A DNA stretch of 64,000 bases from Donghicola tyrosinivorans (GTDB lineage: Bacteria > Pseudomonadota > Alphaproteobacteria > Rhodobacterales > Rhodobacteraceae): assembly GCF_003003355.1 (NCBI RefSeq), contig NZ_PVTQ01000014.1, positions 1 through 64,000 of the forward strand, read 5' to 3'. The notes under the pieces are model-generated. The model had not been told where the DNA came from. It saw nothing but the letters and a program-made list of their open reading frames with translations, and made no database searches. Positions 1 to 64,000 of the stretch are shown here, in pieces. Position 1 is the first letter of the stretch, and each line of letters starts with the position of its first letter. Made by a program: the position numbers and the translations under genes.

Positions 1-95
1 CGTGGCAACCCGCTATGACCGCTGTCCAAAGGTCTTTCTCTCAGCCATCGCGCTCGCAGCAACCGTCATCTACTGGTTATGAATCCTGACCCTAG
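1..95 (+). mobile_element. Right end of an IS5-family (IS427-like) insertion sequence, cut by the window edge
   Basis: The first codons in frame 2 give a typical IS5/IS427 transposase C-terminus (ATRYDRC...ATVIYWL, stop at 80-82). This is followed at once by GAATCCTGACCCTAG (81-95), which has the look of the terminal inverted repeat found right after the stop codon in this group. The other end lies outside the window, so the inverted repeat pair and target duplication cannot be checked. The element sits inside a larger integrative island and appears to interrupt the gene that follows. Confidence 0.8.
2..82 (+). CDS. IS5-family transposase, C-terminal 26 residues (partial)
   Basis: Only the tail of the protein is visible. 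The ATRYDRC motif followed by a hydrophobic AIALAATVIYWL ending is the usual C-terminus of DDE transposases of the IS427 subgroup of IS5. The catalytic residues are upstream of the window. The stop codon lies next to the presumed terminal repeat, as expected for an intact 3' end of an insertion sequence. Whether the whole transposase is intact cannot be judged. Confidence 0.75.
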   Translation: MATRYDRCPKVFLSAIALAATVIYWL

Positions 96-559
96 AACGA
101 GAGAGTTCATTCAATGACCGGATAGGAGCTGAAGGGAGGGCAAAGTTTGAGCGGCAAGCAATATTGATCCAAGCGTACTCAGTTGAGTTCTCTATTGTTT
201 TAAAGCAGTTCGAGAGTATTTCGAAATTGAAGGTGTCGAATGATGAATTTTTGCCAACCTTGAAGGTGGATTTTACAATTCTGCCAAACGATTTGTTGGT
301 GGAGGTCGGAATACTGCCAGAGAAAATTTCTACTGCAGTTCTCGAGGGGCTTGGTGCAATACGTCTATTCGAGCGCACTTTACTGAGCCTACCTTTGCGC
401 CGCCAGAATGCTTCAGTGATTGTCTCTGGAGAATATGAAATGGTTGTACGTAAAGCGGCGGAATTAAATGCAAAATCGTTGAGCGACCAGTTATCTGTAT
501 TGAGGGAATGGCAATCTTCAGCCATTGCTGCCGACGAGGTAGCTGATGGTGGGAAGTAG
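96..559 (+). pseudogene. Hypothetical gene, 5' end apparently removed by the insertion sequence
   Basis: The reading frame that ends at 559 stays open back to the end of the insertion sequence at 95 and looks protein-like from the first codon (LERESSFNDRIGAEGRAKFE at the start). The predicted TTG start at 164 is therefore probably internal. I read this as the remaining roughly 154 codons of a longer gene whose start was replaced by the IS. The protein is mixed helical with no membrane segment or recognisable motif, and I do not recognise the family. A real but short gene starting at TTG 164 (131 residues) is the alternative. From 560 to 734 I see nothing coding. Confidence 0.5.
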
Positions 560-734
560 TTTCGAGTCAGTTCCACATTCTCAGAATTTCTAAGGTTCGA
601 GTTAGGGCATTCAGAGATTGCTGGACGATGGTTGAGGGCGCTGTGTTCTTCATTCTTCATGATTGGTCCCAATGGTCCCGTTTTGTTCTGGGGGAGGTGT
701 CGCGGTGCGGGGTTATGCGTTCGCGCTGTGCCAT

Positions 735-1559
735 TCAGGGCGAGGCTTTGCGAGAAGTCAGCGGCGCTGATTGACCTCGAGAAAAGGCGTAAAATTCCTC
801 GTCCTGTTTTTTCTGTCTTTGCATTGATCTCAGCGCGTAAGCCAAAGTAGGGTCGAACTTTTCCGCTTTTTTCGCTGGCTTTGGATTGTCGTAGTTGCCT
901 TCCATCAGCTTTGCGAAATTGGCCTTGGTCATGATCCAGTCAAAATTTGCTGGGGTAGTTCCGGTCTTCTTGCCAGAGAGGAAGTTGGACTTTTCAGCCT
1001 TCGTGATCTGAGCTTTCCAGCCCTGTAGCCCGCCAGCTTCCTTCATTCTCAGAAGCAAGGCCGCCTTTCTGGGGTTGGTCAGTTCTCTGGGGACAGGCCA
1101 TTCGATCCGCGCAGCGACTGCTTTGAAGAACTCGAACGCTTCTTGGACTTCCCCCTTCTCATTTCCCTGTTTTGAGAAAGAAGGTTCTTTTCCAAGGTTA
1201 TTTCTTACAAGGTTATTGATGCGCAGATTTTGCGTATCCCCATGCGCAGATTTTGCGGGAGGGATGCGCAGATTTTGCGCATGGGGGTCTTGTAGCGAGA
1301 GGGTGTAGGAATTTGAGGTTTTGCCGCCGCCATCTCTACGCATTTCCCGCCGTGAAATGAGGCCGCGGCTCTCAAGTTCGCTGAGGTGATTTTCGACTGA
1401 GCGCCTAGACATCTCGCACAACTCGGCAAGCCTATTGATGCTGGGGAAGCAACGGCCGTCGGTTTCGTTGTGGTGGTCGGCCAGCCAGTAGAGGACGATC
1501 TTCGTTGCGGGTTTCAATCCCGGCTGCATAATCGCAAGCGCTGTCATGTAATGGCTCAT
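735..1559 (-). CDS. Winged-helix replication-initiator-like protein (lambda O / HTH_36 type)
   Basis: 274 residues. Residues about 10-75 (LKPATKIVLYWLADH, then SINRLAELCEMSRRSVENHL and a wing with LISRREMR) form a winged helix of the HTH_36/phage replication protein O type, found in phage, plasmid and island replication genes. The rest is charged and unassigned. The ATG has AAGGG about 8 nt upstream and lies 10 bp after the 87-residue gene, so alpA, that gene and this one form one operon. Three near-palindromic repeats (1219-1282) lie inside the coding region around residues 93-114, as in lambdoid O genes where the origin iterons are internal. It could instead be a plain transcription factor; replication is inferred from fold, context and repeats. 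Confidence 0.65.
   Translation of the reverse strand: MSHYMTALAIMQPGLKPATKIVLYWLADHHNETDGRCFPSINRLAELCEMSRRSVENHLSELESRGLISRREMRRDGGGKTSNSYTLSLQDPHAQNLRIPPAKSAHGDTQNLRINNLVRNNLGKEPSFSKQGNEKGEVQEAFEFFKAVAARIEWPVPRELTNPRKAALLLRMKEAGGLQGWKAQITKAEKSNFLSGKKTGTTPANFDWIMTKANFAKLMEGNYDNPKPAKKAEKFDPTLAYALRSMQRQKKQDEEFYAFSRGQSAPLTSRKASP
1219..1282. repeat. Three iteron-like 16-bp repeats within the replication-type gene (candidate origin)
   Basis: ATGCGCAGATTTTGCG occurs exactly at 1219-1234, 1242-1257 and 1264-1279, with start-to-start spacing of 23 and 22 bp (about two helical turns). The third copy extends to a perfect inverted repeat, ATGCGCA-GATTT-TGCGCAT (1264-1282); the first copy matches at six of seven arm positions. 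On the left lies an A/T-rich stretch (about 1155-1218) with CAAGGTTATT repeated at 1193 and 1208. The repeat is read in different protein frames (QNLRI twice, PAKSAHG once), so it is conserved as DNA, not as a peptide repeat. Confidence 0.65.
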
Positions 1560-1569
1560 TGTGAAACCC

Positions 1570-1833
1570 TTAGTCGCTGATTTCGCTGACAGCGCGATCT
1601 AGCGCTTGTCTGAAGGCACTGAGTTTGTGTGTCAGTGCGTGGGCCAGAAGTTCCCCCATTTCTTCCATGGGGCGGCCATCTATGAGGATGTCTGCCACGC
1701 CAAGAAAACGGAGGTCCGCTGCAAGTGCAGTCGCTCCGCCTTCGCGAAACGCCCGTTCAAGCGCGTGTTCGATTAGCCGCAAGCGGGTATCGATCCGGCG
1801 CAACGTGTCTTGCTGGTCGTGGCTGAGTTTCAT
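1570..1833 (-). CDS. Hypothetical 87-residue island protein
   Basis: The start is taken at ATG 1833, where ATGA overlaps the stop of the alpA-like gene, a sign of translational coupling. Longer upstream readings run through alpA in another frame and are not credible. The product is a helical, Arg/Leu/Glu-rich protein (MKLSHDQQDTLRRIDTRL...) without membrane segments or known motifs. Its position between alpA and the replication-type gene suggests a role in regulation or replication of the island, but that is inference from context only. Confidence 0.6.
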   Translation of the reverse strand: MKLSHDQQDTLRRIDTRLRLIEHALERAFREGGATALAADLRFLGVADILIDGRPMEEMGELLAHALTHKLSAFRQALDRAVSEISD

Positions 1834-2132
1834 GCGCTGGCGCTCCGCGACTTGCGGCGCTGCTCGTTGATCCAAGCCCTGACTTCGACCTCGAACCAAT
1901 AGCGATTCTTTGAAATGTGGACAGGAACCGGAAACCCAAGCTCTGGGTCTTGGAGCCACCGCCAAATGGACATGTCACTGACGCCGCCACACAGTTCGCG
2001 CACTGTTTCGGGCTTGATCAGTTTATCAGGATCGATGTTCCCAACGGATGATCCGCAATTGGAAGTCTCCAACTTGGGGGAAATCAATTCGTTTGGGCAG
2101 TTGAAAACTTTATCGGTTTCGATCTGCGGCAT
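1830..2132 (-). CDS. AlpA-family excisionase/transcriptional regulator
   Basis: The C-terminal half (IKPETVRELCGGVSDMSIWRW to INEQRRK) is an AlpA/MerR-like helix-turn-helix in which the DNA-binding domain is followed by the typical FPxPVHISKNRYWFEVEVRAW segment. AlpA proteins of P4-like elements and PICIs activate integrase or replication genes or act as excisionases. The start is set at ATG 2132 because AAGGAGGTGGCA precedes it directly; a start at 2165 lacks such a site. The roughly 50-residue N-terminal tail is unassigned. The gene leads the alpA/87-residue/replication-type operon and lies just downstream of a terminator that shields it from integrase transcription. Confidence 0.85.
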   Translation of the reverse strand: MPQIETDKVFNCPNELISPKLETSNCGSSVGNIDPDKLIKPETVRELCGGVSDMSIWRWLQDPELGFPVPVHISKNRYWFEVEVRAWINEQRRKSRSASA

Positions 2133-2167
2133 TGCCACCTCCTTTTTAGTTGCAGGGGGTGGCAAAT

Positions 2168-2202
2168 AAAAAAGACGCCACCGGTTTTATTCGGTAGGCG
2201 TC
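2168..2202 (-). terminator. Rho-independent terminator between integrase and alpA
   Basis: On the minus strand a stem made of GACGCC plus CGGT-type arms (2174-2183 paired with 2192-2202, one bulged base) is followed by six T residues (2173-2168). It would stop transcripts coming from the integrase side before they enter alpA. Confidence 0.75.
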
Positions 2203-2247
2203 CCTTTTCGGGCGTGGGCTTTGTTGCCCGCTAGCCAGTTCGGAGAC

Positions 2248-2275
2248 GTTGCCACAAAGTCTATCATCTGGCAAC
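2248..2275. promoter_or_regulatory. GTTGCC/GGCAAC inverted repeat, candidate operator upstream of alpA
   Basis: GTTGCC (2248-2253) and GGCAAC (2270-2275) are perfect inverted arms with centres 22 bp apart, two helical turns, fitting a dimeric helix-turn-helix protein. On the plus strand the right arm is followed by ATTTTTTTATTT, so a terminator reading is also possible, although no plus-strand gene ends here. The region 2203-2413 holds no gene. Confidence 0.4.
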
Positions 2276-2413
2276 ATTTTTTTATTTAAATCAGATGGAT
2301 ATCGCAGATAGCGAATTTTTCACATTAATCTTGATGTGAGCTTTTTGTTACCGTCTTTTGATTTTCGTAAACATCTACAAGGTATTGCGTGCCGTTCTTG
2401 TTGGAGCTTTAAG

Positions 2414-3643
2414 TTATTTCGCATGTGTCTCGAATTGAACAACGTTTTTCATTGTTTCAGCATTTCGAAGACGAATGACGCGCTTCGACCATGCTTCAAG
2501 CGCCCGCCGCTTCTCTTGTTCGAAATCATGGTGGTTATAGCGGCGGTCCATCACGGGAATATCACTGAGGTGGTTTGTTGCTCTTGAGCGGATTTCAAGG
2601 CTTACCCCAAGGGCGGCCAAGCCAGTCTTCACCGTATGCCTGAGGTCGTGAGGACGCCAATGCGGGATAGTGATCGTTTCGCCTACTTCCTCTGTCGCGA
2701 TCTCTTCCATTCGCGCTGCAAGTCGTGCGGTGGGCTTTGAAAGGGAAAGCGCCGGTGCTGTTCCATTGGTGGTGAAGACGTAGGGGCCCTTTACCGGCAT
2801 GGCTTCGATTAACTCTCGTGCCTCTGGGGGCAAGGGCACGTCATGGCGTTCGCCGTTCTTGGTCGATGAAAGGCGCCAGACACCGGCGCTGTCGATATCG
2901 TCCCACTGCATCCGCGCCACTTCTCCGCGCCTCTGGCCGGTCAACAGAAGCATTTTGAAGAATGCCCCCCAAGGCTTTGGTTCATCGTCACATGCCCGCC
3001 AAAGCCAGCGGATTTCATCATCTGATAGGGGTCGGTCCCGTGCCTTCTCCCTTGCGGGCATTTTCAGGCCGATTGCCGGTGACTGTTCGATAACGCCGCG
3101 ATCCTCGCACCAGCTGAGGAACTTGGAGAGGTAAGCCTTGACGCGGTTCGCCGTAGTCGCCCGTCCATCGTCTATGATCTCATCCAGTAGGTGAACGATA
3201 TCGCGCCGCGTGATGTCCGATACTTCGCGATCCCCCCAGACCGGAAGGACGTTGAACCGAAGCGACTGCATGACCGCTTCGCCCGTCTTGATGGTGCTCA
3301 GGTGTCTTCTGTGGAAATTGTCCAGCTGCACTGACACCGTGTTCTTGCCAGAAATCCTTGCGGCCTTTTTGATCCGCTTTTCTGCCGCTGGATCGTGGCC
3401 TTGTTCTATGCCTTCCAGAGCCTGAGAGGCGGCGGCCCGTGCCGCTGCAACGCCCATGATAGGCCATTTGCCCAGCGTCAGTTTCTTAGGCTTGCCTGCT
3501 TGCCGGTATCGAATAGCCCAGCTTTTGGCACCAGAAGGCTGAACGATCAGGTAGAGGCCGGTAAGGCCCGGATCGGGTATTTCCCGCCGCTGATCTGAGG
3601 GTTTCGCGGCCTCGACGGCCTTTGTGGTGAGCGCCCTTGCCAT
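2414..3643 (-). CDS. int: P4-type tyrosine recombinase (integrase)
   Basis: 409 residues, normal for P4-like site-specific integrases. An N-terminal DUF4102-type arm-binding domain (residues 1-90, GLYLIVQPSGAKSWAIRYR) is followed by a SAM-like core-binding domain (about 105-200) and the catalytic domain. The active-site residues are visible: R238 (TGQRRGEV), K262, H332 and R335 (RPHDLRHT), H358 (TNH) and Y369 (MDRRYNHH). The ATG at 3643 has GGAGGGAG upstream. It integrates and excises the island at a tRNA-Thr 3' end located 165 bp upstream of its start, the usual position for this family. Repeats between the gene and the tRNA fragment may be arm sites. Confidence 0.93.
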   Translation of the reverse strand: MARALTTKAVEAAKPSDQRREIPDPGLTGLYLIVQPSGAKSWAIRYRQAGKPKKLTLGKWPIMGVAAARAAASQALEGIEQGHDPAAEKRIKKAARISGKNTVSVQLDNFHRRHLSTIKTGEAVMQSLRFNVLPVWGDREVSDITRRDIVHLLDEIIDDGRATTANRVKAYLSKFLSWCEDRGVIEQSPAIGLKMPAREKARDRPLSDDEIRWLWRACDDEPKPWGAFFKMLLLTGQRRGEVARMQWDDIDSAGVWRLSSTKNGERHDVPLPPEARELIEAMPVKGPYVFTTNGTAPALSLSKPTARLAARMEEIATEEVGETITIPHWRPHDLRHTVKTGLAALGVSLEIRSRATNHLSDIPVMDRRYNHHDFEQEKRRALEAWSKRVIRLRNAETMKNVVQFETHAK

Positions 3644-3660
3644 AATCAGTTCTCCCTCCG

Positions 3661-3719
3661 GGGTAACACTGGGGTAACAGATTTGAGTGATAGATACTGT
3701 TACCCGTCGTTTTAAAACG
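3661..3719. promoter_or_regulatory. GGGTAACA repeats and palindrome upstream of integrase (candidate arm sites or operator)
   Basis: GGGTAACA occurs directly at 3661-3668 and 3672-3679 and inverted at 3698-3705; GGGTAACAG (3672-3680) and CTGTTACCC (3697-3705) form a perfect 9-bp inverted pair. A 12-bp palindrome CGTTTTAAAACG follows at 3708-3719. The location between the integrase start and the attachment site suits integrase arm-type sites or an autoregulatory operator. Confidence 0.45.
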
Positions 3720-3808
3720 AACTGAAACTATGTCAAACTTTCCTTTTAAAACAGGTGTTTTTGATCGATTTGGAGGATTGATTTTTCAAGGGGTTAGAAC
3801 CCCCTAAA

Positions 3809-3858
3809 ACTGATTTGTAATCAGTAGGTCCGCGGTTCGAGTCCGTGTGGGGGCACCA
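3809..3858 (+). other. attachment site: 3' half of a tRNA-Thr (anticodon TGT) left by integration
   Basis: The sequence carries an anticodon arm (ACTGA, loop TTTGTAA, TCAGT), a variable loop, a T arm with TTCGAGT, the 3' acceptor strand TGGGGGC, a discriminator A and CCA. No D arm or matching 5' acceptor strand exists upstream. This is the classic duplicated tRNA 3' end at the integrase-side junction of an element. The intact tRNA-Thr is expected at the far left end of the island, outside the window. Sequence to the right of 3858 should be the original chromosome. Bases 3859-4049 hold only short inverted repeats. Confidence 0.8.
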
Positions 3859-4049
3859 CTTATTCCTCTAAATTACTGACGTGACTTTGTTTTCGACGGA
3901 AAGTCGCTGTCCGCTACTGTGCGGTACGCACACGCTTTTGATACGGCGTGTGCCTTGTGTTTGTCCCGACGGGAACAACGGTTACGTAGCAGGAAGGGGC
4001 GACGCGAAACGCCGCCCCTCTGAGGTAAGTCGATGCGCGAGCGGCTGGC

Positions 4050-6149
4050 TTAGACCAGCATGTCCTCGACCACGAACGAGCGCATCATGTCGTTGTCCTC
4101 GTGGCTCAGGATGTGGCAATGCCAGACGTACTCGCCCGGTTTGTCGTAGTAGGCCGCCACCCGCACCATTTCTTTAGGACCAACGGTCGTGGTGTCCTGC
4201 CAGCCTTCATCCTCGGCGCGGAAGGGGAGCTTTTCTTTGTCAAAGATCATGACGTCGTTGTTCACCCCAAGAACATCGCCTTTGCGCTGTGATCCATAGG
4301 TGATTTGACCGTCACCGTTGATGTCGTCGGGAATGCCGTCCCCATCATCATCCAGATAGTCGATCGCGTATTTCGCAACGTTCTGGAACTGGATCAAGTG
4401 GATATGGACCGGGTGTGCATCTTCGCTGAAGTTGAAGATGTCCCAATATTCATAGCTGTTCAGCTGCACTTTCTCGGTGATCGGCGCCATATAGCTCAGC
4501 GGACCAAAGGCACCGTCCGGCGTCATTTCGTTGCTGTGGAGAGCACCTTCTTCGGCGGTTCCAAGCAGAGGCTTGATCCGTCCCCATTCATCCGCACCTT
4601 CGAAAAGGCCCAGTTTACGAGTGTGATCAATGTCGCTGCCTTTGATCTTGTCGAAATCACGATTCAGCTTTTTGCCGTCTCTCAAACGCAGGTGCTCAGC
4701 CCGCAATGACCCATCCACATCGAACTGCATGATCGCGCCCACCGGGTCGTCAATGGTGGCCGCGGTGGCCACGTTCAATTCGCCGGTTTCGTAGTTCACG
4801 CCTTTGTAGGGCTCATAGGCGGGGCCTGTGTTTAGGAGCGTGACCTTGTCGTTGTCCTTCAGCTTGGAAAAGTCGAAGACGATGTCCAGACGTTCCGCGG
4901 GGGCCAGAATGATGAACTCATCCGCTTCCTGAATACCATCTCCGTCAAAGACCTCACGGGCGCGGGGCATTAGGCCGCCTTCCGAGCCGACGATGGTGGC
5001 CGAGACATAGGCGTTATCCAGCTCAAGCTTGTAGAACCGCGAATCCGAGCCGTTCAGCAAGGTGAACTGCACATCGCCACGGGCGACATCATGGGTCGGC
5101 CACGCCATCCCGTTTGCCAGGATTACGTCGCCAAAGTACTCGGGTAGGGCAGAGGCCGCATCCATTCCGTTGTGGTCAAAGAAATCATTGCCGACTTCGT
5201 CGAGCACTGTGCTGTCCGGATCGCCCGGCAGGACATCGCCCGAATGCCCCGGATAGTAGAGATTGCCGTCCTCATCGAAGGAATAGTCCTGAATGACAAT
5301 ATCCACTACATCGTCAAGATCGGGCAGGTAGTGCTTTTTTGCCAGCTTCTCGCGGGTGCCATCCTGCAAGAGATACATGCCCGCAAGTCCTGCATAGACG
5401 TTCAGGCGCGTGATCCCCAATGCATGGTCGTGATACCACAGCGGCGCGGATTCCTGACTGTTGTCATAGGTAAAGCTGGTGCCTACGAAATCGATGCCGG
5501 TACTGCCGGGCGCATCCGTGGGTGCGGGCGTCGGTTCTGGTGGCTGGTACTGATCCGGAAAATACTTGAGGATCAGGCTGTACAGACCCTTGGGGTTGTC
5601 CGAAAAGTTGTCGACCGCCTTGTCCCAGAGCTTTTCCCAGCGGTTTTCGAAGATTCCGAACCCCCACTTAAAGTGGATTACAGGAAACTCGGGCTCTGCG
5701 GGTGCCGAGGTGCCGCCGTTCGGCGTATACCACTGATCGGGGCTGCCGTCGTAGATTGCATCCGTGTGCCCGCCGTGAAGGTGAGTCACGATCGGTATAA
5801 TGCCCTCATCTATCGTACCTTCGGTCGGCCTTGCCTGATGGATCGTGTCATCCACTGGCAAAAGATGTCCATCTACATCCAGTTCGTTGTTCCAAGTGAT
5901 GGTCAGCGGTTTGTTTTCATAGGCGATGATGGTCGGCCCGTGAAAGCCGGCCGGAATGCCGGGGCCAGCATAGCCCCAGACCTCTGTTTTCAGCTTGTTC
6001 CCTTGCTCGTCATACATGCCCAGGAATTGATCAGTTTCCTGGATCTGCATGGTGAGATTGCTGGTTTTTCGTGTATCAATTCTAGGATTGATAGGTAAAT
6101 CGTTCGTAAACGCGTGTTTACTGTAAACACGTTTCCCAATATCAGTCAT
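4050..6149 (-). CDS. Multicopper oxidase (CotA/bilirubin oxidase-like)
   Basis: 699 residues. All four copper-ligand clusters are present: HLHGGH (residues 123-128), WYHDHALG (H240, H242), HPVHIH (579-584) and HCHILSHEDNDMM (677-689), giving one type 1 and one trinuclear type 2/3 centre. Such enzymes oxidise phenols, bilirubin, metal ions or Mn(II) and reduce O2 to water. An aspartate-rich DDDGDGIPDDINGDGQ segment (about 601-616), reminiscent of a calcium loop, lies between the last two clusters. No signal peptide or twin-arginine motif is evident from the ATG at 6149, so export is unclear. It stands alone just outside the integrated element. The substrate cannot be told from sequence. Confidence 0.9.
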   Translation of the reverse strand: MTDIGKRVYSKHAFTNDLPINPRIDTRKTSNLTMQIQETDQFLGMYDEQGNKLKTEVWGYAGPGIPAGFHGPTIIAYENKPLTITWNNELDVDGHLLPVDDTIHQARPTEGTIDEGIIPIVTHLHGGHTDAIYDGSPDQWYTPNGGTSAPAEPEFPVIHFKWGFGIFENRWEKLWDKAVDNFSDNPKGLYSLILKYFPDQYQPPEPTPAPTDAPGSTGIDFVGTSFTYDNSQESAPLWYHDHALGITRLNVYAGLAGMYLLQDGTREKLAKKHYLPDLDDVVDIVIQDYSFDEDGNLYYPGHSGDVLPGDPDSTVLDEVGNDFFDHNGMDAASALPEYFGDVILANGMAWPTHDVARGDVQFTLLNGSDSRFYKLELDNAYVSATIVGSEGGLMPRAREVFDGDGIQEADEFIILAPAERLDIVFDFSKLKDNDKVTLLNTGPAYEPYKGVNYETGELNVATAATIDDPVGAIMQFDVDGSLRAEHLRLRDGKKLNRDFDKIKGSDIDHTRKLGLFEGADEWGRIKPLLGTAEEGALHSNEMTPDGAFGPLSYMAPITEKVQLNSYEYWDIFNFSEDAHPVHIHLIQFQNVAKYAIDYLDDDGDGIPDDINGDGQITYGSQRKGDVLGVNNDVMIFDKEKLPFRAEDEGWQDTTTVGPKEMVRVAAYYDKPGEYVWHCHILSHEDNDMMRSFVVEDMLV

Positions 6150-6689
6150 TATAATCCCTCACTCACATAGTGCTGAATGCCGATCAGTGGGATGTTGCAG
6201 AATGCTCTGGATCGACATGCAGACAGATTTCAAGGGTAATGCTGAAGTAGAGGCGAGATCGGAAACTTGCTTATAATCAGCAATAAATCGCCATAAACTC
6301 GGCGGAATGGTGCCGATAATTCACCTTTAGGCGTAGGTGTCTTGACCGGGAATAATCCGAAAGTTGGGCGAGAATTGTATTGTGGGCTAACAAGGCTCAA
6401 ATGCGCCAATTTTGCACCTTTGTTTCCGATTTTGTCGGGGATCATTTGGTTGGAGCGGACCACATTTCTGCAGGTCTTGAGGGACGGTCGCGTAAGTGAA
6501 AAGAGAAAGCGTTTTTTTGCAACGGGTTATGGGTCTTTTTCTGTGAATATGTTTTTTCGCCTTATGGGTGCATTGCAGAAACGTCGTGTGGCAGGGCTTG
6601 GTTTTTCCAACCCAAGATCACCTCGGATTTGATTTGAAGTATTCCGGCTTGGGTTTGGATTGTATTTTGTCCTGTAGTTCAAGGCCGTT
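6150..6689. other. Gene-poor intergenic stretch downstream of 6150
   Basis: About 540 bp upstream of the multicopper oxidase, comparatively A/T-rich. Short open frames on both strands lack ribosome-binding sites and protein-like composition. The promoter of the oxidase should lie just right of 6149. No repeats, tRNA or terminator seen. Confidence 0.4.
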
Positions 6690-6860
6690 TTAAATGTCCT
6701 TTTGCGGCAGTGATAAAAGATCAGGCGGTAGGGAATCCGCGATCCGCTTCCTCTGTGCATCTTCCACATGAGTTCGGGCTAGAATCAGTTTTTGAAGCGT
6801 TAGGAATTCATCGTTGGCTCCAATAATTCTGGTTGGACGCTGCTCTGGTAGGCAGCGCAT
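6690..6860 (-). CDS. Possible 56-residue small protein or gene remnant
   Basis: From ATG 6860 a frame reads MRCLPEQRPTRIIGANDEFL, then a helical segment TLQKLILARTHVEDAQRKRI, and stops at 6690-6692. The composition is protein-like, but the ribosome-binding site is weak and I do not recognise a family. With the frame at 6911-7048 it may be a remnant of a decayed gene. Confidence 0.25.
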   Translation of the reverse strand: MRCLPEQRPTRIIGANDEFLTLQKLILARTHVEDAQRKRIADSLPPDLLSLPQKDI

Positions 6861-6910
6861 CGCTGATCTAACTTGTTGTTAGTTTGGCGGCAGGGCTTAA
6901 GTCCAATTGG

Positions 6911-7048
6911 TTAACTGGTGCAACCGATCCTCATTTCATCTGCAAGTGACAGGATGAAGGCGCGGCATTGGGGAGCGCGACGGCGAAAGACGATTAGCCA
7001 TTCCGCATCGTTCAGTGGGCTAGGGCGCAGGTACGGGTAGGGTGGCAA
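6911..7048 (-). pseudogene. Possible remnant ending in a helical LxxFRRRAPQxRAFILSLADE segment
   Basis: The minus strand reads ...PLNDAEWLIVFRRRAPQ then CRAFILSLADEMRIG before a stop at 6911-6913. This resembles the C-terminal helices that follow helix-turn-helix domains in many small XRE-type proteins (pattern of E-LL--FR-L-PE-R---L-LA). No helix-turn-helix and no good start are visible, so I treat it as a fragment. Confidence 0.22.
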
Positions 7049-7119
7049 TCTGCTCTGGTTCTTGATTGTTCGCGGGCGACTGTGCTTTAGCTATTTGCCA
7101 AGTGTCTGGAGAATGACCC

Positions 7120-8064
7120 ATGAGCAATGAGAGCAAAGCCCAGAAGCGACAGGACGATATCGCCCGTGCGGCTTGGCTTTATTACATTGCGGGCAAGACG
7201 CAGGATGAGGTGGCCTCGGTGCTTGGGGTCTCGCGCCAGTCGGCACAGCGGATGGTCAGTCAGGCGATGGCGCTGGGTCTGGTTAAGGTCCGCATCGATC
7301 ACCCGATCTCGAACTGTCTGGATCTGAGCAACGCCCTGCGCGACCGTTTCGGGCTAGAGTTCTGCGAGGTGGTGCCGGCGCTGTCGGACGCCAAGGCCTC
7401 AAGTCTGGCCACATCGTTTACGACTGGCGATGTGCTGGAAGAATGGCTGAACCGCGTTGAGCCGTTGATCATCGGTCTGGGTACAGGCCGGACATTGCGT
7501 GCCGCCGTTGAGCATTTGCCCAAGGTGGACTGTACACAGCACCGGATCGTTTCGTTGACAGGTAACATCGCACCAGATGGCTCGACCGCCTACTACAACG
7601 TGCTTTTCAACATCACCAGCAAGGTCTCGGCCACCACATATCCTTTGCCGCTGCCGGTTATCGCCGCCACGCAGGAAGAGCGGGATTTCATGCTGGGGCA
7701 AAAGACCATCAGCGCCACGCGGCAACTGGCGGCCCATGCGGATGTGAAATTTGTCGGTGTCGCCCCTGTAGGAGAGAACGCGCCGCTGGCACTGGACGGC
7801 TTTGTGACGCGCACCGAGGCTGTGGCCTTGGAAAAAGGCGGTGCAATTGGCGAAATCCTTGGCTGGGTCTTCGATCAGGATGGGGTCTTGATGGACACTG
7901 CGACGAATCGTCGGGTCTGCTCTGCGCCGCTTGAAGGGGGGCTAACGATTGCCTCGGCCTCGGGTCTAGAGAAGGCCGCGGCGATTCGGGCGGCGATTAA
8001 GGGCGGGCTGATCAACGGGCTCATCACCGACGAGGCAACAGCCGTCCAAATCATGAGGCTGTGA
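7120..8064 (+). CDS. smoC: SorC/DeoR-type sugar-binding transcriptional regulator of the polyol operon
   Basis: 314 residues. The N-terminal helix-turn-helix (about 12-55, AAWLYYIAGKTQDEVASVLG then VSRQSAQRMVSQA) is followed by a SorC-type sugar-binding domain with the phosphosugar-loop signature IIGLGTGRTLRAAVEHL and a C-terminal GLINGLITDEATA segment. Members bind a phosphorylated sugar or polyol and control adjacent transport operons. ATG 7120 follows GGAGAATGACCC. The gene directly precedes the polyol ABC importer on the same strand but is separated by a strong terminator, so it is its own unit and probably the operon's regulator. The ligand is inferred from context. Confidence 0.85.
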   Translation: MSNESKAQKRQDDIARAAWLYYIAGKTQDEVASVLGVSRQSAQRMVSQAMALGLVKVRIDHPISNCLDLSNALRDRFGLEFCEVVPALSDAKASSLATSFTTGDVLEEWLNRVEPLIIGLGTGRTLRAAVEHLPKVDCTQHRIVSLTGNIAPDGSTAYYNVLFNITSKVSATTYPLPLPVIAATQEERDFMLGQKTISATRQLAAHADVKFVGVAPVGENAPLALDGFVTRTEAVALEKGGAIGEILGWVFDQDGVLMDTATNRRVCSAPLEGGLTIASASGLEKAAAIRAAIKGGLINGLITDEATAVQIMRL

Positions 8065-8090
8065 CATCCTTTAGTATCACCCACTTACCG

Positions 8091-8124
8091 AAAAGCGGCG
8101 CTGCCAAAACAGCGCCGCTTTTTT
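8091..8124 (+). terminator. Strong rho-independent terminator after the regulator gene
   Basis: A 13-bp perfect stem, AAAAGCGGCGCTG (8091-8103) with CAGCGCCGCTTTT (8110-8122), six-base loop, followed by a T run. It separates the regulator from the importer operon. Confidence 0.9.
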
Positions 8125-8204
8125 ATTTTCAGTTGACAGTCGTGATGTGTTTGGATGAGTATTTGCCCACTAACGGGGCTTTTGCCCAATTTGGGAGGAA
8201 TACC

Positions 8205-9509
8205 ATGAAACGCACTTACGGCGCCCTGCTTGGCGCTTGCGCAACCATTGCATTCGCATCTGTTGCCGCTGCCGAGACGATCACCATCGCCACCGTGAAC
8301 AACGGCGACATGATCCGTATGCAGGGCCTGACCGATGACTTCACCGCGAAGACCGGCCACGAAGTAGAGTGGGTCACTCTGGAAGAGAACGTGCTGCGCC
8401 AGCGCGTCACCACCGACATCTCGACCAAGGGCGGTGCTTTCGATATCATGACCATCGGCATGTACGAAACCCCGATCTGGGGTGCGAACGGCTGGCTGGT
8501 TGCACTGGATGATCTGTCGCCCGAGTACGACGCTGCCGACATTCTGCCCGCAATGGCAGGCGGTCTGAGCCACGAAGGCACCCTCTATGCTGCACCGTTC
8601 TACGGTGAAAGCTCGATGATCATGTACCGCACCGACCTGATGGAAAAAGCAGGTCTGGAAATGCCCGAAGCTCCGACCTGGACCTTCATCCGCGAAGCAG
8701 CGGCAGCCATGACTGATCGCGCAAACGACGTGAACGGCATCTGTCTGCGCGGTAAAGCAGGTTGGGGTGAGGGCGGCGCGTTCATCACCGCTATGTCGAA
8801 CTCGTTCGGCGCACGCTGGTTTGACATGGACTGGAATGCCCAGTTCGACACCCAGCCTTGGAAGGACACCCTTGAGTTCTTTGTCGGCATGATGAGCGAA
8901 AGCGGACCCGCAGGCTACGCGACCAACGGCTTCAACGAAAACCTGTCGCTGTTCCAGCAGGGCAAGTGCGGCATGTGGATCGACGCGACTGTTGCGGCAT
9001 CTTTCGTGACCAACCCCAACGACTCGACCGTTGCTGACAGCGTCGGCTTTGCTCTGGCACCCGATAACGGTCTGGGCAAGCGTTCGAACTGGCTGTGGGC
9101 TTGGGCTCTGGCGATCCCCGCAGGTTCGCAGAAAGAAGCAGCCGCGAAGCAGTTCATCGAATGGGCAACCTCGAAAGACTACATCGAGCTGGTCGCAGCT
9201 AACGAAGGTTGGGCGAACGTTCCTCCGGGCGCACGTACCTCGCTGTACGAAAACCCGAACTACATGGAAGTTCCCTTCGCCAAGATGACTCTGGACTCGA
9301 TCCTGTCGGCTGATCCGAACAACTCGACCGTCGAAGAAAGCCCCTACGTTGGCGTTCAATTCGCCGCGATCCCCGAGTTCGCAGGCATCGCAACCGAAGT
9401 CAGCCAGGAATTCTCGGCTGTCTACGCAGGTCAACAAACCGTTGATGAGGCACTGGCAAAAGCTCAGGCGATCACCAACGACGCAATGGAAGCAGCTGGC
9501 TACAAGTAA
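8205..9509 (+). CDS. smoE: Polyol (sorbitol/mannitol) ABC transporter substrate-binding protein
   Basis: 434 residues from ATG 8205, chosen because GGGAGGAATACC precedes it and it begins with a clean signal peptide (MKRTYGALLGACATIAFASV then AAA, cleavage near residue 23). The mature protein is a family 1 extracellular solute-binding protein (ITIATVNNGDMIRMQGLTDD, WGEGGAFI, ANNGLGK-type region) closely resembling SmoE/MtlE of the Rhodobacter polyol system. It acts in the periplasm and hands substrate to the two permeases that follow. Usage of highly expressed codons (strong C/G third bases) and the 3' stem-loop suggest it is made in excess over the membrane parts. Confidence 0.92.
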   Translation: MKRTYGALLGACATIAFASVAAAETITIATVNNGDMIRMQGLTDDFTAKTGHEVEWVTLEENVLRQRVTTDISTKGGAFDIMTIGMYETPIWGANGWLVALDDLSPEYDAADILPAMAGGLSHEGTLYAAPFYGESSMIMYRTDLMEKAGLEMPEAPTWTFIREAAAAMTDRANDVNGICLRGKAGWGEGGAFITAMSNSFGARWFDMDWNAQFDTQPWKDTLEFFVGMMSESGPAGYATNGFNENLSLFQQGKCGMWIDATVAASFVTNPNDSTVADSVGFALAPDNGLGKRSNWLWAWALAIPAGSQKEAAAKQFIEWATSKDYIELVAANEGWANVPPGARTSLYENPNYMEVPFAKMTLDSILSADPNNSTVEESPYVGVQFAAIPEFAGIATEVSQEFSAVYAGQQTVDEALAKAQAITNDAMEAAGYK

Positions 9510-9527
9510 GCCTTCCTTGTGACCTTC

Positions 9528-9557
9528 GGAGGGCGGCCCAAGGGCTGCCCTCCCTTT
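9528..9557 (+). terminator. Intercistronic stem-loop after the binding-protein gene (attenuator or mRNA-stabilising)
   Basis: GGAGGGC-g-GCCC (9528-9539) pairs with GGGC-t-GCCCTCC (9542-9553), followed by CTTTTA. With only a short T run it is likely a partial terminator or 3' stabiliser that raises binding-protein output relative to the permeases. Confidence 0.65.
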
Positions 9558-9625
9558 TACCACGATCCCGACAGTTTACGTTCATGTGCATCGGCTATTT
9601 GCCGTGAACAGAGGAGGTGTGGCCG

Positions 9626-10492
9626 ATGGCTACCCAACATTCAAGATCGGCAGCGCGCCTGATGATGGCACCGGCGGTGATGCTGCTTCTGGGGTGGATG
9701 CTCGTCCCCCTGATCATGACGCTCTATTTTTCGTTCAAGAAATATTTGCCCATGCGGGGCGGCGACCTTGGTTGGGTCGGATTTGAGAACTACGCGCGTT
9801 TTGTGACATCCAGCGCCTTCTGGCCTTCGGTTTACACCACACTGGTGATTGTGGGCGGTGTGCTGTTGATCACCGTTGTTCTTGGCGTTTTCCTAGCGGT
9901 GCTGCTGAACCAGCCCATGTGGGGGCAGGGTGTGGTCCGCATTCTTGTGATCGCACCGTTCTTTGTCATGCCCACCGTGTCGGCGCTGGTCTGGAAGAAC
10001 ATGTTCATGGACCCGAACTACGGGTTGCTGGCACACCTTTGGGAGTTCTTTGGCGCACAGCCGGTTGAATGGCTGAGCAAAGCCTCGATGACATCGATCA
10101 TCACCATCGTATCTTGGCAGTGGCTGCCCTTTGCCACGCTGATCCTGCTGACCGCGATCCAGTCGCTGGACAGCGAACAGCTGGAAGCGGCGGAAATGGA
10201 CGGGGCCTCGGCGCCCAAGCGTTTCGCCTATATCACCCTGCCGCATCTGGGCCGTGCGATCACCGTTGTGATCCTGATCCAGACCATCTTCCTGTTGTCG
10301 ATCTTCGCCGAGATCTTCGTGACCACCGGCGGCGCTTTCGGCACCAAGACACTCAGCTATCTGATCTTCCAGCGTGTTCTGGAAAGCCAGAACGTGGGCC
10401 TAGGCTCGGCGGGCGGTGTCTACGCAATCATTCTGGCCAACATCGTTGCGATCTTCCTGATGCGCATCGTCGGCAAGAACCTGGACGCGTGA
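9626..10492 (+). CDS. smoF: Polyol ABC transporter permease, subunit 1
   Basis: 288 residues with six predicted membrane helices, the first at about residues 12-35. The EAA loop (LEAAEMDGASAPKRFAYITL, about 187-206) contacts the ATPase. It matches the MalF-like permeases SmoF/MtlF. ATG 9626 is preferred over GTG 9617 because GAGGAGGT ends 7 nt before it. It lies 9 bp ahead of the second permease, in one operon with the binding protein and ATPase, and forms the inner-membrane channel with SmoG. Confidence 0.92.
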   Translation: MATQHSRSAARLMMAPAVMLLLGWMLVPLIMTLYFSFKKYLPMRGGDLGWVGFENYARFVTSSAFWPSVYTTLVIVGGVLLITVVLGVFLAVLLNQPMWGQGVVRILVIAPFFVMPTVSALVWKNMFMDPNYGLLAHLWEFFGAQPVEWLSKASMTSIITIVSWQWLPFATLILLTAIQSLDSEQLEAAEMDGASAPKRFAYITLPHLGRAITVVILIQTIFLLSIFAEIFVTTGGAFGTKTLSYLIFQRVLESQNVGLGSAGGVYAIILANIVAIFLMRIVGKNLDA

Positions 10493-10501
10493 GGAGGGAC
10501 C

Positions 10502-11332
10502 ATGGCACGCGCAGTTACAACCCAACGCAAGATCATCAACACCGCCGCCGCTTGGGCTGTGGGTCTGGCGATCTTCTTCCCGATCCTCTGGACCATCCTC
10601 ACAAGCTTCAAGACCGAGGCGCAAGCGATTGCAGATCCACCACTTTTCCTTGGATTTGACTGGACGCTCGAGAACTACTCGGTCGTGATGGAGCGCTCGG
10701 ACTACGCCAAGTATCTGTGGAACTCGATCATCATCGCGGGTGGCTCGACCCTTCTGGGGATCATCATCGCGGTTCCCGCCGCATGGTCGATGGCCTTTGT
10801 TCCGTCCAAGCGGACCAAGGATATCCTGATGTGGATGCTGTCCACCAAGATGCTTCCGGCGGTTGGCGTTCTCTACCCGATCTACCTGCTGTTCATCAAA
10901 CTGGGCATCCTTGATAGCAAGATCGGTCTGGTCATCGTGCTAATGCTGATCAACCTGCCGATCATCGTCTGGATGCTGTACACCTACTTCAAGGAAATCC
11001 CCGGTGAGATCCTTGAGGCGGCCCGTATGGACGGCGCAACCCTGAAGGAAGAGGTCATCTACATCCTCACCCCCATGGCCATTCCCGGCATCGCCTCGAC
11101 GATCCTGCTGAATGTGATCCTTGCGTGGAACGAGGCTTTCTGGACCCTCAACCTGACAGCCGCAAAGGCGGCCCCGCTGACAGCGTTTATTGCCAGCTAC
11201 TCGTCCCCCGAGGGCCTGTTCTACGCAAAGCTCAGCGCGGCATCGACCATGGCGATTGCGCCGATCCTCATCCTTGGCTGGTTCAGCCAGAAGCAACTTG
11301 TCAGCGGCCTGACGTTCGGCGCTGTGAAATAA
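10502..11332 (+). CDS. smoG: Polyol ABC transporter permease, subunit 2
   Basis: 276 residues, MalG-like, six membrane helices. The EAA loop reads ILEAARMDGATLKEEVIYI (about 174-192). GGAGGGACC directly precedes ATG 10502. It pairs with SmoF in the inner membrane. The conserved gene order binding protein, permease, permease, ATPase, dehydrogenases is that of the Rhodobacter sphaeroides smo/mtl region, which imports sorbitol, mannitol and related hexitols. Confidence 0.92.
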   Translation: MARAVTTQRKIINTAAAWAVGLAIFFPILWTILTSFKTEAQAIADPPLFLGFDWTLENYSVVMERSDYAKYLWNSIIIAGGSTLLGIIIAVPAAWSMAFVPSKRTKDILMWMLSTKMLPAVGVLYPIYLLFIKLGILDSKIGLVIVLMLINLPIIVWMLYTYFKEIPGEILEAARMDGATLKEEVIYILTPMAIPGIASTILLNVILAWNEAFWTLNLTAAKAAPLTAFIASYSSPEGLFYAKLSAASTMAIAPILILGWFSQKQLVSGLTFGAVK

Positions 11333-11344
11333 GGAATAACCAGT

Positions 11345-12346
11345 ATGGGACGTATTACGCTTGATAAGGTCACCAAAAGCTTTGGCGACGTGAATGTCAT
11401 TCCGCCGCTGGACCTGACCATTAATGACGGTGAATTTGTTGTCTTCGTTGGCCCCTCGGGCTGCGGTAAATCCACACTACTGCGTCTGATCGCAGGGCTT
11501 GAGGACGTCAGCAGCGGCCAGATCCGGATCGACGGGGAAGACGCCACCAACCTGCCGCCCGCAAAGCGCAAACTGGCAATGGTGTTCCAGAGCTATGCTC
11601 TCTACCCCCACATGTCGGTGCGCAAGAACATCGCCTTCCCGATGAAGATGGCCGGTGTTCCCGAGGACGAGCAAAAGCGCCGCATTGAAGGCGCGGCAAA
11701 GGCTCTGAACCTGACCGACTATCTGGACCGCCGTCCGGGTCAGCTTTCGGGTGGTCAGCGCCAGCGTGTGGCCATCGGCCGTGCTATTGTGCGCGAACCT
11801 TCGGCCTTCCTCTTTGACGAGCCCCTGTCGAACCTTGACGCTGCTCTGCGCGTGAACATGCGTCTGGAAATCAGCGAGCTGCACAACCAGCTGAAAACCA
11901 CCATGATCTACGTGACCCACGATCAGGTGGAAGCGATGACCATGGCCGATAAAATCGTGGTTCTGCGTGCAGGTCATATCGAACAGGTCGGCAGCCCGCT
12001 GGAGTTGTACCGCGAGCCGCGCAACAAATTCGTCGCGGGCTTTATCGGCAGCCCCAAGATGAATTTCATCGAAGGCCCTGTTGCCGCGCAGCAGGGCGCC
12101 CATACCATCGGCATCCGCCCCGAGCATATCACCGCCTCGGCGAGCGATGGCATGTGGTCGGGCATCGTTGGAGTGGCCGAGCATCTGGGCTCGGACACCT
12201 TCCTGCACATCCATGAAACCGGTCTGGCGGAAACCATGACTGTACGTGTGAACGGCGAGTTCAATCTGCGCCACGGGGACAAGGTTTTCCTGACGCCGGA
12301 AATGGACAAGCTGCACAAGTTTGACGCCAAGGGGCTGCGTATCTGA
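11345..12346 (+). CDS. smoK: Polyol ABC transporter ATP-binding protein
   Basis: 333 residues, MalK/UgpC type. Walker A is GPSGCGKST (about 38-46), the ABC signature [15 protein letters not shown], Walker [13 protein letters not shown] and the switch His TMIYVTHDQ. The C-terminal TOBE-like domain (from about 235, IGIRPEHI) is the regulatory part of such subunits. The stop codon shares a base with the next start (TGATG), so translation of the sorbitol dehydrogenase is coupled. It energises import through SmoFG. Confidence 0.94.
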
Positions 12347-13119
12347 TGGGGCGTCTTTCCGGTAAAACAGCAATGATTACAGGGGCCGCCCGTGGAATTG
12401 GGCGTGCTTTTGCGGAACGCTACGTGGCCGAAGGGGCACGGGTGGTCATCGCTGATATCAACCTTGCCGCGGCGCAAAAGACCGCCGCCGAGATCGGCGA
12501 GAAAGCCATCGCGCTGCCCATCGATGTGACCGATCAGGACAGCATCGACATGTGCGTGCGCCAGTCGGTGAAAGAGCTTGGCGGGATCGATATCCTGATC
12601 AACAACGCAGCTCTGTTTACCGCCGCGCCGATCGCCGAGATCGAACGCGCCGATTATGACCGTGTGTTCTCGATCAACGTGGCTGGCACCTTGTTCACCA
12701 TGCAGGCGGTGGCCCGCCACATGATCGAGCGGGGGCAGGGTGGCAAGATCATCAACATGGCCTCGCAGGCGGGACGTAGGGGCGAAAGCCTTGTGGCGGT
12801 CTATTGCGCCAGCAAGGCCGCGGTGATCAGCCTGACCCAATCCGCGGGTCTGAACCTGATCCAGCACGGGATCAACGTGAACGCCATCGCCCCCGGCGTG
12901 GTGGATGGTGAACACTGGGACGGCGTCGACGCCTTCTTTGCGAAATATGAAAACAAGGCCCCCGGCCAGAAGAAAAAAGAGGTCGGCGAAGCCGTCCCCT
13001 TTGGCCGCATGGGCACCGCCGAAGACCTGACCGGAATGGCGGTCTTTCTGGCAAGCGATGATGCCGAATACGTTGTGGCGCAGACCTACAACGTGGACGG
13101 CGGCAACTGGATGAGCTGA
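12346..13119 (+). CDS. smoS: Sorbitol dehydrogenase (short-chain dehydrogenase, L-iditol 2-dehydrogenase type)
   Basis: 257 residues. Classical SDR features: TGAARGIG (11-18) for NAD(P), NNAALF, the catalytic Ser in INMASQAGRRGE, YCASKAA (Tyr/Lys) and a C-terminal YNVDGGNWMS. The closest known context is SmoS of Rhodobacter, oxidising sorbitol to fructose (also galactitol/iditol). It overlaps smoK by one base and is followed 9 bp later by mannitol dehydrogenase, giving two hexitol-oxidising routes in one operon. Cytoplasmic. Confidence 0.9.
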   Translation: MGRLSGKTAMITGAARGIGRAFAERYVAEGARVVIADINLAAAQKTAAEIGEKAIALPIDVTDQDSIDMCVRQSVKELGGIDILINNAALFTAAPIAEIERADYDRVFSINVAGTLFTMQAVARHMIERGQGGKIINMASQAGRRGESLVAVYCASKAAVISLTQSAGLNLIQHGINVNAIAPGVVDGEHWDGVDAFFAKYENKAPGQKKKEVGEAVPFGRMGTAEDLTGMAVFLASDDAEYVVAQTYNVDGGNWMS

Positions 13120-13128
13120 GGCCGAGAC

Positions 13129-14610
13129 ATGGCGACACCCCTCTCTTTGAACACTCTGGACCAACTGGCCGAGACCATCGGCAAGCCGTCCTACGCCCGC
13201 GCTGATCTGAGCGCCGGTATCCTGCATTTCGGTGTAGGCAATTTCCACCGCGCCCATCAGGCGACCTACCTGCATCAGCTGTTCAATCAGGGCAAAGGCC
13301 ATGATTGGGCGATTGTCGGGGCAGGGGTCATGGAGGGCGACAAGCGCGCCCGTGACGTGCTTGCGGCTCAAGACTGGCTGACCACTCTGGTCGAACAGGA
13401 AGCCGACCACAGCGGCGCACAGATCATCGGCTCGATGGTTGATTATGTGGAACCCGCGAATGCGGCGGCGATCATCGACAAGCTGGCCGATCCTGCGATC
13501 CGTATCGTGTCCACCACGATTACCGAGGGCGGCTATTTCCTAGATGCGACGGACACCTTCGATCCGGCCCATCCGGCGATTGCCTACGATGGCGCAAACC
13601 CCGACGCACCCAAGACCGTGTTCGGCATGATCGTCGCGGGCCTCAAGCGCCGTGTGGCAGAAGGTACCGCGCCTTTCACTGTCATGTGCTGTGATAACAT
13701 CCCTCACAACGGCAAAGTCACCCGCAATGCCGTGGTCGGCACCGCCAAACTTTCGGACCCCGCGTTTGCCCAGTGGATCTATGAAAACGTGGCCTTCCCG
13801 AACAGCATGGTGGACCGGATTACGCCCGCGACCTCGGACCGCGAACGTCAGATCGCAGCTGATGAATATGGCATTCAGGACGGCTGGCCGGTCTTCTGCG
13901 AAGGCTTCATCCAGTGGGTGATGGAGGACAACTTCCCCCTTGGCCGCCCCGCATTGGAAGAGGTAGGGGTTGAGTTCGTCAACGACGTCGCCCCGTTTGA
14001 GTTGATGAAGCTGCGCATCCTGAACGGCGGTCACGCTGCTATCGCTTATCCCGGCGGTCTGTTGGACATTCACTTCGTCCATGAGGCGATGGAGCATCCG
14101 CTGATCCGCGCCTATCTGGCCAAGTTGACCGAGGAAGAGTTCATCCCCGGTGTGCCGCCCGTGCCGAACACTGACGTGAACGACTACGGCAAGCTGATCG
14201 AGCGTCGCTTCTCTAACCCGAAGATCGGCGATACGATCCGACGTCTGTGTCTGGATGGCTCGAACCGCCAGCCCAAGTTCATCGTGCCGCAGATCCGCGA
14301 TGCGATTGCCCGTGGCGGCAGCATCAGGGGTCTGGCTCTGGAAAGCGCCCTGTGGTGCCGCTACTGCTATGGCACCAGTGAAAGCGGTGCCGAGATTGCG
14401 CCCAACGATCCCAACTGGGACATGCTGGTCGCGACCTCTCAGGCGGCAAAGGCCAATCCGCAGGCGTGGCTGGATGGACTGTCGAATGTCTACGGCGATC
14501 TGGCAGGGAATGAGGATTTCGCGACCGCTTTCTCGGTGGCGCTGAATGCCCTTTGGCAGGATGGCACAGCAGCTGTTCTGACCCGCTACGTGGAGGGCCA
14601 GCCCCTGTGA
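13129..14610 (+). CDS. mtlK: Mannitol 2-dehydrogenase
   Basis: 493 residues, the normal size for long-chain polyol dehydrogenases. It opens with LHFGVGNFHRAHQATYLHQL-like nucleotide-binding sequence (residues about 30-48) and carries the family core KLRILNGGHAAIAYPGG with the catalytic Lys, and KFIVPQIRDAIARGG. It oxidises D-mannitol (and D-arabitol in several homologues) to D-fructose or D-xylulose using NAD. GTGA overlap with the next gene indicates translational coupling with the HAD phosphatase. Confidence 0.93.
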   Translation: MATPLSLNTLDQLAETIGKPSYARADLSAGILHFGVGNFHRAHQATYLHQLFNQGKGHDWAIVGAGVMEGDKRARDVLAAQDWLTTLVEQEADHSGAQIIGSMVDYVEPANAAAIIDKLADPAIRIVSTTITEGGYFLDATDTFDPAHPAIAYDGANPDAPKTVFGMIVAGLKRRVAEGTAPFTVMCCDNIPHNGKVTRNAVVGTAKLSDPAFAQWIYENVAFPNSMVDRITPATSDRERQIAADEYGIQDGWPVFCEGFIQWVMEDNFPLGRPALEEVGVEFVNDVAPFELMKLRILNGGHAAIAYPGGLLDIHFVHEAMEHPLIRAYLAKLTEEEFIPGVPPVPNTDVNDYGKLIERRFSNPKIGDTIRRLCLDGSNRQPKFIVPQIRDAIARGGSIRGLALESALWCRYCYGTSESGAEIAPNDPNWDMLVATSQAAKANPQAWLDGLSNVYGDLAGNEDFATAFSVALNALWQDGTAAVLTRYVEGQPL

Positions 14611-15287
14611 CCCAAGCCTCTGGCCTGCCCGGACTGGTGATCTTTGACTGCGACGGCGTGCTTGTCGACAGTGAGCCGATCTCTTTGTCCGTCACGCTAG
14701 AGACTCTGGCCCAGATCGGCTGTCCTTTGACGGAACAAGAAGGATACGAGCGCCTGCTGGGGCGCTCGATCGGAACCATCTCCAAAGTGCTGGCGCAGGA
14801 CTACGGGATTGCCCTGACCGCTGCACATCTGGATCAGCTGCGCACCCGTCTTTTTGACCGGTTCCGTAAGGAATTGCGTCCCATCGACGGGATTGGCGCG
14901 GCGGTGAAAGGGTTGGGGTGCCCCGTCTGTGTCGCCTCCTCAAGCGCACCCGACAGGATCGCGTTTTCGCTGACGCAGACGGGGCTATTGGACTTGTTCG
15001 GGCCCCATATTTTCTCGGCCACGATGGTCCAGCGCGGCAAACCCGCGCCGGACCTGTTCTTATATGCGGCCAAGCAGATGGGCGTTGCCCCCGAAGACTG
15101 CGTCGTGGTCGAGGATAGCCCCGCCGGGATCAAATCCGCGCAGGCGGCGGGCATGCGGGTGATCGCCTTTGTTGGCGGAGGCCACGCAGAGCCTGCGGGC
15201 TTGCTGGTGCAAGCAAAAGAGCTAAATCCCGATGGAATAGTTGCAAATATGTGCGAGTTGGACGCAACATTGCGGACGCTTTGCTAA
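14607..15287 (+). CDS. HAD-superfamily sugar phosphatase/phosphoglucomutase-like protein
   Basis: 226 residues from GTG 14607, which overlaps the mtlK stop by GTGA. HAD motifs: DCDGVLVDSE (motif I with nucleophile and acid Asp), ASSSAPDRI (II), GKPAPDLF (III Lys) and VVEDSPAGI (IV), with a helical cap (about 18-85). Similar proteins dephosphorylate sugar phosphates or act as beta-phosphoglucomutases. Within a polyol operon a role in removing toxic polyol or ketose phosphates is plausible, but the substrate is not determined by sequence. Confidence 0.85.
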   Translation: MTQASGLPGLVIFDCDGVLVDSEPISLSVTLETLAQIGCPLTEQEGYERLLGRSIGTISKVLAQDYGIALTAAHLDQLRTRLFDRFRKELRPIDGIGAAVKGLGCPVCVASSSAPDRIAFSLTQTGLLDLFGPHIFSATMVQRGKPAPDLFLYAAKQMGVAPEDCVVVEDSPAGIKSAQAAGMRVIAFVGGGHAEPAGLLVQAKELNPDGIVANMCELDATLRTLC

Positions 15288-15293
15288 ACAGGA

Positions 15294-16880
15294 TTGTCGG
15301 CCGGAATGGATGGATTTCTCTGTGCTGTGGATGTCGGCACAACCAGCGCTAGGGCGGCCATATTCTCGCCCTCTGGACAGATGCTGGCCAAACATATTCA
15401 GCCTATCGCCCTTTACCTGATGGATGAGGGGCAGGCCGAACATACCTCGGACAATATCTGGCAGTCCGTCTGTGCCGCTGTGCGTGCTGTCCTGACCGAC
15501 ATTGACCCCGATAAGGTCGTGGCTATCGGCTTTGATGCCACCTGTTCTCTGGTACTGCGGGACGGTGAGGACAATCCGTTACCTCTTGGTCCGGACGGGC
15601 GCGACACGATCCTGTGGTTTGATCACCGCGCTAAGGCCGAGGCTACGCTGATCTCGGCCACCGGTCATGATCTGCTGCAATATGCGGGCGAAACACTGTC
15701 GCCTGAGATGCAGCTGCCCAAGCTATTGTGGCTTAAACGCCAGCGCCCAGATCTGTGGGCGCAACTTGGCGCAGCCTATGATCTGTCCGATTACCTGACC
15801 TACCGCGCGACCGGTTCGAACGCGCGTTCCATCTGCACGCTGACGGCCAAGTGGAACTATTTGGCCCATGAAACGCGGTGGAGCCATGATTTCCACACCA
15901 CCATCGGTCTTTCCGATCTGTATGAACGGGCAAACTTGCCTGAGGCGGCAACGCCTCTGTCCGCGCCAGCGGGCGTTATGACCGAACAAGCGGCGGCAGA
16001 GTTGGGTTTGCCTGCGGGCTGTGTGGTGGCTCACGGAATGATTGATGCCTTCGCCGGTTGCCTGGGCGCGATTGGCGCAAATGCTCATGCGGACGAAGGG
16101 CATGATCTGGCGCTGATCGCGGGGACATCCACCTGCGTGATGTCGATGACCTCGGCCCAGTGGAAGGCCAAAGGCGTCTGGGGGCCGTACCACAGCGTTC
16201 TGCTGCCTGACATGTGGGTGAACGAAGGCGGGCAATCCGCCACTGGAGCGCTTTTGGACTTCATCCTGCGCACCTTCAGTCCAAATCGCAGCGAGAGCCC
16301 AGAAAACCACGCAATGGTGGAAAAGCGCCTGAAGGTTCTTTTGGCGGAAAAGGGACCGCAACTGGCGTCCGAGATCAATATTCTGCCCGACGTGAACGGC
16401 AACCGCTCGCCTCTTGCCGATCCGGCGGCGCGGGGAGTGTTCTCGGGACTGACGTTGGACACCACCTTTGACGGAATGTGCAAGATTTACTGGCGCACGG
16501 CGGTCGCGCTGGCCATGGGCCTGCGCCAGATCGTGGAACATATGCGCGCCAACGGCCCCGCGATCGAGCGGCTGCACGTCACCGGTGGCCATGTGCGCAG
16601 CACGCTGTTGATGCAGCTTTACGCGGATGCCACGGGCTGTCCTGTCCATGTGGCCGCCGATGGCGATGCGGTGCTGCTGGGGACTGCCATTGTTGCGGCG
16701 ACGGTTGGCGGGATGCATGTCGATCTGGCCTCGGCCGCGATGGCGATGCAACGCGACACGGTGATCTATGAACCTGATCCTGCCCGCCGTGCAGCTTACG
16801 ATATTGATTACAAGGTGTTTCTTGCCATGCAAGAGCATCGCGATGCCCTACGCGCATTGCGCCAAACTTCCGGAGACTAA
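15294..16880 (+). CDS. FGGY-family pentulose kinase (D-ribulokinase-like)
   Basis: 528 residues, longer than xylulokinases and typical of the FGGY ribulokinase-like branch. The N-terminal ATPase motif is LCAVDVGTTSARAAIF; FDATCSLV, WFDHRAKAEA, and later IAGTSTCVMSM and VTGGHVRSTLLMQLYADATG mark the two actin-like domains. It would phosphorylate a ketopentose such as D-ribulose made from ribitol or arabitol. TTG 15294 lies 6 bp after the previous stop; ATG 15306 is an alternative start. With XylB it gives the operon two pentulose kinases, while no fructokinase is seen here. Confidence 0.85.
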   Translation: MSAGMDGFLCAVDVGTTSARAAIFSPSGQMLAKHIQPIALYLMDEGQAEHTSDNIWQSVCAAVRAVLTDIDPDKVVAIGFDATCSLVLRDGEDNPLPLGPDGRDTILWFDHRAKAEATLISATGHDLLQYAGETLSPEMQLPKLLWLKRQRPDLWAQLGAAYDLSDYLTYRATGSNARSICTLTAKWNYLAHETRWSHDFHTTIGLSDLYERANLPEAATPLSAPAGVMTEQAAAELGLPAGCVVAHGMIDAFAGCLGAIGANAHADEGHDLALIAGTSTCVMSMTSAQWKAKGVWGPYHSVLLPDMWVNEGGQSATGALLDFILRTFSPNRSESPENHAMVEKRLKVLLAEKGPQLASEINILPDVNGNRSPLADPAARGVFSGLTLDTTFDGMCKIYWRTAVALAMGLRQIVEHMRANGPAIERLHVTGGHVRSTLLMQLYADATGCPVHVAADGDAVLLGTAIVAATVGGMHVDLASAAMAMQRDTVIYEPDPARRAAYDIDYKVFLAMQEHRDALRALRQTSGD

Positions 16881-16885
16881 GCGAT

Positions 16886-18328
16886 ATGTATTTGGGGATT
16901 GATCTGGGAACCTCGGGCGTCAAGGTTCTGTTGATGGATGACGACCAGCGGGTGGTGGCCAGCGCAACGGCGCCGCTGAGGGTCTCAAATCCCCATGACA
17001 TGTGGTCCGAGCAAGACCCTGCGGATTGGATCGCCGCCACAGATGCGGCGATGACCCAATTGAAGGCCGATGCCCCAAAGGCCGTGGGGGCAATCCGCGG
17101 GATTGGTCTGTCGGGTCAGATGCACGGCGCCACATTGCTGGACGCCGCCGATCAGGTGCTACGCCCTTGCATTCTTTGGAACGATACCCGCAGTCACGCC
17201 GAGGCAGCGACCTTGGACGCCGATCCTGCCTTCCGGCAGATTTCGGGTAATATCGTCTTTCCGGGGTTCACTGCGCCAAAGCTGGTTTGGGTGAAAAACA
17301 ATGAACCTGATACTTTTGAAAAGGTCCATAAGGTGTTGCTGCCAAAGGATTACCTGCGCCTTTGGTTGACGGGCGGTCATGTGTCCGAGATGTCGGACGC
17401 GGCGGGTACCTCATGGCTGGATGTGGGTGGGCGTTGTTGGTCTGATCAGTTGTTAGAGGCTAGCGGCATGACGCGGGATCAGATGCCTGATCTTGTCGAA
17501 GGCAGCGCACCGTCGGGCGCATTGCGCGCCGAACTGGCCAACCGCTGGGGCCTGCCGTCCGGTGTGATCGTTGCAGGCGGCGCGGGCGACAATGCGGCCT
17601 CGGCCGTGGGTCTGGGAACGGTGGCTGCGGGGGACGGCTTTGTCTCGCTTGGGACATCAGGCGTGGTTTTTGCGGCAACCGACAGCTATTTGCCGAAACC
17701 TGAAAGCGCGGTTCATGCGTTCTGTCATGCATTGCCGGACACGTGGCACCAGATGGGCGTGATCTTGTCGGCGGCATCAGCCCTGTCTTGGTTCGCAGGG
17801 GTGGCTGGTCAAAGCCCTGCGGCGCTGACACAAGCGCTTGGGGACACAGTGAAGCCAGCGGGCGCAGTGACCTTCTTGCCGTATCTGTCGGGCGAGCGGA
17901 CGCCCCACAACGACGCCAATCTGCGCGGTAGCTTCTTGGGGCTGAGCCATAGCACCGGCACGCCAGAGATGACCCGCGCCCTGTTGGAAGGGGTCACCTA
18001 TGCTCTGCGCGACAATCTGGCTGCGCTGGAAAGCGCAGGCGGTCATGTTGATGCCCTGTTGGCCGTGGGCGGCGGTGCGCGGTCGCGGTACTGGCTGCAA
18101 TTGATCGCCACGGTGCTTGGGGTGCCCGTGCAAATCGCCGCTGATGGAGACTACGGTGCAGCCTTCGGCGCGGCGCGTCTGGGGCTTTTGGCGGCCACTG
18201 GGGCTGCGCCTGCGGATATCTGCACGCGCCCCACGCTTGAGGCGACGCTGGATCCCGATTTGTCCCAGAAAGACAGCTTTGATGCGGGCTACCAGCGGTT
18301 CCGATCTTTGCGAATCGCAATGGGGTGA
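16886..18328 (+). CDS. xylB: Xylulokinase
   Basis: 480 residues. MYLGIDLGTSGVKVLLMDD at the N-terminus, GLSGQMHGATLLD, EMSDAAGTSWLDV, GGAGDNAASAVGLG and YLSGERTPHNDANLRG are standard XylB sequences. It phosphorylates D-xylulose to xylulose 5-phosphate, linking oxidised D-arabitol or xylitol to the pentose phosphate pathway. It starts 5 bp after the preceding kinase and is the last gene of the operon. No clear terminator follows; 18329-18465 shows nothing else. Confidence 0.92.
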   Translation: MYLGIDLGTSGVKVLLMDDDQRVVASATAPLRVSNPHDMWSEQDPADWIAATDAAMTQLKADAPKAVGAIRGIGLSGQMHGATLLDAADQVLRPCILWNDTRSHAEAATLDADPAFRQISGNIVFPGFTAPKLVWVKNNEPDTFEKVHKVLLPKDYLRLWLTGGHVSEMSDAAGTSWLDVGGRCWSDQLLEASGMTRDQMPDLVEGSAPSGALRAELANRWGLPSGVIVAGGAGDNAASAVGLGTVAAGDGFVSLGTSGVVFAATDSYLPKPESAVHAFCHALPDTWHQMGVILSAASALSWFAGVAGQSPAALTQALGDTVKPAGAVTFLPYLSGERTPHNDANLRGSFLGLSHSTGTPEMTRALLEGVTYALRDNLAALESAGGHVDALLAVGGGARSRYWLQLIATVLGVPVQIAADGDYGAAFGAARLGLLAATGAAPADICTRPTLEATLDPDLSQKDSFDAGYQRFRSLRIAMG

Positions 18329-18465
18329 CTTGCATTCTTCGCAGGTCGCAATAGGTGTTCATCCTATTGTTGATTGGTCGGTTTTCGCGTTCTCCTTAGC
18401 CATGCAAGCGCGGCGGGCCGTTTTCCGAGATAGCGGAAATGTGTGTATCTTTGGTGTGGTGCCGC

Positions 18466-18501
18466 AAGGTTAACCCTTGGGCATATACCCATTCGGTATA
18501 T
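18466..18501. promoter_or_regulatory. Palindromes upstream of the DUF2384 gene (candidate autoregulatory operator)
   Basis: ATATACC-cattc-GGTATAT (18483-18501) is a perfect 7-bp-arm inverted repeat, preceded by the near-palindrome AAGGTTAACCCTT (18466-18478). Both lie 50-85 bp before the TTG start of the antitoxin-like gene, the place where Xre/DUF2384 antitoxins bind to repress themselves. Confidence 0.5.
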
Positions 18502-18550
18502 ATCCTAGGGTGATGATCCACTCTCCCAACGGATATGTCCGGAGCGCAAG

Positions 18551-19045
18551 TTGAACGTAGATTGCTTTTCCAGTGCCGAAGGTCGCGCCCTAGTTTCGCC
18601 GTCCGCCTATCGTGTGTTTGTTCAGGATGCGGCGTGGCTGCGTCTGGATGATTTCATGTGCCGCAGTGTTCTGGGCGACATCTCTGCCGAAGAGCTTGCC
18701 GGTTGGGATGCCGGTGAGAAGGTGGTTTTTACCCGCGATCAGTTGGACCGCGTTGTTCTGATCCACTCGATCCGCGTGGGGCTTGAGCATCTGTTCGGCT
18801 GCGCCAACGGCGCCAGTGAGTGGCTGACGATGGCCCATGCTGCCGAAGATCCGGTGTTTGCAGGGCGCACGCCGTCACAGCATATCGTATGCGAGGGGAT
18901 GATCGGCCTTTATCAAGTGCTGAAGCGGATCGATGCTCTTGCCAAAGATATCACTTCGGCTCTTGGCGATTTCGATAACGACGATAGCTACAGCAGCCCC
19001 TCAAGCGACAGTGCTTGGGCGAACGCACCGCGCCTGTTGCACTAA
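18551..19045 (+). CDS. DUF2384 (MbcA/ParS/Xre) antitoxin-like protein without visible toxin
   Basis: 164 residues from TTG 18551, with GGAG 6 nt upstream. The C-terminal region (about 58-133) has the DUF2384 pattern: helix RVVLIHSIRVGLEHLFG, then GASEWLTMAHAAEDPVFAGR followed by TPSQHIVCEGMIGLYQVLKR, i.e. the W-L--p---l-G-tP---l family core. Such proteins are the antitoxin half of RES-Xre or MbcTA modules or chromosomal-partition ParS homologues. No RES-domain toxin follows; the next gene is a glycosyltransferase. The tail is acidic and Ser-rich (FDNDDSYSSPSSDSAW). Family assignment is by pattern only. Confidence 0.6.
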   Translation: MNVDCFSSAEGRALVSPSAYRVFVQDAAWLRLDDFMCRSVLGDISAEELAGWDAGEKVVFTRDQLDRVVLIHSIRVGLEHLFGCANGASEWLTMAHAAEDPVFAGRTPSQHIVCEGMIGLYQVLKRIDALAKDITSALGDFDNDDSYSSPSSDSAWANAPRLLH

Positions 19046-19115
19046 GGCGCGTAGACCTCTGGTGTAACCGGATTGGGGCCGTTAGGCTCTAACTACGGTG
19101 AACCACAGGTTTTTT

Positions 19116-20174
19116 ATGCGGATACTTTGCGTCAGCACCCAGAAGAACGAAGGCCCATTCCTGCTGGAATGGATCGCCCATTTGCTTGGGGCAGGTGTCG
19201 ATGATCTGCTGATCTACTCGAACGATTGCGAAGACGGCAGCGACCGCATGCTGGACCTTTTGGCCGATGCGGGTGTTCTGACCCATGTGCGCCATAGCGC
19301 CGTGGCGGGGGACAGCGTTCAGTGGCAGGCGCTGAAAGCGGCGTGGAAACACCCCTTGCGCAAAAGGGCCGATTGGGCACTGGTCTGTGATGTGGATGAA
19401 TTTCCCGTCGTGAAGGTGGGCGATCATAGTCTGAGGGCTTTGATGGATGCCATGCCCGTTGGGACGGATGCGATCACCTTACCATGGCGGCTGTTCGGCG
19501 CGAACGGCGTTATGCGTCTGCAAGATGCGCCCGTGACCCAGCAATTCAACCATGCCAATCCACCCCAAGCGATCTGGCCGGCGGCGGCGACATTCTTCAA
19601 AACCCTGTTTCGGCTGGACGGCCCCTTCAACCAGTTCGGCGTCCATCGCCCTAAGCAAAAGGCCGAGGAAAAGGCGGGGCTGCCAAGTTGGGTCAATGGC
19701 TCGGGGCAGGCGCTGCCCGAAGAGTTTGTGCGCAATGGTCAAAGGCTGTCGCTGTTCGGGATGCCCCCTGCGCGGGAACTGGTTGAGATGAACCATTATT
19801 CCCTGCGCTCGGCTGAAAGCTTTCTGGTCAAGCAGGATCGGGGACTACCCAACCGCTCGGACAAGGCGCTGGATTTGACCTATTGGGTCGAGCGGAACTT
19901 TAACGAGGTTCCCGCGCCAGAGGTTCAGACGATGGCCCCCAGAACCGCGGAGAAACTGGCGATATTGCGAGCAGTGCCTGGTGTGCCAGTGGCCCATGAA
20001 CACGCGCTGGCATGGCACCGTCAGAGGTTCTCGGACCTGTTATTGACCGAAGATGGACACCGCCTGTTCGGCCAGTTGCTGGTGTCCCGTAGCAGTACGA
20101 CACCCCCGTCCGAGGCGGCGATGCAGATGGCGCGTTGGTATCAGCGCATCCATCAGCGGGCTGTGGACGAGTAG
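19116..20174 (+). CDS. Glycosyltransferase family 2-like protein
   Basis: 352 residues from ATG 19116 (ACAGG upstream); GTG 19098 is the alternative. The sequence begins MRILCVSTQKNEGPFLLEWI and continues with GVDDLLIYSNDCEDGSDRML and CDVDEFPVVK, the sugar-nucleotide binding and DXD-type metal motif of Glyco_tranf_2_4/GT92-like enzymes that are common in Rhodobacterales as single genes. No signal peptide or membrane segment, so cytoplasmic. It probably decorates a surface polysaccharide or lipid; acceptor unknown. It is separated from its neighbours by over 60 bp. Confidence 0.8.
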   Translation: MRILCVSTQKNEGPFLLEWIAHLLGAGVDDLLIYSNDCEDGSDRMLDLLADAGVLTHVRHSAVAGDSVQWQALKAAWKHPLRKRADWALVCDVDEFPVVKVGDHSLRALMDAMPVGTDAITLPWRLFGANGVMRLQDAPVTQQFNHANPPQAIWPAAATFFKTLFRLDGPFNQFGVHRPKQKAEEKAGLPSWVNGSGQALPEEFVRNGQRLSLFGMPPARELVEMNHYSLRSAESFLVKQDRGLPNRSDKALDLTYWVERNFNEVPAPEVQTMAPRTAEKLAILRAVPGVPVAHEHALAWHRQRFSDLLLTEDGHRLFGQLLVSRSSTTPPSEAAMQMARWYQRIHQRAVDE

Positions 20175-20311
20175 GCGCCAATAACCGATCCGGCCTTAAA
20201 AGTTTTCCGCCAAATTGGGAACGGTCTGTTCGCGCTAAACGTCAAGAGTTGCGCACTGGACCGGACTAACCCAACATGAGTCCCGTAGATAAGATTCTGA
20301 AGGCAGGGTGT

Positions 20312-21517
20312 ATGAAACCGAAGTTGCGTGCGATCTGGGATGCGGGGGTGGCCGCCGCCGATCCTGTGGGTGCTGTAGAACGGGCCTTGCCCTCGGTCGA
20401 TCTGGGAGATCCTTCAAAACTGACTGTGGTCGCGGTTGGCAAAGCCGCGCCCAATATGATCGCGCCGGTTCTGGCGCAACTGACGCCGCGCAAGGCGCTG
20501 GTGGTGACCCATCGGGAAAATCAGGTGGGTGACATCAAGGCCGATGTGATGCGCGCCGGTCATCCGGTGCCCGATCCCGAAGGCGAAGCGGCGGCAAATG
20601 CCATCTGCGATCTGGCCGAGGCGATGGGACGCGATGAGCACCTGCTGATCCTGATCTCGGGTGGGGCATCGGCCATGCTGCCCGCGCCGCGCAAGGGCAT
20701 CACGCTACAAGACAAAATCCGCGTGACAGAGGCGCTGCTGGCCAGCGGTGCCCCGATTGAGGTCATGAATATCGTCCGCCAGCAGCTGTCCCGTATCAAG
20801 GGCGGTGGTCTAGCGCGATTGGCCTCGCCTGCGAAGGTGACGGCTTTGGTGTTGTCCGACGTGATCGGGGACGACCTGCGGGCCGTGGCCTCGGGTCCAA
20901 CGCTGCCGCCGCTTGGTACCCCCAAGGACGCGATCGAGGCGCTGCGCAGCTATTTCTGCTGGGGCAAGGTCGGGCAGGACGTACGCAACTTGCTACACGA
21001 AAATCAGGATTTGGGACCAGTTCCGAAGACCGATACGCGGATCATCAGTTCGAACTCTAAATCCGTTGAAGTTATGGCCGAGGCCGCGAAGGAAGGTAAA
21101 ATCCTGAACCCGCCGCTACTTGGGGATGTGACAGACGCGTCCGAACGTCTGGCGGCGCTGCCTTCGGGGCTATGGTTGATCGGCGGCGAATGTACCGTGC
21201 AGATCAAGGGCAAAGGCAAGGGCGGTCGCAATCAGGAACTGGCCCTGCGCATGGCATTGATCGCCGAGCGGGAAGGCTGGCCAGCGGGCTGGACCTATCT
21301 GCAAGGGGGCAGTGACGGGCGCGACGGTCCCACCGATGCGGCCGGCGCGATTGTGAACAGCCAGACCCTGAAAAAGATGCGCGCCGCAGGGGTCGATCCC
21401 GTTGCGGCGCTGAAAGATAACGACAGTTATCATGCTTTGAAGGCTGCCGGCGACTTGCTGGTGACCGAAGCCACCGGAACCAATGTCGCCGACTTGGGCG
21501 TGCTCTATAAGCCTTAG
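20312..21517 (+). CDS. ttuD: Glycerate 2-kinase (MOFRL family)
   Basis: 401 residues from ATG 20312, preferred over 20276 because AGGCAGGG ends just upstream and homologues begin with this LRAIWDAGVAAADP segment. Family marks: VGKAAPNMI, ISGGASAMLPAPRKGI, SDVIGDDLRAVASGPT, KGGRNQELALRMAL and GGSDGRDGPTDAAGAIV. Converts D-glycerate to 2-phosphoglycerate in the glyoxylate/tartronate-semialdehyde and serine-related routes. Its stop overlaps the stop of the convergent ammonium transporter by 4 bp. Confidence 0.9.
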   Translation: MKPKLRAIWDAGVAAADPVGAVERALPSVDLGDPSKLTVVAVGKAAPNMIAPVLAQLTPRKALVVTHRENQVGDIKADVMRAGHPVPDPEGEAAANAICDLAEAMGRDEHLLILISGGASAMLPAPRKGITLQDKIRVTEALLASGAPIEVMNIVRQQLSRIKGGGLARLASPAKVTALVLSDVIGDDLRAVASGPTLPPLGTPKDAIEALRSYFCWGKVGQDVRNLLHENQDLGPVPKTDTRIISSNSKSVEVMAEAAKEGKILNPPLLGDVTDASERLAALPSGLWLIGGECTVQIKGKGKGGRNQELALRMALIAEREGWPAGWTYLQGGSDGRDGPTDAAGAIVNSQTLKKMRAAGVDPVAALKDNDSYHALKAAGDLLVTEATGTNVADLGVLYKP

Positions 21518-22689
21518 TCGTGGTTATAGGCGCGTTCGCCGTGCACTGCGATGTCGAGGCCTTCATACTCGGTCTCGGCATCCACGCGCAGGGGCAGGAA
21601 CATGCCGACCACTTTCGCGATGATGTAGCTTACGACCAGCGTGTAAACACCAACCACTGCCAGCGCACCAAGCTGCGCGGTCCAGCTGCCTGCACCGAAG
21701 ACGGCGATCATGATGGTGCCGAAGATGCCGCCAACACCGTGGACAGCGAAGACGTCCAGCGTGTCGTCGATCTTCAGCTTGTTGCGGATCAGGTTCACAG
21801 CTTCCTGACACAGGATACCTGCGATCAGACCGATGATCAGGGCTTCAATGGGGCCGATAAAGCCCGATGCGGGGGTGATCGAGGCCAGACCCGCGATGGT
21901 GCCGGTGACCGCGCCGATCAGCGACGAGCGACCGAACTTGATGCGTTCCCACAGGGCCCAAGTCAGGGTCGCAGCCGCGGCCGAGATGTGGGTCACAGTG
22001 ATCGCCATTGCCGCGCCACCGTCAGCTGCCAGCTGCGAGCCGCCGTTAAAGCCGAACCAACCGACCCACAGCATACCTGCGCCAGCGGCAACCATACCGG
22101 GGTTGTGCGGGGGCTTGCCTGCGTCCTTGCGGCGACCCAGCATGATCGCCAGCAATAGTGCGGCCAGACCTGCGGTTTCGTGAACCACGATGCCGCCGGC
22201 AAAGTCCTTGGTGCCCACTTCGCCCCAGATACCGCCGTCAGCCATCATGCCGCCGCCCCAGATCCAGTGAGTCACAGGTGCATAAACCAGCAGCATCCAC
22301 AGAGCCGAGAATGCCAGTACAAAGCCAAAGCCAATGCGTTCCACATAGGCACCAACGATCAGCGCGGGGGTAATGACAGCGAAGGTCATCTGGAAGGCAA
22401 AGAACAGAACCTCGGGCAGGGTGCCCGACAGGCTGTCAGCGTCAACGCCGTTCAGGAAGGCTTTGCCCAAACCGCCCCAGAAAGAATTGCCCTCACCGAA
22501 CGCGATCGAGTAGCCGGCAACCAGCCACAGAATGCTCATAAGGGCGGCGATCATGAACACGTGCATGAACACCGACAGAACGTTGCGGGCGCGGACCAGA
22601 CCACCATAGAACATGGCTAGGCCGGGCAGGGACATAAACAGCACAAGCGCGGTCGCGGTCATGATCCACGCTGTATCGGCTCCATTCAT
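21514..22689 (-). CDS. amtB: Ammonium transporter AmtB
   Basis: 391 residues with about 11 membrane helices. The twin pore histidines are H170 (GGIVVHETAGLAAL) and H316 (DVFAVHGVGGIFG), and the periplasmic ammonium-binding Phe/Trp region (FFAFQMTFAVITPAL) is present. Imports NH4+/NH3 across the inner membrane. No glnK lies next to it, unlike in most proteobacteria, so its PII regulator must be encoded elsewhere. A good AGGAG site precedes ATG 22689. There is no cleavable signal peptide in front of the first helix. Confidence 0.95.
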   Translation of the reverse strand: MNGADTAWIMTATALVLFMSLPGLAMFYGGLVRARNVLSVFMHVFMIAALMSILWLVAGYSIAFGEGNSFWGGLGKAFLNGVDADSLSGTLPEVLFFAFQMTFAVITPALIVGAYVERIGFGFVLAFSALWMLLVYAPVTHWIWGGGMMADGGIWGEVGTKDFAGGIVVHETAGLAALLLAIMLGRRKDAGKPPHNPGMVAAGAGMLWVGWFGFNGGSQLAADGGAAMAITVTHISAAAATLTWALWERIKFGRSSLIGAVTGTIAGLASITPASGFIGPIEALIIGLIAGILCQEAVNLIRNKLKIDDTLDVFAVHGVGGIFGTIMIAVFGAGSWTAQLGALAVVGVYTLVVSYIIAKVVGMFLPLRVDAETEYEGLDIAVHGERAYNHD

Positions 22690-22865
22690 CTTTTGCTCCT
22701 CCAGATCGGATAGGGATTTTGGAAGAGCACAAAGCGTTTATAGGATGAATAATAAAGGGTCACGTGGACCTGTGACCGCATATAATATGGTCAAAAATAA
22801 AACTGATTAAAAAATAGGCACGATGAACTGCTGCGTGATTATTTTAAGTGCAGTTGTTAAATTTG

Positions 22866-22901
22866 AATACAGCGCAATCTATGGGCGGATTGCGCTGTAT
22901 T
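22866..22901 (-). terminator. Terminator-like 14-bp stem after the di-heme peroxidase gene
   Basis: AATACAGCGCAATC (22866-22879) and GATTGCGCTGTATT (22888-22901) are perfectly complementary around an 8-base loop. On the plus strand a TTTTT follows at some distance; on the minus strand an A/T-rich tail follows. It most likely ends the peroxidase transcript. The rest of 22690-22865 is A/T-rich amtB promoter region. Confidence 0.6.
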
Positions 22902-22908
22902 TGCCTTT

Positions 22909-24327
22909 TTATTGATCGACCGGAAGGCCGCTTGGGACGCGCTTGGGTACGCCCATGGGGCGGGTGCGGCTGTCTGTCAGGCTTTCCAGAAAGGCCACAA
23001 TCGCTTCGATTTCATTGTCTTCCAAGGGACGATCAAGGATGTCTACATGGCGGCGCTGGCGGGCGGTTTCGATCTTGTCCTGCAAGGTGACAAAGTCGGC
23101 CTTGGCCAGCCAAGGAACCTCGGGCAGGCCAGCTTGTTCAGTGGTCCAAGAGGCAAGAGATTTGTCCGGATCGCAGTGATGGCGGATCATCGCCTCAAGG
23201 GTCGGGAAGGCACCGTTATGGCCGTAGGGCCCGGTCACAGCCACGTTGCGCAACGGGGGGGTGCGAAAGCGGTAGGCGTCCTCGATCCGGCGGGTCTGCT
23301 CCATCCGGCCGTTGTCCCGAGCCACACGATCATTGGGTAGCGGGCGGCCCGGACCGATGGGCGGGATGGCCAGCGCGTGAAACTCGTCATCGGTGAAAAG
23401 CTGGCCCGTGTGGCAGTCATTGCAGCGGGCTTTGCCGTAAAATAGCTGCATGCCTTTCTGGGCCTCGGTGCTCATGGCGGCTGCATCACCGGCCAGATAG
23501 CGGTCAAAGTCACTGGTTCCGCTGCGCCATTCCGCGTTCATAAAGGCGCTAAGGGCCTCGGCAACATGCACAATGGTGATGTCTTCGGGGGCATCCACAT
23601 CGCTGAAGGCGGCGCTGAACATCTGCGCGTAGGTCTCATTCTGGGCGACGCGGGCGGTCAAGATGGGCCAGCCTTTATCGATGCGGTCATGGACGGCGGC
23701 GGCGACCTCGTTCTCATCGGGGGTGCCGGCCATTTCCGCGTCCGAAGTCATCGGGAACAAGGCCTGCGCGGCAAGAACGCTGCTCAGGCCTTGGGGGAGG
23801 TGTTTCTTAGCTGGCGATTTGTATCCGTTTCCGTAAACGGGATTGTTAGAGATGCGTCCGTCGTGGAACAGCACGCGCACAGATTTATGGCCCAGATTCC
23901 ACAGGCCGGGGGCGTTGCGGGGGACGCGCTGTTTAATCCGATCATCGCCTGTTCCTGCGGTGCGATCCGGGCCAACGCCTTTGCCGCCTTCGCCAATGCC
24001 AAGGCTAAGCCCGTCGGCGCTGCCAAATCGGTGATGGTGGCAGGTGCCACAGCTGATGTTGCGGTTGCCCGACAGGATTTTGTCGTAGAACAGCAGCTGT
24101 CCCAGTTCGGCCTGCGCGGGATCTGCCGCATGGTATTGCGAGGGCTTCAGCGGGTCTGGCAATGCGCGCATCCCTGCCTCGGCGGCGCAGGGGAATGCGG
24201 CCGCCAGAACAGCAAGGGGAAGAAGGTTTTTCAAGTTAAAACGGAGGCTTGTCGGCCCGAGTTTGTGCGGCTTGAGGGCAATCGGTCGGGTCTTGGCCTG
24301 CAGGGAAATTGGGTTTTGTAAAGTCAT
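22909..24327 (-). CDS. Di-heme cytochrome c peroxidase (MauG/CcpA family)
   Basis: 472 residues from ATG 24327. A hydrophobic export segment (NLLPLAVLAAAFPCAAEA) ends near residue 50 and predicts a periplasmic protein with an unusually long positively charged N-region; a later start is possible. Two c-type heme motifs are present, SCGTCHHH near residue 92 and CNDCHTG in the second half. LGQLLFYDKILSGNRNISC and VTGPYGHNGAFPTLEAMI are typical of bacterial di-heme peroxidases, which reduce H2O2 with electrons from cytochrome c or act on protein side chains (MauG). No mau genes nearby, so peroxidase is the safer call. Confidence 0.88.
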   Translation of the reverse strand: MTLQNPISLQAKTRPIALKPHKLGPTSLRFNLKNLLPLAVLAAAFPCAAEAGMRALPDPLKPSQYHAADPAQAELGQLLFYDKILSGNRNISCGTCHHHRFGSADGLSLGIGEGGKGVGPDRTAGTGDDRIKQRVPRNAPGLWNLGHKSVRVLFHDGRISNNPVYGNGYKSPAKKHLPQGLSSVLAAQALFPMTSDAEMAGTPDENEVAAAVHDRIDKGWPILTARVAQNETYAQMFSAAFSDVDAPEDITIVHVAEALSAFMNAEWRSGTSDFDRYLAGDAAAMSTEAQKGMQLFYGKARCNDCHTGQLFTDDEFHALAIPPIGPGRPLPNDRVARDNGRMEQTRRIEDAYRFRTPPLRNVAVTGPYGHNGAFPTLEAMIRHHCDPDKSLASWTTEQAGLPEVPWLAKADFVTLQDKIETARQRRHVDILDRPLEDNEIEAIVAFLESLTDSRTRPMGVPKRVPSGLPVDQ

Positions 24328-24703
24328 CAGTAAGCCTAAAAGCAAACGGTGCCGGACAGGCCTGTGCGGCGCTGCGGGCAAGGGGAACGCGTCGGCTGTT
24401 TACCTGAACGCAGTGTGGCTTTGATGTGGCTGGACCGGCGCGCGGGGATGCAGCAAAATGACTGCGCGGCGCGGGTCGTGACTGCCTGTCATCGGGGCCG
24501 GAAATGGAAATCTAAAATTGTGACGCTAAGTGAAATCAGCCATGTTCACAATTTAGAGAGGTTTTTGTCAGGATGACAGTACCCTTTTAGGTGAAATCGC
24601 GGCTGCGGTCCCAGTATGGTAACAGTTTGCACGGCCCTGCGGACCGTGCAGCCTTCGGCGAAGGTATTTTAACCAAGATGAAATCAGCGGAGCTGCTTAT
24701 GCC
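24328..24703. other. Intergenic region between di-heme peroxidase and flavin reductase
   Basis: No credible gene. TGCACGG (24628-24634) and CCGTGCA (24644-24650) form a hairpin that may end the flavin reductase transcript. The part near 24328-24580 should hold the peroxidase promoter; no canonical FNR box was found. Confidence 0.35.
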
Positions 24704-25216
24704 TTACGCGGTGGGTTTGAAATGCCCGTATTGGCCTTGGACAAAGAGCAGCGGGCGGCCTTTGCGGGCGTGGGCCCGTTGGACGTGGCCTACGGCGATC
24801 GCGTGGTCGCCAGCGGTGTGCAGATCATGGGCGCGGCATTCGAAGCGGGCCAAGGTGCCATGGATCACCGGCGCACCCCATTCATTGTTATCCCACTGGC
24901 AATGGGCAAAGCTTTGACCGTTCTTGGCGAAGGCTATGCCGAGGTCATATTGGTCTTCGGCCAGAACATGGATGGTGTAGTGCTTGGCTTTAGCGAAGGT
25001 CTCAAAACGTGATGAACTGTGGGCAGGACACCAGAGCACCAGCGGCGGATCAAGGGAAACCGCCGAGAAGCTGTTGGCGGTGATCCCGAGGGGGCCTTGG
25101 GGGCCGGTGCAAGTCACGACAGTGATGCCTGTGCCAAAGCAGCCAAGCACATTGCGGAAAGCGCGCGAGGTGTCTGTGGTCGGTGTGAAACCTTCGAAGG
25201 TCTCGGTCTTGTGCAT
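24704..25216 (-). CDS. Flavin reductase family protein
   Basis: 170 residues, the usual size for HpaC/ActVB-like NAD(P)H:flavin oxidoreductases. Features: FRNVLGCFGTGITVVTCTGP, GPLGITANSFSAVSLDPPLV (FMN-binding) and a final RPLLFVQGQYGHF. Supplies reduced FMN to a partner mono-oxygenase, which is not encoded here. ATG 25216 overlaps the stop of the aldo/keto reductase (TGATG), so the two are co-translated; GGAGG lies just upstream. The functional link between the two is unknown. Confidence 0.88.
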   Translation of the reverse strand: MHKTETFEGFTPTTDTSRAFRNVLGCFGTGITVVTCTGPQGPLGITANSFSAVSLDPPLVLWCPAHSSSRFETFAKAKHYTIHVLAEDQYDLGIAFAKNGQSFAHCQWDNNEWGAPVIHGTLARFECRAHDLHTAGDHAIAVGHVQRAHARKGRPLLFVQGQYGHFKPTA

Positions 25217-26109
25217 CAGGCGACCTCCTGCCCGCGGGCAGCCTCATAGAGGGCGAACCAGGTTTGCCGGTCCATTTCGACCGAGGTGGCCTGTCCGAGG
25301 GTCTGGATACGGTCAATGGAATTGGTGCCCATGATCGGCAGGATTTGGGCCGGATGGGCCAAGAGCCAAGCGATGGCGATGGCAGAAGGGGTAACGTCGT
25401 GGTCCGCCGCCAGTTCGGCCATCAGATCGTAGAGTGCTTTGTTGTTGGTAGACAGCAGTGCGCCGCCGGCCAGCGGGGACCATGCCATCGCGGGGGCGCC
25501 CTTTTGTTGCAAGTCCGCCAGATCGCCGTTGGTGAAGGGCGCGTTGTGGAGCAGGCTAAGCTCGATCTGGTTTGTCGCAAGCGGGGTGGTCATGGCCGAT
25601 TGCAGCAGCGCCCAATCCCACGGGCGGAAGTTCGAGACACCGACAGCGCGGACCTTGCCGCTGGCGATGATGGAATCCAGTGCCTCGCCGGTCTCGAAAT
25701 GGTTCATCATCGGGTCAGGGCGGTGGATCAGCAGCATGTCGATGTATTCGACGTTGAGGCTGCTAAGCGAGGCATCGACGCTGGCGTGAATATGGGCGGC
25801 GGATGTGTCGTAATGTTTGACGCGGGCATCTGCGTATTTGCCGGTCGGGGCGATGATCCCGCATTTGGTGACGATTTGCAGCTGGTCGCGCAGGTGCGGC
25901 GCAGCGGCGAGTGTGGCGCCCAGAAGGGCCTCGGCGGTGTAGCCACCGTAAATATCCGCCTGATCCATGGTCGTGATGCCTTGTTCAAGGCACGCTTCAA
26001 TCTTGGCTTGGATGTGGGCGGGACTGGTGTCTTGATCTTCGGCCAGACGCCACATGCCATAAACGATGCGACTAAAGTCCAGTCCGTCGGCCATCTGGAT
26101 GCGTTCCAT
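25216..26109 (-). CDS. Aldo/keto reductase (YdhF-like)
   Basis: 297 residues. AKR motifs: MDQADIYGG with catalytic Asp/Tyr, VTKCGI with the catalytic Lys, MLLIHRPDP with His, GVSNFRPWDWALLQ and NQIELSLLHNAP, plus the NADPH-binding GTNSIDRIQTL near the end. It reduces aldehydes or ketones with NADPH in the cytoplasm; the physiological substrate is unknown. It heads a two-gene unit with the flavin reductase. The 235 bp upstream (26110-26344) hold no gene. Confidence 0.9.
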   Translation of the reverse strand: MERIQMADGLDFSRIVYGMWRLAEDQDTSPAHIQAKIEACLEQGITTMDQADIYGGYTAEALLGATLAAAPHLRDQLQIVTKCGIIAPTGKYADARVKHYDTSAAHIHASVDASLSSLNVEYIDMLLIHRPDPMMNHFETGEALDSIIASGKVRAVGVSNFRPWDWALLQSAMTTPLATNQIELSLLHNAPFTNGDLADLQQKGAPAMAWSPLAGGALLSTNNKALYDLMAELAADHDVTPSAIAIAWLLAHPAQILPIMGTNSIDRIQTLGQATSVEMDRQTWFALYEAARGQEVA

Positions 26110-26344
26110 GGTCTAAGATCTCCTGCCGTCTTGGCCCGTGGTCGGGGCGCTGGTTGCTATCAAAGGGCCCGAAATCGCAAAGGCGGCCCATCTGGATGTT
26201 ATCGATATGGCCATCCCACGGGAAGATAAAGAGAAACGTCGTGCCGGTTCGTGTGTTGGTCCGAGAGATAATGCGCGGTTTCGGCTTGGCCAGAGGCATT
26301 CAGGGCCAATGAAACTTTTTAATGGGGCCTTGATGTTGGAACGC

Positions 26345-26372
26345 AAAAAGGGTGGCACGAGGCCACCCTTTT
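26345..26372 (-). terminator. Rho-independent terminator downstream of the PhnM-like gene
   Basis: AAAAAGGGTGGC (26345-26356) pairs with GCCACCCTTTT (26362-26372) around a 5-base loop; on the minus strand it ends in a run of T. It lies about 150 bp after the stop of the minus-strand amidohydrolase gene. The remainder of 26373-26520 is featureless. Confidence 0.75.
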
Positions 26373-26520
26373 CGTAAAAGACATTGGTCATATAAAACTG
26401 ATTGAACGTGTGCTTTTGATACGGCTTTTACGCCTTAGAGGCGAGTGGATTGTTGTGAAGTTTTTGTAACAAGGTGTTGGAAAGACGCGTTTTTGCGGAA
26501 AATATGGGCATCTTGCCCCG

Positions 26521-27714
26521 TTATTGGGCAGCATATGGAATGGCAGCGCTATGATTGGTCAAATTGGCCGAGATAAAGCGGTAGGCCGCATCGCCCGCGA
26601 CAAAGGAAAGACAGCCGTCGGATATTGTCGCCTCGATCCGGCGGCTTTCCTTGTTGATGAAGACCAGATCGGCGCGGCGACCGGGGGCGATGTTGCCGCG
26701 ATCAGGCATACGCATGATTTCGGCGGGTTTGGCCGAGATCAGCGCCCATGCTTTTGCGAAGTTCATGTCCGACCAATCGACCAGATGCCAGAACGCATGG
26801 ATCAGGGCGTGGCTGTAGCCGCCTGACACAAGGGCATCGCACAGGTCGTGGGACAGAAGTTGTGCAGTTGACATGGCGCGCGCATCGGAGGGGCGCAACA
26901 GCAGGTCGCTGGCGCTGGCGACCACGGGATCGCTCATGGCGCGGGCGGCACCGGCGGCGCGGCGCGAGGCAGGGCTCTCGCATATCTTCGCACCGATCAT
27001 GGCGTAGTGTTCGCGCACTTCTCCGCTGGCATCCAGATAGCTTCCGTAAAGGACACCATGCCGGTCAAAATCTTCGGCCAGTTGGCACAAGGTGCGCGGC
27101 ACGTCGCGAGCGCGTTCAAAGGTTTGACGGATCACCGCGCGATGTTCGTCGGGTGTGCGACCAACGGCCCGCGCCTCGGCGTTCAGCAGTTGCGGAGTTG
27201 CGCGTAGACGCTCAATCGCGTCTTCGATCCGGTTGCTGAAGACCACATAATTCGCTTTCGGATGGCGGGTCAGGGCCATCAGACGCGGGGCCTCATCAAT
27301 CAAATGGGTCTCGGCCCGCAGTTGCATCCGCAAATCCAAGAGGCGGCCACTGTCCATGCGGTCTAGGCGTGCCAGCAGGGATTCTGCGAACTCGGGGCTG
27401 CGCGCGCCGCCTTCCCAAGACCAATGCTGGGTGAGCCATGCGGTCGTCGCGCCCGTGGCGGCGATCTCTTGTTCGGCGGCCCGTAAAGCCTGTCCGACTG
27501 TCGCGCCCTTCGGCTGCGCTGTCAGGTGGTTTTGCAGGGCATGGCTTTGCATATCCACAATGCCGGGTAGGATGTAATAGCCGGAAAAATCGATCTCGGC
27601 CAGCGGCCCGCGCGTGATCAGCCCGTTCGCAATGGCGACCGAGCGGTCTTGCAATTCTCCGTCACGAAGGACTTCGGCGCCTGTGAAGCGTAAGGGGGGA
27701 AGACGATAGGGCAT
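26521..27714 (-). CDS. phnM: PhnM-like amidohydrolase with altered metal motif
   Basis: 397 residues, close to alpha-D-ribose 1-methylphosphonate 5-triphosphate diphosphatases of the C-P lyase pathway in length and in RAETHLIDEA, YVVFSNRIEDAIERL, YSHALIHAFWHLVDW and PDRGNIAPGRRADLVFI. The first metal motif, normally D/E-L-H-x-D in this family, reads D54-M-Q-S-H-A-L-Q-N-H63: the first His is replaced by Gln and the acidic residue by His. It may therefore be a divergent paralogue with a changed metal site or substrate. The neighbour upstream is a DUF1045 phosphonate-operon protein, which supports a phosphonate role. No phnGHIJKL genes are in view. Confidence 0.72.
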   Translation of the reverse strand: MPYRLPPLRFTGAEVLRDGELQDRSVAIANGLITRGPLAEIDFSGYYILPGIVDMQSHALQNHLTAQPKGATVGQALRAAEQEIAATGATTAWLTQHWSWEGGARSPEFAESLLARLDRMDSGRLLDLRMQLRAETHLIDEAPRLMALTRHPKANYVVFSNRIEDAIERLRATPQLLNAEARAVGRTPDEHRAVIRQTFERARDVPRTLCQLAEDFDRHGVLYGSYLDASGEVREHYAMIGAKICESPASRRAAGAARAMSDPVVASASDLLLRPSDARAMSTAQLLSHDLCDALVSGGYSHALIHAFWHLVDWSDMNFAKAWALISAKPAEIMRMPDRGNIAPGRRADLVFINKESRRIEATISDGCLSFVAGDAAYRFISANLTNHSAAIPYAAQ

Positions 27715-27794
27715 GGGACTGCTGCGACTTTGATTTGACGCCCGTTCTAGTCAGCCCTTGTATCGTTGGTATGACATCCTGAAATTTTTGCAAT

Positions 27795-28475
27795 TTAGGG
27801 TGTCAGGTCGTACCGGTGCAGCAGGTGAAAGCATCCGTTGTCAGCCTCACCGAACAGGCAAAGCGACCGGATCACGAAGGGGCGCGGCAGAATTCCGGTC
27901 AGATGCCTTTCCAGTTCCGCTTCGGTCTGCGCGGCCAGATCGGGGTCCAGCCGGCCCGAGAGGGTCAGGTGGAAGCGGAACTCATCCAACACGTAGGGAT
28001 AGCCGAACTGGTCCAGCATCTGGCGTTGGTTTTCGGTCAGCCGGTCTGGGCGACGCTTGGCAATCTCGGCCTCGGTCAGGGGCGCGCGAAACGGGTCTAA
28101 GGCTTTGACAATATTGCCAGCCATGGCGCTAAGGGCGCTGGCGTCCCCGTCGGGAACCAAAGCCAGAAAGCCGCCGATACGGGCAAGGCGCAGTCCGTCC
28201 AGCCGGATCGGTTTGATCCCAGCGACCAATGCGCGGGTGGTGGCGTGAAGGGCACCGATATCGATGCCCTGCGCCAGACGGAATGGAGGTTTGATGGTTC
28301 CGTGCAGGCCGTATTTACGCGGCGTGCGAGTGATCTGGTCTAAGGGCAAGTCAGAGGGCAGATGGGGCAGGTCGTTGCCAGCCTCAGGGTTCCAACCCAG
28401 CCAACGGGCGCCGAACTCGGCCAGAGGGCCGGGCTCGGGGGCGTAATAGATGGCGTAGCGTTTGAAACCCTGCAT
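27795..28475 (-). CDS. DUF1045 phosphonate-operon protein, 2H-phosphoesterase-like
   Basis: 226 residues from ATG 28475 (AGGA upstream), where homologues begin with the same KRYAIYYAPEPGPLAEFGA. Two His-x-Thr motifs, KYGLHGTIKPPF and FRFHLTLSG, are the signature of the 2H phosphoesterase superfamily. TIGR03223-type members accompany C-P lyase genes. Together with the PhnM-like protein 80 bp downstream on the same strand, it could act on a ribose cyclic phosphate or related phosphoester; that activity is inference. An in-frame upstream extension to 28637 overlaps the exonuclease gene and is unlikely. Confidence 0.75.
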   Translation of the reverse strand: MQGFKRYAIYYAPEPGPLAEFGARWLGWNPEAGNDLPHLPSDLPLDQITRTPRKYGLHGTIKPPFRLAQGIDIGALHATTRALVAGIKPIRLDGLRLARIGGFLALVPDGDASALSAMAGNIVKALDPFRAPLTEAEIAKRRPDRLTENQRQMLDQFGYPYVLDEFRFHLTLSGRLDPDLAAQTEAELERHLTGILPRPFVIRSLCLFGEADNGCFHLLHRYDLTP

Positions 28476-28525
28476 GCGCGTCCTGTTCATCCGTTGATTC
28501 AGAGCCCTCGCCCTGTCATCGCAGG

Positions 28526-29950
28526 TTAAGCGGGAACATTCAGGTCCTGCAACAGTCTGCCGTGCTTTCGGGTCTCTGCCACCAAATCGCCGAAGGTGCG
28601 GATGCCTTTGGCTTCGCACATGGGGATCATGGCACATAGCACCTCTGCCGTTGCGACAGCATCACCCATAGCGGTGTGGCGCAGCTCGGCGGGAATGGTG
28701 ATGGCCAGACGATCGCATATCGCATCTAGCGTGTGTTTGGCCGATGGGCCGAACAGGACCGCCGACAGCAGTACCGTATCAAGGATGGGGTTATCGAAGG
28801 TGACGCCCATTTTCTTGCTGTCCCGATGCAAGAACGCCATGTCGAAGGGCGCGTTGTGCGCCACGATCACCGAGCCTGCGCTGAACTGGTGGAACTTTTT
28901 CCCGACCGAGATAAAGTCCGGCGCGTTCTGCACCATCCGGTCGTTGATCCCGTGCACTTTGGTCGAGGCAGCAGGGATCGGGCGACCGGGGTTCACCAGC
29001 GTGTCGATGGCCTCATGGGGGATCATGCGGCCACGCAACACGCGCAGGGCGCCCAGTTGGACGACACTATCTTTGTGGGGCAAAAGACCGGTGGTTTCGG
29101 TGTCAAAGACCACATAGCTCAGATCGCGCAAAGTCGTTTCGAAACAGGCCTTTGCGGCGGGCTGCTCAAGCAACGTAAAGTCGTAAGTCAAGGGGCGGCT
29201 GGCGCTGGGGTCAATCAGGGCCTCAACATCCTCAAGCACGATCATATAGCCCGGTGCGTTGCCCAAGGGGCGCAGGCGGGCGTCAAACTGCTGTTGGCCA
29301 CGGGCGTCGGGGATTTGGACCGCGACCTCTTTCCCGCTGCGGATCATCTTGTCATAGGCCGCTTTCAGGCTGTCCTGACTGAGGTAATCCGAGACATCAG
29401 CTCCCATGCGCGGTGGCGCGACCGAGGCCAGCGCCTCGGCGGCTTGGCCATCATACAGCACGATCTGGTGCTGGGGGTTCACAAGGATCATCGCCACCGG
29501 AATCTCGGTCAGAAGGGCAGTCAGACGGTCCCGCTCGGCGGACAGTTGGGCGGTGGCCTGCGCCACGGCCTCGGCTTGGTCCATGGTCGAGGACCCCAGC
29601 TTTTTGCTGATCGCATGGGCCGCAGGAGCCAGATCGCCAAGATATTTGGTGGCATCCGCGTCCAGTTCAACCCGCGCGCCTGCGTGGGCGTGGGTGCGCA
29701 AATGGGCGGCCAGATAGTCGATGGGCTTTGCCACATTCTCATCGAACAGCAGCCACAGGCCGGCGCTGATCCCAAGAATGCCGAAGGCGGCAAAAAGGGC
29801 GGCGGTGATAAATCCACCTGTCATGTCACCACTGTCTAGCGCCCGCGAATAGCTGTAGAACAACGCACCGCAGACGATCCCGATGGTTGCCGCTGCAAAC
29901 CCGGCGAAAATCAGGAACATGCGCAATCTTAAACCAAGGTGGCTGAACAT
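28526..29950 (-). CDS. Membrane-tethered PAS-DEDDh 3'-5' exonuclease of the acetate cluster
   Basis: 474 residues from ATG 29950, overlapping the previous stop (TGATG). Two membrane helices (about 4-30 and 42-65), a HAMP-like linker (ENVAKPIDYLAAHLRTHA), a coiled coil, a PAS-like domain (about 140-235, AMILVNPQHQIVLYDGQAAE) and a C-terminal DnaQ/RNase T-type exonuclease. Exonuclease residues: DTETTG (D, E), HNAPFDMAF (D), HTAMGDAVATAEVL (H, D). The layout of sensor-kinase input parts on a nuclease is odd. Homologues sit with DUF294-CBS proteins beside ActP in many proteobacteria, so a signalling or RNA-processing role tied to acetate use is suspected. Confidence 0.85.
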   Translation of the reverse strand: MFSHLGLRLRMFLIFAGFAAATIGIVCGALFYSYSRALDSGDMTGGFITAALFAAFGILGISAGLWLLFDENVAKPIDYLAAHLRTHAHAGARVELDADATKYLGDLAPAAHAISKKLGSSTMDQAEAVAQATAQLSAERDRLTALLTEIPVAMILVNPQHQIVLYDGQAAEALASVAPPRMGADVSDYLSQDSLKAAYDKMIRSGKEVAVQIPDARGQQQFDARLRPLGNAPGYMIVLEDVEALIDPSASRPLTYDFTLLEQPAAKACFETTLRDLSYVVFDTETTGLLPHKDSVVQLGALRVLRGRMIPHEAIDTLVNPGRPIPAASTKVHGINDRMVQNAPDFISVGKKFHQFSAGSVIVAHNAPFDMAFLHRDSKKMGVTFDNPILDTVLLSAVLFGPSAKHTLDAICDRLAITIPAELRHTAMGDAVATAEVLCAMIPMCEAKGIRTFGDLVAETRKHGRLLQDLNVPA

Positions 29951-30480
29951 CACGAGACCCCCCATGCATTGCATGCGGTATTTACGATGTCCGCATCGCT
30001 GCCGGTGGTGTTCCAGACCGGCGCGGTGACATTGCCGTTCGCGTCCCGCTCGGTGTCGGGCAGGACGGCCATGCTTTGCTTGCCCGCGCAGTCGAACAGC
30101 ACCTCAAGACGGCTGGTGCCGCGGGTGCGGTCGAACAACCAGACGTTGGCGCGGATCTGTTCTTGGATGGCGTTGTTGGTGCGGACGGTCTGCATATCCA
30201 CGGCGATGAACCGCTCGGTCATCGGGAACAGGTAGGTCCACGGTCGATAGAATGACGTGCCTTGCACCGTGCTGGCCACGATTACATCATCGGCCAGATT
30301 GGCGCGGGTGCGGTCATACCAGCCGTATTCCATGGATATGGTCGCAGCCAGCATGGCTCCCCCGGCAAACGCCGGGATCAACCATTTGGGCGCGCGGCCC
30401 TTGCTCATGTGGCGCAGGGCAAAGGCCAGAAGCCCGCCCGCGACACCCGCCGTAATTGCGGCGATAAATTGCATCAACAT
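29950..30480 (-). CDS. Conserved membrane protein of the acetate cluster
   Basis: 176 residues from ATG 30480 with GGAGGAAAGCG upstream. Two N-terminal membrane segments (about 3-22 and 33-48, separated by a short charged SKGRAPK loop) are followed by a soluble domain containing GTSFYRPWTYLFPMTERFIA and a Cys pair (FDCAGKQ, NTACNAWG) that could form a disulfide if periplasmic. Family name not recalled. It lies between the DUF294 gene (24 bp) and the exonuclease (overlap), so it likely works with them. Confidence 0.7.
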   Translation of the reverse strand: MLMQFIAAITAGVAGGLLAFALRHMSKGRAPKWLIPAFAGGAMLAATISMEYGWYDRTRANLADDVIVASTVQGTSFYRPWTYLFPMTERFIAVDMQTVRTNNAIQEQIRANVWLFDRTRGTSRLEVLFDCAGKQSMAVLPDTERDANGNVTAPVWNTTGSDADIVNTACNAWGVS

Positions 30481-30504
30481 CGCTTTCCTCCCCCAAAAGC
30501 TTTG

Positions 30505-32328
30505 TTAGCCTAATGCACCTTTGCCATGTCCGACGGCCGCCTGCATCCCCTTGACGACCACAAAGGCGTCCCGCAGGTGGCTACGCTCTAGGTCCGACAG
30601 AGCAGATGGTGCCATGAAGTTATCCGGAGCCTCTCCGATCTTCACCAGCGCGGCCTGATGTTGCAGGCGCGTTTCGGCGATCAGATCATAGGCGTCCAGC
30701 AGTTCCCGTGCCCCCGAAGGCGAGATCAGCCCTTGTCCCGCTGCAGCTTCGATCCGTGCGCGGGTGTTTACTTGGGTCAGCTGCCCTTGCAGGGCATAGA
30801 TGCGTCCCAGATCGACGATTGGAACCACACCGTTGTGCTTCAGATCCAGCCGGTTCTTATGCTCGCCCGAGCGGATGGTGGCAAAGCCGCGGATCAGACC
30901 CAGTGGCGGGTGATGCTTCAGCGCATTGCTGATCATATGCGCCACGAAGATCGAGTTTCCGGCCGCAGCCTTCAGCGTATCCTGCTGCAACTGGTCAAAC
31001 AGCGCCGTGGTGCCGCCGATGGGCCGCAGATCGAACATGACGCTGGCCAGCATCTGCGCCTCGGTACTGGGTTTCTCGATCCAGTTGCGGAAGTAGCTGC
31101 GCCAGACATGCATCGGCTGGCACCAACGGTCGGCGGTCGCCATCATGTCACCGGGGCAGTAGACGTAGCCGCAGGTGTTCAGGCCATCGCTGACGAACTG
31201 CGCCAGTTGCTGGAAATAGGGCATCTGTTCGGGCGTGACCGCGTCGTCGATGATCAAGCAGTTGTCTTGATCCGAAACGCCGGTCTGTTCTTGCCGTCCT
31301 TGGCTACCACACGCGGCCCAAAGGTAGGGCACTGGCGCGGGGCCAAAGGTTTCCTCGGCCAAGGCCAGCAGGCGGCGGGTGACAGTATCGGCCACGTCGG
31401 TGATCAGGCGGGTCACCACTTCATGCCGGTTGCCAGCGCCGACCAGTTGCACCAGCAGCTTGGGAATGCGGGCGGTAACCGTTGCCATTTCCTCGGCGGT
31501 TTTCGAGGCAGCAACCTCGGCCACCAGTTCAGCCGAGCTGACGGCCTGAAAACGGGTCAGATCGGTTTGGGTGACCACGCCCACCAAGGTCTGGCCGACA
31601 GCAATCGGGATATGACCGATGCGCCGCTCCATCATGGCGTGCAGCACGTCCGAGCCGATGGCGGTGGGCTCTAGGGTGATCGGGTTCCTGGTCATGATCG
31701 CCGACACAGAGGTCGAAACTGGCAGCCCTTCGGCCAAAGCCTTTTCGGTCAAGTCGCGCTGGGTGATCAGGCCGACCAGTGCGTCATTTTCCAGCACGCA
31801 GAGGCAAGAGATGTGGTGGTCACGCATTTCACGCGCAGCGTTCTGGATCGTGGTGCCGGGGGCGCAGAATTTCGGATCCCGGGCCATAAAGGTCTCGACC
31901 CGGCTGGTGGCCAGATCGCTGCCACGGGCCGAGGGCGCACGTGACCGGTCGAAAAAGCGTCGCGCGACTTTGTGGTCGTGGACCATCTCGGCGAACTGCT
32001 CTTTGGGGACCATCAGCAGGATGGTGTCTTCAGAGGCTGTGGCAGTCGTGACCGCCAGACCGTCACGCAGAAGACCGCGCTCGGCGAAAGAGTTGCGGGG
32101 GCCAAGGATCGAAACAGGGATGCCGTTTGCATCAAGCACTTCGACCGCGCCGGAATAAACGATGTAGATGCCCTCAAGCGGTGCGCCGTGGGCGTAGACG
32201 GTCTGACCTGCCGGAACCTCGCGGACCTGAATGGCCTCGGCGATGGCGGTCCGCTCGGGGGTAGGGATCCCGTCATAGGGATGCAGCCCTGTCAGAAAGC
32301 CGGAAATGTCGGTCAGCGAAAGTGTCAT
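30505..32328 (-). CDS. cNMP-binding/CBS/DUF294 nucleotidyltransferase-like regulatory protein
   Basis: 607 residues. Domains: cyclic-nucleotide-binding fold (about 15-125, GQTVYAHGAPLEGIYIVYSG), two CBS repeats (about 145-265; FMARDPKFCAPGTTI, IMTRNPITLEPTAIGSD), a DUF294 nucleotidyltransferase-like core (CGSQGRQEQTGVSDQDNCL, with the S-x-x-R-x-E and D-x-D pattern) and a DUF294 C-terminal domain. It resembles uridylyltransferase-type signal proteins that sense nucleotides and sits beside ActP in many bacteria. Probably a cytoplasmic regulator of acetate uptake; the target is unknown. Confidence 0.88.
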   Translation of the reverse strand: MTLSLTDISGFLTGLHPYDGIPTPERTAIAEAIQVREVPAGQTVYAHGAPLEGIYIVYSGAVEVLDANGIPVSILGPRNSFAERGLLRDGLAVTTATASEDTILLMVPKEQFAEMVHDHKVARRFFDRSRAPSARGSDLATSRVETFMARDPKFCAPGTTIQNAAREMRDHHISCLCVLENDALVGLITQRDLTEKALAEGLPVSTSVSAIMTRNPITLEPTAIGSDVLHAMMERRIGHIPIAVGQTLVGVVTQTDLTRFQAVSSAELVAEVAASKTAEEMATVTARIPKLLVQLVGAGNRHEVVTRLITDVADTVTRRLLALAEETFGPAPVPYLWAACGSQGRQEQTGVSDQDNCLIIDDAVTPEQMPYFQQLAQFVSDGLNTCGYVYCPGDMMATADRWCQPMHVWRSYFRNWIEKPSTEAQMLASVMFDLRPIGGTTALFDQLQQDTLKAAAGNSIFVAHMISNALKHHPPLGLIRGFATIRSGEHKNRLDLKHNGVVPIVDLGRIYALQGQLTQVNTRARIEAAAGQGLISPSGARELLDAYDLIAETRLQHQAALVKIGEAPDNFMAPSALSDLERSHLRDAFVVVKGMQAAVGHGKGALG

Positions 32329-32431
32329 GGGTCAAACCCTTTAAGTAAAATGTCCCGCCCAGATGAAACCGGACGGGACCAATGTTCAAGCCGGGTTTGT
32401 GAGGGGCGACAATGCGCCCCGCACGGGTCCC

Positions 32432-34159
32432 TTAGTGATCGATTGCTGCGTTCGAACCGCGGGGGATGCGGACGCTTTCGACCAGATCCTTGATCTCCTG
32501 CGGAGTGTCTTCGGTGGCGTTCGATACGAAGTAGGCCACGATGAAGTTCACCAGAGCACCGATCGAACCGAACGAGGTCGATTTGATCGACAGCAGCAGG
32601 GGATCGCTGTCGCTGAAGCTTGCGGTATCAGCGATGAAGAACCAGCCCTTGTGCAGGAAGATGTAGACGATGGTCACGACCAGACCTGACAGCATACCAG
32701 CAACCGCGCCCTTGTCGTTGATGCGCTTCGAGAAGATGCCCATCATCAGTGCGGGGAAGATCGATGCTGCGGCCAGACCGAAGGCCAGAGCCACGGTTTG
32801 TGCTGCGAAGCCCGGAGGGTTCAGACCCAGGTAGGTGGCAACTGCGATGGCAACAGCCATTGCAACACGCGCCGACAGCAGTTCGCCTTTTTCCGAGATC
32901 TCGGGGTTGATCTGCGACTTGATCAGGTCGTGCGATACCGCCGACGAGATTGCCATCAGAAGACCCGCAGCGGTCGACAGAGCAGCCGCCAGACCACCGG
33001 CAGCAACCAGCGCGATCACCCAGCCGGGAAGCTGTGCAATTTCGGGGTTCGCCAGCGTGATGATGTCACGGTTTACGTCGAACTCGTTGGTGTCTTTGCT
33101 GGAGGTGTAGTCGATCAGGCCGTCGCCGTCTTTGTCGGTGAAGGTCAGCAGACCGGTCTGTTCCCACTTCTGGACCCACTCGGGGCGCTGGTCATAGGCC
33201 AGGGGCGCTTCGGTGGTGCCATTGGGGTACACGGTGTTGATCAGGTTCAGACGGGCCATTGCGCCAACCGCAGGAGCGGTCAGGTACAGCAGCGCGATGA
33301 ACACCAGTGCCCAACCAGCCGACGAACGTGCGTCGCGAACGGTGGGAACGGTGAAGAAGCGAACGATCACGTGGGGCAGACCTGCGGTACCGATCATCAG
33401 CGATACGGTGAACAGGAACAGGTTCAGCGTGGTGTCGTTCTGCTGGGTGTAGCTGCTGAAGCCCAGATCAGCCAGCAGGCCGTTCAGGGTGGTCAGCAGA
33501 GGCTCGCCCGACGAGGTTGCGTCCGCGAACAGGCCCAGAGCAGGGATCGGGTTGCCGGTCAGCTGCAGCGAGATGAAGATCGCGGGGATGGTGTATGCGA
33601 TGATCAGAACGACATACTGGGCAACCTGCGTGTAGGTGATGCCTTTCATGCCGCCAAGAACAGCGTAGCAGAAAACGATGGCTGCGCCGATGTACAGACC
33701 GGTTGCGTTGTCAACTTCCAGGAAGCGCGAGAACGCAACGCCCACACCGGTCATCTGGCCGATCACATAGGTGATCGATGCGATGATCAAGCAGGCAACC
33801 GCAACGGTACGTGCGGTCTGGCTGTAGAAACGGTCGCCGATGAACTCAGGCACGGTGAACTTGCCGAACTTGCGCAGGTAGGGCGCAAGCAGCATTGCCA
33901 GCAGAACATAGCCTCCGGTCCAGCCCATCAGGTAGGCCGAGGTGTCGTAGCCACCGAACGCGATGATACCAGCCATCGAGATGAACGATGCTGCCGACAT
34001 CCAGTCAGCGCCGGTTGCCATGCCGTTTACAACGGGGTGAACGCCACGGCCAGCTGCGTAGAATTCCGAGGTCGAGCCAGCGCGGGCCCAGATAGCAATA
34101 CCGATGTAGAGAGCGAACGTCGCGCCCACCACGATCAGGTTAAGGGTAAATTGATCCAT
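32432..34159 (-). CDS. actP: Acetate/cation symporter, VC_2705-type
   Basis: 575 residues, sodium:solute symporter family with about 13 membrane helices (GWTGGYVLLAMLLAPYLRKF, VTYVIGQMTGVGVAFSRFL-type core). A hydrophilic insert of about 60 residues near 300-360 contains DKDGDGLIDY, an EF-hand-like loop expected on the outer face. Together with the DUF4212 protein it forms the two-part symporter type found in acs clusters. It imports acetate or other short monocarboxylates for Acs. A 19-bp gap to DUF4212 indicates one transcript. Confidence 0.9.
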   Translation of the reverse strand: MDQFTLNLIVVGATFALYIGIAIWARAGSTSEFYAAGRGVHPVVNGMATGADWMSAASFISMAGIIAFGGYDTSAYLMGWTGGYVLLAMLLAPYLRKFGKFTVPEFIGDRFYSQTARTVAVACLIIASITYVIGQMTGVGVAFSRFLEVDNATGLYIGAAIVFCYAVLGGMKGITYTQVAQYVVLIIAYTIPAIFISLQLTGNPIPALGLFADATSSGEPLLTTLNGLLADLGFSSYTQQNDTTLNLFLFTVSLMIGTAGLPHVIVRFFTVPTVRDARSSAGWALVFIALLYLTAPAVGAMARLNLINTVYPNGTTEAPLAYDQRPEWVQKWEQTGLLTFTDKDGDGLIDYTSSKDTNEFDVNRDIITLANPEIAQLPGWVIALVAAGGLAAALSTAAGLLMAISSAVSHDLIKSQINPEISEKGELLSARVAMAVAIAVATYLGLNPPGFAAQTVALAFGLAAASIFPALMMGIFSKRINDKGAVAGMLSGLVVTIVYIFLHKGWFFIADTASFSDSDPLLLSIKSTSFGSIGALVNFIVAYFVSNATEDTPQEIKDLVESVRIPRGSNAAIDH

Positions 34160-34178
34160 GAATTCCGATCCTTACGGC

Positions 34179-34439
34179 TTATTCTTCATCAACGCCGTAT
34201 TCGGCATCGAGCTTGTTCATGCGCCAGGCATAGAAGAAAATGAGAATAAGGAAGACGATGATGCTTCCCTGTTGCGCGAACCAGAAACCCAGGTCCGTAC
34301 CGCCGACACCGATGCCCGAAAGCAGCGGACGCAGCAGGATCGCCATGCCGAACGATGCGACGAACCAGACGATCAGGCACCCCTTAATGATACTAATGTT
34401 TTTCGACCAGTAGGCCGAGCTGTCCTGTTGGCTTGCCAT
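34179..34439 (-). CDS. DUF4212 small subunit of the acetate symporter
   Basis: 86 residues from ATG 34439, which has GGAGG 7 nt upstream. Two membrane helices (about 18-40 and 48-70, CLIVWFVASFGMAILLRPLL and GSIIVFLILIFFYAWRMNKL). DUF4212 proteins are encoded immediately before VC_2705-type symporters and are thought to be an accessory subunit, comparable to the small subunit of other two-part sodium symporters. The acidic C-terminus ends DAEYGVDEE. Confidence 0.88.
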   Translation of the reverse strand: MASQQDSSAYWSKNISIIKGCLIVWFVASFGMAILLRPLLSGIGVGGTDLGFWFAQQGSIIVFLILIFFYAWRMNKLDAEYGVDEE

Positions 34440-34526
34440 AGGCAATCCTCCCCTTGTTCCAAAAAGCTTTGGTCTTCGTAGGTGCCGGGGCGATTCCTCC
34501 GTCGCCCCAGCCGAAGTGGCTTCCCC

Positions 34527-35195
34527 TTAGCCGATTGCCGTCTCGACCAGAGCAGTCATCTTCGCGGTGATCGCGTCGATTTCGCCCATGGCGTCCACAC
34601 GGCTAAGTTGCCCCTTTTCATCGTAAAAAGCGATCAGCGGGGCGGTCTGTGCGTGGTACGCCTCGAGGCGGGCTCCCACAGTTTCTGCGTTGTCGTCGGC
34701 ACGACGGTTGAAGTCCGTGCCGCCGCAGTTGTCACATACACCTTCAGCAGCGGGCTGCTTGAAGCTGTCATGATATCCTTCGCCGCAACCGGCGCAGGTG
34801 TAACGGCCAGAAATACGCTCGACCATTGCGGCATCGTCGACTTCCATCGAGATGGCCGCATTGACCGACTGACCGTTTTCAGCCAGCAGCCCGTCAAGGG
34901 CTTCGGCCTGAACAGTGGTGCGCGGGAAGCCGTCAAGGATGGCGCCTTTGGCGACATCGTCTTCTTTCAGGCGATCGCGCAGAATGTTGATGACGATCTC
35001 GTCGCTGACCAGCTCGCCTGCGTCCATCACGGCCTTGGCCGCTTTGCCCGCATTGGTTCCAGCCGCAACAGCTGCACGCAGCATGTCACCGGTCGACAGT
35101 TGTACCAGGCCGAACTTCTCTTCGAGACGACGGGCCTGAGTGCCTTTGCCGGCCCCAGGGGGGCCAAGCAGGATCAGAACTGCGGGTGTGGTCAT
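34527..35195 (-). CDS. adk: Adenylate kinase with zinc-type lid, in the acetate operon
   Basis: 222 residues from ATG 35195, giving the usual MTTPAVLILLGPPGAGKGTQ start; 35213 is possible. P-loop GPPGAGKGT, STGDMLRAA, DGFPRT and a lid with four cysteines (CAGCGEGYHD ... CDNCGG), a zinc-type long isoform. It makes 2 ADP from AMP and ATP. Positioned 23 bp after acs, whose reaction releases AMP, it would restore ADP during acetate growth. Housekeeping adk normally sits in the ribosomal-protein operon, so this may be a second copy; that cannot be checked here. Confidence 0.93.
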   Translation of the reverse strand: MTTPAVLILLGPPGAGKGTQARRLEEKFGLVQLSTGDMLRAAVAAGTNAGKAAKAVMDAGELVSDEIVINILRDRLKEDDVAKGAILDGFPRTTVQAEALDGLLAENGQSVNAAISMEVDDAAMVERISGRYTCAGCGEGYHDSFKQPAAEGVCDNCGGTDFNRRADDNAETVGARLEAYHAQTAPLIAFYDEKGQLSRVDAMGEIDAITAKMTALVETAIG

Positions 35196-35218
35196 GGTTG
35201 TTGCTCCGTCCATTACCC

Positions 35219-37189
35219 TTAGCCCCGGTTCATCCGGTTTTCGATCAGCTCATCAACGCAGCCGGGTTCGGCCAGGGTCGAGGTGTCACCCAGTGCGCCA
35301 AAGTCGTTCTCGGCGATCTTGCGCAGGATGCGGCGCATGATCTTGCCCGAACGGGTCTTGGGCAGGTTGGGCGCCCACTGGATCAGGTCGGGCTTCGCGA
35401 TCGGACCGATCTCGGTGCGGACCCATTTCTCCAGCTCTTTGCGCAGCTCCTCGGTGGGCTCGACGCCGTTCATCAGAGTGACATAGGCGTAGATGCCCTG
35501 ACCCTTGATCTCGTGCGGGTAGCCAACCACTGCGGCCTCGGCGACTTTGGCGTGTGCCACCAGTGCGCTTTCGACTTCGGCGGTGCCCATGCGGTGACCC
35601 GATACGTTGATCACGTCATCCACGCGGCCGGTGATCCAGTAGTAGCCATCTTCATCGCGACGGCAGCCGTCACCGGTGAAGTAGTAGCCTTTGTACTGCT
35701 GGAAGTAGGTTTCCTGGAAACGCTCGTGGTCGCCCCAGACGGTACGCATCTGGCCGGGCCAGCTGTCACCGATGCACAGAACGCCTTCGGTCGCGCCGGT
35801 CAGTTCTTCGCCCGAGGTGGGGTCCAGAACAACGGGCTTCACACCAAAGAAGGGCGTGGTGGCCGAGCCGGGCTTCAGCGCGGTTGCGCCAGGCAGCGGG
35901 GTCAGCAGATGACCGCCGGTTTCGGTCTGCCACCAGGTGTCAACGATGGGCGCTTTGCCTTTGCCGACAACGTCGTTGTACCAGTTCCAAGCTTCGGGGT
36001 TGATGGGCTCGCCCACGGTACCCAGAACCTTGATCGACGACAGGTCGTACTTTTCGACGAACTCGGTGCCTTTGCCCATCAGAGCGCGGATTGCGGTGGG
36101 GGCAGTGTAGAACTGGTTTACCTTGTGCTTTTCGCACACGGCCCAGAAACGGCCAGCATCGGGGTAGGTGGGAACGCCTTCGAACATCACCGAGGTCGCG
36201 CCGTTCGCCAGCGGGCCGTAGACGATGTAGCTGTGGCCGGTGACCCAACCCACGTCAGCGGTACACCAGTAGATGTCACCTTCGTGGTAGTCGAACACCA
36301 GTTCCTGGGTCATCGCGGCATACACCAGATAACCACCCGAGCAGTGGACAACGCCCTTGGGCTTGCCGGTCGAACCCGAGGTGTAAAGGATGAACAGCGG
36401 ATCTTCGGCGTTCACTTCCTCAACGGGGCACTCGGGGGCTGCGTGTTCCATCATTGCGTTGACGTCGATATCGCGACCGTCAACCCAAGTGGTCTGACCG
36501 CCGGTGTGCTTGACAACAAGGCAGCGCACCTTGTCCGAGCAGTGCAGCAGGGCCGCATCGGCGTTCGACTTCAGCGGGGTGATACGGCCACCGCGAGGAG
36601 CCTCGTCCGCGGTGATGATCACTTTGGCGCCGCAGTCGTTGACGCGGTTTGCCAGCGCATCGGGAGAGAAGCCGGCGAATACGATCGAGTGGATGGCACC
36701 GATGCGCGCACATGCCAGCATGGCATAGGCAGCTTCGGGGATCATCGGCAGATAGATGATGACACGGTCACCTTTGGTCACGCCCTGGCTGCGCAGAACG
36801 TTGGCCATGCGGCAGACTTTGTCGTGCAGCATGTTGTAGGTGATGTGCTGCGCTTCATCTTCCGGATTATCGGGTTCAAAGATGATCGCGGTCTGATCGC
36901 CACGGGTGGCGAGGTGACGGTCAATACAGTTGTAGGCGACGTTCAGGGTGCCGTCGTGGAACCATTTAATGCTGACTTCGCCAAAGTTGTAGTTCACGTC
37001 CTTGACTTGAGTGAACGGCTTGATCCAGTCGATGCGCTTGCCATGCTCGGCCCAGAAAGCTTCCGGATCGTTCATCGAGGCGGCGTACATCTCTTGGTAC
37101 TTTGCACTATCAATATGTGCAGTTTTGGCGAAATCCGCAGGGACCGGATAAATCGGGGTCGCTGCTTCGGTTGGCGCTTGAGTAGACAT
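35219..37189 (-). CDS. acs: Acetyl-CoA synthetase
   Basis: 656 residues, standard Acs length. The start is at ATG 37189, preceded by GAGGGAGGAGCC. Motifs: [14 protein letters not shown] (AMP-binding P-loop), [31 protein letters not shown] and [14 protein letters not shown], whose Lys is the known acetylation/adenylation site. Converts acetate, ATP and CoA to acetyl-CoA, AMP and PPi in the cytoplasm. It heads the minus-strand acetate cluster. Codon bias is strong, fitting high expression. Confidence 0.96.
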
Positions 37190-37564
37190 AAGGCTCCTCC
37201 CTCTGTCGAAGTGTTTATCCCCCGGAACCCCGGGGGCGAATGGCTGCCACAGAATATGCTGCCATCTCTCCCTGTGCGAGAGAATAGCAGAGTTAGAAAA
37301 CAAAGAAATAAGCCCCTATGCCAGAACAATAATTTTGTAAATTTGTTTATTGGCTAACGATTTTGTGGTAAATTTTTATGGGGAAAACTGTAAATTTATG
37401 AATAAAATCATTATGATGCATGTGAATAGACTTTTGCGTTAGCGGTGGCTCCATAGGACTAATGTTCAACCCCAATGCGACGCGTGGTCGCAACTTTTGA
37501 AAAGTTTGGGGCCGAATTTTGTGACTAAATGTCTCGGCCAGAGTCACCTTTGACCCTTTGTTGC
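37190..37564. other. Promoter region of acs, no gene
   Basis: 375 bp, A/T-rich between 37300 and 37480, with no credible reading frame. The acs promoter and its upstream control sites should lie here on the minus strand. I saw no convincing sigma-54 or other defined consensus. Confidence 0.4.
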
Positions 37565-37846
37565 TTAGTGCAAACGGGCCCTATGGCGGGATCTGGCGCG
37601 TCTGCGCGGGGTCATGGTGATAGGTGTTGCCGCTTGTTGCAAATACCCCTCAAACGCCCGCGACGCCGGAGTCGAGCCGATCTGACTCTCGATCCAAGCG
37701 ATGGCCAGCCGCGCTTCTGAGCGCACATCTGAATCGTCAGGTAGGGACAGACTCCACCGTAAAAAGCCGGCCCGTGCCGCCGCATGGGCGGCCTCGCCAG
37801 CCAATTGGCTGACCCGCAGGTTCAGGAAAATTCTGTTCAGTTCCAT
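37565..37846 (-). CDS. Small protein of unknown function downstream of a cobalamin riboswitch
   Basis: 93 residues from ATG 37846 with GGAGGGCGCGAT directly upstream. Reads MELNRIFLNLRVSQLAGEAA, then a helical middle (SEARLAIAWIESQIG) and a very basic tail (TPRRRARSRHRARLH). No membrane helix or metal motif. It is the first gene after the B12 riboswitch, about 100 nt away, so its expression should fall when cobalamin is abundant. I do not recognise the family. A 14-codon frame, MTSASDLIRNAPAL (37908-37864), lies between and might be a leader peptide. What job a B12-controlled protein of this kind has is open. Confidence 0.6.
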   Translation of the reverse strand: MELNRIFLNLRVSQLAGEAAHAAARAGFLRWSLSLPDDSDVRSEARLAIAWIESQIGSTPASRAFEGYLQQAATPITMTPRRRARSRHRARLH

Positions 37847-37942
37847 ATCGCGCCCTCCGCGCACTAAAGGGCAGGGGCATTGCGTATGAGATCGCTTGCG
37901 CTGGTCATACCCCGTTGGCACCCCGCCCGGGTTTCCGTCAAG

Positions 37943-38112
37943 CGCTGGCAGGTCTCCTGACTTGCGGGTCAACGTGGTCTCCGGCCCTTCCCGATCCCTA
38001 AGGATCAGTGGTTTTGCCGGGATACTCGCCGCTTACAGTTGCGGGGGCAGTCGCGGAATTTCACCGCGTTCCCTTTTCATGCCGCGGGCCTTTCGGCCCA
38101 TGGCAACCAGTG
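37943..38112 (-). ncRNA. Cobalamin (B12) riboswitch
   Basis: On the minus strand the conserved core is clear: GGGAACGCGGTG, then GACTGCCCCCGCAACTGTAA, a peripheral stem with AACCACTGATCC and GGGAAGG, and finally AGTCAGGAGACCTGCC, the B12-box region. The order and spacing match AdoCbl-type riboswitches. It lies immediately after the DUF4386 gene and in front of the 93-residue gene, which it should control. No B12 transport or synthesis gene is adjacent, which is unusual. Confidence 0.93.
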
Positions 38113-38140
38113 CTGGGGTCAGAGTGCGCGGACGGGCGGT

Positions 38141-38821
38141 TCAGGTCAAGCACGGAACCGGTGTTCGGTTGCGCAAAAGCGTCACGCTACAGGCCGCGAA
38201 CCACAAGATCGCGCCGAGGCCAAAGGTCATACCCGCAAAATCTTGTGTGAAGGGCACCAGTGTCATCAGCCCGCAGACCCCGACGCTGAGGCCAAATGCG
38301 CGGAACAAGACACCGCCAAATGGCAGGGTAATCGCCATGCCGGAAATCCAGACTGCGCCCATAATCTCGTTCCCGCCACCAATGGCGTTTTCCATCAGTT
38401 GGGTGGTGACCCACAGATCGGCGGCTCGTTCTATGGCATCATGAGAGATGGCCAACTGTGCCGATTGCAGGCCGACATTCGCGATGGCACCGGCAGCGAT
38501 TACAAAGGCAGCCCAGATCAGCCCGTATGCGCCCAGAACGCTGGTTCCGAGCGTGCGCGGGGACAGGCCGCGAAGGCTGACGACCAAAGCCGCCAATGCA
38601 AGTCCATTGACCATGTAGATCACCAGATACCACAGGCGCAGAAGGCCTGCGTTTTGAGTGATCATTGCCAAGGTTTCTTTCGGATCGCTGCCCGATTGGG
38701 ACAGGGGCGCATCCGCCAGAGGCCCAAGCAGCATCGCGATCCCAAAGATATATGTGGCGCCGCAAAGGGCCGCCGAAGCGGCGGCCACAGAGCGGGCGTG
38801 GGTTTTATCCGACGACCGCAT
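38141..38821 (-). CDS. DUF4386-type integral membrane protein
   Basis: 226 residues with about six membrane helices (YIFGIAMLLGPLA, LRLWYLVIYMVNGLALAALV, VLGAYGLIWAAFVIAAGAI and others). The layout and conserved ATYIFGIA near the start resemble DUF4386 proteins of unknown function. The start overlaps the lipoprotein gene end by 17 bp, so the two are probably co-transcribed. The stop lies about 28 bp before the riboswitch. Function unknown. Confidence 0.7.
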   Translation of the reverse strand: MRSSDKTHARSVAAASAALCGATYIFGIAMLLGPLADAPLSQSGSDPKETLAMITQNAGLLRLWYLVIYMVNGLALAALVVSLRGLSPRTLGTSVLGAYGLIWAAFVIAAGAIANVGLQSAQLAISHDAIERAADLWVTTQLMENAIGGGNEIMGAVWISGMAITLPFGGVLFRAFGLSVGVCGLMTLVPFTQDFAGMTFGLGAILWFAACSVTLLRNRTPVPCLT

Positions 38822-39185
38822 GACCGCGTCCTTTCATGCAGTTCTGGATGATCTCTTCGCGTTTTTCGCCGTGTTCGTTCATCGCGGCAAAGCCTCCTGC
38901 CGCCGCGCCCACCAGTGCGCCGCCCACGACGTCACCAGCGTCGCTGTCCTCTTCGACAGACCCAAGCAGCGCACCTGCGCCAGCGCCCAGAGCGGTCATT
39001 GCGCGGCCCTCGTGTTGCAACTGCTTCTGGCTGGCGGCCAGATGTTGGCAGGCGCTCAGATCGCTTTGAAAGTTGATGTTTCGGGGGCCGTCGATGATCG
39101 GCTCATAATCGGCACCGGGGGTCGAGCAGGCCGAGATCAAGGGCGCAGCAACGGCGAAGCAGAGGGGAAGAAGTAGGTGTTTCAT
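38805..39185 (-). CDS. Glycine-zipper lipoprotein
   Basis: 126 residues from ATG 39185 (GAGG 8 nt upstream). A lipoprotein signal, MKHLLLPLCFAVAAPLISAC, places the lipidated Cys at residue 20. The middle contains a Gly/Ala-rich segment (LGAGAGALLGSVEEDSDAGD then VVGGALVGAAAGGFAA) of the glycine-zipper type seen in outer-membrane lipoproteins such as SlyB/OmpA-associated proteins. The tail ends NCMKGRGHAVVG. Probably anchored in the outer membrane; role unknown. The 284 bp upstream hold nothing recognisable. Confidence 0.75.
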   Translation of the reverse strand: MKHLLLPLCFAVAAPLISACSTPGADYEPIIDGPRNINFQSDLSACQHLAASQKQLQHEGRAMTALGAGAGALLGSVEEDSDAGDVVGGALVGAAAGGFAAMNEHGEKREEIIQNCMKGRGHAVVG

Positions 39186-39469
39186 AACAGTCCTCATTGG
39201 GTCAAATCGATGAGGCGGTTCTGAATGTTTCTGCCGGCTTCGCCCATGACGTCAGGTATCAATGACTTGGCAGTAGGTTGCATTCTGGGCGAAATGGGAT
39301 GTGAAAAGGCCGGGGGGCCACTTCTTTAGCTCATCGTCACCGTGGGCGTTTTGGGTGGAGCGCTCCTTCGCATCCGTCAAAGCGTCGGTATATTATGCGC
39401 AGCGCTTCAGGGGCGGTCCTATGATAGAGCGCTGGGTTGAGATGCGAAACTCTTCAATGAAGCAGTGGG

Positions 39470-40384
39470 TTAGGCTGGCTTCTTGAGATGAACGTAGGTC
39501 TCATTGTAACGCTTGGATAGGTGCTCACCGGCCAACTGCACCTCGTCCGATCCCAGAGGCGCAACATTGGTGTCGAAGGCCGGATTGAAGAACAGCGGAA
39601 CTGAGATGCGCTTCTCTTGCGATCCGATGACCCGATGCAACGTGGCGCGGATCGCGCCGTTGGTCCAAGTTTCAAGCATCTCGCCAAAGTTAATGACAAA
39701 GCTTCCGGGTTTGGCGTCCACGGTGATCCATTTGCCGTCCCGCGCCAGAACCTCTAGGCCCGAAACGCCGTCAGTCGCCAGCAACGTGATGCAGCCGTAA
39801 TCCGTGTGTGGCGCGATCCCGAAATCCTTCGCACCCGCATTGGCGGGCCGACTGGGATAATAGTTCCCGCGGAGCAGCGCCATAGGCTTGGCAAAACTCT
39901 GGTCGAACTGATGCGGGTCTTGTCCGATCGCAGCCAAAATCCCTTGCAGGGTCTCCAGCGCGACCTGCATCGCGGATGTGGCGTAATCTTCGATCAACGC
40001 GCGGAAATCAGCCGGAGCCTCGGGCCAGATGTTCGGCGCGTAAAAGGGATGGGCGGCCAGCGGGTCGTTCGCGGGCAGCTCGAACCCGCAGTCGAACACC
40101 TGCTTGTAGTCGGGGTTCGCATCAGGATCGACATGCTCGGAAAAGGGCGCGCCCCAGCCGCGGTTTGACCCGGTCCGTGCCATGTCTACACGGGCTCTAT
40201 CGGCCTCGGGCAGGTGAAAGAACCGGCGGTATGCGTCAATCACGCGCAAGACCTTTTCGGCGGGAATAGCGCTGTTTTCCAAGGTCATAAACCCCACATC
40301 CTGCGCAGCGATCCGCAGTTGCGCCAGCGTTTCGGGATCGCGAGCACGTAGTTTGGCTGCATCGATATGGGGAATGGTCGTCAT
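39470..40384 (-). CDS. 2-oxoglutarate/Fe(II)-dependent oxygenase, isopenicillin N synthase-like
   Basis: 304 residues. The N-terminal non-haem dioxygenase domain (PHIDAAKLRARDPETLAQL, DVGFMTLENSAIP) is followed by the Fe2OG domain with HTDYG and TLHRVIG as iron ligands and RISVPLFFNP with the Arg that binds 2-oxoglutarate. Such enzymes hydroxylate or oxidise small molecules; the substrate cannot be told. It lies 36 bp downstream of the XRE regulator on the same strand and is probably in its transcript. Confidence 0.88.
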   Translation of the reverse strand: MTTIPHIDAAKLRARDPETLAQLRIAAQDVGFMTLENSAIPAEKVLRVIDAYRRFFHLPEADRARVDMARTGSNRGWGAPFSEHVDPDANPDYKQVFDCGFELPANDPLAAHPFYAPNIWPEAPADFRALIEDYATSAMQVALETLQGILAAIGQDPHQFDQSFAKPMALLRGNYYPSRPANAGAKDFGIAPHTDYGCITLLATDGVSGLEVLARDGKWITVDAKPGSFVINFGEMLETWTNGAIRATLHRVIGSQEKRISVPLFFNPAFDTNVAPLGSDEVQLAGEHLSKRYNETYVHLKKPA

Positions 40385-40420
40385 CTGGTGTACCTTCGTC
40401 GGCCCGATTGCAGCGCCTTC

Positions 40421-41194
40421 CTATCGGGTCAGAGACAGGGTTTCCAGCGCGGGTTTCTCCGGCTCGGGACGGGGAAACAGCGCGGCAAAGTCCACAGCCG
40501 CCCAAGTTCCTGAGACCTTGTAGGTCTGCAAATCTTCTTCTTGTGTCATCAACTGGTCCTGCCGGGCCAGTTCGGCGATCTTGCGGGTCAGTTCTTCGAT
40601 GTCTTTACGGATCAGCTTGGCGGTTTCGGGGCGCATCCGGCGGGAGACCGTGAAGAAAAGGTTGGTGTCATCCGGTGGTGCGCTAAGGGAATGGGCAATG
40701 AAGCGCAGGTTTACCTGCTTGAGCAGCGGCATCAGCGGTCCATCGTGGCGAAACTGCACGGGCGCATGACTGAGTAACTGAATGCGCCCGCCGGATTCGA
40801 CCTGCGCTAATCCAAGACGTTCTAGCGCCATGCCGATGCGGAACACTTGATCGTCTGTTAGGCCGAAGATGCGGGCGATATAGTCCTGCGCCCGCAAGTC
40901 GCGCAGCAGGATGTAGAAATAGAACAGAGTGGGGTCACTGGCCAAGCCAGCCTCTGTCGCAGTGGGCAGGCGGGTGGCGGTGGGGCGTTCACGGCCGGCA
41001 GCGTCGGTTACATCGGCCAAAGGCACGCCCAGAACGTCGCAGATCTGGATCAAACGGCTGAGCTTCACGTCACGCGTGGCAAAGATGCGTTTGATCGTCG
41101 GTTCAGACAGATCCATTGCTGCACCAAGATCGGCATAGGTCATTCCGCGCGCCCGCAGAGCGTCTTGGAGAATCTTGAACATGTCGCCGCGCAT
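40421..41194 (-). CDS. XRE-family transcriptional regulator with long C-terminal domain
   Basis: 257 residues. HTH at about 8-60 (GMTYADLGAAMDLSEPTIKR, DVLGVPLADVTDAA). The C-terminal part of about 180 residues contains a winged-helix-like DDQVFRIGMALERLGLAQVE and ends with a helical segment (LIRKDIEELTRKIAELARQD). AAAGGA precedes ATG 41194. It is divergent from the SMP-30-like gene, with a GGTATC/GATACC palindrome between them that is a candidate binding site. Ligand unknown. Confidence 0.8.
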   Translation of the reverse strand: MRGDMFKILQDALRARGMTYADLGAAMDLSEPTIKRIFATRDVKLSRLIQICDVLGVPLADVTDAAGRERPTATRLPTATEAGLASDPTLFYFYILLRDLRAQDYIARIFGLTDDQVFRIGMALERLGLAQVESGGRIQLLSHAPVQFRHDGPLMPLLKQVNLRFIAHSLSAPPDDTNLFFTVSRRMRPETAKLIRKDIEELTRKIAELARQDQLMTQEEDLQTYKVSGTWAAVDFAALFPRPEPEKPALETLSLTR

Positions 41195-41233
41195 GGGGGT
41201 TCCTTTGCGTGATGATCCTTGGAACAGGAGTTT

Positions 41234-41252
41234 GGTATCGAAAATTGATACC
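41234..41252. promoter_or_regulatory. GGTATC-N7-GATACC palindrome between divergent genes
   Basis: Perfect 6-bp arms (41234-41239 and 41247-41252) lie 40 bp ahead of the XRE gene and 75 bp ahead of the beta-propeller gene; a related GTATC half-site follows near 41277. It is a likely operator for the adjacent XRE regulator. Confidence 0.5.
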
Positions 41253-41325
41253 TAAATCAGGAAATTTGCCAAGATAGTATCATAAACCTCACAAGAGGTC
41301 ATCCAATTTACAGGAGACTTCAACG

Positions 41326-42153
41326 ATGCTTCGTTTCTTTCTTATGACCGCTGTCGCTGCCCTTCCATCTGTTGCAGCTGCGGACCCGAGTGCCAGTGGA
41401 TTTGATCGGCCCGAGTCGGTCGTGTTTGACAGCGCCCGCGACCGGATGATCGTCAGCAGCCTGAATGGGGAGTTCAATGCCAAGGACGGCAACGGGTATC
41501 TGTCGCTGCTCGACGGGCAAGGGCAATTGCAGCAGAAATCATGGATCACGGGATTGGATGCGCCCAAGGGGATGGCGATCTCGGGCGATCTTTTGTTCGT
41601 CGCGGATGTGGATGCGCTGAAGGTGATCGATCTTAGCGCTGGCAGCTTGGTGCAAAGCTACCCGGGCGATGGGGCGGTATTTCTGAACGACGTCACCGTT
41701 GTAGGCGATGCGGTCTATGTGACGGACCTGCTAGAGAACGCGATCTGGCGGCTTGATGGCGGTGTCTTTGCGCCGTGGCTGAAATCAGATGATCTGAGCA
41801 ATCCCAATGGCATCGCCTTCGACGGTCAGCAGTTGTTGGTCGGGTCTTGGGGCAAGGGATTGCAGGCTGATTTCACGACCAAAGCGCCCGGCGATCTGTT
41901 GGCTGTAGATTTGGACAGCAAGAAGATCACCGTTGTGGCTGAAGCCGTCGGAAACATCGACGGCATCGCTTTGGCGCAGGATAGCATCTTTGTCAGCGAC
42001 TGGGTCAAAGGGACGGTGATCCGCATTACGTCGGAGGGGCCAGAGGTCGTGGCAGAATTTCCAGCCGGAGTGGCCGATATCGGCACGGATGGAGAGAACC
42101 TGCTGCTGCCCCACATGATGCAAGGCTCGGTCGAGGTTCTGCCCCTGCCTTAA
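41326..42153 (+). CDS. Periplasmic beta-propeller (SMP-30/NHL-like) protein
   Basis: 275 residues with a signal peptide (MLRFFLMTAVAALPSVAAA, cleavage near 19). Repeated blade-like units follow (ESVVFDSARDRMIVSSLNG, GDAVYVTDLLENAIWRL, NGIAFDGQQLLVGSW, DGIALAQDSIFVSDWVKG), as in SMP-30/gluconolactonase/strictosidine-synthase-like propellers. Could be a lactonase or a binding protein; catalytic metal ligands are not certain. Divergent from the XRE regulator and convergent with the aminotransferase, sharing a bidirectional terminator. Confidence 0.8.
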   Translation: MLRFFLMTAVAALPSVAAADPSASGFDRPESVVFDSARDRMIVSSLNGEFNAKDGNGYLSLLDGQGQLQQKSWITGLDAPKGMAISGDLLFVADVDALKVIDLSAGSLVQSYPGDGAVFLNDVTVVGDAVYVTDLLENAIWRLDGGVFAPWLKSDDLSNPNGIAFDGQQLLVGSWGKGLQADFTTKAPGDLLAVDLDSKKITVVAEAVGNIDGIALAQDSIFVSDWVKGTVIRITSEGPEVVAEFPAGVADIGTDGENLLLPHMMQGSVEVLPLP

Positions 42154-42164
42154 TCGAAGAAAAA

Positions 42165-42189
42165 CCCCCGCAAGTCTGACTTGCGGGGG
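42165..42189. terminator. Bidirectional terminator between propeller and aminotransferase genes
   Basis: CCCCCGCAAGT (42165-42175) and ACTTGCGGGGG (42179-42189) form a perfect 11-bp stem with a 3-base loop, flanked by AAAAA on the left and TTTTT on the right, so it can stop transcripts from both convergent genes. Confidence 0.92.
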
Positions 42190-42203
42190 CGGTTTTTATC
42201 GTA

Positions 42204-43523
42204 TCAGACGGTGGATTTGATCGCGTCGCCCAGAATGCCGATCAGGGTGTCGATGTTCTCTTTCTCAAAGATCAGCGGCGGCGACATAGCGATGGTTTCA
42301 CCGGTGTAGCGGACCATTGCACCAGCCTTAAAGCACTTGAGGAAAACCTCATAAGCCCTTGTTCCAAATTCACCTTCGCGGCTTTCAAGTTCGACGCCAC
42401 CGATCAGGCCAAGGTTGCGGATGTCCTTGATGTTGGGCATCTCGCGCAGGCTGTGGACCTTTTCTTCCCAGTAAGGCGCAAGCTCTGCGGCGCGGGTCAG
42501 CAAGCCGCCGGATTCGTAAATATCCAGCGTCGCCAGACCTGCGGCGCAAGCAACCGGGTGGCCCGAGTAGGTGTAGCCGTGGAACAGCTCGATCATGCCT
42601 TCGGGGCCGGTCATGAAGGCGTCATGGATGAAGTCCTGTGCGAAGACTGCGCCCATGGGCAGGGTGCCGTTGGTGATGCCCTTGGCGGTGGTGAACATAT
42701 CGGGTTCTACGCCAAAGAACTGCGAGGCAAAGGGCGCGCCGAGGCGGCCGAAGCCGGTGATCACTTCGTCGAAGATCAGGATGATGCCGTGCTTCTTGGT
42801 AATCTCGCGCAGGCGCTGCAGGTAGCCCTTCGGCGGGATCAGAACGCCGGTCGATCCGGCGACAGGCTCGACGATGACGGCGGCGATTGTCTCCGCACCG
42901 TGCAGGGCGATCAGACGTTCCAGATCATCGGCCAGATAGGCGCCATGTTCGGGCTGACCCTTGCTGAAGGCGTTCTCGGGCAGGTGGGTATGGGGCAGGT
43001 GGTCCACACCGGTCAGCATGGTGCCAAAGTTCTTGCGGTTGTTCAGGATACCGCCCACCGAGATGCCGCCAAAGCCCACCCCGTGATAGCCACGCTCGCG
43101 GCCGATCAGACGGGTACGCTGCCCTTCGCCACGGGCACGGTGATAGGCCAGCGCGATCTTTAGCGCGGTATCAACCGATTCAGACCCCGAGCCGGTGAAG
43201 AACACGTGTTTGAACGCGTCAGGCGCCAAATTGCGCAGACGATCGGCGAATTCGAACGCGATCGGATGACCCATCTGGAAAGCGGGCGCGTAGTCCATCT
43301 CCATCAGTTGGTTGTAGGCGGCTTTGGCGATCTGCTCATAGCCGTGGCCAGCGTTGCAGCACCAAAGGCCAGCGGTGCCGTCCAGAATGTCACGCCCGTC
43401 ATCGCTGGTGTAGTGAACGCCCTTTGCGGCCACCAGCATACGCGGGTCGGATTTGAACTGCCGGTTGGCGGTGAATGGCATCCAGAAGGCATCCAGAGGG
43501 ATGTTCCGCGCAGCTTTGTTCAT
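42204..43523 (-). CDS. Class III omega-aminotransferase (beta-alanine:pyruvate type)
   Basis: 439 residues, PLP fold type I. FFTGSGSESVDTALKIALAY (PLP phosphate cup), GGILNNRKNFG, IAAVIVEPVAGSTGV, LIFDEVITGFGRLG and the Schiff-base Lys in FTTAKGITNGTLPMG. It closely resembles omega-amino acid:pyruvate transaminases that use beta-alanine, GABA, putrescine or taurine as donors. Divergent from an XRE-cupin regulator of the PuuR type, which suggests polyamine or omega-amino-acid induction. Shares the terminator at 42165-42189. Confidence 0.9.
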   Translation of the reverse strand: MNKAARNIPLDAFWMPFTANRQFKSDPRMLVAAKGVHYTSDDGRDILDGTAGLWCCNAGHGYEQIAKAAYNQLMEMDYAPAFQMGHPIAFEFADRLRNLAPDAFKHVFFTGSGSESVDTALKIALAYHRARGEGQRTRLIGRERGYHGVGFGGISVGGILNNRKNFGTMLTGVDHLPHTHLPENAFSKGQPEHGAYLADDLERLIALHGAETIAAVIVEPVAGSTGVLIPPKGYLQRLREITKKHGIILIFDEVITGFGRLGAPFASQFFGVEPDMFTTAKGITNGTLPMGAVFAQDFIHDAFMTGPEGMIELFHGYTYSGHPVACAAGLATLDIYESGGLLTRAAELAPYWEEKVHSLREMPNIKDIRNLGLIGGVELESREGEFGTRAYEVFLKCFKAGAMVRYTGETIAMSPPLIFEKENIDTLIGILGDAIKSTV

Positions 43524-43566
43524 CGGTCGGGTCCTTTGACGGGAAATACTCTATTGAGAATTACCT

Positions 43567-43590
43567 TATCTGTTTCTATCGCGGCAGATA
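43567..43590. promoter_or_regulatory. TATCTG-N12-CAGATA inverted repeat in the aminotransferase/regulator divergent promoter
   Basis: Perfect 6-bp arms at 43567-43572 and 43585-43590, with an inner CTATC/GATAG pair. The 113-bp divergent region contains both promoters, so this is the likely site for the XRE-cupin regulator. Confidence 0.4.
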
Positions 43591-43636
43591 GTCTGTTTTT
43601 GCAATCCATTAAGTCTCTGATATTTATGGTCGTAGG

Positions 43637-44230
43637 ATGGCTTTGTTGCGGATCATGAACATGGACAACACTTACGACGACCCAGAGAACGAAGTTGGCA
43701 CCAAATTGCGGGCACTTCGGCTGTCACACGGGCTGTCCCAGCGCGCGCTGGCGCGGGCGGCTGGAGTCACGAACTCGACCATTTCTCTGATTGAATCGGG
43801 GCAGATGAATCCGTCTGTGGGGGCATTGAAGCGTGTTCTGAAGGGGTTTCCCATAGGAATGGCCGAGTTTTTTGCCTTTGATGCCACGCCAGAAGAACAG
43901 GTGTTTTTCGCCGCTGAAGAACTGCGCGAGATCGGCAAAGGCGGGATATCTTACCGGCAGGTTGGTGCACGAGCTCCGGGGCGTAAGTTACAGATTTTGC
44001 ATGAAACTTACAGGCCAGGGGCGACGACGGGATCAGTCCCGTTAAGCCATGAAGGCGAAGAGGGCGGGATTGTCTTGCAAGGCCGGTTAGAGGTGACCGT
44101 GGACGACCAACGCAAGATCTTAGGGCCGGGGGATGCGTATCTCTTTGACAGCCGCCGACCGCACCGGTTCCGCGGTATCGGAAAAGAGGATTGCGTGGTC
44201 ATTAGCGCCTGTACGCCGCCAACTTTCTGA
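43637..44230 (+). CDS. XRE-family regulator with cupin sensor domain (PuuR-like)
   Basis: 197 residues from ATG 43637; ATGs at 43655 and 43661 are equally possible because no strong ribosome-binding site decides. HTH: LRALRLSHGLSQRALARAAG followed by VTNSTISLIESGQMNPSVGA. A C-terminal cupin (about 115-195, GSVPLSHEGEEGGIVLQGRL, GDAYLFDSRRPHRF) binds a small ligand. Such regulators control polyamine or amino-acid catabolism genes next to them; here the divergent omega-aminotransferase. Convergence with no other gene; 44231-44348 is the promoter region of the chemotaxis operon. Confidence 0.88.
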   Translation: MALLRIMNMDNTYDDPENEVGTKLRALRLSHGLSQRALARAAGVTNSTISLIESGQMNPSVGALKRVLKGFPIGMAEFFAFDATPEEQVFFAAEELREIGKGGISYRQVGARAPGRKLQILHETYRPGATTGSVPLSHEGEEGGIVLQGRLEVTVDDQRKILGPGDAYLFDSRRPHRFRGIGKEDCVVISACTPPTF

Positions 44231-44348
44231 ACCGCTGGTTAAAGGACTATATCGGATTTTAGCGGCTTTTCTGTTGGCCTTCACCGGATGTTAGGACCCC
44301 GCCCGTTAGCCCTGTTTCTGGACGCAACGACAGAAATAGGGGGACGCC

Positions 44349-44630
44349 TTGGCCGAAACAACGCATGTCATTCCGCTCCATCCAGAGGAATGGAGTGATG
44401 ATCCAAACGCCGCGATTGCCCAATTGCGTGGTGCCGATTTTGCGCAAATCGTTGTGGATTGTTCTGAGGTTAGATTCATTCCTGCGCTGGTCGCGCAAAT
44501 CCTTTTGTCTGCCATCCGAACTGCAGCCGAAGAAGGTAAGAAGCTGCGCCTGACGGGGATCAGCCCCGATGCGCAAAGCAGTCTGGAAGAGATCGGCCTT
44601 TGGCCTCTGGATGCGGAGGTCAGTGCATGA
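44349..44630 (+). CDS. STAS-domain protein heading the chemotaxis operon
   Basis: 93 residues from TTG 44349 with AGGGGGA upstream. The fold pattern QIVVDCSEVRFIPALVAQIL, then LSAIRTAAEEGKKLRLTGIS, matches STAS proteins, but the usual phosphorylatable Ser of anti-sigma antagonists (D-S-x-G/S-x-x) is not obvious: the position reads VRFIPALVAQ. It may therefore act as a non-phosphorylated docking or scaffold protein. ATGA overlap couples it to cheY1. STAS proteins occur at the start of some alphaproteobacterial che operons. Confidence 0.75.
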   Translation: MAETTHVIPLHPEEWSDDPNAAIAQLRGADFAQIVVDCSEVRFIPALVAQILLSAIRTAAEEGKKLRLTGISPDAQSSLEEIGLWPLDAEVSA

Positions 44631-45007
44631 GCAAGCTTTGTGTTCTGGCGATTGATGACTCCCTCACCATTCGCCGTCTTGTCAGCCATACACTGAACGA
44701 CGCGGGGATTGAGGTTGTGACCGCCTGTGATGGGGTTGAGGGTTTGGAAAAGTTCCCCACGCGCCGGTTTGATACCGTGATCACCGACATCAATATGCCG
44801 AACCTCGACGGTTTTGGAGTGATTGAAGGGATCCGCACCGCGAAGCAAAACCGACGGGTTCCGGTACTGGTACTGACCACGGAAAGCTCGGGTGCTTTCA
44901 GGGATCGCGCCAGATCGTTGGGCGCAACGGGCTGGATTGTGAAGCCCTTTGATGAGGCGGCGCTGGTTGACACCGTGCGCATGGTCGCGGGGCGCCGTCG
45001 GTCATGA
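44627..45007 (+). CDS. cheY1: CheY-type response regulator
   Basis: 126 residues, single receiver domain. Acidic pair in AIDDSLTIRR, phospho-acceptor Asp in VITDINMPNLDGFG, switch Thr in VLTTESS and conserved Lys in WIVKPFD. It would carry phosphoryl groups from CheA to a motor or other target, or act as a phosphate sink. ATGA overlaps couple it to both STAS upstream and cheA downstream. Confidence 0.93.
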   Translation: MSKLCVLAIDDSLTIRRLVSHTLNDAGIEVVTACDGVEGLEKFPTRRFDTVITDINMPNLDGFGVIEGIRTAKQNRRVPVLVLTTESSGAFRDRARSLGATGWIVKPFDEAALVDTVRMVAGRRRS

Positions 45008-47034
45008 GTATGGAAAGCTTGTTGGAGACATTCTTTGCAGAATGCGAAGAACTGATTGAGGCACTAAGTGACGGCCTTGGCCGCTTGGCCGCGGGGGAAA
45101 GCGGCGATGATCTGGTGAACGCAATTTTTCGCGCGGTGCATTCGATCAAAGGGGCGGGCGGCGCTTTCGGATTTGAAGATTTGGTGTCCTTTGCCCATGT
45201 CTATGAAACGGTTCTGGATCGGATCAGAGGTTGCCTGCTAGCGATTGACGCAGAGGTGCTGCGGGTGATTACACGTGCTGCGGATGTGCTGGCTGAACTG
45301 GTTGAAAACGCGCAAAACGAAGGTTCTGGAACGCCGTCCGCGTTGGCGCAAGTGCGGTCTGCGCTTGAAGGGTATGCCGGAGTTGCTCCTGCAGCGCCTT
45401 TGCACGAACCCTCCCTTGATTTTGCCCCGATGGCGTTTGAGCCCATCTCTTTTGATCTAGATACGCCAGAATCGGGTGGGCGATGGAGATTTGTGCCTGA
45501 TGCCACCTTTTATCGGAATGGTCATGAGCCACTGCATATTTTCTCGCATCTCCGTGCAGTGGGTGATCTTAAGGTATCTTGCGATTTTGCAGAGGTTCCG
45601 TCGCTGGACGGATTAGACCCCGATGGATCGTACTTGGTTTGGGAGATTGAAAGCTCTGATCTGACGGAAGACGTTATCCAACAAACATTGCAGTTTTTGG
45701 CAGGCCTGTACGAGCTGTCGCTTGTTGAAGACACCGTAGTCATTCCCGATGTCGAAGATCAGCCATCGCGGCCTGTCTCAGCTGATACCCCTGCACCTGC
45801 GAAAACGGCCAACGCAACACCAGCCTCACCTCGTGCGACGTTGCGGGTTGATCCTGAGCGCGTGGACCGGCTGATTAATACCGTAGGCGAGTTGATCATC
45901 AACCAATCCGTGATCGGCCAAAAAGTCGGTGGTCTTGGCCTAGAGCAGAACTCTGAACTTCTTTCTGCCCTTGAGGATTATCGCTATCTGGCGCGCGAAA
46001 TTCAGGAAGCCGTGATGTCAATCCGCGCACAGCCAGTCAAGCCACTGTTTCAGCGCATGGCGCGGGTCGTTCGTGAGGCTGCTGAGGCCACCGGTAAGGA
46101 CGTTGAGTTCGTCGTGACTGGCGAAGGCACGGAAATCGACAAGACCCTAGTCGAGCGCCTCGCGGATCCGCTCACACATATGCTCAGAAACTCTGTTGAT
46201 CATGGGATCGAGACTGTTGCTGGTCGTGCAGAAAGCGGCAAGACGCCGGTTGGTACCGTAAGACTAAGCGCCTTTCATCGCTCCGGCCACGTGGTGATCG
46301 AGATTTCCGATGATGGCAAAGGACTAGATCGCGAAAAGATCCTGGCAAGTGCAATCGGGAAGGGACTGGTTCCAGAAGATGCACGCCTGTCAGAGCAGGA
46401 AATCGACAATTTGCTCTTCATGCCCGGGTTTTCGACTGCCGCGGAAGTTACCAACCTTTCGGGACGAGGCGTTGGCATGGACGTGGTGAAAACAGCGATA
46501 ACCTCTATGGGTGGGCGGGTCACGATCGCCACGGAATTCGGCCGTGGGACAACATTCTCGATCATTCTGCCGCTGACGTTGGCCGTTCTGGATGGAATGG
46601 TGGTATCGGTCGCAGAACAGACCATGGTTCTTCCGATTTCGGGCATCGTCGAAACGATCCGCCCTGCGCGAAAAGACGTGAAGTCAGTCGGCCCTCAAGA
46701 GGATGTTATCCTTGTCAGGGGCAGCTTTGTGCCGGTTGTCGCGCTGGGAAAGGCACTTGGTTTCGCGTCGCCGCACCAGAGTGACCCGACCTATATTTTG
46801 GTAGAAACTGAAAGTAGCGGAATTTTGGCGCTGTCCGTTGATGGCATCTGGGATCAACGGCAAGTCGTGATCAAAAGCCTTGAGGGTAACTACGGCAACA
46901 TCCCGGGAGTTTCGGCAGCCACAATTCTGGGCGATGGAAAGATTGCCTTGATCGTGGATATCGAAGCCATCGCTCAGCTTGCTGCCTCGACCGGATCGGG
47001 CCCCTGTCTCAGTGAACAAGGAATAGTCGCATGA
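45004..47034 (+). CDS. cheA: Chemotaxis histidine kinase CheA
   Basis: 676 residues. P1 Hpt domain with phospho-accepting H46 (FRAVHSIKGAGGAFGF), a variable linker and P2-like region (about 115-270), dimerisation helices from about 278 (RVDRLINTVGELIINQSVIG), HATPase_c with HMLRNSVDHGIE, ISDDGKGLD and GRGVGMDVVK (N, G1, G2 boxes), and a CheW-like P5 domain (about 520-665). All catalytic features are intact. It forms the receptor-CheW-kinase complex and phosphorylates the CheY proteins. Coupled by ATGA to cheW. Confidence 0.96.
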   Translation: MSMESLLETFFAECEELIEALSDGLGRLAAGESGDDLVNAIFRAVHSIKGAGGAFGFEDLVSFAHVYETVLDRIRGCLLAIDAEVLRVITRAADVLAELVENAQNEGSGTPSALAQVRSALEGYAGVAPAAPLHEPSLDFAPMAFEPISFDLDTPESGGRWRFVPDATFYRNGHEPLHIFSHLRAVGDLKVSCDFAEVPSLDGLDPDGSYLVWEIESSDLTEDVIQQTLQFLAGLYELSLVEDTVVIPDVEDQPSRPVSADTPAPAKTANATPASPRATLRVDPERVDRLINTVGELIINQSVIGQKVGGLGLEQNSELLSALEDYRYLAREIQEAVMSIRAQPVKPLFQRMARVVREAAEATGKDVEFVVTGEGTEIDKTLVERLADPLTHMLRNSVDHGIETVAGRAESGKTPVGTVRLSAFHRSGHVVIEISDDGKGLDREKILASAIGKGLVPEDARLSEQEIDNLLFMPGFSTAAEVTNLSGRGVGMDVVKTAITSMGGRVTIATEFGRGTTFSIILPLTLAVLDGMVVSVAEQTMVLPISGIVETIRPARKDVKSVGPQEDVILVRGSFVPVVALGKALGFASPHQSDPTYILVETESSGILALSVDGIWDQRQVVIKSLEGNYGNIPGVSAATILGDGKIALIVDIEAIAQLAASTGSGPCLSEQGIVA

Positions 47035-47498
47035 GCAATGCAACGGCTTGGGCCGACGACGACGTTGTGGAATTTGTGTCGCTGACATCAGGTGGGCAGG
47101 CATTCTGCGTAGAAATCGCTCATGTCAGAGAGATTAGGCGTTGGAGCGAGGTTACTTCGCTTCCCCACGCATCTCCCTCTGTGCTTGGGGTGATCAACCT
47201 ACGCGGTGCGGTGATCCCGATTGTAGATTTATCGCTGTGCCTCGGTCTAGGCCCATCCCCAAGTCATGCGCGGAATGTTGTGATTGTTGCGTCTGTGAAT
47301 AGCCGAATTTTCGGTATTCTGGTTGGTTCCGTTTCCGAAATTCTCAGTATTCGAAGAGATGAGGTTCGAAAAAATCCGACACAAATGAAAGAGAATGAAC
47401 CCAACTACATTACGGGTCTTCTTACAGTCGGTGATGGTGAGATGTTACGTATATTGGATCTCACGGAACTGGTAATTCAAGGGCCGGAACGCGGATGA
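47031..47498 (+). CDS. cheW: Chemotaxis coupling protein CheW
   Basis: 155 residues, one CheW domain: VVEFVSLTSGGQAFCVEIAH, PSVLGVINLRGAVIPIVDLS and a last segment GEMLRILDLTELV. It bridges receptor and CheA. ATGA overlaps with cheA and cheR. The 3' part of the gene becomes noticeably more A/T-rich than cheA, the start of a composition change that continues to the mcp gene. Confidence 0.94.
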   Translation: MSNATAWADDDVVEFVSLTSGGQAFCVEIAHVREIRRWSEVTSLPHASPSVLGVINLRGAVIPIVDLSLCLGLGPSPSHARNVVIVASVNSRIFGILVGSVSEILSIRRDEVRKNPTQMKENEPNYITGLLTVGDGEMLRILDLTELVIQGPERG

Positions 47499-48331
47499 GA
47501 CTCTTGAATTCCAAAAACACATCCGAAGTTGGGAATTTTGACGACTTCGATTTGATTTCAAAACTCGCCCATAAAAATTGGGGGCTGAAATTAGATCGAA
47601 GCAAGTCTAGCTCTATCTTGCCACGTGTCGAAAAGAGAAAGCAGGTTCTTGGAATAACTAGCCTTCGTGAGTATTGCGATAGGGTTTCACAAGACTCCGA
47701 AGAGGCGCAAAGCTTCATCAATGCATTAACGACTAATGTCACGCACTTCTACAGAGAGGCGCATCATTTCGAAGACCTGGAAAAAAGAGTCTTAGGTCCG
47801 CGAAGTGGGAATGTTGCGTCTGGAAGTCGACTTCGTATTTGGTCGGCTGGATGTTCATCTGGGCAAGAGCCATATTCAATTGCCGGCAGTATCATGGCCG
47901 TCATTCCAAATGCTGCGGCAACAGACGTGAAGATACTCGCCACAGACATAGATACGAATGTTTTGCAGGTTGCGGCATTGGGAAAATATCACCCGTCTGA
48001 GTGCTCATTTCCATCTGATGATCTGAAATTGAGACTCTTTCCCAAGAGTGAGGGAGATTTCGTGATTTCAAAGAAATTACGAGAAATGGTTGCTTTTCGA
48101 CATTTAAACCTTGTTAAGTCATGGCCTTTTCGAGGCCCCTTTGATGCAATCTTCTGTCGAAATGTGGCAATTTACTTTGATCGAGAGACACAAGAAAAAC
48201 TCTGGAGTGCATTTTCTAGTGTGATGAGCGATGGCGCGACTTTGTATATCGGTCATTCTGAAAGGATAAACGCTCCAGAGAGATACGGACTGCGCTCTGA
48301 CGGTATTACAACGTATCGAAAATTATTCTAA
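47495..48331 (+). CDS. cheR: Chemotaxis protein methyltransferase CheR
   Basis: 278 residues. The N-terminal helical domain is followed by the SAM-binding fold: RIWSAGCSSGQEPYSIAGSI (motif I), ILATDIDTNVLQVA, FDAIFCRNVAIYFD and GATLYIGHSERI. It methylates receptor glutamates using S-adenosylmethionine. A Cys replaces the more usual Ser or Thr in the AGCSSGQE loop, as in many CheR proteins. The gene is clearly A/T-richer than cheA. Confidence 0.94.
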   Translation: MRLLNSKNTSEVGNFDDFDLISKLAHKNWGLKLDRSKSSSILPRVEKRKQVLGITSLREYCDRVSQDSEEAQSFINALTTNVTHFYREAHHFEDLEKRVLGPRSGNVASGSRLRIWSAGCSSGQEPYSIAGSIMAVIPNAAATDVKILATDIDTNVLQVAALGKYHPSECSFPSDDLKLRLFPKSEGDFVISKKLREMVAFRHLNLVKSWPFRGPFDAIFCRNVAIYFDRETQEKLWSAFSSVMSDGATLYIGHSERINAPERYGLRSDGITTYRKLF

Positions 48332-48345
48332 TTTATGAGGGCAAC

Positions 48346-48732
48346 ATGTCTCTAAAGGAAAAGTTGAAGGTTATGATCGTAGACGATATGTCGGTCAGTC
48401 GAGGGCTTTTATTTCAGGCTTTGGAGGAAATAGGAATGAAGAATATACTCTCTTCTAAGTCGGGTGAAGAGGCGTTTGGGTTACTTACCCGTTCACCAGC
48501 GCATTTGGTGATCAGCGATTACAATATGCCAGGGATGAGCGGTCTAGATTTGCTTGAGAAACTGCGTCGAAATTCGGGAACGGCAAAAATGGGTTTTATG
48601 TTGGTGACTGGAACTCCAACGCCGGAAGTTTTGGAACGTGGGCGAAAATTGGGTCTGAATAACTTGGTTCGCAAACCGTTCACATCAGACAGCTTAAAGA
48701 CTTCTATCGAAGCAGTTGTCGGTCGTGTGTAG
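48346..48732 (+). CDS. cheY2: Second CheY-type response regulator
   Basis: 128 residues, receiver domain only. MIVDDMSVSRGLL (acidic pair), VISDYNMPGMSGLDLL (phospho-acceptor Asp), VTGTPTPEVL (Thr) and LVRKPFTSDS (Lys). The operon thus has two single-domain receivers; one may act on the motor and the other as phosphate sink, as in other alphaproteobacteria without CheZ. It starts 14 bp after cheR. Confidence 0.92.
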   Translation: MSLKEKLKVMIVDDMSVSRGLLFQALEEIGMKNILSSKSGEEAFGLLTRSPAHLVISDYNMPGMSGLDLLEKLRRNSGTAKMGFMLVTGTPTPEVLERGRKLGLNNLVRKPFTSDSLKTSIEAVVGRV

Positions 48733-48733
48733 A

Positions 48734-49039
48734 ATGAAAAATCTAGAGCCGAAAGTTGCGCGATGCCATCTCGAACTACTGGAAATAATTGACGTACTTC
48801 GTGCGATTGAGATTTCGACAGAGAGTGATCAACGCAGTTCGCTGCCACAGACATTTGATTTCGCCATTCAGCGGATGGAAGGGTTGGCAACATTTGTCGA
48901 TTTCATCTGTAAGAGCTGCACCAATGAGAAGAATTCTCTGACGGAAGGACAGATTTTTCTTCCGCTGGAAATCAGCCGGAAAAACCTCCTGTTAATTGAA
49001 ATGGATGAAGCTTGTCAAAATGATGTCCAAATTTTCTGA
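48734..49039 (+). CDS. Unknown 101-residue protein of the chemotaxis operon
   Basis: Starts at ATG 48734, one base after the cheY2 stop. Mostly helical (CHLELLEIIDVLRAIEISTE, TFDFAIQRMEGLATFVDFIC), no membrane helix, no motif known to me. Its conserved place between cheY2 and the receptor in this operon suggests a chemotaxis accessory, possibly a phosphatase-like or adaptor helical protein, but there is no D/E-x-x-N/Q CheZ/CheX motif that I can assert. Base composition follows the A/T-rich middle of the operon. Confidence 0.6.
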   Translation: MKNLEPKVARCHLELLEIIDVLRAIEISTESDQRSSLPQTFDFAIQRMEGLATFVDFICKSCTNEKNSLTEGQIFLPLEISRKNLLLIEMDEACQNDVQIF

Positions 49040-49096
49040 GCGCTGAACGCTCAGAAATGAACGCCTAACCAGAAATCAGTGTTATAGAGATTGTCC

Positions 49097-51424
49097 ATGT
49101 TGAAAAAAATGACGACACTTCGTTTGTCTTTGCGCCTTCCGTTAATGATCGTGGGAGTTCTTGTATTAACTCTGGCGATCGCGAGTGAAGCTTACTATCT
49201 GCAGGCTAAGCGCGAAATCGGGCTCTCTGCGGAAGAGATGACCCGAACAATTACGCGAGAGGCTGCGACATCAATCAGACGCTGGTCGGAAACGATTGAA
49301 AAGCAACTTGATGTCTTGGCAGTAGCGCCAAGTACACATCGGGCATTGCAACGTCTTTCAATGGCGTTTCCAATCGATCAAGGGTGGGAGCGTGACGAAA
49401 TCAGATCGCAATACACTGCTCAAAACCCATATCCGGCAGGAAGCCGAGATGAGCTTATTTCAGTGGAAAGCAATGCGCCGTATCATGAGGCGCACCGTGC
49501 TGCCCATCCATTCTTCAAAGAAGCAAATGAGGGATTTGGGTTTTACGATCTGTTTCTGATCCGTGAGAATGGTGATCTTGTCTACACAGTTTTCAAAGAA
49601 GATGATTTTGGCCAGAGTCTCGTAAAAGGTGCTTTGGCGGGATCTGGGTTGGCAAAAGTCTTCCAAGAGGCTTCTCAAGCTAGTGGTGAGTTGGTTTTTT
49701 CCGACTTTTCTGCCTATGCGCCTAGTGGTGGCCAGCCTGCAGCTTTTGTCGCCAAAGCCGTATTTGAGCCTGCGGGAAAATTCGTTGGCGTGATTGCTGC
49801 TCAGCTTCCCACTGATGGCTTGCAGGAAATACTTCTGAATACGAGCGGCCTTGGAGAGCATGACCACTTATACATAGTTGGTGATGACTCAAAGAGTAGG
49901 TCGTTCTTGGAAGGGCATTTTTCTTTCCTTGACCTAATTAAGACTTCATTTGACCTAGGTGACGCTACAGAAAACAAGGTCCTGCTGCATATGGATGTGG
50001 AGGGTGTTGAAGGGACACGCGTTGTCAAAGGACTAGAGGCGACCGAGGTTTTCGGAATTGAATGGTTCGTTGTATCTGAGATTGATCGAGACCATCTATT
50101 GTCAGGTCTGGTTCGTTTTCGCTGGATGGCAGTTGCTTTCATGATTCTGGGTGGGTTGGTCGCTGTTGCTGTGGGGTGGTTGATTGCACGCTCGATTGTA
50201 AAGCCTCTAAATCAATATGTTTCCGATATGCGCTCGGTGGCAGATGGTGATTTCTCTCACGAGATTGCAAACACCGCACGAGGAGATGAGCTTGGGGGAA
50301 TTTCGCGACTACTTTCAGACTTCCAAACCGAACTTAAAGCCAATGCAGACGAACAAGCGCAGAAAGCAAAACTCCAAGATGAGCAGCAGCGTGTCGTCCA
50401 GGAACTAAGTGAAGGTCTTCGTCGGTTGTCTGAAGGCGATCTGGGTCAAGACCTGAGCGAACCATTTTTGCCGGAGTATGAACAGCTTAGATCAGACTTC
50501 AATGCGACGGTCGGCAATCTGCACAAGATCATGCATTCTGTGATTGAGAATGCGGATGAAATTAGAACCCGTGCGGATGAAATCAGCGGATCATCGGATG
50601 ATCTTTCCAGGCGAACTGAAAACCAAGCTGCGACCCTTGAAGAAACGGCGGCAGCTTTGGATGAACTGACTGCCAGTGTGCGTGCCGCCGCGGATGGTGC
50701 TGCAGAGGTTGAGCGGGTGGTTAAGGATGCGCGGTCTGACGCAGAGCAAAGCGGGCAAGTGGTACGCGATGCGGTGGCCGCGATGTCTGAGATTAAAAAA
50801 TCGTCGGATGAGATTTCGCAGATTATTGGTGTGATCGATGACATCGCTTTCCAGACAAATCTTCTCGCTTTGAATGCTGGCGTGGAGGCAGCCCGAGCGG
50901 GTGAAGCTGGACGAGGGTTCGCTGTGGTCGCATCTGAAGTCCGCGCTTTGGCTCAACGCTCTTCTGATGCGGCGAAGCAAATCAAGACATTGATCGGTGG
51001 ATCGTCTGATCAGGTCGAGCGTGGAGTCGGCCTTGTGGGACGCGCTGGCGATGCGCTGAATTCTATCGTCGCGCGTGTTGGTGATATTGCGCAACATGTC
51101 AGCGGAATTGCAAACGGTGCGCGCGAACAGTCGGCGGGTTTGGGTGAAATCAATGTTGGCGTAACCCAGTTGGACCAAGTGACCCAACAGAACGCTGCTA
51201 TGGTTGAAGAAGCTACCGCCGCTTCAATGACTTTGAAAACCGAAGCTGCATCGCTCAGTGAAATTGTTGCTCAGTTCAAATTGCGCGAAACACAAATTTC
51301 GAAAGCTCCTGCTCTTGAATTTCGACGTAGCGGTCGGATGGAAACAGGTTTGCCCAAAAACGAGCCGCAGTTCGTAAATTTCACAAATACTACGGACCAT
51401 GCAGATATGTGGCGCGATTTTTGA
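49097..51424 (+). CDS. mcp: Methyl-accepting chemotaxis protein with dCache-type sensor and C-terminal WxxF tether
   Basis: 775 residues from ATG 49097. TM1 (about 14-34), a periplasmic double-Cache-like domain of about 300 residues ([56 protein letters not shown]), TM2 (about 345-367), HAMP ([20 protein letters not shown]), a second HAMP-like segment, and the signalling hairpin ([20 protein letters not shown]). Methylation helices are rich in E/A pairs. The protein ends in M-W-R-D-F, matching the x-W-x-x-F CheR/CheB docking pentapeptide. The only receptor in the operon; ligand unknown. Confidence 0.95.
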
Positions 51425-51457
51425 GCTGAACGGGACCGAGTTCCAGAGGGTATTTGG

Positions 51458-52438
51458 ATGAAGCTGATGATTGCCGACAATGACAGGTACCGACGTCGCT
51501 ACCTGGAGCGGTTTGCGATTTCAGATCCGCGCTTTGCGCTGTCAGGTTTGTACGCAGATCTGACCGCACTCTACCACGCTGTCGAGCATCGGCCGCCAGA
51601 CGTTGCATTGGTCGGGTTTGGGTTGGCGGTGCAGCCAGAGTTTGAAGTCATGCAGGTTCTATTTCGACAATTGTCCGTCAAGTGGCTGATTGTAGCCCAT
51701 GCGGAAGAGCGACAGGTGATGCACTCTGGCGGTATGGGGAAGGGCTGGCCAGTATTTACTGCCGAAGCGGTTCCTGAATTCTTAGCACGTGCCCTTGAAC
51801 GTCAGAATGGCGCGTCTCGCGCTCCTGAAATGCCGCGATCAAATGCGAAGGCGGAGGCTGCTAGTGTATCTCGACGCCTGTTTCTGATCGGGTCCTCAAC
51901 AGGTGGCGTTGACGCATTGCTAACGCTTTTGGGGGACTTTGGGGCAGATTGCCCACCGACACTTATTGTCCAGCATACTGGCAGCGGTTTTTCGGCCGGA
52001 CTCGCTAAGCTGTTGGATAAAAATGTTGCGCCCAAGGTACTTGAAGCAACGCAGGGTATGGAAATGGAGCGCGGTAAAATCGTGGTCGCTCCGTCAGGCG
52101 AGTTTCATATGGGCCTCGATATTAGTCGGGGGATGAAATGTCGTCTAAGTCCAGGGCTACCCATTAGCGGACATCGCCCGTCGGTGGACCATTTGTTTCA
52201 TTCGGCAATGCCATTAGCGCGCCGAGTGACTGCTTGTATCCTCACTGGGATGGGCCGCGATGGGGCTGACCAGCTTTTGCGACTTCGGCAAAGCGGTGCG
52301 CGTACATTCGGTCAGGATGAGGATACAAGTCTGGTGTACGGGATGCCAAAGGCCGCATTTGAACTTGGTGCGGTAGAGCATCAATTGCCCCTGAAGCAAA
52401 TCGCTCCTGCGATGCTTGCAACGGCCAAAGCATCTTGA
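51458..52438 (+). CDS. cheB: Receptor methylesterase CheB with degenerate receiver domain
   Basis: 326 residues. The C-terminal esterase is complete: S147 (LIGSSTGGVDAL), H173 (IVQHTGSGFS) and D268 (TGMGRDGADQL). The N-terminal receiver (1-115) keeps an acidic start (IADNDR) but the phospho-acceptor position, normally D in PDVxxLDxEMP, reads PDVALVG, i.e. Gly53. The conserved Lys-Pro is also missing. Activation by CheA phosphorylation is therefore unlikely, and the domain may act as a fixed or protein-protein regulated module. TTGA overlap couples it to cheD. Confidence 0.92.
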   Translation: MKLMIADNDRYRRRYLERFAISDPRFALSGLYADLTALYHAVEHRPPDVALVGFGLAVQPEFEVMQVLFRQLSVKWLIVAHAEERQVMHSGGMGKGWPVFTAEAVPEFLARALERQNGASRAPEMPRSNAKAEAASVSRRLFLIGSSTGGVDALLTLLGDFGADCPPTLIVQHTGSGFSAGLAKLLDKNVAPKVLEATQGMEMERGKIVVAPSGEFHMGLDISRGMKCRLSPGLPISGHRPSVDHLFHSAMPLARRVTACILTGMGRDGADQLLRLRQSGARTFGQDEDTSLVYGMPKAAFELGAVEHQLPLKQIAPAMLATAKAS

Positions 52439-52956
52439 AACAACGCCGCGAAAGCGTCACCCATGTCGCGCAAGGCACCTTCGCGCATACAGCAAATGAA
52501 GCTGACTGGTTTTCGACCGTTCTCGGTTCATGCGTATCGGTTTGCCTTTTTGATCTAAAAAAAGGCGTTGGCGGTATGAACCACTTTCTATTGGAGGGCA
52601 GTGGTGGGTCAGTGGATCTGCGGTACGGGGCCTTCGCGATCGAGGTGTTATTGAATAAATTGCTTCGATCCGGTGTGGAAAAGCAGGACGTCCGGGCCAA
52701 GGCCTTTGGCGGTGCGCGGATGTTCGACTACGGCGTCAATATTGGCGCGAACAATGTCCGCTTTACGACAGCCTTCTTGAAAAATGAGGGGATACCAATC
52801 GTGTCAAGTGACTTTGGAGGAACCCAAGCGCGCCGAATTTTGTTTCACCCTGTCACAGGCACCGCGCGGGTGTCGCTGGTTCCCCGTGAAGCTATGGGCG
52901 CTGCCCAGGTTCAGCCGGTGCGAACGAAGATCGGAACCATCACGTTGTTCGAATGA
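52435..52956 (+). CDS. cheD: Chemoreceptor glutamine deamidase CheD
   Basis: 173 residues from TTG 52435 overlapping the cheB stop. The catalytic Cys is in VLGSCVSVCLFD, the His in GVGGMNHFLLE, and the Thr in the later VSSDFGGTQARR region; the overall layout matches CheD. It deamidates glutamines of receptors and often binds CheC. No cheC is present here. It is the last gene of the operon; the 213 bp to icd carry no gene. Confidence 0.93.
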   Translation: MKQRRESVTHVAQGTFAHTANEADWFSTVLGSCVSVCLFDLKKGVGGMNHFLLEGSGGSVDLRYGAFAIEVLLNKLLRSGVEKQDVRAKAFGGARMFDYGVNIGANNVRFTTAFLKNEGIPIVSSDFGGTQARRILFHPVTGTARVSLVPREAMGAAQVQPVRTKIGTITLFE

Positions 52957-53169
52957 CCTTTTACGGAAGGTCTGGAAATTGGGAATTTTTGTAGAAAGAC
53001 GCGGCAAAAGGGCGCGAACCCCCATTGTATACAATGGCACACATTGACTTGAGGGCAACGCAAGTCTAATCGGTGGGGCAAGCAGGATGGGTGCGGTTCG
53101 CTCTGGACGATTCATCCTCGAATCCCGGGCGCATGCGCGCACCGGACCATATTTCGGAGAAACGGATAC

Positions 53170-55368
53170 ATGGCAAATAGCGATACCCCCGACATCATCT
53201 ACACCATCGTCGACGAAGCCCCCGAACTGGCCAGCGCATCGCTGCTGCCGATCATCCGCTCGTTCGCGGGGGCGGCGGACATCAGCGTGGCCACGCGTGA
53301 TATCTCGCTTGCGGGCCGTATCCTTGCGACCTTCCCCGAGAACCTGACTGATGAACAGCGCATCAGCGACGATCTGGCGGCGTTGGGTGATCTGGTGAAA
53401 ACCCCCGACGCGAACGTAATCAAACTGCCGAACATTTCGGCGTCGGTTCCCCAGCTGAACGCAGCGATCAAGGAACTTCAGGGGCAGGGCTATAACATTC
53501 CTGACTACCCCACCGAGGCAAATACCGACGAAGAAAAGGCCATTCAGGCCCGATATGATGCCATCAAAGGTTCGGCCGTGAACCCTGTGCTTCGCGAAGG
53601 CAACTCGGACCGTCGCTCGGCTAAAGCCGTTAAGGAATATGCCAAGCAGAACCCCCATTCGATGGGTGAGTGGTCCGCAGATAGCAAAACCTGTGTCGCC
53701 TCGATGCCCGGCAACGATTTCTTCGCGAATGAAAAGTCGGCCACCATCAACGCGGCGCAGGCTGGCGGCGCAAAGATCGTGTTTCTCGCAGAAGATGGCG
53801 CTGAAACCGTTCTGAAAGACGGTCTGAAATACGAAGAAGGCACCGTTGTTGACGCGACTTTCCTGTCGGCGAAAACCCTGCGTGAATTCATCAAGGCAGA
53901 AGTGGCCAGCATGGAGCCTGGCGTTTTGTTCTCGGTTCACTTGAAGGCGACTATGATGAAGGTTTCGGACCCGATCATCTTCGGTCACTTCGTGTCGGTC
54001 TATCTGGAAGACTTCCTGGCCAAGCATGGCGATAAGGTTAAGGCTCTGGGCTTCAACCCCAACGGCGGCATCGGCGATCTGGAAGCCAAGATCAAAGGCG
54101 ACGCAGAGCTGGAAGCTGACCTTAAGGCGGCGCTGGACGCGAAGCCCCCGATGTACATGGTGAACTCGGATAAGGGCATCACCAACCTGCACGTTCCTTC
54201 GGACGTGATCATTGACGCCTCGATGCCCGCAGTGATCCGCGCTGGCGGCATCGGCTGGGGTCCTGACGGCAAGGCGGCTGACACCAAATGCTGCATCCCT
54301 GACAACAGCTATGCTGGCGTCTACAATGAGACCATCAATTTCTTCAAAGAAAACGGCAAGCTGGACGTGACCACTGCCGGTGCTGTGTCAAACGTTGGTC
54401 TGATGGCGCAGAAAGCCGAAGAATACGGTAGCCACCCGACCACTTTTGAGATGGCGGCCAATGGTAAGGTTCAGATCGTTCTGGCCAACGGCGATGTGCT
54501 GCATGAGCATTCGGTTGAGGCGGGCGACATCTGGCGTTCGGCGACTGCGAAGAAAGCTCCGATCCTTGACTGGATCAAACTGGGGATCAATCGCACTAAG
54601 GCAACCGGTCTGGCGGCTTTCTGGCTGGACGCAAACCGCGCTCACGATGCAGAGCTGATCAAATATGTCGAGCCTGCGTTGAAAGAAGCTGGCATCGAAA
54701 TCCCGATCATGGCGCCCGAAGCGGCCACCCGCTTTTCGCTTGAGAACATGGTTCAGGGCAAAGATGTTGTCACCATCACCGGCAACGTGCTGCGCGACTA
54801 CCTGACCGACCTGTTCCCCATTCTGGAACTGGGTACTTCGGCCAAGATGCTGTCGATCGTCTCGCTGATGCAGGGCGGTGGTCTGTTCGAAACCGGTGCA
54901 GGCGGCTCGGCCCCCAAGCACGTCCAACAGCTGGTCGAAGAAAACCACCTGCGTTGGGACAGCTTGGGTGAGTTCTGCGCATTGGGTGAAAGCTTCAAAT
55001 TCCTTGCGGACAAGGGCAACGCGAAAGCGGCAGTCTTTGGTGCAGCGGTTGAAGATGCGACCCAGAAGGTTCTGCTGAACAACAACAGCCCCGAGCGCAA
55101 AGTCGGTCAGAACGACAACCGCACCAGCCATTACTTCTTTGCCCGCTACTGGGCCGAGGCGCTGGCAGCACAGTCGGACGATGCAGACCTTGCGGCGCAT
55201 TTCGCCCCGATCGCGAAAGATCTGGCCGAAAAAGAACGCGCGATTCTAGCAGAAATCCAAGCAGCTGAAGGCAAGCCCGCCGATCTGGGTGGTTACTACC
55301 ACACCGATCCGGTCAAAACCGCGGCTGTTATGCGTCCCTCGGCGACCATGAACGCGATTATCGGCTAA
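53170..55368 (+). CDS. icd: Monomeric NADP-dependent isocitrate dehydrogenase
   Basis: 732 residues, the size of the monomeric (Azotobacter-type) enzyme, unrelated in length to the 415-residue dimeric form. Begins [20 protein letters not shown] and contains [52 protein letters not shown] and [20 protein letters not shown], all family landmarks for isocitrate and NADP binding. Catalyses isocitrate to 2-oxoglutarate in the TCA cycle and competes with the glyoxylate shunt during acetate growth. GGAGAAAC lies 9 nt upstream. Stands alone with its own terminator; strong codon bias indicates high expression. Confidence 0.96.
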
Positions 55369-55393
55369 TCAGCCTAACGTGTTGAAAATTAAG

Positions 55394-55423
55394 AGAGCGG
55401 GCCAAATCGGCCCGCTCTTTTTA
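55394..55423 (+). terminator. Rho-independent terminator of icd
   Basis: AGAGCGGGCC (55394-55403) pairs perfectly with GGCCCGCTCT (55409-55418), followed by TTTTT (55419-55423 region). Confidence 0.93.
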
Positions 55424-55575
55424 TGCGAAAAGACCATATTGATTGCATTTTGCAATCTTGGTTACCGCTTTTGGCTTGCGTCATTTTAATTAATTTTGCT
55501 GCGATTGCGAAATAAAATATAATTAGATTATACCCACTTGGGCGTAGTCTGAGTTGATGATTTCTCGTTGCTGGA

Positions 55576-55594
55576 ATTGATTATTTACATCAAT
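55576..55594. promoter_or_regulatory. ATTGAT-N7-ATCAAT inverted repeat upstream of the repeat-protein gene
   Basis: Perfect 6-bp arms inside an A/T-rich 270-bp region (55424-55691) that otherwise holds no gene. The core resembles an FNR/FixK half-site pair, but the spacer is 7 bp, not 4, so a different regulator or a chance palindrome is more likely. An ATTGCATTTTGCAAT palindrome-like stretch also occurs near 55441. Confidence 0.35.
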
Positions 55595-55691
55595 CAATTT
55601 TAGGTTGAGTAATGAATATCACTGTGCGACGCTAAAGGCGCGTCAGCTAGGTCTATTCCCATTTAATGCGAAGCGTATTGGAGGATCATTA

Positions 55692-56696
55692 ATGAAAAAA
55701 TTTCCCTTTTTGAAACTTGACCTTGACCTGCCTCATGAGGAGGAACACGAGGTTCAGCATGAGTTGAAGGCCTTCTTCAAATCTCTTCTAGGCGACGATC
55801 GTGACGGTGGCCGTGGCGGTGGCCGTGGCGGTGATCGCGGCGACGATCGTGACGGCGGCCGTGGCGGTGATCGCGGCGACGATCGTGACGGTGGCCGTGG
55901 TGGTGATCGCGGCGACGATCGTGACGGTGGCCGTGGCGGTGATCGCGGCGACGATCGTGACGGTGGCCGTGGCGGTGATCGCGGCGACGATCGTGACGGT
56001 GGCCGTGGCGGTGATCGCGGCGACGATCGTGACGGTGGCCGTGGCGGTGATCGCGGCGACGATCGTGACGGTGGCCGTGGCGGTGATCGCGGCGACGATC
56101 GTGACGGTGGCCGTGGCGGTGATCGCGGCGACGATCGTGACGGTGGCCGTGGTGGTGATCGCGGCGATGATCGTGATGGTGGCCGTGGTGGTGATCGCGG
56201 CGACGATCGTGACGGTGGCCGTGGTGGTGATCGCGGTGACGATCGTGATGGTGGCCGTGGTGATGATCGCGACGGTGGCCGTGGTGGTGACCGCGATGAC
56301 GAAGGTGATCGTGGCCGTGGCGGAGATCGCGATGACGACGGTGGACGTGGTCGTGGCGGAGACCGTGACGACGATGGTGGTCATGGCCGTGGTGGGCACG
56401 AATTGCCAGAGTATGAAGGGGATGCAGAACCTTCGGCTCGTGAAGTCGTGAAATATGTCATGCACATGATCCGTCACGACGCCAAAGGCGAAGGTGAAGG
56501 TGACGGTCCGCACCACGACAGCGATCGCTTTGTGTTTGAGCCTGACAGGGGTGAAGGCCCGGGTCACGCGCCGGCTGAAATGGTTCCTGGTCCGCGGGGA
56601 GCCGCTCCGATGCCGGAGTTCGCGGGTGACGAGATCGATTTCAGCGAACTTCTAGCCGAAGCCTTCGGCGGAATGTACGACGGCGATGCGTACTAA
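55692..56696 (+). CDS. Tandem-repeat protein of about 13 copies of a 12-residue Asp/Arg/Gly unit, function unknown
   Basis: 334 residues from ATG 55692 (GGAGG upstream). Layout: an N-terminal helix-forming segment (1-34; MKKFPFLKLDLDLPHEEE, then an amphipathic HELKAFFKSLLG), residues 35-235 made of DDRDGGRGGDRG units plus degenerate units at the end, and a C-terminal part with a helix (AREVVKYVMHMIRHDAKG), PEFAGDEIDFSELLAEAFGG and an acidic end. No signal peptide or membrane segment. The charged repeat with RGG triplets is expected to be disordered and may bind RNA or metal ions or form condensates; this is inference. Followed by a terminator, single-gene unit. I know no described family. Confidence 0.75.
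   Translation: MKKFPFLKLDLDLPHEEEHEVQHELKAFFKSLLGDDRDGGRGGGRGGDRGDDRDGGRGGDRGDDRDGGRGGDRGDDRDGGRGGDRGDDRDGGRGGDRGDDRDGGRGGDRGDDRDGGRGGDRGDDRDGGRGGDRGDDRDGGRGGDRGDDRDGGRGGDRGDDRDGGRGGDRGDDRDGGRGGDRGDDRDGGRGDDRDGGRGGDRDDEGDRGRGGDRDDDGGRGRGGDRDDDGGHGRGGHELPEYEGDAEPSAREVVKYVMHMIRHDAKGEGEGDGPHHDSDRFVFEPDRGEGPGHAPAEMVPGPRGAAPMPEFAGDEIDFSELLAEAFGGMYDGDAY
55797..56276 (+). repeat. Minisatellite of 36-bp units inside the repeat-protein gene
   Basis: Units begin with GATCGTGACGGTGGCCGTGG and start at 55797 (long, 48 bp), then every 36 bp from 55845 to 56241, the last one truncated. Copies from 55917 to 56133 are nearly or fully identical, while the outer ones carry substitutions (gat/ggt changes from 56154 on), the pattern expected of unequal recombination or slippage. 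Unit length is 12 codons, so copy number can change without breaking the frame. Each unit contains the short palindrome GATCG...CGATC. Confidence 0.95.
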
Positions 56697-56704
56697 GATC
56701 ATTG

Positions 56705-56733
56705 GAGGTGCCGGGATAACCGGCACCTCTTTT
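56705..56733 (+). terminator. Rho-independent terminator of the repeat-protein gene
   Basis: GAGGTGCCGG (56705-56714) pairs with CCGGCACCTC (56720-56729) around a 5-base loop, followed by TTTTC. Confidence 0.9.
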
Positions 56734-56771
56734 CATTCAAATATCCTGTCCTGCGCCTGAAAACGGTTGCC

Positions 56772-57562
56772 TCAGGCCCAGAGCGAGTCGCTTTCCCGGA
56801 AATCTGTTGCGATCCCTACGATCTTGTCGATGGTTTCGGCGGCGCGCCCCTCGGTCGTGATGTTCAGGTCGACGAATTCGCCCCCATTCTGACCGATTGA
56901 AAGTGACGCTTCGGCGTCCAGTAGGTTGCCCCCAAGCGCGATCCCCGTTTCGATGAAGGGGAAGTTATCGGTGACAGGGGTGTCTTCCTGACCGGCATCA
57001 AAGTTCAGGTCAATGCCAGTCCCTTCTGCCGCCGAAGCGCTTGCGGAAACATCAACGATCTTTTTCCAAGCCCAACCTCTACCGCGAAGGGAAACAGAAT
57101 GGGCTTGCATTCGGAGATGGCATCTTGATTGTCCGTGATCTGTTCGAACAGCTTGGTGCCGCCACGGATCAGAATATCAGTCACGTCGGTCCCGGTGATG
57201 ATCACAGCACTGCCGCCATCAGCAGCGGGAACGGGGGCATAGCTGGGATCGGTGGACGCGCGGCGTAGATCGACATCCACTTAAAGCGCTGATGCTCCGC
57301 TCACTTCCGCGTCTATTTAAAGCGTGACTTTGTCACGAATGGTGATTTCCGTATTGGAAACGATAACCGGTTGGACATCGTCTGGAATTACTGGCGGGCC
57401 AAGTTCCATATGCAGTCTTATATCTGGTGAGTTATATGCGGTATTGGATTTGTTAGAAATATCAAGGCTCGCATCGGCTTTAATTGTGTAGGTGTCCAGC
57501 ACATCGGTGGCGAGATCTTTTACAAGATTCGCCGACTAAATGAGGGTAGAGATAAGGGCCAT
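56772..57562 (-). pseudogene. Decayed gene of unknown function: three in-frame stops and one frameshift
   Basis: A start ATG at 57562 with AGGGAGA upstream opens MALISTLI, then meets TAG (57536-57538). The same frame continues with protein-like sequence (SANLVKDLATDVLDTYTIKA ... VIVSNTEITIRDKVTL), stops at TAA 57317-57319, continues 11 codons, stops at TAA 57281-57283, then reads VDVDLRRASTDPSYAP ... FPFAVEVGLG. At a five-A run (57061-57065) one base is missing; adding one gives GLGKKIVDVSASASAAEG and an open frame to the stop at 56772. The product would be about 260 residues, rich in Asp/Thr/Ala beta-like sequence. The regular reading between lesions argues for recent inactivation. Family unknown. 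Confidence 0.7.
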
Positions 57563-57773
57563 CAGGCGATCTCCCTAAAAATATGTTACTTAGAGGTGCA
57601 TGGGGTGACGTGGCACACTTTAAGCGTGATGTGCTTGAGGCGTTATTTCAATAAGTTTTGCAACAAAATGTAACACATTTCTTATTGCGGTGGTGAGTGG
57701 AGGATTAAAGCGCAATTAATGCTTTTAGGTAAATAATATGGGGTTTTGTGTTGAATTTTTCGGAAAACAAAAA

Positions 57774-57791
57774 GCCCCGTGTCACCGGGGC
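57774..57791 (-). terminator. Terminator downstream of the tRNA-Asn pair
   Basis: GCCCCG (57774-57779) and CGGGGC (57786-57791) form a short G/C stem; on the minus strand it is followed by TTTTTGTTTT. It ends the tRNA transcript. The 210 bp between this hairpin and the pseudogene start hold no gene. Confidence 0.75.
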
Positions 57792-57820
57792 GGATAGCGT
57801 CAAAGAGGGAAAATCAAGGT

Positions 57821-57895
57821 TGGCTCCGGCGGTAGGGATCGAACCTACGACCAATTGATTAACAGTCAACTGCTCTACCGCTGAGCTACGCCGGA
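57821..57895 (-). tRNA. tRNA-Asn (anticodon GTT), copy 2
   Basis: 75 nt with encoded CCA. The minus strand gives acceptor TCCGGCG, D arm GCTCAGCGGTAGAGC, anticodon loop CTGTTAA, T loop TTCGATC and a matching CGCCGGA-G-CCA 3' end. Identical to the copy at 57945-58019; the two are separated by 49 nt and probably come from one transcript. Confidence 0.97.
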
Positions 57896-57944
57896 ATACC
57901 TTGTACATGTCGCGCCACGAGCCAAGGTTGAACCTTGAGGAAAG

Positions 57945-58019
57945 TGGCTCCGGCGGTAGGGATCGAACCTACGACCAATTGATTAACAGTCAACTGCTCT
58001 ACCGCTGAGCTACGCCGGA
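57945..58019 (-). tRNA. tRNA-Asn (anticodon GTT), copy 1
   Basis: Same 75-nt sequence and fold as the copy at 57821-57895, with CCA encoded. It is the promoter-proximal copy on the minus strand. The spacer between copies is unrelated sequence except for a short stretch next to each gene. Confidence 0.97.
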
Positions 58020-58092
58020 ACATGTGAGGGGCTGTATAGCTATGGCTTACAGGGACGTCCAGAGGGTTCTGGCAGATTTTTTCAAAAATTTT

Positions 58093-59010
58093 TCACGGGT
58101 TTTCAGAGACATGAAACACGGTGTCTTCGGCCAGAGGGTCGGCGTGCGTGACCCGGCCTTTCTGAGCAAGATCAATGAGATGGGCTAGAACGTTCCGGCT
58201 GGCTGCTGGCAATAGGGCAGGGTCAACATCAGTGTAAATCCGTGCGGCCAGTTCTGCCGCGGATCCGCCTGTGGTCTTCAGTTGCTTTAGGATGTCACCC
58301 TCGCGTTTCTGGCGGTGGGCCAGCAAAGTTTCGACCCGTGCGCGGGGGGCGGTCACGGGCGTGCCGTGGCCGGGGTAATAGATGCGGTGATCATGCTCTA
58401 GCAGGCGGCGGCATGATGCCATGAAGGCGGCCAGATCCCCATCGGGGGGCGAGATCAGTGAGGTTGCCCATTCCATCACATGATCGCCGGAAAACAGGCG
58501 ATCGCCAGAGACAAAGCACATGTGATTGCTCAGATGGCCGGGGGTCCAAAGGGCGGTGACGTGGTGATCGCCGATCTGGAGACTTTCGCCGTCCGCCAAG
58601 ATGTGATCGGGCTGAAAGGTTGGATCGATCCCTTCGCCGCCGCCGACATCTGCGGCCGCGCGCAGGGCCTGCATTGTCTCGCTTTCGCCTGCATGGGCAG
58701 GGCCAAAGGCATAAATCGCTGCGCCGGTCTCGCGGCTTAGGCGGGCGGCAAGAGGGCTGTGGTCCTTGTGGGCGTGGGTCACAAGAATATGGGTGATCCG
58801 TGCGCCGCCGGTCTGACAGGACAGCAACGCCTCAAGATGGGCGTCGCTGTCAGGGCCGGGATCGATCACCGCCAGTGCATCCGTGCCTAAAATATAGGTG
58901 TTCGTGCCCCAATAGGTCATGGGCGAGGGGTTCGGCGCCAGAACCAGACGCAGATCCGGCTCTAGCATCAACGGGGTGCCATGGGCCGGCGGAAATGGGG
59001 GCAGTGTCAT
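58093..59010 (-). CDS. MBL-fold metallo-hydrolase (LACTB2/glyoxalase II-like)
   Basis: 305 residues from ATG 59010. Metal motif THAHKDHS (H-x-H-x-D-H), later HLSNHMCF, GDHVMEW and YPGHGTPV complete a two-metal site. A C-terminal winged-helix-like segment (about 225-305, LLAHRQKREGDILKQL) is typical of LACTB2-type proteins, which may act as endoribonucleases or thioesterases. Cytoplasmic. Divergent from the sensor kinase with a 69-bp gap. Confidence 0.88.
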   Translation of the reverse strand: MTLPPFPPAHGTPLMLEPDLRLVLAPNPSPMTYWGTNTYILGTDALAVIDPGPDSDAHLEALLSCQTGGARITHILVTHAHKDHSPLAARLSRETGAAIYAFGPAHAGESETMQALRAAADVGGGEGIDPTFQPDHILADGESLQIGDHHVTALWTPGHLSNHMCFVSGDRLFSGDHVMEWATSLISPPDGDLAAFMASCRRLLEHDHRIYYPGHGTPVTAPRARVETLLAHRQKREGDILKQLKTTGGSAAELAARIYTDVDPALLPAASRNVLAHLIDLAQKGRVTHADPLAEDTVFHVSENP

Positions 59011-59079
59011 CAGTCTTTCTTCACGCAAGAGCGGTTTGCCCCATTGCAACCGCTTCCGAAGCGTTTAGCAATAGGGGCC

Positions 59080-60396
59080 ATGTTTCTATGGCTCAAACGT
59101 TACATGCCAAACAGCCTTTATGGCCGTGCGGCGCTGATCCTGATCCTGCCTGTGCTGACCGTGCAGCTGGTGGTGTCTGTCACTTTTATTCAAAGGCATT
59201 TTGAAGGGGTGACCCAGCAGCTTAGCAAGGGGCTGGCGCTGGATCTGGCCTATGTGGCGACCGAACTAAGTGGTCTGCCCGAGGATGAGATTGGCGTTCG
59301 TGGTGCAGAACTGACCGAGCCTTTCCAACTGGCTTTCGAATTCCTGCCCTCGGCGGATGCGAAAGACTTGCCAAGTCGCCGCCGCATCTATGACTTCTCG
59401 GGTCTTGTCGTCATTGAAACCCTGAAAGCCCGCTTGCCGAATTTGTTGACGGTCGATCTTCCTGATGATCGCTCTGCCACGACCTATCTTCAGCTCGAGA
59501 ATGGCGTAGCCGCCTTCGGGTTTGACCGGAATCGCGTCTCGGCGTTGAACCCGCACCAGCTGCTTGTGTGGTCCGTGGCGGTCGGCTTTTTGATGACGGT
59601 GATTGCTTACTTCTTCCTGCGCAACCAGTTGCGTCCGATCAAGCGGATGGCATCGGCGGCCGAGGCGTTCGGCAAGGGGCAGCACATCGCCTATAAGCCA
59701 TCCGGCGCGATTGAGGTTCGGGCGGCGGGCAACGCCTTTCTGGACATGCGCGCGCGGATCGAACGTCAGATCGATCAGCGGACATTGATGCTATCGGGCG
59801 TCAGTCATGACCTGCGCACGCCGCTCACGCGGCTGAAGCTGGGGCTGTCGATGATCGAGGATGACATGCGTGATGATCTGCTGCGTGATGTCGATGATAT
59901 GCAGCACCTGCTGAATGAATTCCTGAATTTTGCCCGCGGCGAGGCCGAGGGCGAGGCCGAGTCCGTTGATCCCGGTCAGCTGGTTGCGCAGCTGGTTTCT
60001 GACTTTCAGCGTGAAGGCAAGAATGTCTCTCTTCTGGGCATTGAGGGCGAGGGTGTTGTTACCCTGCGCCCCGTGGCGATCCGGCGGGCCCTGGAAAACC
60101 TGGTCGGGAATGCGGTGCGCTATGGCAGTACGGCGCAGGTTAGCTGCTGGATCGGGGAACGCTCGGTCCGGTTCCGGGTCGAGGATGACGGACCCGGCAT
60201 TCCCAACGCCAAACGGGCCGAAGCAATCAAACCCTTTGCCCGTCTGGACCCTTCGCGTAACCAGAACAAAGGCATGGGCCTTGGGCTGGGGCTGGCCATT
60301 GTCACGGATATTGCCCGTGCCCATGGAGGCTCGCTGCGGCTGGACCAGAGCCCGGATATGGGCGGGCTGCTGGCCGATCTTGTGTTGCCCCGTTAA
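59080..60396 (+). CDS. Orphan sensor histidine kinase (EnvZ-type)
   Basis: 438 residues from ATG 59080 (AGGGGCC upstream). TM1 (about 15-38), a periplasmic sensor of about 110 residues, TM2 (about 155-177), HAMP (NQLRPIKRMASAAEAFGKGQ), HisKA with phospho-accepting His in GVSHDLRTPLTRLK, and HATPase_c with LVGNAVRYG, DDGPGIP and GMGLGLGLAIV. No response regulator is adjacent. EnvZ-like kinases in this order usually pair with an OmpR-type regulator elsewhere. The stop overlaps the stop of ackA by 4 bp. Confidence 0.9.
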   Translation: MFLWLKRYMPNSLYGRAALILILPVLTVQLVVSVTFIQRHFEGVTQQLSKGLALDLAYVATELSGLPEDEIGVRGAELTEPFQLAFEFLPSADAKDLPSRRRIYDFSGLVVIETLKARLPNLLTVDLPDDRSATTYLQLENGVAAFGFDRNRVSALNPHQLLVWSVAVGFLMTVIAYFFLRNQLRPIKRMASAAEAFGKGQHIAYKPSGAIEVRAAGNAFLDMRARIERQIDQRTLMLSGVSHDLRTPLTRLKLGLSMIEDDMRDDLLRDVDDMQHLLNEFLNFARGEAEGEAESVDPGQLVAQLVSDFQREGKNVSLLGIEGEGVVTLRPVAIRRALENLVGNAVRYGSTAQVSCWIGERSVRFRVEDDGPGIPNAKRAEAIKPFARLDPSRNQNKGMGLGLGLAIVTDIARAHGGSLRLDQSPDMGGLLADLVLPR

Positions 60397-61547
60397 ACCG
60401 CCAGAAAACCGCGGACGGCTTTGGCTATGATCGCCTCCTCATCGGTCGGGATGACACGAACTGTGGTGGTGCCGTTAGAGATGATGTCTGCGGCTGCCTC
60501 ATTCGCCGCAGCGTCCAGCGCGATCCCCAGCCACTCCATGCCTGTGCAAACCTCGGCGCGGATGCGGGCCGAATGCTCGCCAATGCCGCCGCAAAAGACC
60601 AACGAGTCCAAGCCGCCCAAGATGGCCGCCATCGCGCCAAGCTCTCGCCGGATGCGGAAAGTGAAATAGGCGATGGCCTGTTCGGCTTCATCGGTGCCAG
60701 CCGTTTCCAAGGTGCGCATGTCGTTTGACAAGCCTGACAGCCCTAGAAGTCCGCTTTTCTTGTAAAGTAGATCGGTCAGGTCGGCGGCGTCCATCCCGTG
60801 GCTTTCCATCAGATACAGCAGCACGCCCGGATCAATTTGCCCGCTGCGGGTGCCCATCGGCAGCCCGTCCAAGGCTGAGAACCCCATGGTCGAGCCGATA
60901 GACCGCCCGTCGCGGATCGCGCACATGGACGCGCCGTTGCCCAAGTGGGCCACAACGGTTTTTCCGTGGGCGGCATGGCTGTCGATCTGGGCAAGGCGGT
61001 GGATGATGTAGTCATAGCTCAGACCATGAAATCCGTAGCGGCGGACCCCTTGATCATAGTAGCTGCGGGGCAGGGCAAAGGTGTCATTGACCCACGGATG
61101 GTGGCGGTGGAACGCAGTGTCAAAACACCCCACTTGCAGCGCTTCGGGAAAGGCTGCAATCGCCGCATGAACGGCAGCCAGATTATGCGGTTGATGCAAG
61201 GGGGCCAGCGGCGCGTATTCGGCCAGCTTGTCCAGCAAGGCGCTGTCCAGAATTTTCGGCGCATCGATATCCGGTCCGCCGTGAACAATCCTGTGTCCGA
61301 CAGCGGCAATCGCAGCCCCTTGGGTCAGGCCATCAAGCGCCGACAGAATTCGGCGCAAACCGGTGGTGTGATCCAACGACCCTTCGCTGCGGGTTTCTGA
61401 ATGATTGCCTCCATGCAGCGTCAGTTGCGCATCATCGCTGCCGATCTTCTCTAGCTGGCCGTGGGCGATGGGGTGGTCGCCGTTTACGGGATAGACGGCA
61501 AACTTAATCGAACTGGACCCCGCATTCAGGGTCATCAAGATGCTCAT
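60393..61547 (-). CDS. ackA: Acetate kinase
   Basis: 384 residues, slightly shorter than E. coli AckA. MTLNAGSSSIKFAVY, AVGHRIVHGG, GFHGLSYDYI, HLGNGASMCAI and FCGGIGEHSARIRAEV are acetate kinase signatures. Interconverts acetate + ATP and acetyl phosphate + ADP. It overlaps the upstream maoC-pta stop by 4 bp (ATGA), forming a Pta-AckA unit that runs parallel to Acs in the same window. Confidence 0.95.
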   Translation of the reverse strand: MSILMTLNAGSSSIKFAVYPVNGDHPIAHGQLEKIGSDDAQLTLHGGNHSETRSEGSLDHTTGLRRILSALDGLTQGAAIAAVGHRIVHGGPDIDAPKILDSALLDKLAEYAPLAPLHQPHNLAAVHAAIAAFPEALQVGCFDTAFHRHHPWVNDTFALPRSYYDQGVRRYGFHGLSYDYIIHRLAQIDSHAAHGKTVVAHLGNGASMCAIRDGRSIGSTMGFSALDGLPMGTRSGQIDPGVLLYLMESHGMDAADLTDLLYKKSGLLGLSGLSNDMRTLETAGTDEAEQAIAYFTFRIRRELGAMAAILGGLDSLVFCGGIGEHSARIRAEVCTGMEWLGIALDAAANEAAADIISNGTTTVRVIPTDEEAIIAKAVRGFLAV

Positions 61548-62923
61548 TTTACACCGCTTTTCGCAAACAGGGCCGCAATTGCACAGGACGCCAGCCGCGC
61601 CTTTTCATCATCGGACCGAGAGGTCAGGATGATCGGGCATTTGGCCCCCAGAACAATCCCGCCAGCCTCGGCACCCGCCACAAAGGTCAGTTCTTTGGCC
61701 AGCATGTTGCCCGCCTCCATATTGGGGGCGATCAGGATATCGGCATGACCGGCTACGGCGGATTTGATGCCCTTGGTGCGGGCGGCCTCGATATCGATGG
61801 CGTTGTCCATCGCCAGTGGTCCATCCACGATCCCGCCGCGAATCTGGCCGCGATCTGCCATCTTGGACAGCACCGCCGCATCAAGGGTCGAGGGGATTTT
61901 GGGGGTCACAGTCTCGACGGCAGACAGCACGCCGACCTTGGGCTGCACCGTGCCAAGCGCAATCGCCAGATCAATAGCGTTCTGGATGATGTCCACTTTG
62001 GTTTCCAGATCAGGCGCGATGTTGATGGCCGCGTCCGACACCATCAGCAAATGGTCCAGACCAGGCACATCCATCACGAAGATATGGCTGAGGCGTCGCC
62101 CGATGCGCAGGCCAGTGTCCTTGCGCAGAACAGCACTCAGAAGAACATCCGTGTGCAAATGCCCTTTCATCAGGGCTTGGGCGCGGCCTTCATGAACCAA
62201 CTGGCAGGCCAGTTCAGCGGCCTCTTGATGGCTGGCAGTGTGCAGCACCTCATGCTGTGAGATATCCGCGCCGATCTCGGCAGCGGCGGCAGCAATCTTG
62301 CTGCGGTCTCCGATCAGAATCGGCCGAATGATCGTGTGCTCATGGGCCAGCAAAGCGCCGCCAAGGCTGTTGGGCTCTTCGGGGCAGACCACGGCAGTCG
62401 GGATGGCGGGCAGGGGCTCGGCCTGATGCAGGATGCGATCAAAATGCACATGACGCTGGACGCGCAGGGTGGGCAGGTCATCGATGTTGAAGGTCATCTT
62501 GCGCTCTGGCGCGATGACCACAGCCTCGCCGTGCAGGATTTGCGCGCCGCCCTTTTGCGAGACCGTGGTGCGCAGGCGCACGCGGCGGTCAGGCAGTTTT
62601 TCTAGCAGATGCACCCGGGCAACTAGCGTATCGCCCGCATGGGCAAGGCCAGTCCAATGCAGTGTCTGGCTTTCGTAGATTGTTCCTGGGCCGGGCAGCA
62701 GGTTCCCCAGCACGGACGAGATCAACGCACCCACCCAAGCCGAGGGGGCCTGTGCCTCAGGCAGCCCATCCTGATCGCCGTCTTCATGGGGCAAGTGCAA
62801 CGGATTAAGGTTGCCAGAGGCGTTGGCAAAGACGAATAGGTCATCCGCCAGACACAGCCGTTCGGTGCTGGCCTCTTGTCCAGCGGTTAGGTCGTCATAG
62901 GGGATGTTTTCAAGCAATTTCAT
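61544..62923 (-). CDS. pta: MaoC-like/phosphate acetyltransferase fusion protein
   Basis: 459 residues. Residues 1-145 form a MaoC hotdog domain and about 165-459 a phosphate acetyl/butyryltransferase domain (LGGALLAHEHTIIRPILIGD, MSDAAINIAPDLETKVDI-like VSDAAINI, GKLM-type HADILIAPNMEAGN). The hydratase motif of MaoC enzymes (D-x-N-P-x-H) reads ASGNLNPLHL, Asn in place of the catalytic Asp, so hydratase activity is doubtful. Makes acetyl phosphate from acetyl-CoA or acts on other acyl-CoAs. Coupled to ackA and 27 bp after fabI in one operon. Confidence 0.92.
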   Translation of the reverse strand: MKLLENIPYDDLTAGQEASTERLCLADDLFVFANASGNLNPLHLPHEDGDQDGLPEAQAPSAWVGALISSVLGNLLPGPGTIYESQTLHWTGLAHAGDTLVARVHLLEKLPDRRVRLRTTVSQKGGAQILHGEAVVIAPERKMTFNIDDLPTLRVQRHVHFDRILHQAEPLPAIPTAVVCPEEPNSLGGALLAHEHTIIRPILIGDRSKIAAAAAEIGADISQHEVLHTASHQEAAELACQLVHEGRAQALMKGHLHTDVLLSAVLRKDTGLRIGRRLSHIFVMDVPGLDHLLMVSDAAINIAPDLETKVDIIQNAIDLAIALGTVQPKVGVLSAVETVTPKIPSTLDAAVLSKMADRGQIRGGIVDGPLAMDNAIDIEAARTKGIKSAVAGHADILIAPNMEAGNMLAKELTFVAGAEAGGIVLGAKCPIILTSRSDDEKARLASCAIAALFAKSGVK

Positions 62924-62950
62924 GAGGTTGTTCTGCGTTGTTCGGAAGGG

Positions 62951-63709
62951 TTATGAGCGCAAGGAATAGCCGCCGTCCAGCATATGCACGCCGCCGGTGA
63001 TGTTGCGCGCCGCATCGCTGGCCAGAAAGGCCGCGAATGCGCCAGTCTCGTCAATTGTGGTCAGGCGGCCCGTCGGCGTCGCGTCTTGCGCCTTCTTCAT
63101 CAGGCTGTCGAATTCCGGCAAACCATTGGCCGCACGGGTCGAGATCGGCCCCGGTGACAGGGCGTTCACGCTGATCCCCTTGGGGCCAAGCTCAACCGCC
63201 GCATAGCGGGTCACCGATTGCAGCGCGGCTTTGACTGGGCCCATGATGTTGTAGTTCTCGACCACCTTGTCGGCTCCTAGGTAGCTGACCGTCATACATG
63301 CCCCTCCATCACACATTAGCGGCTCTGACGCTTTGATCAGGCGCAAGAAAGAATGGACCGAAACATCCATCGCCAGCGCGACCCCATCGGCGCTGGTGTC
63401 TACCACGCGGCCATAAAGATCGTCTTTGGGGCAGAATGCGATGGAGTGGACTAGAATATCCAGCTTGCCCCATTTTTTGTGGATTTCCTGAAATAACGCG
63501 TCCTGTTCGGCGGGGTTTTCCACGTCCAGCGGAGCCAGAATGTCAGCATCCAGTTCGGTTGCCAGCGCCTGAACATAGGGCAGGGCCTTGGCGTTCAGAG
63601 AGGTCAGCGCCAGATCGGCCCCCGCTGCATGCATCGCTTTGGCAATTCCGTAGGCGATGGAATGGTCGTTGGCGATCCCGACAATTAGCGCTTTCTTTCC
63701 CTGCAACAT
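62951..63709 (-). CDS. fabI: Enoyl-ACP reductase FabI
   Basis: 252 residues from ATG 63709, where the sequence MLQGKKALIVGIANDHSIAY is the standard FabI start; a longer frame to 63901 runs into the tRNA and is not real. Substrate site YNIMGPVKAALQSV (Tyr ... Lys), C-terminal DAARNITGGVHMLDGGYSL. Reduces trans-2-enoyl-ACP with NAD(P)H in fatty-acid synthesis. In the same transcript as maoC-pta and ackA, an arrangement common in Rhodobacterales. GGGGATCGCC provides a moderate ribosome-binding site. Confidence 0.94.
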   Translation of the reverse strand: MLQGKKALIVGIANDHSIAYGIAKAMHAAGADLALTSLNAKALPYVQALATELDADILAPLDVENPAEQDALFQEIHKKWGKLDILVHSIAFCPKDDLYGRVVDTSADGVALAMDVSVHSFLRLIKASEPLMCDGGACMTVSYLGADKVVENYNIMGPVKAALQSVTRYAAVELGPKGISVNALSPGPISTRAANGLPEFDSLMKKAQDATPTGRLTTIDETGAFAAFLASDAARNITGGVHMLDGGYSLRS

Positions 63710-63867
63710 AGGCGATCCCCTTGTGTCTGCGGTGCTTTTGAAAACTGTCCCACACCAAGATGACAATCCTACTGCAATCGGGCGCTGCGGGTGGATTTCC
63801 ACAGAATTGTCAGCGGCTTGCTGCCTTGATAGGCGCAAATGCAGTAGATCGGAGAGGTTTTGGAAAA

Positions 63868-63943
63868 TGGTAGGCCCGGCAGGATTTGAACCCGCAACCA
63901 AAGCGTTATGAGCGCTCTGCTCTAACCGTTGAGCTACAGGCCC
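63868..63943 (-). tRNA. tRNA with CAT anticodon, probably tRNA-Ile2 (lysidine type)
   Basis: 76 nt with CCA. The minus strand reads acceptor GGGCCTG, D arm GCTCAACGGTTAGAGC, anticodon loop CTCATAA, T loop TTCAAAT. CAT anticodons occur in initiator and elongator Met and in the Ile2 tRNA. The GGTTAGAGC D arm and the TTGGTTGC segment before the T loop look like Ile2 of other proteobacteria, but elongator Met is not excluded. Bases 63944-64000 hold nothing further. Confidence 0.9.
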
Positions 63944-64000
63944 CCCATGGGCGCTTTGCTAAATTGCGCGGGGTATCGCGTCAAGGGGCCGTCGCTGCTT

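Follow-up and report, generated by a model that had tools for sequence, protein, structure and literature searches.

For lambda and the Stx phages, iterons that lie inside the initiator gene have been described (accessible part of PMC7466680), and the same holds for the phages P22 and L (accessible part of PMC8022706), where it is also stated that the origin specificity of lambda-type initiators differs between phages. The satellite PLE uses an initiator of the RepA_N type (PMC7145576, available excerpt). Gram-negative PICIs carry a pri-rep gene with an origin 3′ of the gene, in which two sets of iterons flank an AT-rich region (PMC6092414, available excerpt), and capsid-forming PICIs (cfPICIs) make their own capsids (accessible part of the review PMC11389934).

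The stretch of DNA that was analyzed here (the window, 64,000 nt) comprises positions 1–64,000 of the forward strand of contig NZ_PVTQ01000014.1 (C14 below) of Donghicola tyrosinivorans (Rhodobacterales, assembly GCF_003003355.1). It starts at the contig end (C14:1). An earlier note had proposed that repeats within a winged-helix gene near this end form a lambda-O-style origin of an integrated element. The features of the locus are compiled in Table 1.

Table 1. Features of the initiator gene and of the adjoining island end, in window coordinates.
Feature	Position	Strand	Basis
O-like replication initiator gene, 274 aa: winged HTH, linker, C-terminal domain	735..1559	-	Pfam HTH_36, PHROG 345
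Winged-helix (HTH_36) coding part, residues 14-68	1356..1520	-	Pfam; AlphaFold pLDDT
Codons 53-57 (Arg53, Glu56, Asn57), putative recognition helix, covary with iteron half-site	1389..1403	-	covariation; model helix 52-64
Low-confidence linker, about residues 92-133, bearing iterons and DUE-like repeats	1161..1286	-	AlphaFold pLDDT
Iteron 1, GCGCA-AAATC-TGCGC	1266..1280	-	repeat scan
Iteron 2, CCGCA-AAATC-TGCGC	1244..1258	-	repeat scan
Iteron 3, ACGCA-AAATC-TGCGC	1221..1235	-	repeat scan
DUE-like repeat copy 1, AATAACCTTGTAA on coding strand	1205..1217	-	repeat scan; codon conservation in homologues
DUE-like repeat copy 2, AATAACCTTGGAA on coding strand	1190..1202	-	repeat scan; codon conservation in homologues
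131-aa ORF between AlpA-like gene and initiator	1570..1965	-	no Pfam/PHROG family match
AlpA-like excisionase/regulator	1830..2165	-	PHROG 66 E 5.4e-7; Pfam Phage_AlpA E 0.019, under cut-off
Tyrosine integrase	2414..3643	-	Pfam, PHROG
att repeat, 3′ fragment of tRNA-Thr	3808..3858	+	51 bp identical to intact tRNA-Thr on C11

The 274-aa protein matched Pfam HTH_36 (E 1.7e-16), which was the only Pfam family to pass the cut-off; the Pfam O family was not matched, and no RepA_N match was listed at E up to 0.1. PHROG 345 ('replication initiation O-like', E 3.9e-24) was matched in addition, as were several further initiator families, and the C-terminal part matched PHROGs 19658 and 10469, the latter of which is annotated as 'DnaD-like helicase loader'. 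In the AlphaFold model the block means of the pLDDT were 92–98 for residues 11–90 and 42–62 for residues 91–140, as expected of a linker, and most of the C-terminal half was poorly modelled. The predicted helix 52–64, which holds residues 53, 56, and 57, lies where a winged helix has its recognition helix. A Foldseek search with the model yielded a single match with E <0.001, the DnaD model 9a5c. The best 50 matches also contained DnaD 2v79 and entries of initiators or Rep-DNA complexes (4pt7, 5kbj), with weak E-values and amid many ordinary winged-helix regulators, and a sequence search of solved structures gave one match (E 0.21). The nearest full-length relative (51%) was found on a Rhodobacterales MAG contig together with Erf- and RusA-like genes.

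It was verified that the winged-helix gene contains three exact copies of the 16-mer ATGCGCAGATTTTGCG (1219–1234, 1242–1257, and 1264–1279) with spacings of 23 and 22 bp, and that one of them, at 1264–1282, becomes a perfect inverted repeat when extended, both as had been claimed. In the coding direction each iteron comprises 15 bp, with an A-rich centre of 5 bp between a 5-bp arm and a second arm that is complementary, or nearly so, to the first. These semi-palindromic iterons are situated about 280 bp into the initiator's own coding sequence, in the part that encodes the linker. In the whole window eight matches to the 16-mer were found with up to three mismatches, compared with a mean of 1.29 and a maximum of 4 in 100 dinucleotide shuffles. 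A triple-repeat score, which combines three-way likeness with palindromy, was 55 for the window gene, while the best values were 45 in 1000 synonymous-codon shuffles and 40 in 1000 mononucleotide shuffles. The claim that the copies use different reading frames held for copy 2, which is shifted, but not for copies 1 and 3, which are 45 bp apart and share one frame.

Homologues were collected from IMG/VR, one Rhodobacterales MAG, 55 of 295 family genomes, and 30 of 385 class genomes (the two latter counts each include the window's own genome, and only part of the matches became loci). The 395 loci were reduced to 372 with an N-terminal match, 365 usable genes, and 167 dereplicated genes. The pooled 99% level of the mononucleotide null was exceeded by 141 of the 167 genes and not by the remaining 26. 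Of 81 spacings tried, just two, 23/23 (77 genes) and 22/23 (45 genes), accounted for 122 of these 141 triples. The stricter pooled 99% level of the synonymous shuffles (42) was passed by 82 of the 167 genes, 42 of them among the 49 nearest-subfamily genes and 40 among the 118 others, and synonymous shuffles were beaten in all eight homologous genes tried. The check proposed in the earlier note, i.e., repeats that stay in place while the codons vary, was positive for 43 of the 49 nearest-subfamily genes, in which the best triple had a spacing of 22-or-23/23 and lay above the shuffle null. Four of the 49 (L054, L065, L072, and L079) were below even the looser null, and what they contain resembles partial triples when judged by eye.

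The 20 residues encoded by the iterons had a mean identity of only 24% between genes, compared with 63% for residues 1–90. Within one gene of the nearest subfamily the iteron copies were 82% alike, whereas the same copy was 50% alike across genes, so that the three iterons of a gene evolve together. The half-site types vary by clade and include GCGCA, TGGCA/GTGCA, GTTGC/GTCGC, GTCAA, GTTCA, GTTCG, CTGCA, GTCCG, GTCTC, and CTCCG, among others. Because the iterons differ between clades and yet the copies stay alike within a gene, selection acts on the DNA, as had been proposed. In the 11 genes that combine GCGCA iterons with 22/23 spacing, identity was 89–96% in the iteron cores, compared with 41% over the upstream 60 bases and 50% in spacer 1. 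High values were also found for spacer 2 (91%) and for the 6 bases downstream (89%), for which closeness to the element downstream is the sole explanation that we offer.

This second element, just downstream of the iterons, consists of the repeated motif AACCTTG(G/T)AA with copies 15 bp apart. An A/T-rich stretch with a 10-bp direct repeat beside the iterons had been noticed before, and the direct repeat turned out to belong to a 13-bp near repeat (1190–1202 and 1205–1217). The A+T content is 68% over the 38 bases 1180–1217 versus 48% for the whole gene, and the richest 38-nt stretch of the gene (71%) starts at 1170. A protein pattern for the element was found in 46 of the 49 nearest-subfamily genes, irrespective of the iteron type, and its codons are near-fixed: Leu is CTT in 82 of 88 cases (25% in the same genes), Asn is AAC in 89 of 91 (49%), and Gly is GGA in 72 of 72 (31%). 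Of 45 nearest-subfamily genes, 43 have an exact AACCTTG no more than 60 bases from where iteron 3 starts, as do 33 of 94 others. Many genes outside the subfamily have AACCCTG instead, which by eye forms a 12-bp repeat, with Leu as CTT in 35 of 42 cases versus 11%. We read the AACCTTG motif as a putative unwinding element; alternatively, it may be a second site for a protein.

For the analysis of covariation, 28 of the 167 genes were dropped for score or spacing, and the remaining 139 were clustered to 89 (90% clusters) or 65 genes (80% clusters). The iteron registers were set blind to the protein before the covariation was ranked. Among 95 HTH positions, residues 56, 53, and 57 (80% clusters) or 56, 57, and 53 (90% clusters) had, in this order, the highest mutual information with the half-site. 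The ranking was weaker after normalization by entropy, with residue 53 first, 56 in fourth to fifth, and 57 in eighth to ninth place, behind columns such as 83, 5, and 8. In the 65-gene set all 22 genes with Arg57 had a C at base 5, while this was true for none of the 43 without Arg57, and the next best of 212 residue states reached a correlation of 0.51. The 36 genes with the clearest registers were divided into 6 and 30 with zero exceptions. The 89 genes gave a 34/1/1/53 table, and the two exceptions (L185 and L203) look like register slips by one base. Likewise, a G at base 3 was present in 23 of 23 genes with Arg53 and in 7 of 42 without it. Glu56 was accompanied by a C at base 2 in nine of nine genes. 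Since all nine belong to the nearest subfamily and have GCGCA iterons, this pairing could be explained by descent alone, and a correlation was also seen for columns 79 and 80.

To take descent into account, a tree was built without residues 50–60 and the evolution of the bases was simulated on it in 500 runs. For Arg57 and base 5 the observed phi was 0.953, versus a maximum of 0.448 in the simulations, and for Arg53 and base 3 the respective values were 0.811 and 0.643. Only three independent pairs were found on supported branches, too few to reach significance. From residues 53, 56, and 57, on average 3.96 of the 5 half-site letters were predicted, compared with 2.72 from random triples outside the helix (3.30 for the best of 300) and 2.33 from a random pair. 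However, the nearest relative according to the rest of the domain predicted 3.81 of 5 letters, which is scarcely less, so that much of the predictive power is attributable to shared descent. Because the pairs Arg57-C5 and Arg53-G3 survived the tree simulation, the initiator most likely binds its own gene.

Fourteen named phage and plasmid loci were fetched later, 11 of which had a triple above the best of 60 shuffles; among the 14, no triple above the null was found in RcOceanus, Salmonella SI8, and Mesorhizobium. In the 11 loci the Arg57 rule holds for nine, the two exceptions being plasmids of Sulfitobacter and Arsenophonus, and a G at base 3 was found in four of five loci with Arg53 and in one of six without. 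The putative residue-base code is tight in the sampled family and looser beyond it. In the gene of the Arsenophonus plasmid (L417) the half-sites look direct and not inverted (TGACA-AAAAC-GACAA). On a Pasteurella plasmid (L416), an O-like gene contains three iterons that are identical to one another and spaced by 21 bp, and a gene annotated as replication protein P follows it directly, as in lambda.

That the gene belongs to an integrated element, another claim of the earlier note, was borne out by the 51-bp att repeat, which is identical to the 3′-terminal part of the intact tRNA-Thr gene at C11:6466-6541. A tRNA-Ser call by ARAGORN (3757–3858) was rejected as probably spurious; it contains the tRNA-Thr 3′ fragment that was left by integration. 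From the start of C11 to the tRNA-Thr gene (C11:1-6541, L122), genes for TerL, HNH, capsid, protease, a 181-aa protein, and portal (just under the Pfam cut-off, PHROG 12 matched) and two small ORFs were found. From the shared tRNA-Thr repeat we infer that C11 and C14 carry the two ends of one island, which is split over two contigs in the assembly. Over both contigs, the integrase, AlpA-like, and initiator genes on C14 included, the island has at least 10.3 kb, and these genes are co-directional. The contig ends do not overlap, so that a gap remains between them, in which part of the island may be missing. No family was matched by the next likely ORF downstream of the initiator, and window position 1 is the end of the contig. 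No tail genes were recognized among the island ORFs searched with Pfam and PHROG, several of which had no family match, nor was a separate TerS gene found among the island ORFs. The HNH protein partially matches PHROG 4581 'terminase small subunit', and the contig gap may hold TerS. The gene content resembles that of a capsid-forming PICI, and the island looks like a small phage satellite. Apart from the initiator, the island genes matched only two homologue loci (flanks of 1.5–6 kb), and they were dropped as a guide to these loci.

Relatives of TerL at E up to 1e-60 were found in 30 of the 295 family genomes, the own genome included, and in 20 of the 29 others the sister islands were examined (L437-L456). 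TerL, HNH, capsid, and protease genes occur in the same order in all 20 and the portal gene in 19, and a tRNA gene, one of many different ones, lies within about 3.5 kb in 14. An intact O-like gene with 23/23 triple iterons, the triple being called by score alone, is present in one of the 20 (L454), where a 37% relative of the 131-aa ORF adjoins the initiator. A 23/23 triple was also seen in a seemingly broken O-like initiator gene of L452 (about 10650–10940 of the reverse complement); L443 has a borderline triple in an HTH gene, and in L444 an equally scoring triple lies elsewhere in the locus. Several other sister islands have helicase- or primase-like ORFs in the initiator slot, as judged by eye from translations. 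Because the replication-type genes in this slot differ, the O-like replicon is apparently one among several modules that can replace each other on sister islands.

Taken together, the region 1161–1286 is very probably an in-gene origin from which an integrated satellite, similar to capsid-forming PICIs, would replicate after excision, and which would be bound by the satellite's own O-like initiator. The earlier proposal of a lambda-O-style candidate origin is thus supported by the kept iterons, by the covariation of half-site and recognition helix, and by a layout like that annotated for lambda. The anatomy, the conservation at the DNA level, and the covariation of residues and bases were read from the sequence itself. 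We infer the steps of binding, dimer formation, melting, helicase loading, and replication after excision as follows. The initiator very likely works like lambda O. After excision the O-like protein, probably in the form of dimers, would bind with its winged helix to the three palindromic iterons, which are about two helical turns apart, and Arg53, Glu56, and Asn57 would read the 5-bp half-site. Occupation of the iterons would cause the neighboring AT-rich AACCTTG repeats to melt, and the helicase would be recruited through the C-terminal domain, leading to theta replication for packaging.

It could also be imagined that the repeats are not an origin, but operators for the control of the gene itself or of its neighbors by the HTH protein. 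A winged-helix protein could use palindromic sites in this way, the many ordinary winged-helix regulators among the Foldseek matches would fit, and autoregulation would be compatible with an origin role as well. Yet operators would have to lie about 280 bp into the gene, beside AT-rich repeats that are conserved at the codon level, and the rigid 22/23 spacing, the layout like that of the annotated lambda origin, and the matched families, which are mostly replication initiators, make it very unlikely that this is their sole role. A repeat at the protein level, or mere chance, has a negligible probability: copies 1 and 3 do share a frame and encode near-identical residues (AQNLRI and TQNLRI), but copy 2 is in another frame, the 23/23 spacing uses all three frames, and none of the 1000 synonymous shuffles reached the score. 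These observations, together with the low identity of the iteron-encoded residues between genes (24%), led us to reject this explanation.

It is also improbable, if slightly less so than the operator explanation, that the region is an origin-like relic or decoy. In this case the island would not start replication by itself, but would draw in or titrate the initiator supplied by a helper phage with iterons of the same type. In the nearest full-length relative, whose contig carries recombination genes of phage type, both the GCGCA iterons and the helix are the same, and the match of the other island genes to just two homologue loci (flanks of 1.5–6 kb) would agree with this as well. However, the island's initiator gene has an uninterrupted reading frame. 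Under the family rule the helix suits the iterons of the gene itself, and matches to replication families persist in the C-terminal part of the protein. An active origin that is read by its own initiator remains the preferred explanation.

It is tempting to speculate, with considerable reservation, that O-like initiators are a modular family in which the half-site is read by residues 53, 56, and 57 and in which origin and initiator re-tune together within one gene, and that satellites swap in such replicons from phages and, if they share the helper's iteron type, use or titrate the helper's initiator. Because the origin and its reader reside in one gene, phages and satellites can exchange the module as a single unit. 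Three residues, and the bases that they would read, are singled out by the sequence alone, so that the determinants lend themselves to a direct test, and the replication compatibility of satellite and helper might be guessed from sequence.

Compared with the known systems, the locus is similar to lambda O and ori-lambda in several respects. The lambda iterons, too, are located centrally within the gene of their initiator (annotated positions 39034, 39054, 39078, and 39101), they have the design of arm, A-rich centre, and arm with a spacing of 20–24, and an AT-rich tract adjoins them (accessible part of PMC7466680). The triple scan used here recovered the annotated iterons 1–3 of lambda. In contrast, lambda has four iterons and a P gene after O, and the initiator described here has no match to the Pfam O family. 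Furthermore, lambda O has Glu and not Arg at the position aligned to residue 57, although base 5 is a C; with Lys, Asn, and Glu at positions 53, 56, and 57, lambda was rejected as support for the Arg57-C5 rule. The gp18 genes of P22 and phage L differ by having four repeats of about 20 bp or six of 11 bp, and the accessible part of PMC8022706 does not describe a residue-base code. Unlike the window gene, the Salmonella phage SI8 (Lederbergvirus) has no triple above the null.

In RepA_N of pSK41 the origin is likewise central in the rep gene and in the part that encodes the linker, and the N- and C-terminal domains resemble DnaD (PMC5703833, available excerpt). The RepA_N initiators of pSK41 and pTZ2162 and the RepA of PLE share with the locus semi-palindromic iterons, which converge on a poly-A tract, while the PLE repeats are noncoding and the iterons described here lie within the gene (accessible part of PMC7145576). 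The initiator also differs from this family by the absence of a Pfam RepA_N match. In contrast to the Gram-negative PICIs, the island has an O-like gene with the origin inside and not pri-rep with a 3′ origin. With the cfPICIs it has in common a tRNA site and the gene set of integrase, AlpA-like gene, replication gene, HNH, TerL, capsid, protease, and portal. Among the literature matches listed (titles and abstract openings, with subscription papers mostly outside), there was neither a residue-to-half-site code for such initiators nor a capsid-forming satellite of roseobacters. As far as these matches go, the in-gene architecture of the origin is known in principle, and the residue-base code and the satellite setting are new.
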